Below the pieces are notes generated by a model. That model did not search any database. It saw nothing but the letters and a program-made list of their open reading frames with translations, and was not told where the DNA came from. A program made the translations under genes and the position numbers. Positions 1-23,873 of a stretch of DNA of 23,873 nucleotides are shown one piece after another (within the stretch, counting starts at the first letter, position 1; every line of letters begins with the position of its first letter). The DNA comes from a virus: the IMG/VR virus record IMGVR_UViG_3300035034_003473, positions 1 through 23,873 of that record. One strand, written 5' to 3'.

Positions 1-747
1 GTAGCTTCCTTAGTTGGCGCAAATTTAGTTCCAACACTTAATGAAGCAGATCGAGTAAAACTAAACGAAACCATGCCAGACAAGACCTTTGGAGACCTTG
101 TAAAAGCGGTTATGTCCTGGTTTAATTACGGCATCACTATAGATGTAACCAATGCCCTAGTACAAATGAACTTAATTAAAAACGTGGTAGACCAGCATGT
201 AACTCAAGATTTATCCAATACAGAAATCAAAAACCCAAGCCGTGAGTTTGCGGAAGAGAAATCCTACTTATTATCTTTCACCCCAAAAACAGACGATTCT
301 ACTTACCAGCAAGTCATGTTCTCCAGAAGAGGAATCCAAACCGACCAAATAAACAAGGACGAAAATACAGAAGAAATAAACATAGGTCTTTATCCAGTTC
401 TCCACGATACCAAAAACGGAAATACCACCACCAATTTTGAAAGCAAAGAAGAAAGCGAAATAGCGGTTTTCTACGACGATGGTATTTCAGAAACCACCAA
501 CTCCACATTAAATCCAACATCTTTACTTCTACCAAACACTTTTGAAGAGGCGTATTTTAGTTGGTTGAATTTCAGATTAAGCGCAACCACTTTCAAATGG
601 AGCAGCATCATCAGTATAGAAGAAGCTCTCCTTGTATCCGTTTACAAAAAAAGCTTCGCCTACAACCAAGTCCACTATATTAAGGAATATATAGTAAGAC
701 TAAATGATAAAGACTACGCTGAAGTGGAGTTTCATACCGAAGCTTAA
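1..747 (+). CDS. Phage tail-type structural protein, C-terminal part (partial)
   Basis: The reading frame is open from the first base of the window, so the gene begins upstream; the internal ATG at 73 need not be the start. The visible part is about 248 residues, acidic and Asn/Thr-rich, with no membrane segment or catalytic motif I recognise. The C-terminal third is rich in aromatic residues (motif EAYFSWLNFRLSATTFKW), as in structural beta-rich proteins. Its position as the last plus-strand gene before the integrase fits the end of a tail/baseplate operon. Its stop overlaps the integrase stop within a shared TTAA. The structural assignment is inferred from context and composition, not from a named family. 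Confidence 0.5.
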   Translation, partial: VASLVGANLVPTLNEADRVKLNETMPDKTFGDLVKAVMSWFNYGITIDVTNALVQMNLIKNVVDQHVTQDLSNTEIKNPSREFAEEKSYLLSFTPKTDDSTYQQVMFSRRGIQTDQINKDENTEEINIGLYPVLHDTKNGNTTTNFESKEESEIAVFYDDGISETTNSTLNPTSLLLPNTFEEAYFSWLNFRLSATTFKWSSIISIEEALLVSVYKKSFAYNQVHYIKEYIVRLNDKDYAEVEFHTEA

Positions 748-1928
748 AAAACATTATCAATTAAATCTATGTTCCGCATACTTTCATCATAGCTAATATT
801 TACATACACCTCCGTCATTCGCAAACTTGAATGCCCTAAGATGTTCATTAAGTCGGTTTCTTTTCCGCCCATGCGTATGTAATTGGTAGCAAACGTATGT
901 CTGCCAACATGTGTAGTTAGATTCTTTTTTATCTCCAAAAATTTTGCAATGTCTTTTAATTGGCGGTTATAATATTGGAGCGTTATTTTTTTCTGAAATA
1001 AATAATGACATTGGTCAGCAACCTGCTTCGCTTTCTTTGTAACATTTACGGTTATAGGTTCATTTGTTTTTTTGCTAATCAGTTTAATTTTGTCGGTGAT
1101 ATACTGCCGTTCAATCTGCATCAAATCGCTATGCCGTAAACCAGTAAAGCAAGCAAATAAGAAATAACCTAAAGTTACCTGGTGTTTCTGCGGTATAAAA
1201 TCCGAGAAATAATATTTCCACATCTTCTGCAGCTCGTCAATTTCTAGATGTACCGGATTAGATTTTATGTTTTTAATTTTAAGTTGCTTTATTTCCAGCG
1301 GCATCTTGATGTTTTTTGCTTTTGCTGCATTCAGGAACTTCCGTATAGCACTAAGATTCGCCATAACCGTGCTTTCCTTATTAATTTTCAAAAGGTGATT
1401 TGTGTAGTCTTGCATAAAACCATAATCCAAATCAGAGAATAACCATTCTTCCTTATAGCGTTTCATTTTGGCCAAAACAGAACTATACCTGTTGTATGTG
1501 CCTTGGCTGTAAGTGTGTTCCGTTTCTTCTAAGAAAAACCGAGCAAATTCCAAGAAATTATTTTTTGAAAATCCTGCTTCAAACTCTTCTATAAATCGGT
1601 CAAGACTTAAAAATAAGTTATTTAGCCTATAAAAAGTACGTATTTCAGTTGCTTTTTTATAAATATTGTCTAGATAAAGGTTTAAATCTTCATCCTTTTT
1701 TGAGCGTTGTTTTTTAACATCCCATGTTTTTTTAGTCACATGAACGTCAAGGCTTATGCGTTTCCGCTTGCTTTTTTGAGAGATATGCAATACTACTGGA
1801 GACATCCCGGTAACCGCAGAAACATAATCTCGAACTCTAAAATTGATTTGTAATGGCACAATTATATTTGTTGTGGCAATTTTTGTGGCACTACTTCCGT
1901 CAAATAGAGTGTAATTTAAATTTGTCAT
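744..1928 (-). CDS. int: Phage integrase, tyrosine recombinase
   Basis: A 394-residue site-specific recombinase for insertion and excision of the phage genome. The N-terminal part (about 1-100) looks like the arm-binding domain of Bacteroidota phage and transposon integrases. Residues about 105-220 form the SAM-like core-binding domain. The catalytic C-terminus shows the expected residues: R265 in GLRHSDL, H340 and R343 in THVGRHTFATNY, H366 in LGHSS and the nucleophile Y375 in EVYVNI. Length and motif order are normal, so it should be active. It runs opposite to the flanking phage genes, and its stop overlaps that of the tail gene at 744-747, leaving no room for att there. The candidate attP therefore lies on its 5' side, at 1929-2061. 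Confidence 0.95.
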   Translation of the reverse strand: MTNLNYTLFDGSSATKIATTNIIVPLQINFRVRDYVSAVTGMSPVVLHISQKSKRKRISLDVHVTKKTWDVKKQRSKKDEDLNLYLDNIYKKATEIRTFYRLNNLFLSLDRFIEEFEAGFSKNNFLEFARFFLEETEHTYSQGTYNRYSSVLAKMKRYKEEWLFSDLDYGFMQDYTNHLLKINKESTVMANLSAIRKFLNAAKAKNIKMPLEIKQLKIKNIKSNPVHLEIDELQKMWKYYFSDFIPQKHQVTLGYFLFACFTGLRHSDLMQIERQYITDKIKLISKKTNEPITVNVTKKAKQVADQCHYLFQKKITLQYYNRQLKDIAKFLEIKKNLTTHVGRHTFATNYIRMGGKETDLMNILGHSSLRMTEVYVNISYDESMRNIDLIDNVF

Positions 1929-2061
1929 TTAAAAAGGGTTTTGTAAGTTATTAATTTTCAAAACCCTAGCTAAATTTTCTACTACCCTTTTTCACTTTTG
2001 TGATCGCGACAGGATTATAAACACCCCCGCAACCACTACCAGTCCAATTGCATTTGTGGCG
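1929..2061. other. Int-repressor intergenic region; candidate attP
   Basis: This 133-bp gap contains a perfect 9-bp inverted repeat (AGGGTTTTG at 1935-1943, CAAAACCCT at 1959-1967, 15-nt spacer) and a small palindrome TCAC-tttt-GTGA at 1992-2003. Read on the minus strand, the segment around 1997-2017 (AATCCTGTCGCGATCAC) has the spacing of a tRNA 3' end: T-loop remnant, 5-nt T-stem strand, 7-nt acceptor strand, discriminator A. Temperate phages often carry such a piece as the attP core beside int. The repeats could be integrase arm sites or operators. The tRNA resemblance is inferred by eye and the parent tRNA is not identified. No consensus int promoter is visible. Confidence 0.35.
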
Positions 2062-2475
2062 TTATTGCGCCTCTTTAATAGTTTCCATAAGCTTTTCTTG
2101 AACGTCTCTATTGTCTAAAGCAACAAGCAGATGTTCATTAAAATCACTTTGTTCGGTTTTTTCATTAACATAGTTCTTAGGGTCTAAACGTCTATAAGCG
2201 TTCGAATATTTCGTTCCAACACCTTCAAGTAACCATTCGTAATTTAATTTTCTACCGTTTAAAAATTTAGGAGCGTACTTAATAAATAGTTCTAAGCTGT
2301 GTGTAGAAATTGGTCTTTCCTCCTTCATGGCTTGTATAATTGTTCCCTTTGTCATGCCAGAGCCTCGTTCAAGCGCAGTCCTTGTTAGATTGTTATCTAG
2401 TGCTACTTCCACCATGCGTTCTACAATACCAATTTTCTTTTCTGTTTTTTCTGAAACTTCTTTTTTTGTGTCCAT
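2062..2475 (-). CDS. HTH transcriptional repressor of the lysogeny switch
   Basis: A 137-residue protein with an N-terminal helix-turn-helix of the phage repressor/XRE type: residues about 15-60 contain LTRTALERGSGMTKGTIIQA. It is followed by the segment LNYEWLLEGVG, which is typical of Bacteroidota phage repressors. There is no LexA-type self-cleavage domain, so induction would have to go through another route, such as an antirepressor. It is divergent from the early operon starting at 2649. The intergenic region carries a good leftward TATATTTG box and phased repeats that would suit as its operators. The lysogeny role rests on fold, orientation and position. Confidence 0.8.
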   Translation of the reverse strand: MDTKKEVSEKTEKKIGIVERMVEVALDNNLTRTALERGSGMTKGTIIQAMKEERPISTHSLELFIKYAPKFLNGRKLNYEWLLEGVGTKYSNAYRRLDPKNYVNEKTEQSDFNEHLLVALDNRDVQEKLMETIKEAQ

Positions 2476-2648
2476 GTGTTTGTTTTTTAAGTATTTATAA
2501 ATTTTAACATATTATTTATTGAGATTTTGATATCTTAATAAAGATTATAGTAATACATTTGCGCAAATAAAGTGCAAAAGAATTGCAACAATAATGCAAA
2601 TATAAAAAGAATAACAATAGTATTAATTCCACTAAACCACAGATAAAT
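2476..2648. promoter_or_regulatory. Lysogeny control region with opposed promoters
   Basis: A 173-bp AT-rich gap between the repressor and the rightward early operon. It has no ORF of note. On the plus strand a perfect Bacteroidota -7 box TACATTTG lies at 2554-2561; a TTTG at 2526-2529 is 24 nt upstream, longer than the usual spacer of about 19. On the minus strand a perfect box TATATTTG lies at 2604-2597. The two promoters point toward each other across the repeat array at 2562-2605, so the two transcripts would overlap. Promoter use is inferred from consensus only. Confidence 0.55.
2562..2605. repeat. Four 11-bp phased GCAA repeats, putative operator
   Basis: The pentamers CGCAA, TGCAA, TGCAA, TGCAA start at 2562, 2573, 2584 and 2595, exactly 11 bp apart. 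The rest of each unit is A/T plus an occasional G or C. They lie immediately downstream of the rightward -7 box, and the last copy overlaps the leftward -7 box. One-helical-turn spacing puts all copies on the same face of the DNA, as expected for cooperative binding by the divergent HTH repressor. Confidence 0.5.
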
Positions 2649-2927
2649 ATGAGTCAACTAAAAAAAACAAAAGAAATGGTCAAAAAACTAGCAGGGAAAA
2701 ATTATTCTCTACAATTTAGAGACTACTTAATTCGAGAAAAAGTATTTAATAGAAACAACACTTACTATTCTCCTAGCCATATCCGTAATTATTTCTCGAC
2801 AGATACAAATGGATCCAAGGCATTAGATGAACATTTTAAAAATTTTTGGAAACAGCTTTTAAATAATAAAAAAAGAGAAAAAGAAAAGCTAAAAGAATTG
2901 GAACTACAAACCAAGGAATTAAGCTAA
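2649..2927 (+). CDS. Small basic phage protein, first gene of the early operon
   Basis: A 92-residue protein of unrecognised family. It is strongly basic (many Lys and Arg), with a central segment YSPSHIRNYFSTDTNGSKALDEHF that could be a small helical DNA-binding fold. The C-terminal tail (about 70-92) is a charged helix rich in KKREKEKLKEL. It is the first gene rightward of the control region, the position of Cro or antirepressor genes in other temperate phages. This is inferred from place and charge only. It is followed after 30 bp by the LuxR-type regulator. Confidence 0.6.
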   Translation: MSQLKKTKEMVKKLAGKNYSLQFRDYLIREKVFNRNNTYYSPSHIRNYFSTDTNGSKALDEHFKNFWKQLLNNKKREKEKLKELELQTKELS

Positions 2928-2957
2928 AACAAGTAAACCAAATTAATATATATAACT

Positions 2958-3533
2958 ATGCAAACGTTACCGACAATTTACCACAACATACCTGCAGGTG
3001 TGTTTCCAACAGACAACCAGACTAACATCTTTGCCTGTCCAAGTACCAAGAAAGTTTATTTTGTGAAATCTGGAAAAGTAAATTCCTTTCATGAACTAGA
3101 ACCAAAACTTAAACGCCAAATCCTACAGCTTTTTTTAGCCGACCCATGTGCAAGAAAAGACTTAGGCTACTTAGGTTTTAAATTAGGGATTGAAAAATAT
3201 GCTTCTTGCTTGTTTGGAAGTTTATCTTCTGTAGCCGACTTCAACGGTATAGGGGAAATGCAGGCAACTGACAATTACCGCTGTTCAGACAATTGCCAAT
3301 GTTTGTTCTGGAAGTCCAAAAAAATATCTTATAAGGAGAGTGTTTTTACCCAACGCCAGTTGGACGTGTTGCAACTTATTACCGAAGGCCTTGGTGATAA
3401 GATAATAGCACATAAGTTGAAAATTACAGTCAACACCCTAAGCGACTATAAGCGCAGACTGCAAGAAAAATTAAACACTTTCTGCAAAACATCCACCGCT
3501 GTTAAGGCTATACAAGAACATTTAGTACGATAG
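2958..3533 (+). CDS. LuxR-type HTH regulator with a cysteine cluster
   Basis: A 191-residue protein. The C-terminal 65 residues form a LuxR/FixJ-type HTH: FTQRQLDVLQLITEGLGDKIIAHKL at about 130-155, followed by TVNTLSDYKRRLQEKL. The N-terminal 110 residues match no sensor domain I can name. A cysteine group, CSDNCQC at about 109-115, precedes the HTH, plus further Cys at about 27, 56 and 75; it may bind metal. There is no receiver domain and hence no phospho-acceptor. It sits in the early operon and is closed by a strong terminator, so it would be made before the late genes. It is the best candidate in the window for the late-gene activator, but that link is inferred. Confidence 0.7.
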   Translation: MQTLPTIYHNIPAGVFPTDNQTNIFACPSTKKVYFVKSGKVNSFHELEPKLKRQILQLFLADPCARKDLGYLGFKLGIEKYASCLFGSLSSVADFNGIGEMQATDNYRCSDNCQCLFWKSKKISYKESVFTQRQLDVLQLITEGLGDKIIAHKLKITVNTLSDYKRRLQEKLNTFCKTSTAVKAIQEHLVR

Positions 3534-3541
3534 TACATCCC

Positions 3542-3556
3542 TAGCCAAATTGGCTA
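3542..3556. promoter_or_regulatory. 15-bp perfect palindrome after the LuxR-type gene
   Basis: TAGCCAA-A-TTGGCTA, symmetric about one base, begins 9 bp after the stop of the LuxR-type gene and just before the terminator. It cannot form a good RNA hairpin (1-nt loop), so a protein-binding site is more likely. The role is unknown. Confidence 0.35.
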
Positions 3557-3563
3557 TTACCCG

Positions 3564-3587
3564 GAAGCCCGGAAGGGCTTCTTTTTT
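3564..3587 (+). terminator. Rho-independent terminator closing the regulator operon
   Basis: A perfect 7-bp stem GAAGCCC/GGGCTTC with a GGAA tetraloop is followed directly by six T. It separates the regulator operon from the early/replication genes, so those need either read-through or another promoter. I see no consensus promoter between it and the ATG at 3609. Confidence 0.88.
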
Positions 3588-3608
3588 AATCAACAAATAG
3601 AAATCACA

Positions 3609-4322
3609 ATGAAAATTAAGCCCATATTATTTAGCACCCCAATGGTGCAAGCTATTCTTAACGGCTCGAAAACGCAGACTAGGAGAACGCAAGGTCTTGA
3701 AAAATTTAATACAAATCCGGATTGGTTTATTTATGAATGCAAATCAAGTCATAAACAATCTAATGGCTCTTATACGCATTACATGGAGCATTGCGATGTT
3801 CGAGGGAATCCATTAGGAAAGTATTCTACTGTTGAGTCCAAAATTAAAACAGGAGATATCCTTTGGGTGCGAGAAACATTCGCAGAATACAGTAAAGAAA
3901 TTACCGATGCAACCTATGTATATAAAGCAGATGTAGATAAAAATATGCAAGAAGTTTTTGAAGTGTATAAACATAATAAACTAGTCTCTAATTGGAAACC
4001 GTCCATCTTTATGCCTAAAAAAGCCTGCCGAATTTTTCTAGAAGTAGCTGATATACGTTTAGAGAGATTGCAAAACATTAGCGAAGAAGATGCACGTGAT
4101 GAAGGTGCATCTCAAGGGATAAAAATAGATGATTTTGTAAAGCTAGTTAATGCAAGTTCTAAATTAACAAAGCAATCTGCATTAAACCCTATGAGTACTT
4201 ACAAACTAGGATTTATGAAAATTTGGGCTGATATTTATGGCTTAGATAACTGGCAATCCAACCCATGGGTATGGGTGTACACCTCCAAAAAATGCGACAA
4301 ACCTCAAAACTTCTTACAATGA
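3609..4322 (+). CDS. ASCH-like phage protein
   Basis: A 237-residue protein opening with IKPILFSTPMVQAILNGSKTQTRR, the signature of phage ASCH-superfamily proteins. Later motifs are GDILWVRETFAE (about 78-89), WKPSIFMPKKACRIFLEV and ERLQNISEEDARDEG (about 155-170), and the C-terminal NPWVWVY. The ASCH fold resembles PUA and is thought to bind RNA or modified nucleotides; the job in phages is unknown. It is the first gene after the terminator at 3564-3587. Its TGA overlaps the ATG of a truncated ORF (4319-4354), showing that a coupled gene once followed. The family call is by motif recognition. Confidence 0.75.
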   Translation: MKIKPILFSTPMVQAILNGSKTQTRRTQGLEKFNTNPDWFIYECKSSHKQSNGSYTHYMEHCDVRGNPLGKYSTVESKIKTGDILWVRETFAEYSKEITDATYVYKADVDKNMQEVFEVYKHNKLVSNWKPSIFMPKKACRIFLEVADIRLERLQNISEEDARDEGASQGIKIDDFVKLVNASSKLTKQSALNPMSTYKLGFMKIWADIYGLDNWQSNPWVWVYTSKKCDKPQNFLQ

Positions 4323-4354
4323 AAATCTACATAGCAGGAAAAGTATATGACTAG
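4319..4354 (+). pseudogene. Remnant of a DUF4406-like gene start
   Basis: Coupled by an ATGA overlap to the preceding gene, this frame reads MKIYIAGKVYD and then stops. The first nine residues match the usual N-terminus of DUF4406/nucleoside-deoxyribosyltransferase-like phage proteins (MKIYIAGK...). Everything after it is missing, and the helicase paralogue begins 31 bp downstream. It looks like a deletion or replacement scar. The alternative is a chance 11-codon ORF. Confidence 0.45.
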
Positions 4355-4385
4355 CTATTTATGATAAAAATAAAAAAAACAAATA

Positions 4386-5540
4386 ATGAATTTACAAGAC
4401 GTAATAAAAGAAGCTAAAAGCAAATTTGAAGACCGTATATGTTTGGAAGGAAACTATCAATGGAATGGAAATTCCTTAGATTATAATAAACTAAAAAGCT
4501 TCATATTAGAATCTGCTCAACCAGGAAAAGAAATCTTAAATTTAGGTTGGCAAAAAGAAGGCTTCTGGGTTTGGATCAATGAAGTTTGCACTACCTCTGG
4601 AAGAAAGATTAAGATTGATGATTATGGTTTTTTTAAAATAAAAAACACTTCATACTTTGTGCCTAGCGCATTAAAAAAACCTCTAAATGCTTATAAATAC
4701 CAAAAACAAATTGCCTGTGTTTCCAAAAATGCATCTATAGATTTTAATTTCCTTACTCATACAGTGAAGCAAGTACACGGTGAGCAGGCTATTATTGGAG
4801 TGTTTTTTGCAATAGCTTCCATATTTCAAGATGTAGTTGAGAAACAACTTTATTTTTTTCCGCATTTATACTTGTATGGTCAAGATGCAACTGGAAAAAG
4901 TTCGCTTTCAAATTTATTAACCTCTTTTTTTGGAGAATGTAGACCTGCTTATGAAGGAGGCACAACCAATCAAGATTTGTTAATTATAAAAGACAACGAG
5001 ACTATTAACGGAATAAATTCTTTTCAAGATTGCTTACCTGCGAACAAAAACTTAGAAACCTTTTTTAATAGAGGTTTTCGTAGGGTTGGTTTTTACAACG
5101 AAAGATTAAATACTTATGGTAAGTCAAATTCGTCTTGCATTGTAATAAGCAGACACTTACTTTCTTCTGAAATAATATCTAAATCTATTTTGTTAGAGAT
5201 GTATAACAATAATAACGATGAAGGTTTCATACAGCTAAAAGAGCTTGCAAAAAAGACCCTCACAGAACACACCAATTACTTTTTAACCAAACGAGATAAA
5301 GTAGAATCACAGTTTTTAGAAAAATATCATTCATTTAAAGATTCTTTAATTTCAAATTCTTTAATAACTGACAATAGAATAATTTCAAATTATGCCGTTC
5401 TAGCCGCCATTTATGACATTGTTGTATTTGAAGATCATAACCTGCCTGTTTTTGATGTACTAGGCATTATGACCAGAGCGGCAAACAATCAAACTTCTAA
5501 ATTAAATATGGTTTTTTTTAACGAAAAAATGAAAAAGTAA
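4386..5540 (+). CDS. Stand-alone P-loop ATPase, paralogue of the phage helicase domain
   Basis: A 384-residue protein colinear with residues about 580-930 of the primase-helicase at 6662-9976. Shared landmarks are GNYQW near the N-terminus, LGWQ.EGFWVW, the HG..GI.G..FA..SIFQD..V segment before the ATPase motif, and the Walker A LYGQDATGKSS (K171, S172) against LYGPASSGKDQ in the large protein. It lacks the primase part and the C-terminal extension. At the place of R835 in the large protein (ALITRLIW) it has K266 (EIISKSIL), possibly a lost arginine finger. It may form mixed rings with the helicase, load it, or regulate it. It overlaps the next gene by one base (TAATG) and follows the DUF4406 scar. 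Confidence 0.75.
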   Translation: MNLQDVIKEAKSKFEDRICLEGNYQWNGNSLDYNKLKSFILESAQPGKEILNLGWQKEGFWVWINEVCTTSGRKIKIDDYGFFKIKNTSYFVPSALKKPLNAYKYQKQIACVSKNASIDFNFLTHTVKQVHGEQAIIGVFFAIASIFQDVVEKQLYFFPHLYLYGQDATGKSSLSNLLTSFFGECRPAYEGGTTNQDLLIIKDNETINGINSFQDCLPANKNLETFFNRGFRRVGFYNERLNTYGKSNSSCIVISRHLLSSEIISKSILLEMYNNNNDEGFIQLKELAKKTLTEHTNYFLTKRDKVESQFLEKYHSFKDSLISNSLITDNRIISNYAVLAAIYDIVVFEDHNLPVFDVLGIMTRAANNQTSKLNMVFFNEKMKK

Positions 5541-5779
5541 TGAGAAACAGACCACACCACCCAAACGGTTACCCAGAATTTGAGGAGCAACCATTAAACC
5601 AAATTCAAAGCATAAGCATAACACTTATTAAAATTGAACTACTGACTATGATTGCTCTATTTGTAAAACTGCTCTACTGGCCAAGCTGTCAAATTCCTTT
5701 TTACTTATTACTTAACCTGTTAGCTATAGCCATTACCTATGTAGTACTAGTATATGGTGGATTAAAGCAAAAAATATAA
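5540..5779 (+). CDS. Small two-helix membrane protein
   Basis: A 79-residue protein with a hydrophilic N-terminus and hydrophobic stretches at about 30-48 (IKIELLTMIALFVKLLYW) and 53-72 (FYLLLNLLAIAITYVVLVY). This predicts two membrane segments. It is translationally coupled to the ATPase gene upstream (TAATG). The function is not recognised. The early position argues against a simple holin; small early membrane proteins of temperate phages are often superinfection-exclusion factors, but nothing here proves that. Confidence 0.65.
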   Translation: MRNRPHHPNGYPEFEEQPLNQIQSISITLIKIELLTMIALFVKLLYWPSCQIPFYLLLNLLAIAITYVVLVYGGLKQKI

Positions 5780-5783
5780 CATC

Positions 5784-6086
5784 ATGATAAAATACAACAA
5801 ATGCAAAACCTGTAAAGAACTGCATTGGAATAATCAAGATTGCGCACCATTGTACCTGGTCTATTTTGAAGAATACTTAGGAGATGAAGCTAAAGAAATT
5901 AGAGCGCATTCCTTTCAAGAAGCGGCAGAAAAATTTGGAGAATATTATAACTCCGTTTCAGATTACGAGCTCATCAATCATTCTATAGAAGTAACTGTAG
6001 AATTTGAAAACGAAACAAGGTACTACAACATTAGTGCAGAACCTGACGTGTATTATACATCCAGAGAAATTGAAAAAACCCATTAA
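5784..6086 (+). CDS. Hypothetical early protein with possible N-terminal zinc knuckle
   Basis: A 100-residue acidic protein. The N-terminus has C7-x2-C10 and a further Cys at 20, with a His between (CKTCKELHWNNQDC), suggesting a small metal site. The remainder (FEEYLGDEAKEIRAHSFQEA onward) looks like a compact alpha-beta domain with no motif I know. It starts 4 bp after the membrane protein stop, so it belongs to the same operon. Confidence 0.6.
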   Translation: MIKYNKCKTCKELHWNNQDCAPLYLVYFEEYLGDEAKEIRAHSFQEAAEKFGEYYNSVSDYELINHSIEVTVEFENETRYYNISAEPDVYYTSREIEKTH

Positions 6087-6109
6087 AATTAAACCTAAAT
6101 AACAAAATT

Positions 6110-6478
6110 ATGCAAAACACAGACAAATTAAGAGAACAACTTTTATCAGGAAAAATAGTTGATATCATTGGGTTTGAAAAAACACAAAAGGTTTATAAAG
6201 AAACCTTAAAAGTATTTCCAAACCACGTTAAAATAAAAGAATCTAAACCTGTTCCAAAATGGATTGAAGCCACAGTCAAGCCAAAGAAGAAAATGCAAGA
6301 CGTGCCATTGTTGCTAATGAAAAGAAACAAACAAAATGCCAATTGGAATTCGGTTAGGCAAGGTCATCTTGGAAATGGTATGTTTTATATTGAAGGAGGA
6401 AGAACCTCTGATGAGTACATCTCACATTATCAACTCTTAGAATTGCCTCATCATGAAAAAATGAAGATACCAGTATAA
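6110..6478 (+). CDS. Hypothetical early protein, weakly DUF551-like
   Basis: A 122-residue protein. The C-terminal half (NWNSVRQGHLGNGMFYIEGG, then ISHYQLLELPHHEK) resembles the end of DUF551-type phage proteins, which close with a HW.pLPepP motif. The resemblance is weak and by eye. The N-terminal half is a basic helical region. It lies in the early operon, 23 bp after the preceding gene. Confidence 0.6.
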   Translation: MQNTDKLREQLLSGKIVDIIGFEKTQKVYKETLKVFPNHVKIKESKPVPKWIEATVKPKKKMQDVPLLLMKRNKQNANWNSVRQGHLGNGMFYIEGGRTSDEYISHYQLLELPHHEKMKIPV

Positions 6479-6504
6479 ATTTAACAAGATTTAACCCAAA
6501 AACC

Positions 6505-6672
6505 ATGCGAAAAATAAATCAAATTAAGTCAGATATAAACAGAGCCAAGATGCAACTGCAGCAGTTGGAAGATTCGGAACTATTCACCGAAACTGACAAA
6601 CAATCCTTGAAGCCAAAGTATGAAGAGGAAATAAAATCACTAACACTCAAACTCAAAATGTATGCTCATTAA
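6505..6672 (+). CDS. 55-residue helical protein overlapping the primase start
   Basis: An ATG at 6505 opens a frame that ends with TAA at 6670-6672, 11 bp inside the primase-helicase gene (ATG 6662). The product is almost all predicted helix, rich in Lys, Gln, Glu and Leu (KMQLQQLEDSELF, then KYEEEIKSLTLKLKM), and may form a coiled coil. It fills what would otherwise be a 183-bp gap, and the overlap suggests translational coupling to the primase. No family is recognised. Confidence 0.6.
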   Translation: MRKINQIKSDINRAKMQLQQLEDSELFTETDKQSLKPKYEEEIKSLTLKLKMYAH

Positions 6673-9600
6673 TAAAGATACGATAGACAAAGTATTTGAA
6701 ACGGCAGATATAGTAGAAGTCATTTCAGAATTTGTAACACTAAAAAAGAAAGGAGCTAATCATTTTGGATTGTCCCCATTTGTAGACGAGAAATCTCCTT
6801 CGTTTTCCGTTTCAGAAGTAAAAGGAATTTGGAAATGCTTTTCTTCAGGAAAAAGTGGAAGCAATGCGGTTAGTTTCCTTATGGAAGCCCAGCACATGAG
6901 CTACCCAGAAGCTGTTAAACACATTGCAAATAAATACAGTATTCCTGTAGTGGCAGAAAACGCAGCGCAAGCTAAAGTATATGAAGAAAAGCAGCAAAAA
7001 AAGAAAGACCTGCTACCTTTAATGGATGCGTGTATCAAAAAATTTGAAGATGCTTTTTGGAAACTTCCCGCAAATCACCCGGCTAAAATAGAAGTGTTTC
7101 AAAAACGCCAATATACAGAAGAGCTCGCTAAAGAATTACGCATTGGCTACGCTCCTGGTCACAGATATATTTATGACGTCTGTGTGGAGAATGGCAGAAA
7201 GCAAGATGCAAAGGATTTGTTCTTAATTACAGACGAAAAAGACAAGTGGGTTAACCGAGTAATATATCCATTTGTAGAAGTATTTGCAGGTAAACCCAAG
7301 CCTGTGAGCTTAGCAGGTCGTAGCCTAAGCAAAGATAAGAAGTACGCAAAATGGATAAATTCTATGAATACAGAGCTGTACCAAAAGGATAAATTCTGGT
7401 ATGGAATGCATCTTGCGAAACACAGCATTGCTAAGTCTAGAACGGCTTGGGTAGTCGAAGGCTATAACGATGTTATTGCTTGGCAGCGTTTTGGCATACC
7501 AAATACAGTTTCGCCTTGCGGTACAGCAATTACAACAAACCAAATCAAAATGCTTCGGAAATTTGCAGACTATGTTGTCTTTTGCTTAGACCCAGACAAA
7601 GCAGGGACTAAAGCTATGATTAAGCAGATTCAACAATTCTTAAAAGCAGATTTCAGATGTTATGTAGTTGAATTGCCTTACGTGCAACAACCATATTGTA
7701 ATCTTAAAAAAGTAGAACAAAAAGACTTAGCGCCTTTAAACATTAATAAAAAAACAATTTCTCTTCCTAAAAAACCAGACCCAGACGATTACGTTAGATT
7801 AATACAGGCAGTAGATGAAAATTCACTAGACCACATTAACAACAAGAAGTCTTGGAAAGATGGTTTTAGATTCTTATTAGAAAACAAAAAATCGCACGAC
7901 GAAGTTGAAAACAGACAAATGGCAAATGAAATGTTGTCTCTTATTTCTTCCATAAAAGATGATGGTATGCAGGACATTTACTTGAAGTGGTTAGCAAAAG
8001 AATCTGGGACTACACAGGCTAAAATAAATTCGTTATTTAAAGAACTGGAAAAACAGCAAGAAGTAACTCCGCAGGAAAGAATAAAAGATAAGCTGGATAA
8101 TTACAACTTATATGAAATGCCTGAAGATGTAAAAGAACCGCTAGAAAAGTATATTAAACTCATACAGAAATACAGATTGTTTCAGGCGAATAATAAAATA
8201 TATGTGCAGTATGGAGAAAATCCGCCCTATGGTTTTAAGGCGGTTTCTAATTTTTCTATTGAAATTATTCAGCACATGGAAGATGAAGATCGTTCTAAGA
8301 AATTAGTTCGTATAAAAAATACACACAACAAAGAATCGGTTTTTGATGTAGACTCTGCTTTGATGAACAAACCTAGCACCTTTGAAGATGTTATTACCCT
8401 ATACGGAAACTACCAGTGGAAGGGCGACAGAAAAGAACATCAATTACTCAAATTTTATTTATTTGACTTCATGGGTACTGGTAGACAGATAGATGTGTTA
8501 GGTTGGCAACCTGAAGGATTTTGGGTCTGGAATAACTTAATTGTTACAGAACACGGAGAGAAATTGGAAATTGACAAAAACGGCTGCTTTAGCCACAAGG
8601 AAGTGGCGTATTATATCCCTTCAGCAAATCGCATTTACATTAATAATCCGTATAAATACCTGCCACAAAAGAGTTTTTTAAGCATCAAGACAGAGGCTAA
8701 TTTCTTTGAAGTTTGCAAAATGGCTAACCTGGTACATGGCAACCACGGTATTATGGGAATTTTGTTTGCCGTATCTTCAATTTTTCAGGACATTGTAGTT
8801 AAGCATTTGAGCTCGTTCCCTCTTTTGTTCTTATATGGTCCAGCTTCATCTGGGAAAGACCAACTAGCTTCTATGATTAAATCTTTTGTTGGCATACCGC
8901 AGGTTTCAATTAACCTAGAAGGAAACGCTAGTACCCAAAAAGGAAAGATACGTGAGCTGGCACAGTTCTGCAATGGGATTTCTCAATATAGTGAATATAA
9001 ACCGGGCAATCCGGAACTAGACGGTATGCTCAAAGGGGTTTGGGATAGAGATGGATATAAGACGGCGAGCATCACGAGCCGTATTTCCATGAATTCTGTT
9101 CCTGTCTTGAGTTCTGCAATTGTTACTGGTAATTACGTTCCTGACCAAGAGGCATTAATTACACGGCTTATTTGGAATCTGATGGACAAAGGCGTTTTTT
9201 CTGAGGAAGACGAAAAGAACTTTCAAATCCTTTCAGATTACGTTCAAAAAGGATTTTCCTCTTTAACAAACGATTTACTGAAGCATAGGAAATTAGTGGA
9301 AGGTAACTTTGTCTTTGTGTACAGAAATATGAAGAAGCTGCTGAAAGAACTGAAACCAAACGCCAATCCACGTATGATTCAAAATCTTTCGGTTTTAGGT
9401 TCGTTTTACAAGTTGCTTTCAGATCATGTAGATTTCAGCTTTAATTTAACTAGCATTATTACCATTTTCGAAAAAATAATAGATAGCCAAATGAATAAGC
9501 TTTCTTCTGCAAGTTTGGTGAACAAGTTTTGGGATTGCTTCTTAGCGAGTATGCGTGGTAGTTACTCAGACAGATTAGAATTAGGAAGAGATTATGCACT

Positions 9601-9976
9601 AGACGGAACTACGCTGTATTACTCTTGGACAAATGTGTACAACAAAGTTTCTAGGCAGTGGTATTTGCAATATAAAGAAGCTGTACCAAGCAAGACGGTG
9701 TTGGCAGACCAGCTAAAGAAAGATGCCGGTTGGGTAGACTACATTGCGTGCCATTACTACAGCAGCAACAAACGAAGCTCTGCTTTCTGCTCAAATATTA
9801 AAGACTTAGCGGTGTGTGATGACTTGATGTTGGCTGTAGAATATGAGCGAGATAGAGTAGAACCTTTTGAGAAGAAGGACAAGAACGAGCAGCAGACAGA
9901 AACCCCTGCAACCCCAGATACATCATATACCGATTCAATGGAAGGTGAACAGCAAGGATTTGAATACCCAGAATAG
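6662..9976 (+). CDS. Phage primase-helicase fusion
   Basis: An 1104-residue replication protein that should make primers and unwind the phage origin. Residues about 1-100 form a CHC2-type domain that lacks most zinc ligands (GLSPF.DEKSPSF and WKCFSSGKSG where the canonical form has Cys/His), as in Bacteroidota DnaG. The TOPRIM core follows, with E266 in VEGYNDV, D310/D312 in DPDKAG and D373/D375 in PDPDDY. After a linker, residues about 580-930 form a P-loop helicase with Walker A LYGPASSGKDQ (K732) and a possible arginine finger R835. The last 50 residues are acidic and disordered. A smaller paralogue of the helicase half is encoded at 4386-5540. The repeat-rich region 9977-10257 directly downstream may be its origin. 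Confidence 0.9.
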   Translation: MLINKDTIDKVFETADIVEVISEFVTLKKKGANHFGLSPFVDEKSPSFSVSEVKGIWKCFSSGKSGSNAVSFLMEAQHMSYPEAVKHIANKYSIPVVAENAAQAKVYEEKQQKKKDLLPLMDACIKKFEDAFWKLPANHPAKIEVFQKRQYTEELAKELRIGYAPGHRYIYDVCVENGRKQDAKDLFLITDEKDKWVNRVIYPFVEVFAGKPKPVSLAGRSLSKDKKYAKWINSMNTELYQKDKFWYGMHLAKHSIAKSRTAWVVEGYNDVIAWQRFGIPNTVSPCGTAITTNQIKMLRKFADYVVFCLDPDKAGTKAMIKQIQQFLKADFRCYVVELPYVQQPYCNLKKVEQKDLAPLNINKKTISLPKKPDPDDYVRLIQAVDENSLDHINNKKSWKDGFRFLLENKKSHDEVENRQMANEMLSLISSIKDDGMQDIYLKWLAKESGTTQAKINSLFKELEKQQEVTPQERIKDKLDNYNLYEMPEDVKEPLEKYIKLIQKYRLFQANNKIYVQYGENPPYGFKAVSNFSIEIIQHMEDEDRSKKLVRIKNTHNKESVFDVDSALMNKPSTFEDVITLYGNYQWKGDRKEHQLLKFYLFDFMGTGRQIDVLGWQPEGFWVWNNLIVTEHGEKLEIDKNGCFSHKEVAYYIPSANRIYINNPYKYLPQKSFLSIKTEANFFEVCKMANLVHGNHGIMGILFAVSSIFQDIVVKHLSSFPLLFLYGPASSGKDQLASMIKSFVGIPQVSINLEGNASTQKGKIRELAQFCNGISQYSEYKPGNPELDGMLKGVWDRDGYKTASITSRISMNSVPVLSSAIVTGNYVPDQEALITRLIWNLMDKGVFSEEDEKNFQILSDYVQKGFSSLTNDLLKHRKLVEGNFVFVYRNMKKLLKELKPNANPRMIQNLSVLGSFYKLLSDHVDFSFNLTSIITIFEKIIDSQMNKLSSASLVNKFWDCFLASMRGSYSDRLELGRDYALDGTTLYYSWTNVYNKVSRQWYLQYKEAVPSKTVLADQLKKDAGWVDYIACHYYSSNKRSSAFCSNIKDLAVCDDLMLAVEYERDRVEPFEKKDKNEQQTETPATPDTSYTDSMEGEQQGFEYPE

Positions 9977-10048
9977 TTTTTTTTACTCTCCCTGCTACCC
10001 TAAGAACAAAAATACGAGCCATAAAAAAATATGCGAGGTGTTTTTTAT

Positions 10049-10245
10049 ACTGAGTTTACTGATGTTTTATAAGTTACTGTATATTAATAAGTTAAGTATA
10101 AAAAGGTATCAGTAAGGTACTCAGTAAGTGTCAGTAAGTATCAGTAAGTCAATTTCACTTACTGATACTTACTGACACTTGCACAGCCATTTTTTTTTAT
10201 AACTTGCTGTATTGTAATAAAGTAAGTGTACTCAGTAAACTCAGT
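10049..10245. repeat. Outer 14-bp inverted repeat around the iterons
   Basis: ACTGAGTTTACTGA at 10049-10062 and its exact reverse complement at 10232-10245 flank the inner inverted repeat. The two repeats have centres only about 6 bp apart (10147 and 10153). Confidence 0.75.
10126..10180. repeat. Perfect 24-bp inverted repeat with 7-nt spacer
   Basis: Arms 10126-10149 and 10157-10180 are exact reverse complements around the spacer CAATTTC. Each arm contains two copies of the TCAGTAAG unit, 10 bp apart. As RNA it would be a very stable hairpin. A run of nine T begins 9 nt after it, so partial terminator activity for the replication operon cannot be excluded. Confidence 0.85.
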
Positions 10246-10257
10246 AAGATTTAGACC

Positions 10258-10458
10258 ATGTTTATTTTAAAAAAGCTTAAAAAAATGTTTTCATCCTCAG
10301 AAGTCAAGCAAATAGTACAAAATTGCCAAAATATAGAAGAGCTTATCCAAGTTTCAGATAGCTTGGGTTGGCTTTTTGCACAAGGATTTATCAATTGTTA
10401 TTATAAGAAATCATTTTTAGGATTTATTCTGATGCGAATGCTGGAAATTTCAGATTAA
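10258..10458 (+). CDS. Small hypothetical protein between origin region and late genes
   Basis: A 66-residue protein with a basic N-terminus (FILKKLKKMF) and a mostly helical body. The Cys residues in QNCQN and FINCYY are not arranged as a metal site. No family is recognised. It is placed directly after the repeat region and just before the first GTCACAY-type promoter. It could be a regulator or the start of the late region; the location is the only hint. Confidence 0.5.
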   Translation: MFILKKLKKMFSSSEVKQIVQNCQNIEELIQVSDSLGWLFAQGFINCYYKKSFLGFILMRMLEISD

Positions 10459-10462
10459 TTTT

Positions 10463-10499
10463 AGCGAAAATAACAGGCAGTCACACTTCTATTTTCGCT
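10463..10499. repeat. 10-bp inverted repeat enclosing a late-promoter box
   Basis: AGCGAAAATA (10463-10472) and TATTTTCGCT (10490-10499) are perfect reverse complements, and T follows. The 17-nt spacer holds the GTCACAC box of the late promoter. It may act as a weak terminator for the gene at 10258, as an operator, or both. Confidence 0.45.
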
Positions 10500-10514
10500 T
10501 TTAGCGTATATTCG
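10478..10514 (+). promoter_or_regulatory. Putative late promoter (site D) for the tail/fibre operon
   Basis: CAGTCACACT at 10478-10487, 19 nt, then TATATTCG at 10507-10514, one mismatch from the Bacteroidota -7 consensus TAnnTTTG. The ATG of the next gene is at 10529, implying a leader of only about 10 nt. The same layout occurs at three other late gene starts. Confidence 0.6.
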
Positions 10515-10528
10515 TAGAAAGTTTTGGT

Positions 10529-11011
10529 ATGCTTTCAGAAAAAATTACTGATTATCCGTATATCTGCGGAGTTTTCTTTTCTTTTGAAGAGCAAATAAGC
10601 CATGTTGTTGGAGCAACTTTGCAACAAAACTTCTTTGATGCGCTTCCACCTGCTTCATTTGAAAAGGTATATGTTACCAAATCAAAAACAGGCTTTCAGG
10701 AATCGTTTCAAAATAATGCTTCTGGCGGCGTGTATACACAACAAGTTACTATAAGTATGCCGCGTTCTTCTTATGATCGTTCAGAAAAAATTAAAAAAAT
10801 AATTGCTGCACGATTTATCATGCTAAAACTTAGCAATGGCCGCATTTTGGTTATTGGCCAAAACGATTATAAGCAAAACACCAAAATAAAGGCTAGCTAT
10901 ATAGCCAATGAACACCTCGCACAATTTCAATTTACTAACCGAAGCATCTTTCCTATTGGCTATACCGAGCTAGAAGGAATTGGCTTTCCATATCACATAC
11001 CCGCAGGATAA
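10529..11011 (+). CDS. Phage structural protein, probably tail-associated
   Basis: A 160-residue protein with no catalytic motif. Beta-rich segments such as GGVYTQQVTISMPRSSY and GRILVIGQNDYKQNTKIKASY suggest a small structural fold. Its stop overlaps the start of the fibre gene (TAATG at 11011), so the two are coupled and probably act together. It is the first gene after late promoter D. The name is based on context; I do not recognise the family. Confidence 0.55.
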   Translation: MLSEKITDYPYICGVFFSFEEQISHVVGATLQQNFFDALPPASFEKVYVTKSKTGFQESFQNNASGGVYTQQVTISMPRSSYDRSEKIKKIIAARFIMLKLSNGRILVIGQNDYKQNTKIKASYIANEHLAQFQFTNRSIFPIGYTELEGIGFPYHIPAG

Positions 11012-13464
11012 TGGCAGAGAACTATTCAAATTTAGAAACCAAGCAAAATTCACTAGAGCAGTTGGCTAGATTGGCTGGAGTGCCTCCCGTTTTCACCTAC
11101 ACCGCTGAAGAGTGGAATCAGATTCGAGCAAAATTAAACGACCTCAAATTTTTGATAGACAATTTGTCTGTAGATGGTGGTGCAGGATTGCAAGGCCTAC
11201 AAAAAACAAGCTATTCTTTTTATATGTCCACTTTTCCTGAAAATGTGGCTACTTATTTAAACAACAGAACCATTTTTACCATTCCCGCAGGAACTATACC
11301 AGAGTTTGTGTTGTATTTGCTTACATACGATGGTAATGAATTTATGATTCTGCCTACCGTTAGAAAATACAGCCTAAAAAATGCACAACAAGGCATATTT
11401 GGCAACGGCGGTTCACGCATTCTTACTGAAGAAGAATTGCAACTTACTTACGAAGCAACTGCCACCGCAGACGATTTAGAAGATGCGCCGGGTACACAGC
11501 TTATTACCTTTCCAAATATTTCTACCAGTATAGCAGACTGGCTTAATGCAGAGGATCTAGTACAAACCTTACAACCTGAGGATGATGGTTTGGTTATTTT
11601 ACGTGGTACCATTCTTAGTGAACCTACTTCTTTTTTGTTTGTAGGTACTCGTGGCGATTATGGAGATGGTGAAACCCCTGCAACTGTAGCAGATTTTGAA
11701 CCCTTGGAAGAGGCGGATAATTCTGATATGATGCCAATAGATGATTTCTTTTCTCTTGCGAGCTTTAACCCTGTACAAAACAAAACTATTACTAGTTGGA
11801 AAAATGAACTTGAAAACCTTATTGCCAATTTACCAAGTGGCGGATTGACTACTCAACAGTTAGATTTTATCTTACAGTCTTATTTGAAGAACATCAAACA
11901 AAAACTAATTACACTAAGTTTAGGCGATATAGGAGCAGACAATTTTGAGGATAATATCCCGCAAAAGATTGTCGATTATATGACTACTAATGGCATAGTA
12001 AGAGAAATAAACACTTTACATAAATGGTTAGTTGCTGAAAGTGTAATTAGTTTACGATTACCAACATCTGGAGAGTGGCAATCTGAAATAGATACGTGGT
12101 CAAGTAATAATTTAAATGGGTCTTTTAATTCTCCTTTAAAGTTAATATTAGGAGGAGGAAGAAATCCTTATGGTGACATATTTCAAGAAAATGGGATAGG
12201 TATGTATTGGACTTCTACAATAATAGGCTATAAGGCAATTAAACTTCTAACTTCTAGTCAATCAAGCTCTTGGGTTACGGTAGAATCAAATGCAAGAGCA
12301 GAAGGTAATTCGATAAGATTAATAATTTCAGGGATATTTACTCAACAACAGTTTGAAGATAATTATGAAAATAAAATAATTCAAATTAATGGTCTAAATT
12401 ATGGTTTTGTTTACAATCCTACGACTAAAAGAATTTGGCTAGACAGAAATTTAGGGGCTAGTCAAGCGGCAACATCAAGTACAGATGAGTTAGCCCATGG
12501 TGATTTATTCCAATGGGGTAGAAGAGCAGATGGACACGAAAAAAGAACCTCATTAACTTACGATGGAGATACTCTTGCAAAACCTTCAACAGTTAATGAA
12601 AGTGGGGCATGGGACGGTAAATTTATTACAGTAGAAGTAACGCCTTTAGACTGGTTAAACTCACAAGATAACACGCTTTGGCAAAGCAATTACGTAGACC
12701 CTATAATTTCTAAAAAACAACAAATATACATACTAAACAATACATTAGAAACAGACTACACTAATATAGATGCTGATGAAATTGTATTGTTAGTTGACAA
12801 TTCCAAGGAAATAATTCATCCATCTGATTGGGAAGGACTTGCTTATGAAAGTGACTTGGAAGACTTACAAGCTGAGTCTGAAGAGCAAGAAGTAATTACA
12901 GGAGGTATTTACGATAATTTCCAAGTAGAAGGAAATATTATCGTTTGCACAAATACAGATGGAAAAGCTGTATTCACTGGGTTCAACGTATCTAGTAAGT
13001 ACAAGATTATTCATCTTATTAACAATTCAAATTTTGAAGTACAAGTTGATAACAGTAGTTCTAGCTCACTTGAAGAAAACCAAATCTCGTTACCAAACAA
13101 TGTAGCAAATGTAGGATTGCGAGGGACTACTGTTTTCGCATACATCACTAAAGGAGGCTTAAACAAGTGGCAAATTATAGATGTTTTTGGAAGTAGATAT
13201 ATGCCTGAACATAAAGGCTTAACAGAAGATGCAATTGTTGTAGTTGGTGAAAACTCAGTAAGTGGTTCTAAAGAAATAATTAATCTTTATGAAACTAATG
13301 AAAGTATTACAAATGCTTCTTTAACTAATTCTGAACTTAACGCTTTGTATGAAAATCAAATTGTAGGTTTTGAATTAATATGTGAAAATGCGGGTGATAA
13401 TGGAATTGTTTATAAATTAATAAACGATTCTACTGGTACTTGGAAAAAAATGATTTTAACTTAA
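11011..13464 (+). CDS. Large tail-fibre-like protein with FISUMP segments
   Basis: An 817-residue protein, likely a receptor-binding tail component. The N-terminal 330 residues are acidic and structural. Residues 348-441 match the second half of the Fibrobacter succinogenes major paralogous (FISUMP) domain: RLPTSGEWQSEI, then SPLKLILGGGRN and MYWTSTI. Residues 456-558 match the first half: IWLDRNLGASQAATSS, GDLFQWGRRADGHEKR and NTLWQ. The halves are thus in the reverse of the usual order. The C-terminal 250 residues are beta-rich and resemble repeat or decoration domains of phage fibres. From about nucleotide 11960 onward the gene becomes clearly more AT-rich than its 5' part, which suggests module exchange. 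Confidence 0.7.
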   Translation: MAENYSNLETKQNSLEQLARLAGVPPVFTYTAEEWNQIRAKLNDLKFLIDNLSVDGGAGLQGLQKTSYSFYMSTFPENVATYLNNRTIFTIPAGTIPEFVLYLLTYDGNEFMILPTVRKYSLKNAQQGIFGNGGSRILTEEELQLTYEATATADDLEDAPGTQLITFPNISTSIADWLNAEDLVQTLQPEDDGLVILRGTILSEPTSFLFVGTRGDYGDGETPATVADFEPLEEADNSDMMPIDDFFSLASFNPVQNKTITSWKNELENLIANLPSGGLTTQQLDFILQSYLKNIKQKLITLSLGDIGADNFEDNIPQKIVDYMTTNGIVREINTLHKWLVAESVISLRLPTSGEWQSEIDTWSSNNLNGSFNSPLKLILGGGRNPYGDIFQENGIGMYWTSTIIGYKAIKLLTSSQSSSWVTVESNARAEGNSIRLIISGIFTQQQFEDNYENKIIQINGLNYGFVYNPTTKRIWLDRNLGASQAATSSTDELAHGDLFQWGRRADGHEKRTSLTYDGDTLAKPSTVNESGAWDGKFITVEVTPLDWLNSQDNTLWQSNYVDPIISKKQQIYILNNTLETDYTNIDADEIVLLVDNSKEIIHPSDWEGLAYESDLEDLQAESEEQEVITGGIYDNFQVEGNIIVCTNTDGKAVFTGFNVSSKYKIIHLINNSNFEVQVDNSSSSSLEENQISLPNNVANVGLRGTTVFAYITKGGLNKWQIIDVFGSRYMPEHKGLTEDAIVVVGENSVSGSKEIINLYETNESITNASLTNSELNALYENQIVGFELICENAGDNGIVYKLINDSTGTWKKMILT

Positions 13465-13476
13465 TTTAATAAAAAT

Positions 13477-14751
13477 ATGAGCTTTACAAAAGATGACGCA
13501 GTTTTTGGTTATAAGTTTAACAGATTAGCTTTTACTGTTCCTACGCCCATAGTAAAAGATACTTTACAAGATCCTCCTGTTACAGGTAGGTTTTTTGCTG
13601 GTAATACTTTTAATACTGAGGAAGGAGAACCTATAATGAAAAATAGTATTACTTTTCTTTTTTATAGCTTACAAACTCAAAAATTAATAATATCATGGGG
13701 GGATGGAACATTTAATGAAAAAAATTTAATTGTAGGTGCTAATAGTATTGATAGAAATGAACATCAATATAACGATAATTTAGATAGTCATACAGTTGTT
13801 TTTATTTTTGAAAAGCCTAAACAAATAAGTGGTATAAATTCAGTTAATGTAAATGTTGGTGAAGTAATTCCTCAGGATATTAAAAAGTTTACTTCTTTGA
13901 ATAATCTTTCTTTTCGTTCAGAAAGTGGAATAACATCTTTTCCTGCAGATTTAAGTTCTTTAACTTTATTAACTTCTTTTAAAGTTGAAAATGCTGAATT
14001 ACCAAAAATTGATGATAGTTTATTTTCTTTACCTCTTAAAGTACTAAGTTTAGATTCTTCAATTGATTTCACTGATAGCGTTGCTTTAGAAAGTCTCGCT
14101 AGGCTTCCTGAATTTATATTTTTAGAAGAACTTAATTTTACAGAAACAAGTTTAACAGAGTTTCCAGTAAATTTTATAAATAGAACAAATCTTGTTAGAC
14201 TAAATATTGGTGGAAATAATCTATTTACAACTTTACCGCTTAATATACCAACTTCTTTAGAAAATTTATCTTTAAGAGCCAAAAATCCTTTCTTAACATC
14301 TTACGTTAATTTTGATAGATTAATAAATCTTAATGAAGTAAACTTCTCCAATACTTTTAATAATCTCACCCTTAGTATAGGTGATGAAATATCTTATTTA
14401 CATAAATTAAAAACTGTTACACATAGGTCTACAAACACACAAGATCGAACTGATGTTGTAGTCAACAATTGGTTTGATTTTATAGTAACTAGAGGTTATG
14501 GAAGTATAACAGATGATAGTGGAAATAACAAATTTAGAGACATGAGTTTTTTTTTAACTCAAACTGCAAACATAGCTAATCTTCCTACTGGAACTTACCA
14601 AGCTCCTACTAATTTTGATAAAAACATATCAAATGGAAATCCAGCAAATGAACTAGAAAAGATTTATTGTTTAGTTGAAAATTATGGTCACACATGGACT
14701 GTAGGAGACGGTAATACTAATGTAGGAGTACAAACATTTTCACCTTCTTAA
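13477..14751 (+). CDS. PKD-like plus leucine-rich-repeat fibre protein
   Basis: A 424-residue protein. Residues about 68-115 contain ISWGDGTFNEKN followed by EHQYNDNLDSHTVVFIF, the pattern of a PKD-like Ig domain. Residues about 135-330 form irregular leucine-rich repeats of the BspA type, for example LNNLSFRSESGITSFP, LEELNFTETSLTEFP and LVRLNIGGNNLFTTLP. The C-terminus (about 380-424) is Asn/Gly/Thr-rich. No signal peptide is present, so it is not a secreted host protein. A virion surface protein for host recognition fits its place 12 bp after the fibre gene. GC is very low (about 23% in a hand-counted 60-bp sample at 13981-14040), suggesting recent acquisition. Confidence 0.65.
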   Translation: MSFTKDDAVFGYKFNRLAFTVPTPIVKDTLQDPPVTGRFFAGNTFNTEEGEPIMKNSITFLFYSLQTQKLIISWGDGTFNEKNLIVGANSIDRNEHQYNDNLDSHTVVFIFEKPKQISGINSVNVNVGEVIPQDIKKFTSLNNLSFRSESGITSFPADLSSLTLLTSFKVENAELPKIDDSLFSLPLKVLSLDSSIDFTDSVALESLARLPEFIFLEELNFTETSLTEFPVNFINRTNLVRLNIGGNNLFTTLPLNIPTSLENLSLRAKNPFLTSYVNFDRLINLNEVNFSNTFNNLTLSIGDEISYLHKLKTVTHRSTNTQDRTDVVVNNWFDFIVTRGYGSITDDSGNNKFRDMSFFLTQTANIANLPTGTYQAPTNFDKNISNGNPANELEKIYCLVENYGHTWTVGDGNTNVGVQTFSPS

Positions 14752-14775
14752 ATTAATATAAAAAAACAAAAAAAC

Positions 14776-15159
14776 ATGGCAAATAAAATAAATGCAGTAT
14801 TTCAAAGTAAAGAAAAAGTAAAATTTTCAAGCCGTTATTCTACTAGAATAAACGAAGAAATTGTTAAAGTTACATTTACAAATATGTCTCTAACAGAGCA
14901 TACTTTAAAGGTAACTGGTATATGGAGTTTTATTGATGCACAGAATAAAGAAAGAAAGATAAATGATATTTCCTTCACAATGCCTAATGCCTTAGTAGCT
15001 CAAACTGAACACATGATAGGAAGAATAAATGAAGCTAACATCTACGCTTATGCTACAAAGAGAGTACAGCAGGTTTTCCCTGCAATTCTCGACCAAGAAT
15101 ACGCTAAAGATGCTCAGTCTAATTTTGGATTGACAGGTAGTGATATTGAAATAATCTAG
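14776..15159 (+). CDS. Hypothetical late structural protein
   Basis: A 127-residue protein, mixed alpha-beta, with no recognised motif. The central part (TFTNMSLTEHTLKVTGIWSF) looks like beta strands, and the C-terminus (VQQVFPAILDQEYAKDAQ) is helical. It is co-directional with the fibre genes (24-bp gap) and shares their AT-rich codon use. It may be a fibre chaperone or small tail protein, but nothing in the sequence decides this. Confidence 0.5.
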   Translation: MANKINAVFQSKEKVKFSSRYSTRINEEIVKVTFTNMSLTEHTLKVTGIWSFIDAQNKERKINDISFTMPNALVAQTEHMIGRINEANIYAYATKRVQQVFPAILDQEYAKDAQSNFGLTGSDIEII

Positions 15160-15188
15160 TAGATTAGATTAACTAAATAACGGGACTT

Positions 15189-15587
15189 ATGAAAGACTTA
15201 TTTTCGATAGTAGGTAATTACGCACTAAACTTTATAGCTATAATTGTTGTTGTGTTGACTGCAATACCTAATACTTTTGCACAGATAATATTAATGTCTA
15301 AGTCTACGGCTACTTTAAAAAAAGCTAGTGGTATGGCATTTGAAGATGCTTTAAATATTGATATAGCTTTTAATTCTATATATAAAGAATTTTGGCAATT
15401 AAGCATGGCAAAAACTTTAATGTATGAGTTTGGTAAACCTGGTGAAACTTTATCTTACGCCATGAAAAAGAACTTTGATTTAAATAATATGACCATATTC
15501 GGTCATATAATAAAATTATTGGTAACTATAGTAGATTTTTCAACTTGGTTTTCTGGTGGTCATTTTAATTTAAAAAACCTGAAGTGA
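15189..15587 (+). CDS. Hypothetical late membrane protein
   Basis: A 132-residue protein with a hydrophobic segment at about 11-33 (YALNFIAIIVVVLTAIPNTF) that reads as either an uncleaved membrane anchor or a signal-like helix ending near TFAQ. A second, weaker hydrophobic stretch lies at about 105-118 (IKLLVTIVDFSTWF). The family is unknown. It stands between the fibre genes and the lysis group, so a role in the envelope is plausible. Confidence 0.5.
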   Translation: MKDLFSIVGNYALNFIAIIVVVLTAIPNTFAQIILMSKSTATLKKASGMAFEDALNIDIAFNSIYKEFWQLSMAKTLMYEFGKPGETLSYAMKKNFDLNNMTIFGHIIKLLVTIVDFSTWFSGGHFNLKNLK

Positions 15588-15627
15588 ATCAACTTTTATA
15601 ATTAATAAATTAAAACAAACAAACAAA

Positions 15628-15966
15628 ATGAAAAAATTTTTCAAAACACAAAAAACAATAATCCATATTATTTTAGGATTAATTCTATTCACTCCAATAG
15701 TGCTTGTACTAGATTTTGAATCACTAAGATGGTTTGAAATGATATTAGTGAATGCTATTGCTGGATTTTGTATAGGCGGCATATTTGAGATTATTCAAGC
15801 TTATTTAAGTGGCAGGAATTCTTCAAATAAGTTTATGCAATTCTTGTATAAATACCATTTCACCAGTAGAAATTCCAAGACAAAAGAAAGCTACAAGGAC
15901 ATGGCGTTAGTAGGTTTAGGTTTTGTAATTGCAGGATTGGCGTGGCATTTTATTTTCAACACATAG
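15628..15966 (+). CDS. Three-segment membrane protein of the lysis region
   Basis: A 112-residue protein with predicted membrane helices at about 12-30, 37-58 and 92-110, separated by a basic loop (SGRNSSNKFMQFLYKYHF). Topology and location before the endolysin suit a holin or antiholin-like protein. Similar small membrane proteins are common in Bacteroidota phage lysis regions, but I cannot name a family. It is followed after 5 bp by the next gene's ATG at 15972. Confidence 0.55.
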   Translation: MKKFFKTQKTIIHIILGLILFTPIVLVLDFESLRWFEMILVNAIAGFCIGGIFEIIQAYLSGRNSSNKFMQFLYKYHFTSRNSKTKESYKDMALVGLGFVIAGLAWHFIFNT

Positions 15967-15971
15967 CAAGA

Positions 15972-16307
15972 ATGACAGACATAAAAAAAGAGGAGCTTAA
16001 AAGGAATCTTACAGCAGGAGTTACCTTGGCAAACTTAGTGGTACTGCTTTCACTTGGGTGGTATGCTGCGCAATGGCAGCAACGTGTAGATTTGCACATT
16101 GTGAATTCTGGAATACGAGATAAGGCGTTATCTAAGGAAATTAAAACGCATGTGCAAGACGCAGATAAACACATGCCTTTGCAAACAAAAAACATTCTTT
16201 TTGTTCCTAGAGCAGAATGGAACATTCAGGTAAAATCTTTTGAAGATATTTTGATTAGAATAGACAAGAATGTAGACAACTTAAACAGAAAAATAGACAA
16301 CAAATAA
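15972..16307 (+). CDS. Single-pass membrane protein, possible spanin-like lysis factor
   Basis: I place the start at the ATG at 15972 (MTDIKKEELKR...), because the in-frame ATG at 15942 lies inside the preceding gene. The product is 111 residues: a short charged N-terminus, one membrane helix at about 13-33 (TLANLVVLLSLGWYAAQW), then a periplasm-type soluble part ending in a coiled-coil-like heptad stretch (IDKNVDNLNRKIDNK). This is the layout of an inner-membrane spanin. A partner lipoprotein is not visible. The spanin role is inferred from topology and position. Confidence 0.55.
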   Translation: MTDIKKEELKRNLTAGVTLANLVVLLSLGWYAAQWQQRVDLHIVNSGIRDKALSKEIKTHVQDADKHMPLQTKNILFVPRAEWNIQVKSFEDILIRIDKNVDNLNRKIDNK

Positions 16308-16313
16308 GTTTGC

Positions 16314-16892
16314 ATGGTAACCATAGAAAAGCATCACCAACTTATTCCGGTACAAATACGTCCGTATCTTATTCCTTTTATGATGAAGGAATTCTCGGTT
16401 AAAAACGAAGCACTTTTTGATGGAGTTGAAGCTAAGGTGGTAGATATTTCAATTCATAATTCTTTAGGAAAAATTATTCGGTTGCTTTGTGAAAAAGCCA
16501 TTAAGCCCATTCCAGATTTAGAACGTTTTTCTATTTTTATAAGGGTAAAAAACTCCTATCCAAAAAAACAATGGAATGCAGAAATGTACAAATACAGTTC
16601 TGGAAACTATGCGTTTTTGCATCTTCCAAAAGAAGGAGTGGACGTAATTAACAATCATTTTGAAGGCGTGTTTTCTCAATCATTGCTTTTTTTCTTAGAA
16701 GGCTACAGCTCTTCAAAAGATTCTGAAGGTCTACGTGCGGGCGTTCACTTATTTATGCTTAAATACAACTTGTATGATTTTGAAATAGACCCAGAAGCTC
16801 TGCGCCGTTCTTATTACCGCTATCAAAAAGAAGATAAGCGGCTGTCTTTTTTCTGCTCAAAAAAGTCGAACAGAAACATTAAGTGTTCATAG
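16314..16892 (+). CDS. Hypothetical phage protein between lysis genes
   Basis: A 192-residue soluble protein without recognised domains. The region IPDLERFSIFIRVKNSYPKKQW and the helical segment SEGLRAGVHLFMLKYNLYDF look well conserved in type. The C-terminal YYRYQKEDKRLSFFCSKKSN is basic. It begins 6 bp after the preceding gene and ends at the late promoter of the endolysin gene, so it closes the operon started at 10529. The function is unknown. Confidence 0.55.
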   Translation: MVTIEKHHQLIPVQIRPYLIPFMMKEFSVKNEALFDGVEAKVVDISIHNSLGKIIRLLCEKAIKPIPDLERFSIFIRVKNSYPKKQWNAEMYKYSSGNYAFLHLPKEGVDVINNHFEGVFSQSLLFFLEGYSSSKDSEGLRAGVHLFMLKYNLYDFEIDPEALRRSYYRYQKEDKRLSFFCSKKSNRNIKCS

Positions 16893-16928
16893 TGTCACAC
16901 CAAATAGGCTGAGTATTCTGCAAATTTG
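16892..16928 (+). promoter_or_regulatory. Putative late promoter (site A) for the lysis genes
   Basis: GTGTCACACC at 16892-16901, 19 nt, then CAAATTTG at 16921-16928 (one mismatch to TAnnTTTG). Transcription would start near 16934. The in-frame GTG at 16928 would then lie before the transcript begins, which supports the ATG at 16952 as the endolysin start. Confidence 0.65.
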
Positions 16929-16951
16929 TGGAAGATACTAATACAAGCAAA

Positions 16952-17359
16952 ATGCAACTCACGGCTAACTTCCATTTATCAGAATTTATAGAAAGTGTTT
17001 TTTTTGATGCTGAAAGTCAAAAGAAAGTAATTGAGCTATACAACACTAATGCTGAAGTAAGACAGAACATTTTAAAACTGGCTAAGCAGTTACAAGTTTT
17101 AAGAAATCACACAGGTAAGGCTATACATATTAATATAGCGTTTAGGCCTTTGTTTTGGGAGCTAAAGCAACGCAGAAGCGGAAGAAGTAAACACGTTAAA
17201 GGTTTAGCGGCTGACTTAAAAGTAAAAGGAATGACTTCTAATCAAGTTTTTAATGAAATTGAAAAGCTGATTTCTTTAGGAAAAATGATGCAAGGTGGAT
17301 TAAGTGCTTACTCCACTTTTGTACATTACGATATTAGAGGGACTAGAGCGCGTTGGTAA
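16952..17359 (+). CDS. M15-family peptidase, endolysin
   Basis: A 135-residue peptidoglycan peptidase of the Peptidase_M15_3 / D-Ala-D-Ala carboxypeptidase type. The metal-site pattern SKHVKGLAAD gives H81 and D88, and the second His is H125 in TFVHYDIRG. The N-terminus MQLTANFHLSEF is the usual opening of this family. An in-frame GTG at 16928 would add eight residues but overlaps the promoter -7 box, so I prefer the ATG. There is no signal peptide, so release should depend on a holin; a holin-like gene follows directly at 17379. The size is typical for the family. Confidence 0.85.
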   Translation: MQLTANFHLSEFIESVFFDAESQKKVIELYNTNAEVRQNILKLAKQLQVLRNHTGKAIHINIAFRPLFWELKQRRSGRSKHVKGLAADLKVKGMTSNQVFNEIEKLISLGKMMQGGLSAYSTFVHYDIRGTRARW

Positions 17360-17378
17360 AAACATTCAAAATAAAAAC

Positions 17379-17864
17379 ATGCCAGAAAAAAAGCAATCTT
17401 ATAAAGACAGAAACGGAACTACAAGAGTAGGTGATGCTTTGCGTTGGTTAGCAGACCAAGGAAAAACCATTGCACCAGAACTGCTAAGTATAGCTGGACA
17501 GGTAACAAACATTAAAGCATTAGAAGATTTAGGAGATAAGATTAGGGGAGAAAGTGGTTTGTCAGACTTTGACAAGCAGCTTCTTCTGGGTCAGTTGGCA
17601 TTAGACAAAGAAGAAATGCAATCTATATCTAATCGCTGGAATTCTGACATGGTTTCAGATTCATGGCTTAGCAAGAACATTAGGCCTATGACGTTGGCTT
17701 TCTTGCTTATTTGCATGTTTGTATTTGTCATGCTAGACAGTTCAATTGAAGGTTTTGTGGTTGCAAAAGAATGGGTGGAGTTGCTTAAGAATCTACTCAT
17801 TACCGTATGTCTGGCTTACTTTGGAAGCCGTGGCATAGAAAAATTCAAAAAAATATCTAAATAA
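17379..17864 (+). CDS. 3TM-type phage holin (GTA_holin_3TM-like)
   Basis: The start is taken at the ATG at 17379 (MPEKKQSYKDR...); the longer frame from 17304 runs through the endolysin gene. The product has 161 residues: a soluble N-terminus of about 95 residues with a helical part (LSDFDKQLLLGQLALDKEEM), then SWLSKNIRPMTLAF, the W..RP motif of 3TM holins. Membrane helices follow at about 104-121 and 133-151, and the tail is basic (GIEKFKKISK). It lies 19 bp after the endolysin in the same short transcription unit, forming a lysis cassette. Confidence 0.75.
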   Translation: MPEKKQSYKDRNGTTRVGDALRWLADQGKTIAPELLSIAGQVTNIKALEDLGDKIRGESGLSDFDKQLLLGQLALDKEEMQSISNRWNSDMVSDSWLSKNIRPMTLAFLLICMFVFVMLDSSIEGFVVAKEWVELLKNLLITVCLAYFGSRGIEKFKKISK

Positions 17865-17876
17865 ACGAAAATAAAC

Positions 17877-17913
17877 GTGTCACACCGAAAATAACAACCT
17901 AGCTGCATCTTTG
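17877..17913 (+). promoter_or_regulatory. Putative late promoter (site B) for the head genes
   Basis: GTGTCACACC at 17877-17886, 19 nt, then CATCTTTG at 17906-17913 (one mismatch to TAnnTTTG). The first ten bases are identical to site A and the spacing is the same. The protease ATG is at 17930, so the leader would be about 10 nt. Confidence 0.65.
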
Positions 17914-17929
17914 GTAAAAATACCAATAG

Positions 17930-18799
17930 ATGGAACTTAATCGCAGTTTGCACGAAATTTCAAGAGGAGAATGGGCTTTTCATATTCCTAGTCTTTCTAC
18001 TTATTTGCCTATTGTGGCAGATTTGCTCCAGCGCAAAGCGATTACGTTACCTACTACTCAAAAAAGCTCCAGTATTAATTTTTTAGACCGTCAAGGCTAT
18101 CGTGTTTCTGCATTAGATGTAATGGAAGGCAATGCCAGGCAAGAAGTAGTTGGCTATGCTTCTGCTATTGGTCCATTAATGAAGTATTCAGATTTGTGTA
18201 CGGTTGGTGCAGACAAGCTTACCAATGACATTGAGATGATGATGTCTTTCCCAAACGTAAAAGGAATAGTCCTTAATGTAGATGGTCCAGGAGGTGGAGT
18301 TTCTGCCGTTTCGGAATTTGAGCGTTTGGCAGCCAATAAGACTAAGCCGATTGTGGCATTGGTTGATATGTGTGCGTCTGCACATTATTGGGCTTCCTGC
18401 TTGGTTGCAGACCACATCATGGCGAGTAATTCAATTTCTGCATGCGTAGGAAGCATTGGCGTGATGATGTCTTTTGCAGATAATCAAAAATATTTAGAAG
18501 AAAAAGGAATTGTCTTTCACGAAATATACGCTCCCCAAAGTGAGCACAAGAATTTAGCATTTAAACTGGCTAGAGAAGGAAAGTATGAAATGATTAAAGA
18601 AGAATACCTTTCTCCTACGGCTAAACGCTTTCAGGCAGATGTACGCGCAGCTCGTCCAAACCTTAAGGAAGAAGTAGGCGTGCTAACCGGTAAAACATTT
18701 GGAGCGGAAGAAGCTAAAGAATACGGCATGATAGACAGTGTCGGCAGCCTAAAAAAGGCAATAGATATGGTCATGATGCTTTCAGAACTTAAATATTAA
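17930..18799 (+). CDS. Prohead protease, S49 (SppA/lambda C-like) family
   Basis: A 289-residue serine protease that should cleave the scaffold part of the capsid precursor during head maturation. The ClpP/crotonase-type core shows VKGIVLNVDGPGGGVSA at about 107-125. The nucleophile is S150 in CASAHYWAS and the general-base Lys is K207 in SEHKNLAF. The C-terminal LTGKTFGAEEAKEYGMIDSVG matches the family ending. It lies 18 bp before the capsid gene, as usual for protease-capsid pairs. It shows no signal peptide, in contrast to host SppA. A C-terminal scaffold tail as in lambda C is absent; the scaffold is instead fused to the capsid. Confidence 0.88.
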   Translation: MELNRSLHEISRGEWAFHIPSLSTYLPIVADLLQRKAITLPTTQKSSSINFLDRQGYRVSALDVMEGNARQEVVGYASAIGPLMKYSDLCTVGADKLTNDIEMMMSFPNVKGIVLNVDGPGGGVSAVSEFERLAANKTKPIVALVDMCASAHYWASCLVADHIMASNSISACVGSIGVMMSFADNQKYLEEKGIVFHEIYAPQSEHKNLAFKLAREGKYEMIKEEYLSPTAKRFQADVRAARPNLKEEVGVLTGKTFGAEEAKEYGMIDSVGSLKKAIDMVMMLSELKY

Positions 18800-18817
18800 C
18801 CCTAAATAGAAGTACCC

Positions 18818-21025
18818 ATGAAACGATTAGCCAGTACAATTAGTTTTCTGTATGCGCTGCTAGGTATTAGCGCATTACCGAAAGAAGAAGGAAAGCTCGC
18901 CTTTGATGAAGAGCAGAAGCAAAAAATAACAGAAGCCCTTGGAGAAAAGGACTATTCGCTTTTGGTTGCAAGAATAAACAAAGAGCTGAAAAGCGAAGTA
19001 GACAGCAAAGCTGAAAAGGATGCACTTAAAGACCAGATTGCAGCTGCAAGAGCAGAATTCCGTTCTTCTCTAGAAGGTTCTGGATACACAGAAGAAGAGA
19101 TTGCAGAAATGGCAGGCGAAGGTTCTAATTCAGATTTAGGACAACATTCAGCAAAACCAGATTCTGTTGAGCCTAATGCAGCTCTAGATAGTCTAGTTGC
19201 TGATTTTACGGCATACCGCAAAAAAACGGATGCAATGATAAAAAAACTGGTTGAAGAAGAAGAGCCAGATAAACATAAAAATGCTAAAAATATGAATTTA
19301 GGCATAGCACATAGTGCTACTCACTTGTTTGCGCAGAACTCCGCTGTTATGGCGTTTGATGGGCGTAACTGGAACAGAAGAGCAGCCGGTATTTCTAAGA
19401 CGAAAACCGACTGGAATGGCACTGCAGGTAAAGTAAATGTTGAGAAATTAAACGGTGATGTAGATTTATACTTTCGTGAAAATCCTTCAACTATAGATAG
19501 CTTGCATAGAGATATGTTGGAGCTTCCTTCATTTTGGCCAAGACGTATAAATGTATCTGATCAAGTTGCTGACGGTAGAATAGTTTCTGATGAAGTTACT
19601 CAGGTTAGAAAATTGCCTTGGTTAGCAAAAAACAAACAAAAGATTCAGCCAGAAGTACGTAAAGTATTTCCAGTCTCTATTGATGTTGAATGGACAGGAA
19701 ACGACTTACAAAGTTTAGAAGAGTCTTGGTTAAATAGATTTGTAGATAATGGTAGTGGTCCTTACAAGATGGCATTTGTTCAATTCTTAGTTTCAGAGCT
19801 AATGAAGAAAGCTAGAAACGAAGATCGAATTTCTTCTGTAAAAGGGGTACACGTAGAAACTCCAGACAACGCTACCGTTGCAGGAAGATTCATAAACAGA
19901 CAAGATGGTTTGTTGTACCAGTTGTTTAGAGCGGTGTATGCAGATAAAAAAGTAAAAGTTCCTTCTTTAGGCTTACCAACTGCTGAAAACATTGTTGATT
20001 ATGTAGAAGCTACTGTACGTGAAAATCTTACTGAAGAAATCAGAGAGAATACAGACTTAGTTTATTACATGGAGCCTGATCACATCAAGCTTTATAGAAC
20101 ACGTAAAAAAGAGTTGTTTGGAAATTACAAGACCACCACTACCGCAGATTATGACACTATAGAAAATTACACTAACATTAGAATGGTACCATTACATGAT
20201 TTAGCCGGAACAAATGTGCATTTTATCACTTTTGATGATAATATTGAAATCTTAGAGAACCTGCCAAATGAAAAATCTATCTTAACTTTTCAAATGTTAC
20301 GACGTATGATTTATGGTCATGGAGATTATAAATATGGTGTAGGCTTTAAGCATTTAGGTACAGAAGTAGAAGAAGGAGACCCGGATGCTTTTAAGGTGCA
20401 AAGTGTATGGACTAATGGAGTTTTCCCATTTAAGAAAGATTTCTTTATTCCGTTTTTTGACAATGCAACTGGTAAGTTGGTGGTTAAGTACAGTAACTTG
20501 GTTATTCAGTCGGGTTTTGAAACTAACATTACTGCCTTAGACAAAACCAATTTGTTTGAAGGACAGATTGTAAAGATAAAAGGAAATACAAGCGGTGTTA
20601 CTGCTTCCTTGGTACACAATACTACTTTTATCTTGGCAGGTGATGCTAACTTTGATTTATCTAGTGGCGGAACAATTACGCTAGTTGTAGACGCGGCTCT
20701 TAATTTGAAGGAGCTAAGCAGAACTACAGCACCAGCAATTAATGCGGCAGAAATACACGAATTTAGCGGTGCAGTAATAGATGTGAAGGACGGGTTGAAT
20801 CAAGCCTTTAACGGATCAGCTACTACCGTAACTGGTATTGAGAATGGTAACTATAACCAAAAGTTGACCATTACTAACGTAACAGCCCCAACTGCAAATT
20901 TAACGGTAAGCAACGTAGTTGGAAATATAGCAGTAGCATCTAATGCAGTAATTAAGGCGGGAGATGAGTTAGTGCTGATTTTTGTAGATGGCGTGTGGGT
21001 TGAGTATTCTCGAACCATAGCCTAG
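18818..21025 (+). CDS. Major capsid precursor with fused scaffold and C-terminal beta domain
   Basis: A 735-residue protein. Residues about 1-160 are highly charged and helical (EEQKQKITEALGEKDYSLL, then SEVDSKAEKDALKDQIAAAR), like the delta/scaffold domain of HK97-type capsids. Residues about 165-555 form the likely capsid fold, starting near the AAGISKTKTDW segment; cleavage by the upstream protease would fall around 155-185. Residues about 560-735 are Thr/Asn/Val-rich, with a run of beta strands ending VDGVWVEYSRTIA, probably a surface decoration domain. The gene directly follows the S49 protease. A strong terminator follows it at 21033-21068. The capsid call rests on protease linkage, size and architecture. 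Confidence 0.75.
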   Translation: MKRLASTISFLYALLGISALPKEEGKLAFDEEQKQKITEALGEKDYSLLVARINKELKSEVDSKAEKDALKDQIAAARAEFRSSLEGSGYTEEEIAEMAGEGSNSDLGQHSAKPDSVEPNAALDSLVADFTAYRKKTDAMIKKLVEEEEPDKHKNAKNMNLGIAHSATHLFAQNSAVMAFDGRNWNRRAAGISKTKTDWNGTAGKVNVEKLNGDVDLYFRENPSTIDSLHRDMLELPSFWPRRINVSDQVADGRIVSDEVTQVRKLPWLAKNKQKIQPEVRKVFPVSIDVEWTGNDLQSLEESWLNRFVDNGSGPYKMAFVQFLVSELMKKARNEDRISSVKGVHVETPDNATVAGRFINRQDGLLYQLFRAVYADKKVKVPSLGLPTAENIVDYVEATVRENLTEEIRENTDLVYYMEPDHIKLYRTRKKELFGNYKTTTTADYDTIENYTNIRMVPLHDLAGTNVHFITFDDNIEILENLPNEKSILTFQMLRRMIYGHGDYKYGVGFKHLGTEVEEGDPDAFKVQSVWTNGVFPFKKDFFIPFFDNATGKLVVKYSNLVIQSGFETNITALDKTNLFEGQIVKIKGNTSGVTASLVHNTTFILAGDANFDLSSGGTITLVVDAALNLKELSRTTAPAINAAEIHEFSGAVIDVKDGLNQAFNGSATTVTGIENGNYNQKLTITNVTAPTANLTVSNVVGNIAVASNAVIKAGDELVLIFVDGVWVEYSRTIA

Positions 21026-21032
21026 AAATTTC

Positions 21033-21068
21033 ACTAAGGCGGTTTACACAATCGCCTTAGTTTTTTTT
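21033..21068 (+). terminator. Strong rho-independent terminator after the capsid gene
   Basis: A perfect 9-bp stem ACTAAGGCG/CGCCTTAGT with an 11-nt loop, followed by eight T. The next gene starts only 36 bp later, with no GTCACAY promoter between, so its expression would need read-through or an unrecognised promoter. Confidence 0.9.
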
Positions 21069-21103
21069 GATTTTAAATAATATTTTTAAACAATAATTTT
21101 ATC

Positions 21104-21919
21104 ATGGAAGTTTTAGATAAAAAACGAAACACCTCTAGTCCTGGAGGACCACAGCCAAAGCAGAATTACATTACTGTAATTAAGTTACAGGACTTGCTGC
21201 AAATCCCTACTCCAAATGCAAAAGGAATTTTGCACGAAGGTATATTTCAGCTAAAAACAGGAACTGAGCCTTTAAGCTTATATAACACCCCTAGTTTTCA
21301 AGACCTAAGTTTTGAAAGTGATGGAGAAGAAGATGCAGCACTTATTAATAAGACATTTGCTATTCGTTACCCAGGAGACCATTTGGAGATTAGAGAATTT
21401 GTTCACGCAAGACAAGACATTGAAGTAATTGTATTATTCGGTTCTTGCAGTGGGCAGAGAAAAACCATTCTTGGACGTGATTGTGCAGCAATGAAAATGC
21501 GTGCCAACTTGGTAAGCAATAATGAAAGTACGCATTATGAGCTTACTTTTAGCAATATGAATAATGACAATATTGTTCCTGGCTTTTACGATGGACCAGA
21601 CCCGGTGTCTACTCCATTTGTAGCGCCAACTGTTGCTTTAGCCTTGACTATTGCAAATGGGGTATTGGTACAATTGCCTTCTTCTGCAACCGCAGAAGCG
21701 GTAAGTGTTGCAAGTACAGATTTAACTGCTGGAACATTTGTTTCTGTTCTTGGTGGTGGTGGTGCAGACCCTGCTGTTATTTCAGACGGAGCTGCAACTG
21801 CCGGAACATTTATCCTGAAAGATGGTGTTTCCTTCATTGGTTTAGATGGAGCGAGAATACTCTTTGAAGTATTTGAAAACGCTACTACAACTTTCTTTAT
21901 TGAGCGAAGTAGAGCATAG
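21104..21919 (+). CDS. Phage structural protein, head decoration or tail-tube type
   Basis: A 271-residue protein with a Pro/Lys-rich N-terminus (SSPGGPQPKQ), a beta-rich central part (ITVIKLQDLLQIPTP, then DLSFESDGEEDAAL) and a C-terminal 100 residues rich in Ala, Thr, Val and Gly (GTFVSVLGGGGADPAVI), ending FFIERSRA. Composition and repeat-like strands suggest a virion surface or tube protein. It is framed by terminators on both sides (21033-21068 and 21939-21970), so its level can be set apart from the capsid. No family name can be given. Confidence 0.55.
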   Translation: MEVLDKKRNTSSPGGPQPKQNYITVIKLQDLLQIPTPNAKGILHEGIFQLKTGTEPLSLYNTPSFQDLSFESDGEEDAALINKTFAIRYPGDHLEIREFVHARQDIEVIVLFGSCSGQRKTILGRDCAAMKMRANLVSNNESTHYELTFSNMNNDNIVPGFYDGPDPVSTPFVAPTVALALTIANGVLVQLPSSATAEAVSVASTDLTAGTFVSVLGGGGADPAVISDGAATAGTFILKDGVSFIGLDGARILFEVFENATTTFFIERSRA

Positions 21920-21938
21920 ATTTTTTGTGATTTGTTTG

Positions 21939-21970
21939 AAAAGCCTCTTTGTAATGAAGGGGCTTTTTTT
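21939..21970 (+). terminator. Rho-independent terminator
   Basis: The stem AAAAGCCTCTTT pairs with GAAGGGGCTTTT (two G-T wobbles) around the loop GTAAT, and T continue to 21970. It lies 19 bp after the preceding stop and just upstream of late promoter C. Confidence 0.85.
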
Positions 21971-21973
21971 GTA

Positions 21974-22010
21974 GTGTCACATCCTGAGGATTGATGTCTA
22001 CTTACTTTAG
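21974..22010 (+). promoter_or_regulatory. Putative late promoter (site C) for the packaging-side genes
   Basis: GTGTCACATC at 21974-21983, 19 nt, then TACTTTAG at 22003-22010 (one mismatch to TAnnTTTG). It begins 4 bp after a terminator T-run, and the next ATG is at 22040. The position right after a terminator is what a real promoter would need. Confidence 0.65.
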
Positions 22011-22039
22011 ATGCGATTAATCAAATTAAACCCATAGTT

Positions 22040-22537
22040 ATGGATAAGAAAAAAGTAATTAACAAAATTAAAGATGCCGAATTGAACGAAAGACAACGTT
22101 TCTCTGCCTTAATTCCTGCGCTTAGTTCTGCGCCAAGAAAGAATCTTTCTCTCACTGCGCATTACAACAGATCAGGATTTTCAAAAGACCGCTTAAAGTC
22201 TTTGATTTACGATGTGCAAAAGGCTTGGAGCATTTCTGATGCAGAATTGCGTAATGCAGTTTTTGTAGTGAAAAAAGGAAAAAAGGCTAAAAAAAGCAAA
22301 AAAGCAGATTTAGGTAAAGAAGATGAAACTCAAACTGAGGAAGAAAAAGCAAACGCCTTACAGCAAGCTAATGAAGAACTGAAAGCCTTGGACTTAGAAA
22401 AAGCAGGCTACCACGAATTTAAAGGCTTGGCTTTTACGTTGGCAAAGCTGCTTGATGTGGAGTTGCAAGACAAAACAAGTGCAACCCTGAGCGCTTTCTT
22501 AGCTGAACAAAAAAAAAGTTTGGAGCAAGGGGAGTAA
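22040..22537 (+). CDS. Hypothetical late protein, upstream partner of a likely -1 frameshift
   Basis: A 165-residue basic-to-acidic protein. The N-terminal 75 residues are helical (NERQRFSALIPALSSAPRKN). The centre is a Lys-rich then Glu-rich linker (KKGKKAKKSKKADLGKED). The C-terminus is helical (AGYHEFKGLAFTLAKLL). Near its 3' end it contains nine consecutive A (22509-22517), giving the slippery string A AAA AAA in frame, 19 bp before its TAA. A -1 slip would continue into the next gene to give a fusion of about 321 residues. No family is recognised. The layout resembles lambda G/GT, but the location next to the terminase does not. Confidence 0.6.
   Translation: MDKKKVINKIKDAELNERQRFSALIPALSSAPRKNLSLTAHYNRSGFSKDRLKSLIYDVQKAWSISDAELRNAVFVVKKGKKAKKSKKADLGKEDETQTEEEKANALQQANEELKALDLEKAGYHEFKGLAFTLAKLLDVELQDKTSATLSAFLAEQKKSLEQGE
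22509..22518 (+). promoter_or_regulatory. Slippery A9-G site, putative -1 frameshift signal
   Basis: Nine A then G. The zero-frame codons AAA AAA (22511-22516) preceded by A form a classic A_AAA_AAA heptamer. The -1 frame opens after a stop at 22504-22506 and stays open to 23004, so a slip here joins the two genes. RNA polymerase slippage on the same run would have the same effect. Confidence 0.5.
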
Positions 22538-22542
22538 GAGAG

Positions 22543-23004
22543 CTGTTTCCTTTTTTAGCGGACAAAGATTGTCCTGACAAATTGAAGATTCTGGTGGCTG
22601 ATATGATTACCAGTTACATCACAGTCAATAATAACAGAACGAAGCTCGTAGATGATTTTGAAAAGCCGGTATTAAGTAATGCAGATTTGTTTGAATTAGC
22701 CAAAGAGACCATTAAAGCTTACAACGAGGATCAAGACGCATTTGCCGAGCTTCTGTTTTATAGGGATAACGGAAAGCTTTTAAAAAAGCATTCCATTTTT
22801 GACCAGGAGAATTTGCAGGAAGAAGTAGACCATATGAAAGATTTAGATTTGTACAAAGCGTATAAGAATCTAGGGTCAAAATTATCACGCCTTCGCAAGA
22901 AACTAAAAACGGAAGCTTCAAAAGAAGTAGAGCGTTTAATTTGTCTTACTTCAACAAAAAGAGAAATGATTAAAGCAAAGTTAGATGAAAAACAAATTCT
23001 TTGA
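22543..23004 (+). CDS. Hypothetical late protein lacking an ATG start, downstream frameshift partner
   Basis: The frame is open from 22507. Between there and ATG at 22603 the only near-start codons are CTG 22543 and TTG 22582, yet the stretch RELFPFLADKDCPDKLKILV before the TTG looks like real protein, not noise. I therefore give the boundary at the CTG with low certainty. Expression by -1 frameshift from the upstream gene is the favoured reading. The product is helical, with the charged segment LGSKLSRLRKKLKTEASKEVERL at the C-terminus. It overlaps the next gene by 20 bp (22985-23004). The function is unknown. Confidence 0.5.
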   Translation: MFPFLADKDCPDKLKILVADMITSYITVNNNRTKLVDDFEKPVLSNADLFELAKETIKAYNEDQDAFAELLFYRDNGKLLKKHSIFDQENLQEEVDHMKDLDLYKAYKNLGSKLSRLRKKLKTEASKEVERLICLTSTKREMIKAKLDEKQIL

Positions 23005-23602
23005 TATTTCAGGAAAGCAGCAAGCAGAAGAGCAAAAGGTTTCTTCTGTTTTCAAATCAAAGTACATCAATAAGCATTTTCAAAAGATAGCTTATTTGCA
23101 CAAAGATTTGTTAAGGCTTCCTACTGATGAAGAGTTCTTTTTTTTGCAGACAGACAATTCATTTAACGCTTTTACATTTATACCTTTTATAGCGCAACAT
23201 CAAAGCATAGAACACTTGCAGATTTGCACCTATTCTATCAGCAGACGTGTAATTGATGCTTTATTAGAACTGCACGACAAAGGTTACGCAGAACGCATTA
23301 CGTTAATGATTTCAGATTCGTTAATTAAAAGAAATCCGACTACGGTAGATTTGTTGGCAGCGCAAGTGCATTCCAGACCCAATTTTGAGGTTCAGTTTTC
23401 TTGGAGTCATGCAAAAGTTACCTTAATTAAAACAAAAGACCAGTATTTTGGCATAGAAGGTTCAGGAAATCATTCAGAGAATGCCTTTTATGAGCAATAT
23501 GTATTTTATAATTCAAAAGACACCTATGAATTCAGAAGCAAACTCTTTAGTGAAGTACAAATCCGAGCTAAGGCTGTCGCAGGAACAGTACAGCCAAATT
23601 GA
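22985..23602 (+). CDS. Phospholipase D-like (single HKD) protein
   Basis: A 205-residue protein of the PLD-like superfamily. The C-terminal half carries H142-A-K144, D152 and the following GSGN (159-162) in SWSHAKVTLIK and FGIEGSGNHSEN, a slightly widened form of HxK(x)4D(x)6GSxxN. The central YSISRRVIDALLELHDKG and ERITLMISDSLI segments fit the alternating strand-helix fold. One HKD motif suggests a homodimeric active site, as in Nuc-type nucleases. It lies between head genes and the small terminase, so a role in DNA processing during packaging is possible but not shown. Confidence 0.7.
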   Translation: MKNKFFDISGKQQAEEQKVSSVFKSKYINKHFQKIAYLHKDLLRLPTDEEFFFLQTDNSFNAFTFIPFIAQHQSIEHLQICTYSISRRVIDALLELHDKGYAERITLMISDSLIKRNPTTVDLLAAQVHSRPNFEVQFSWSHAKVTLIKTKDQYFGIEGSGNHSENAFYEQYVFYNSKDTYEFRSKLFSEVQIRAKAVAGTVQPN

Positions 23603-23873
23603 AACTTTAGCAGCTAGCAACTTCGCTCCGAGAAATATAGCCAAATACTTAGATGTAAATCTAAAGGTGTTTATGCTGGAGTGGAATGATAAAGATACCT
23701 TGGTTCGGCATCATTATGATAGAGGAATTTTACAAAGTCAATTTGATATTTCCAACAGTCTGAAAGGATTGGCAGACAAGGGAAATATTACGGCAGTTCA
23801 AGAGTTCAAAAAGCTTCAGCTAGAAAACGAAATCGAAAACTTAAAAACACAATTTTTCAACAATGAATATTGA
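23526..23873 (+). CDS. Probable small terminase subunit
   Basis: The frame ends with TGA at the last base of the window. The longer frame from 23481 starts deep inside the PLD-like gene; the ATG at 23526 (MNSEANSLVKYK) gives 115 residues and still overlaps it by 77 bp. A GTG at about 23550 is another option. Residues about 18-45 (QEQYSQIETLAASNFAPRNI, then AKYLDV) read as an N-terminal HTH of the terminase small-subunit type, followed by a helical part (NSLKGLADKGNITAVQEFKK) seen in the same class. The large terminase is expected directly beyond the right edge. Confidence 0.65.
   Translation: MNSEANSLVKYKSELRLSQEQYSQIETLAASNFAPRNIAKYLDVNLKVFMLEWNDKDTLVRHHYDRGILQSQFDISNSLKGLADKGNITAVQEFKKLQLENEIENLKTQFFNNEY

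Follow-up and report, generated by a model that had tools for sequence, protein, structure and literature searches.

The window analysed here, the 23,873-nt viral DNA of IMG/VR record IMGVR_UViG_3300035034_003473, comes from a flavobacterial-type phage and encodes two members of one helicase family, the only two found within the record. The smaller gene, P1 (4386..5540, plus strand), starts with ATG and encodes a stand-alone helicase-module paralogue of 384 aa that has lost its hydrolysis residues. The larger gene, P2 (6662..9976, plus strand), lies 1.12 kb downstream and encodes a 1104-aa primase-helicase, in which CHC2, DNAG_N, Toprim and DnaB_bind are found by Pfam, together with an MCM-like helicase. 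BLASTP aligns the two proteins with 118 identities over 379 positions (31%; 176 bits, E 9e-53), with P1 colinear with residues 572-948 of P2 (segment 8342..9529, plus strand). This E-value and the colinearity over 379 aa rule out a chance P-loop similarity, answering the question for which the preliminary description had proposed a pairwise alignment. The alignment likewise bears out its view of P1 as colinear with the helicase half of a primase-helicase encoded 1.1 kb downstream, and the blocks that it named as common to both proteins, LGWQ.EGFWVW, SIFQD and the P-loop, are all seen there. The lack of TOPRIM and CHC2 in P1, also part of that description, agrees with Pfam matches to these families in P2 only; no Pfam family is matched by P1 at E-values up to 1, so P1 contains no primase parts. 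The Pfam model DUF927 matches neither P1 nor P2 at E up to 1, and PHROG 22657 is matched by P1 at 3.8e-35. Judged by sequence, the assignment of P1 as a true paralogue of the P2 helicase module, devoid of primase parts, is firmly supported.

In the nearest relatives, as in contig L014, the genes of this region are ordered as integrase, repressor, 92-aa-type gene, LuxR-type gene, DUF4406 gene, 86-aa gene, 55-aa gene and primase. The DUF4406 gene, intact at the same place in L014 and L020, is reduced in the window to a 12-codon stump (MKIYIAGKVYD*; 4319..4354, plus strand), which forms the left border of a cassette; the stump is separated from the LuxR-type gene by an ASCH-like gene (Pfam E 0.044, below cut-off). 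P1, located between the LuxR-type gene and P2 and on the same strand as P2, is followed by a gene for a 79-aa protein with two hydrophobic segments (5540..5779, plus strand), whose ATG shares one base with the stop codon of P1 (TAATG), and then by genes for proteins of 100 aa (5784..6086, plus strand) and 122 aa (6110..6478, plus strand); relatives of these three proteins were not found in the collections searched. The 55-aa gene (6505..6672, plus strand), syntenic with relatives, marks the right side of the cassette. Because P1 and the relative-less genes lie between the DUF4406 stump and this syntenic gene, P1 is the cargo of a cassette that replaced the DUF4406 gene, and its location is accessory. 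The GC3 of P1 is 0.244, with four other listed genes lower. PADLOC detects no family for P1 or for four neighbouring gene products, a promoter scan gives fewer matches than in shuffled sequences, and Rfam gives no match. Elsewhere in the window, positions 18818-21025 encode a 735-aa protein conserved in relatives (PHROG 21862, of unknown function, 2e-148) beside an S49-type peptidase gene, a neighbourhood that is probably a head protein region.

The AlphaFold2 model of P1, built with 67 aligned rows, has a pLDDT of 89.6 and a pTM of 0.88. Its best match among solved structures is SCCmec Cch 5dgk (Foldseek E 8.9e-9; VIA Z 24.4 over 341 residues, rmsd 3.9 Å), followed by SaPIBov1 Rep 8tch (Z 20.8) and then by MCM proteins (Z about 15). 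The model of the P2 C-terminal half (pLDDT 86.9) reaches Z-scores of 26.2 to Cch 5dgk and 23.4 to 8tch. Predictions of the two proteins, each alone, had been suggested as a check in the preliminary description; both resemble Cch, with the P2 model reaching further C-terminal (Cch coverage 10-556, versus 54-447 for P1). Cch is also found by sequence with the family profile (E 2.2e-12), the family Walker B pairing with the Cch DE, and a fold search of a viral library ranks Flavobacterium phage primases first. On these models, P1 is predicted to adopt the collar and AAA+ core fold of MCM-like helicases of the Cch/SaPI Rep type, and to consist of a collar and an AAA+ motor, lacking both the C-terminal part and the beginning of the N-terminal module. 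The C-terminal part of Cch-type helicases that is missing in P1 is presumably a winged-helix type domain.

Kept and lost residues were read from a 67-row alignment of P1, a stand-alone copy from contig L022 (described below) and 65 full helicase domains. It excludes 7 short fragments and, from an initial 79 domain rows, 12 that were near-duplicates, truncated, divergent or on the minus strand. The columns were given their roles by alignment with Cch and from what is generally known of AAA+ proteins, and these roles are putative to that extent. P1 keeps the LGWQxEGFWVW signature (aa 53-63; 4542..4574, plus strand), whose L, G, W, Q, E, G, F and W columns are conserved in 64-65 of the 65 relatives and are all present in P1. 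Its Walker A motif GQDATGKS (aa 165-172; 4878..4901, plus strand) fits GxxxxGK[S/T], with G165, G170 and K171 shared by all 66 other rows; the Walker A Lys is therefore retained, as had been described. At the Walker B catalytic Glu position, which aligns to the Cch 5dgk DE and is Glu in 65/65 full helicases, P1 carries D215 (5028..5030, plus strand), and the Walker B Asp position is occupied by the non-acidic Q214, leaving no acidic pair with a catalytic Glu. The sensor-1-like position, Asn or Gln in all 65 full helicases, is R256 (5151..5153, plus strand). The putative arginine finger is Arg in 65/65 and corresponds to R835 of P2 (the Arg of ALITR); its partner in P1 is K266 (5181..5183, plus strand) if the alignment takes one gap and S267 if it is ungapped. 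The earlier proposal that R835 is Lys in P1 is thus right in that the Arg is not kept, whereas the Lys itself depends on the one-gap alignment. Further losses are Lys 228 (conserved in 64/65) to Asn, Gly 255 (62/65) to Ser and Gly 291 (63/65) to Thr.

These losses are concentrated in the catalytic half of the protein. Among the 12 C-half columns conserved in at least 90% of rows, P1 departs in 7 and the L022 copy in 6; of the 65 full helicases, 48 have lost none of these columns, 16 have lost one and a single row has lost two. P1 keeps 19 conserved columns and loses 1 in its N-half, versus 5 kept and 7 lost in its C-half (Fisher p 0.0016; p 5e-5 and 0.013 at conservation thresholds of 80% and 95%, respectively). 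Read from the alignment, the pattern is one of catalysis lost and scaffold kept, not of general decay. A lost pore residue (column 238) carries no weight here, since P2 itself has Thr there.

The alignment also reveals an exchange at the Mg site of the helicase family, in which the position following the Walker A Lys and the one preceding the Walker B Glu have swapped residues in part of the tree, turning GK[S/T] with [D]E into GKD with [S/T/A]E. Asp is paired with Ser, Ala or Thr in 31 of the 67 rows, including the window's P2 (SSGKD ... YSEYK), and 35 rows, among them the L022 copy, are of the unexchanged kind, with Ser, Thr or Asn at the first position and Asp, Asn or Glu at the second. P1, with Ser and Gln, is the only row of neither kind. 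Covariation on the tree is supported by only two independent pairs, and independent events are few. No literature on such a Walker exchange was found by title and abstract.

All 50 distinct related viral records or contigs match the large helicase, in full or as a fragment, yet a second stand-alone copy is found in only one of them, G009 (the L022 contig), and is built differently from P1; an extra match, in G004, is a piece of that record's own primase gene, which is broken. The helicase is thus encoded without an intact stand-alone partner in 49 of the 50, and P1 is absent from the nearest relatives, whose P2 is about 57% identical. The bacterial genomes compared (15 of 29 genome loci) all have family matches, one in each of 14 and three, on separate contigs, in G062. 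Two larger samples of 397 and 395 genomes, overlapping at least in G051, contain 9 and 8 genomes with family matches, none of them with a P1-like stand-alone frame; one of these matches, L120, is a stand-alone helicase of full length. Further stand-alone copies sought in viral contigs, phages and plasmids yielded only full primase-helicases, contig-edge fragments, split or stand-alone full-length helicases and weak partial matches, the WQxEGFW pattern search being one that misses copies without that motif. No orthologue of P1 was found in the viral contigs, phages, plasmids and genome samples searched. A conserved P1-P2 pair is ruled out by these counts, with a second copy in 1/50 viral records and no P1-like frame among the matches in the genome samples, and the two-version system implied by the preliminary description is accordingly not a conserved one. 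A reading of P1 as an obligatory partner fails by the refuting condition set there, one gene occurring without the other in relatives, because relatives carry the large gene without the small one.

The stand-alone ATPase of L022 (IMGVR 3300045790_002527; L022 564-1553, 329 aa) lies between a 120-aa gene and the primase gene. Its sister phage L033, 90% identical in nucleotide sequence over 4.15 kb, has no copy, and there a homologous 117-aa gene abuts the primase gene. Similar to P1, the L022 copy is divergent, stands alone beside a primase-helicase, has Asp at the Walker B Glu position (215) and has lost sensor 1 (Cys). Unlike P1, it is without the LGWQ signature, keeps Arg 266 and the canonical Walker A Thr and Walker B Asp, and has another insertion point. 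It gives a weak PADLOC match to AbiLi (E 7e-4). The primase-helicase frame of L022 (1558-4812) contains one in-frame stop between its primase and helicase parts; that of L033 is uninterrupted (1084 aa). Family helicases of full length that stand alone, without a fused primase, occur in L120 (1126-3003, minus strand, 625 aa) and L089 (9626-11554, 642 aa). Both resemble P1 in having a helicase module with no primase domains in the same gene and differ from it in length; L089 is moreover among the 65 rows that all keep the Glu, the Asn/Gln and the Arg, and these motifs look intact by eye in L120. No second helicase copy was found in either record.

A very long branch leads to P1, 4.07 and 4.19 changes per site in two trees, and its placement is therefore unsure. 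In the 67-row tree P1 branches from an open fork and is not part of the starred 14-row clade containing P2; in a 41-row tree without the L022 copy it groups with the phages of the window's own group, inside a 13-row clade that also holds P2, L015 and L020. The set made up of P1 and these three is unstarred at 64/77, and P1 and P2 as a sole pair are not rejected in that tree (p-AU 0.447). P1 appears to be a fast-diverged copy, and the trees neither support nor reject its origin from the window's own lineage or from a recent duplication of P2. Random-drift simulations down to 32% identity kept an open frame in 0 of 200 runs, whereas P1 is intact over 384 codons; given this open frame and the clustering of its losses in the catalytic half, P1 is unlikely to be a decaying gene.

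In an AAA+ ring, a subunit supplies its own ATP site with Walker A, Walker B and sensor 1, and its arginine finger serves the ATP site of the adjacent subunit. The anatomy of P1, which is well supported, retains the collar and the ATP-binding loop and lacks the residues needed to hydrolyse ATP or to stimulate an adjacent subunit, and from it we infer a function. Because the own-site and neighbour contributions are both lost and the nucleotide loop and collar are kept, an ATP-binding, hydrolysis-impaired subunit is favoured. We tentatively propose that P1 is an accessory subunit of this kind that docks on P2-type rings and tunes or blocks them, as an optional brake or an anti-rival weapon and not as an essential loader. 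P1 would still bind nucleotide and would dock at the subunit interface of P2-type rings, its own phage's or a rival's. Each inserted P1 would break both ATP sites that it touches, so a ring containing it would be slowed, capped or poisoned, and P1 would serve either to restrain replication when present or to attack related phages. In favour of this reading, the L022 copy has likewise lost the Walker B Glu and sensor 1 and is missing from L033, and P1 itself lies in a replaced cassette. The ATPase of P1 may be slow and not dead, since Glu to Asp and Arg to Lys are conservative changes and some P-loop NTPases use a lysine finger (PMC6310460). The earlier suggestion of a mixed ring, a regulator or a loader is thereby narrowed: losing the hydrolysis residues agrees with a regulator or a mixed ring, whereas an essential loader is hard to reconcile with P1-less relatives. 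Counting against a brake or poison subunit, P1 lies on the same strand as P2 and between the LuxR-type gene and P2, as expected of a helper; the failure to find an orthologue in the searched collections and the unsure tree placement also speak against it.

That location would suit an assembly or loading factor, a paralogous AAA+ subunit that opens, seeds or origin-caps the P2 ring in the way modelled by DnaC and DnaB, and the retained Walker A and the Cch-like fold are consistent with such a role. However, 49/50 related viral records do without an intact partner, so that loading seems not to need P1, and PMC7581432 describes self-loading for staphylococcal Rep helicases, which share this fold; we consider a loader unlikely, and an obligatory one is disfavoured because P1 sits in a replaced cassette absent from the closest relatives. 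The long branch, the lost catalytic residues, the lack of detected orthologues and the low GC3 (though lower still in four other listed genes) could instead mark a remnant, a former primase-helicase or a duplicate that has lost its flanking domains and is disappearing. The open frame that no drift run reproduced, the 19/20 conserved columns of the N-half with losses in the catalytic half, the confident predicted fold and the one-base overlap with the next gene make this distinctly improbable.

The residues that replace the catalytic ones bear on whether P1 is an active ATPase of unusual design, with a lysine finger and Asp at the Glu position, acting on a DNA substrate of its own, for example in recombination or repair. 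A carboxylate and a cation are kept at two of the three lost positions and Walker A is intact, yet Arg at sensor 1, Q214 at the Walker B Asp position and the missing C-terminal part render such activity quite improbable. The TAATG overlap, the two hydrophobic segments of the 79-aa protein (5540-5779) and the relative-less cassette in place of the DUF4406 gene raise the further idea of an exclusion or abortive-infection module, in which P1 senses an incoming related helicase and the small protein acts on the membrane. Short gene overlaps are common in phage operons, and PADLOC matches neither P1 nor its neighbours; we regard such a module, with the 79-aa protein as its putative effector, as very improbable.

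Returning to the proposed ring-docking subunit, P1 and the L022 copy are built differently and inserted at different points, which hints at repeated acquisition. It is conceivable, albeit doubtful, that flavobacterial phages repeatedly gain catalytically disabled, free-standing copies of a helicase motor beside their own primase-helicase gene, as poison or brake subunits of MCM-like replicative rings that limit rivals or time replication. If true, a phage-encoded dummy subunit of a replicative helicase ring would offer a simple and testable route to controlling or sabotaging DNA replication. It would also lend itself to finding out with how many dead subunits an MCM-like ring can still cope. 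A search by title and abstract, with most subscription papers outside it, found no literature on a phage dummy helicase-ring subunit, and for dead helicase paralogues in general and archaeal MCM paralogues it likewise turned up nothing that bears directly on P1.

A comparison with known systems places P2 in the same family as the primase-helicases of Flavobacterium phages (23T, 1H, 6H and laban6-1) and PHROG 22657, and P1 matches these phage proteins at 22-31% identity. Function-annotated matches in reference phages are primase, toprim or helicase proteins, and a stand-alone P1 is not seen among them. The best fold matches of both P1 and the P2 C-half, SCCmec Cch 5dgk and SaPIBov1 Rep 8tch, are MCM-like self-loading helicases of mobile elements. 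PMC7581432 describes Cch as a DUF927 protein related to SaPIBov1 Rep, mentions self-loading Rep helicases and states that Cch2, like Cch, forms large multimers. Unlike Cch and SaPIBov1 Rep, P1 lacks the Walker B Glu, the sensor-1 residue and the Arg, and would not be expected to have helicase activity.

Follow-up and report, generated by a model that had tools for sequence, protein, structure and literature searches.

Which function is served by an array of short repeats that fills a gene-free gap directly behind the primase-helicase gene of a virus of Bacteroidota bacteria? The window, i.e., the whole stretch of DNA analysed here, is a linear virus record of 23.9 kb and, therefore, not a whole genome. 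It encodes a tyrosine integrase, a DnaG-type primase-helicase fusion and structural genes, with a head maturation protease, an endolysin and a large virion-type protein (phrog_21862) among the structural and lysis functions. Among annotated phages, Flavobacterium phages of the Duneviridae come closest, and isolated members of this family are among the relatives; the comparison with Unahavirus and Labanvirus that bears on family membership covers the primase-helicase, which is ~40% identical to that of Flavobacterium phages 23T, 1H and laban6-1, together with the gene order, which is similar. Based on the architecture of the array, its relatives, the fold of the adjacent protein and the covariation between the two, we consider it highly probable that the array is a phage replication origin of the PICI/SaPI kind and that the primase-helicase acts as initiator, helicase and primase in one.

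An earlier, sequence-only reading had described about nine copies of the unit TCAGTAAR, three of them at 10-bp spacing, in a gap without genes. This array is real: nine exact copies are contained in 10055-10248, the spacing of those at 10121, 10131 and 10141 is exact, and no credible ORF is present in the gap 9977-10257 between the primase-helicase gene and the next ORF (10258). Across the whole window, 13 copies are found, compared to 2.8 expected and a maximum of nine in 100 shuffles; the four copies outside the array are at about chance level. A tenth, degenerate copy (TCAGTATA) is located on the minus strand at 10046-10053. The array begins 70 bp behind the stop codon of the primase-helicase gene. 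The array region has no match in Rfam, and an exact search of viral contigs with the window's own iteron string returned 0 matches, because the unit differs between phages.

Table 1. Features of the proposed origin and its presumed initiator gene in the window (<, reverse iteron; >, forward iteron; AT, AT-rich element).
Feature	Position	Strand	Basis or remark
Exact TCAGTAAR, forward	10109, 10121, 10131, 10141, 10232, 10241	+	exact string count
Exact TCAGTAAR, reverse	10055, 10158, 10168	-	exact string count
Left outer reverse iteron pair	degenerate TCAGTATA 10046-10053 + 10055-10062	-	9-bp spacing
AT-rich element 1, proposed melting site	10063..10104	+	between << and >>>>; direct-repeat copy 10065-10100
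Core forward iterons	10109, 10121, 10131, 10141 (10109..10148)	+	spacing 12, 10, 10
Core reverse iterons	10158-10165 + 10168-10175	-	oppose the forward set over a short spacer
AT-rich element 2, proposed second melting site	10190..10230	+	direct-repeat copy 10195-10230
Right outer forward iteron pair	10232-10239 + 10241-10248	+	9-bp spacing
Whole proposed origin	10046..10248	.	<< AT >>>>. << AT >>; recognised by rule in 43/46 arrays
Primase-helicase, 1104 aa	6662..9976	+	Pfam/NCBIfam, AF2 model, PDB matches, iteron covariation

Central to the organisation of the array is a 36-bp AT-rich direct repeat (10065-10100 / 10195-10230, 81% identity), which is absent from the sequence-only reading and by which the array resolves into two tandem modules, each composed of reverse iterons, an AT element and forward iterons. 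Across loci, the mean GC content is 15% in the left and 22% in the right AT elements. That reading had instead put the emphasis on two nested, nearly concentric inverted repeats. Both were found—a perfect 24-bp inverted repeat (10126-10149 / 10157-10180) with a 7-nt loop centred at 10153, and an outer one (10048-10062 / 10232-10246) centred at 10147—and the array region folds much more strongly than its shuffles (z -8.4 as DNA). However, it is not the nested palindromes that are conserved, given that the longest perfect inverted repeat of an array measures 11 bp in the median and the 24 bp of the window are the maximum; they arise because opposing iteron sets face each other. Conservation concerns how iteron sets and AT elements are ordered and oriented.

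That the palindrome is best read as a by-product of facing iteron sets also speaks against selection for a hairpin or terminator. A transcription terminator, or an RNA or DNA hairpin between early and later genes whose stem the repeats merely serve, would fit the very stable 26-bp stem of the window (-46 kcal/mol as RNA, z -11), the T run shortly downstream of it and the two co-oriented genes flanking the array. Yet only the window and a few relatives have the long stem, whereas conservation extends to the direct iterons, the outer pairs and the AT elements; the palindrome is not listed by a terminator scan, and a hairpin leaves unexplained the outer iteron pairs, which lie 60-100 bp away and carry the same changing sequence. 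We, thus, regard this explanation as very unlikely.

The repeat architecture beside the primase-helicase gene had been predicted to persist in homologous phages even as the sequence drifts, which was borne out very strongly. In each of the first 20 relatives of the primase-helicase (20/20), an array closely follows the gene on its 3' side, and its repeats clearly differ in sequence. A second scan yielded 48 viral loci. In 43/52 loci, the 8-mer with the most copies in the locus is found in the 420 bp 3' of the gene, at a level beyond every control stretch; among the remaining nine, four have the array displaced further downstream behind inserted genes (L153, Cellulophaga phage Ingeline (L025) and the Porphyromonas phages L026 and L027) and in the others the array is in place but more degenerate. 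When motifs were sought de novo locus by locus, the same arrangement was recovered repeatedly, and an automatic rule assigned 43/46 arrays to << AT >>>>. << AT >>, i.e., a pair of flanked AT modules; near relatives are included in this number, and 34 remain at >15% protein distance. In a held-out set of seven prophage loci from Flavobacteriaceae genomes, fetched later, five contain an array with the conserved layout directly after the gene, and no array is present directly 3' of the gene in the other two (L170, L171). The doubled PICI/SaPI-type iteron origin is, as judged from these loci, very probably the norm across a broad group of Bacteroidota phages comprising the Duneviridae and relatives.

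In contrast to the layout, the iteron unit itself differs by phage: TGTCAGTAA in the window and TGTAAGGAA, TGTTGGAAA, TGTAGAAAT, TGTTGAGAA, TGTCCGAAG, TGTGGAAAG and others elsewhere, with the held-out locus L168 having yet another iteron of the CAGGATGTG type. The general form is TGTNNRNAA, with variable middle bases. Beyond these phages, an alignment-based scan of genome contigs mostly returned chromosomal DnaG and a single useful prophage-like locus (L030), and no array was found beside the gene of a Microcystis phage primase (H33). The megaplasmid pPP1 of Persicobacter psychrovividus (1.07 Mb) encodes a DnaG-fused relative with an array at the same place (L164:5715-5870), which is simpler, comprising a single AT element and TGAGGAAA iterons, and which perhaps represents an ancestral single module. 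Apart from the primase-helicase, no neighbouring gene family is found beyond 22/41 loci. The small ORF directly after the array of the window (10258-10458) belongs to a family present in 15/41 relatives at a similar position.

The N-terminal part of the primase-helicase is a DnaG-type primase with CHC2 zinc finger, DnaG_N and Toprim domains (Pfam/NCBIfam). The helicase half is not recognised by Pfam, which matches the primase alone, and was identified solely by fold comparison. An AlphaFold2 model of aa 500-1104, built with 41 sequences (mean pLDDT 86), comprises an AAA+ helicase (~aa 500-960) like that of SaPIbov1 Rep/Cch and a predicted C-terminal winged helix (~aa 978-1069). It aligns nearly end to end with SCCmec Cch (PDB 5dgk; 462 aa, Z 26.2) and SaPIbov1 Rep (PDB 8tch; 450 aa, Z 24.1), followed by MCM proteins at Z<15. 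The modelled C-terminus consists of two strands, helices at aa 989-1004 and 1011-1019, wing strands at aa 1024-1034 and 1037-1045 and a last helix at aa 1052-1069, an arrangement which reads as a winged helix. The primase-helicase is the likely initiator that reads the iterons. In Flavobacterium phage 6H (L028:2426-6366), the primase-helicase is annotated as three ORFs, while it is a single ORF in the close relatives 1H and D35; the split may reflect real frameshifts or sequencing errors. Furthermore, the window contains a 384-aa ORF (4386-5540) that is similar to the helicase half (phrog_22657, E 4e-35) and reaches approximately to the end of the AAA region; it seems to be a truncated paralogue devoid of the winged helix.

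In PICIs, an ori in which an AT-rich region lies between two iteron sets comes after pri and rep, which are sometimes fused; among known bacterial replicons, the authors who described this organisation found no other example (PMC6092414). The C-terminal domain of SaPI Rep recognises an iteron origin directly downstream of the rep gene (PMC7581432). The sequence-only reading of an iteron-type replication origin gains support from the conserved layout and the Rep/Cch-like neighbour, while the possibly undescribed design it suggested is not wholly so: the organisation matches that of PICI/SaPI origins (PMC6092414, PMC7581432). As in the PICI/SaPI replicons of SaPIbov1 and EcCICFT073, the ori lies immediately 3' of the initiator gene (displaced in a few relatives), and two iteron sets flank AT-rich DNA, in the phages twice per array (43/46). 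The primase adjoins or is fused to the initiator in PICI/SaPI replicons, and CHC2, DnaG_N and Toprim are part of the same ORF in the window; the initiator of this replicon type is a self-loading helicase of the Rep/Cch kind, whose fold the modelled helicase half matches over 450-462 aa at Z 24-26. C-terminal DNA binding is established for SaPI Rep, where the window has a predicted winged helix that covaries significantly with the iterons, as does a LuxR-type gene. The sequence identity to Cch and Rep is 8–12%, and these proteins match the helicase half alone, to which the window adds the N-terminal DnaG-type primase. Unlike PICI/SaPI replicons, the phage replicon has a doubled flanked-AT module and a DnaG-type primase fused to the initiator. 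The system of the window would work like a PICI replicon and shows the anatomical features tested, but is not a PICI—a helper-dependent satellite—because the phage carries its own structural genes; its relatives are complete tailed phages with capsid genes of their own.

The comparison with SaPIs and PICIs is based on published work and on a control region of what appears to be EcCICFT073, the element tested in PMC6092414, which was identified from the genes it contains (integrase, primase-type gene, PerC regulator and capsid genes) rather than from an annotated name. There, 3' of the initiator-type gene, an array of similar kind is found, with GGTAGACA iterons in the order << AT > <<..>>; this initiator is of the D5/DUF5906 type, i.e., of a different helicase family. 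Type-specific reading of iterons by phage initiators, as proposed here, is also a feature of phage P4 alpha with ori and crr and of lambdoid O proteins with their ori. P4 alpha is likewise a fused primase-helicase, but of a different type, with ori and crr lying apart; lambda has its iterons within gene O, whose product is no helicase.

With overall protein distance regressed out, aa 1025-1064, comprising the wing and the last helix, best track iteron divergence (partial r 0.44, family-wise permutation p<1/3000), whereas the partial correlation of the primase and the AAA core averages slightly below zero. The segments aa 525-564 and 655-694 likewise exceed chance, so that specificity need not reside in the winged helix alone. 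L145 and L152 share 36% protein identity and a nearly identical, unusual unit (TGTCCGAAG/TGTCCGATC); their mutual similarity ranks high at ~aa 870-920, from aa 1020 onward and in the helicase at ~670-720 and 795-845, but not across most of the protein. Since phylogeny is not fully modelled and the permutation test leaves some of it in, the covariation counts as support for recognition, not as proof. The iterons are most likely read by the winged helix of the fusion between DnaG primase and Rep-like helicase.

A comparable but weaker signal, unique among the neighbouring genes, comes from a LuxR-type regulator located upstream in 22/41 loci, whose divergence follows iteron divergence (partial r 0.36, p 0.007). 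It raises the question of whether the array is an operator for a phage regulator of the LuxR/GerE or XRE type controlling the downstream genes. This seems very improbable: the regulator is not found in nearly half of the array-bearing loci (some contigs being cut upstream), the winged helix reaches 0.51 in the same phages, and an operator explains neither the AT elements between inverted iteron sets nor the match to the tested PICI origin segment.

By analogy with the published relatives, initiation at the proposed origin would proceed as follows. The C-terminal winged helix would bind the ~10-bp iterons on one face of the DNA helix, and the AAA+ helicase would assemble on the iteron sets flanking each AT-rich element; melting of these elements would allow loading of oppositely oriented hexamers, whereupon the fused DnaG-type primase would provide the first primers for the host polymerase. 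Binding, melting, hexamer loading, bidirectionality and the roles of the two modules are all modelled on these relatives. A turn of the cumulative GC skew, also predicted for the array, is absent in the window and in four complete relatives, where the skew follows gene orientation; because nearly all genes run one way, its absence is uninformative rather than refuting.

Two further functions were considered. A site for a site-specific recombinase (attP arms or a dimer-resolution site) is brought to mind by L153 (about 7207-8150) and Cellulophaga phage Ingeline_1 (21703-22494), two divergent phages with a second tyrosine recombinase gene between primase and array, but is most improbable, as no recombinase was noticed beside the array in the other loci examined, the architecture is unaffected by its presence, and the window's own integrase (744-1928) is 8 kb away. 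Equally remote is an iteron incompatibility or partition site in place of an initiation site: plasmids can use 10-bp iterons in tandem for copy control or partition, but no partition gene family was seen among the shared neighbours or in the window scans, and initiation is favoured by the AT-rich elements and by the initiator-like helicase encoded next to the array.

With a PICI/SaPI-type origin, the fast and joint change of iteron and winged helix could, tentatively, constitute a replicon-identity code by which co-resident prophages do not fire each other's origins, although we consider this rather doubtful. No replication origin is annotated in the phage records of these relatives that were examined, and nothing on point was found in the literature on Duneviridae origins or on iterons in Bacteroidota phages. 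The family provides >40 initiator/iteron pairs of the same geometry but different sequence and, hence, lends itself naturally to studying site choice by a winged-helix initiator. Moreover, a replicon organisation thought peculiar to satellites would extend to complete phages, which bears on the source of the PICI replication module.

A minor feature of the primase-helicase family is a proline-phenylalanine tip at the C-terminus, present in 28/52 homologues and mostly acidic (EDLPF, DELPF, DDLPF; e.g., L110:7172-7189 and L120:7172-7189), whereas the window protein ends in EYPE. These tips resemble that of bacterial SSB (DDDIPF), which recruits replication proteins.

Follow-up and report, generated by a model that had tools for sequence, protein, structure and literature searches.

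A phage head-region gene of the phrog_21662 family very probably expressed in two frames through a -1 shift at a run of nine A's

Introduction

The recoded phage genes that we know of are tail-chaperone and coat-protein cases. In lambda G/GT, a -1 shift yields a short and an extended product from one phage assembly gene (PMC5009743); coat-protein frameshifts have been described in T3/T7, in Lactobacillus phage A2 and in Listeria phages A118, A500 and PSA (PMC5009743). A bacterial secretion gene provides a third point of comparison: RNA mass spectrometry proved slippage on a run of eleven A's in tssM1 of Citrobacter rodentium, where the two resulting forms are both needed (PMC4256274).

Here we analyse a stretch of 23,873 nucleotides (positions 1 to 23,873 of IMG/VR virus record IMGVR_UViG_3300035034_003473; hereafter the window) from a virus that infects Bacteroidota bacteria. 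We consider it highly probable, judging from the sequence, that positions 22040-23004 constitute one gene of the phrog_21662 family, laid out in two frames that are joined by a -1 shift at a run of nine A's (A9), giving products of 165 and 321 residues and descending from a single-ORF ancestor. Like C. rodentium tssM1 and Yersinia tssM3, this would be a derived shift at an A run in a gene whose relatives are mostly single ORFs, with a truncated and a full-length form (PMC4256274); unlike tssM1, it is a phage gene, with A9 instead of A11, and its putative shift is recognized from the sequence. It resembles lambda G/GT in the type of shift and in the pair of products, but the gene and its place differ, the short form has two domains and most relatives in the family are unshifted. 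With the coat-protein frameshifts it shares a location in the head-gene region and two lengths of one protein; however, the protein is not a capsid protein, and it is extended by a conserved helical domain rather than by an Ig-like one.

The original prediction, made from the window alone, held that a frameshift would be unusual in a capsid–terminase interval. The known coat-gene frameshifts (PMC5009743) weaken that remark and make the head-gene position less unusual than claimed; what stands is that the gene encodes neither a coat protein nor a tail chaperone. The locus adds a well-supported recoded gene to the tail-chaperone and coat-protein cases, in a family that is widespread in Bacteroidota phages and whose member in the window is split in two by gene callers.

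Geometry of the split site

The features on which the analysis bears are the following (positions in the window, all on the + strand; domain borders derive from alignment to a structure model described below).

21104..21919, +: upstream neighbour, 271 aa, phrog_19897, head module
22040..22537, +: 0-frame ORF, 165 aa; predicted N-terminal helical domain, charged linker and middle helical domain; ends 6 codons past CAA AAA AAA
22504..22506, +: TGA opening the -1 frame, a little 5' of the A9 run
22507..23004, +: -1 frame, 165 codons plus stop; predicted C-terminal helical domain starting RELFPFL (Arg codon at 22537-22539)
22509..22517, +: A9 run, putative slippery site; A9 also in 10 further clade contigs, A8 in another
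22535..22537, +: TAA stop of the 0 frame, at an equivalent position in the two clade branches; shares bases with the V/I and R codons of the -1 frame
22985..23602, +: downstream neighbour, PLD-like protein of 205 aa; starts within the -1 ORF (20-nt overlap)

The run is flanked by C on its 5' side and by G on its 3' side (C AAAAAAAAA G) and is read in the 0 frame as CAA AAA AAA AGT TTG GAG CAA GGG GAG TAA. Ahead of RELFPFLADKDCPDK, the -1 frame contains no ATG, GTG or TTG; its first TTG lies at 22582 and its first ATG at 22603. The locus therefore combines a slippery run in the 0 frame, an adjacent stop and an overlapping -1 ORF devoid of a start, the arrangement by which programmed -1 recoding is recognized. 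On re-reading the sequence, the geometry given in the original prediction (A9, the nearby end of the 0 frame, the opening of the -1 frame at 22504-22506) proved exact, as did the predicted sizes (a 321-aa fusion in addition to the 165-residue product). The same holds for its statement that no ATG precedes coding sequence in the -1 frame, which extends to GTG and TTG before RELFPFL.

The run by itself is unremarkable: the window is AT-rich (G+C = 35%), and about two A9 runs are expected in synonymous shuffles of it. Another run of the same length, T9 at 14547-14555, occurs on the coding strand of the ORF at 13477-14751, where no break of the frame was noticed. What exceeds chance at 22509-22517, as far as sequence comparison goes, is the end-to-end match of the two halves to a single family, together with the persistence of the split in a clade under purifying selection.

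One family covers both halves

Profile phrog_21662 of PHROGs (288 positions) aligns with the two ORFs in order: the 0-frame ORF covers positions 4-115 (E 5.9e-5) and the -1 ORF positions 117-250 (E 8.7e-14). Relatives were gathered by tblastn and pattern searches, with the downstream PLD-like gene as a handle; an initial scan of genome contigs had returned no relative. All of the 40 aligned homologues match phrog_21662. We classed 87 distinct C domains from all loci, of which 76 lie in a single ORF, 9 are split (one of them, on a contig with several frame breaks, was set aside) and 2 are undecided. The fused ORF that the original prediction proposed to look for in homologues is thus the prevailing state of the family. 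Two candidates were discarded during this classification: L031/L093, whose low-quality sequence carries several frame breaks, and L077/L088, which had appeared frame-broken and has a GTG start.

Single-ORF relatives include L004/L005 (332 aa) and the homologues of Flavobacterium phage 6H (gp23, 288 aa), Cellulophaga phage Ingeline (gp47, 301 aa) and laban6-1 (gp34, 328 aa), a phage that undergoes spontaneous induction (PMC7077304). In these three Duneviridae-like phages, the protein occupies the same place, upstream of a small terminase-like gene, and is encoded by a single ORF of 288-328 aa, unlike the split gene of the window. In the papers searched, Duneviridae and frameshift are not mentioned together. 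We also noticed that a Flavobacterium-type relative (L067/L023, IMGVR_UViG_2876970700_000003) is longer than L064/L021 by a block of about 100 residues in the linker that separates its N domain from its C domain, the C domain being nearly identical; this linker is an indel hot spot.

Conservation of the split within a clade

The A9 run, the -1 relation and the nearby stop are common to 11 contigs of one clade, so that the slippery site is indeed conserved among homologues, as the original prediction had proposed to check. The split sequences group together (SH-aLRT 99; 100/100 in a careful tree) and are nested beside single-ORF relatives. Sampling of this clade comprises two deep branches, about one substitution per site apart in the tree, with about five distinct haplotypes, all metagenomic. 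Two contigs (L002 and L003) are identical in DNA to the window over the split gene. In the second lineage (L009-L016), nucleotide identity with the window over the locus is no more than 55-57%, but the run, the -1 relation and the stop are kept, the tails reading SLEQGE and SLANEA in the 0 frame and KFGARGVRELF and KLGQRSIRELF in the -1 frame (window group and second lineage, respectively). As a separate observation, the identity between the window and L002/L003 extends through the split gene to 23262 and is followed by 26 differences in less than 500 bases (23263-23746), a cluster suggestive of a border left by recombination among close relatives.

In one of the 12 contigs (L017), the run is A8 in a sequence otherwise identical to that of L009 over 8.6 kb, indicating that the run length can vary or be misread. 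Were it misread throughout, the real run would be A10 (or A7) and the gene an ordinary single ORF, interrupted in the database by a sequencing or assembly error: homopolymers are error-prone and a change of one base would suffice. We nevertheless give such an error a very small chance, since the same length recurs in 11 contigs with several metagenome identifiers and from two diverged lineages, and since pattern scans permitting A7 to A11 returned A9 or A8, and A10 in none of the contigs found. Were the length instead to change at replication, as slippage-prone homopolymers can, the fusion would be switched on and off, and the A8 contig among A9 contigs could be a trace of this phase variation. 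We give that reading hardly any credit, because the A10 (on) state is the one missing from the contigs found and both diverged lineages stand at A9. A run longer by one base would restore a single ORF, as would be expected if the long protein alone were useful; its absence from both lineages hints, short of proof, that the short product matters.

Selection on the -1 frame

A gene decaying toward loss would also present a split, as would two distinct proteins, the downstream one being initiated at an internal or non-ATG start. Two observations are in line with this: outside the split lineages no relative is broken, and codon 33 of the -1 frame is Met in both branches of the clade, although not in all single-ORF relatives. 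The pattern of substitutions makes both versions very unlikely. Among members of the sister lineage (L009, L010 and L015), the C half shows a dN/dS of 0.12-0.20 in the -1 frame, compared to at least 0.57 in the other frames where computable, and it contains no stop codon. Purifying selection is strongest just 5' of the codon 33 Met: from the 0-frame stop to the first ATG of the -1 frame, dN/dS is 0-0.06 in the -1 frame, the changes being nearly all synonymous. No ATG, GTG or TTG before the conserved motif is shared, such a codon being absent in every frameshifted lineage. Likewise, none of the clade homologues was found to have an ATG start at the RELFPF region, a feature that, according to the original prediction, would speak against a fusion.

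On this evidence, the stretch that separates the 0-frame stop from the first ATG is translated in the -1 frame, and because no normal start precedes it, the ribosomes must come from the 0 frame. At 61 nt, the gene's longest invariant stretch includes both the run and the stop (permutation P 0.005); some of this invariance is to be expected from double coding. The slippery site and both frames are thus conserved under selection, as expected for recoding. All these comparisons indicate that the split is real and maintained by selection, not a one-off error.

A single gene with two products is, then, our preferred reading, and both the short protein and the long fused protein are very probably made. 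Most products would end at 22537 and comprise the N-terminal and middle domains (165 residues), and a fraction would slip back one base at the nine A's to give 321 residues, including the C-terminal domain present in all relatives. The slip would involve either tandem tRNA-Lys on A_AAA_AAA, i.e. the ribosome, or the insertion of one A by RNA polymerase. The split would derive from a single-ORF ancestor and would have been retained for long; the time of retention suggests a benefit from having the two products, or from the ratio between them. We infer the occurrence of the shift itself, as well as its efficiency, the machine that slips and the short product's own role.

Ribosome or RNA polymerase

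The frameshift fusion put forward in the original prediction is supported by the single-ORF homologues and by the run conserved in the clade, but it may result from polymerase slippage. RNA polymerase would then add an extra A on A9, so that a fraction of the mRNAs carries both halves in one frame, a possibility to which we attribute a little less than an even chance; it concerns the slipping machine only, and the two-product outcome would be the same. The run has the homopolymer length associated with transcriptional slippage (about 9 or more A/T). Indeed, polymerase slippage is known at A9, a length that many bacteria select against and that IS genes and T. thermophilus dnaX exploit (PMC1088944), and the C. 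rodentium tssM case is of the same kind. Furthermore, no conserved stimulatory stem-loop or Shine-Dalgarno-like element was found, although such stimulators help -1 recoding and do not accompany every case. The stem-loop that the original prediction had suggested seeking 3' of the site did not show up: in pseudoknot-free folding, the region folds no better than shuffles (z-scores -0.15 to -1.45), and no structure is common to the window and the sister lineage. Arguing in the other direction, A9 runs are not depleted in the genes of the window relative to synonymous shuffles, and a possibly related split member, L147, has only seven A's followed by a stop (A_AAA_AAG_TAG), which a ribosomal slip fits better. 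From these sequence features, we rate a ribosomal -1 shift and polymerase slippage on A9 as about equally probable. The coexistence of close relatives with and without the shift offers a direct test of why a phage trades a single ORF for two products, and the same relatives make it possible to test whether A9 sites of Bacteroidota act on the ribosome or on RNA polymerase.

Other split members of the family

Two split members fall outside the window clade in trees. In L147, from an isolate-derived prophage record, the 0 frame reads GCT GAA AAA AAG TAG, that is, the slippery heptamer followed by an immediate stop, and the -1 frame encodes the C domain. In G120, a prophage on a bacterial chromosome (L115, G120:C1:3576000-3595900, reverse strand), the run is A9 and the C domain is again encoded in the -1 frame; the protease, major capsid, terminase and portal genes around it are intact, but a PLD-like gene is lacking. 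Both breaks lie in the linker before the C domain, the same inter-domain linker as in the window. About 1970 Bacteroidota genomes were sampled (1974 including the window record and the handle genomes); of the approximately 29 with a homologue, G120 alone is split, as judged by open-frame length.

An independent origin of L147, a single sequence, is favoured by the trees; a test on the adjacent PLD gene did not reject a single origin with the window group (p-AU 0.214). For G120, a single origin with the window group was borderline rejected (p-AU 0.045); this is also one sequence, and a true A10 misread as A9 would remove the case. It is conceivable, though we hold it somewhat doubtful, that the family gained -1 sites more than once, through different slippery sequences (A9, A_AAA_AAG_TAG) but always exactly at the linker preceding the C domain, because a set ratio of the two-domain short form to the full protein aids assembly or packaging.

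Protein and gene neighbourhood

An AF2 model of the single-ORF relative L048, computed with 40 sequences, reached a pLDDT of 89 (compared to a poor 67 with 7 sequences) and is helical, with three units at residues ~1-76, 97-155 and 166-327. The run aligns to the end of the middle unit, so that the short form would consist of units 1-2 and the long form would add the third. Pfam and PDB sequence searches returned no family for the protein, and searches of PDB, BFVD and VIA-align with the L048 model gave no convincing match, helical bundles scoring middling by chance. A resemblance of the middle domain to SAP/HeH-like domains, noted by eye, had no Pfam support and was discarded.

The location of the gene in the head/terminase block points to a role in head assembly or packaging. 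A tail assembly chaperone of the G/GT type, which should lie between the tail tube and tape measure genes, was rejected: in the complete genome of Ingeline, the tape measure gene (gp08) is at 4982-8014, far from the homologue (gp47, 38902-39807), which precedes the terminase genes, and the same is true of 6H.

Two further resemblances were seen in the window. At its C-terminal end, the 271-aa upstream neighbour resembles the C-terminal beta domain of the presumed capsid protein, a large one, encoded next to it (18818-21025), the two sharing LPxxATxxxVxV...GTFVSxLGGGGxDPA in what looks like a repeated domain. A 384-aa ORF (4386-5540) has the pattern VHG..GI.G..FA..SIFQD..........LYG....GK in common with the primase/helicase-like protein of 1104 aa (6662-9976), whose C-terminal half it resembles; this may reflect a duplication or the presence of a second helicase-like gene.
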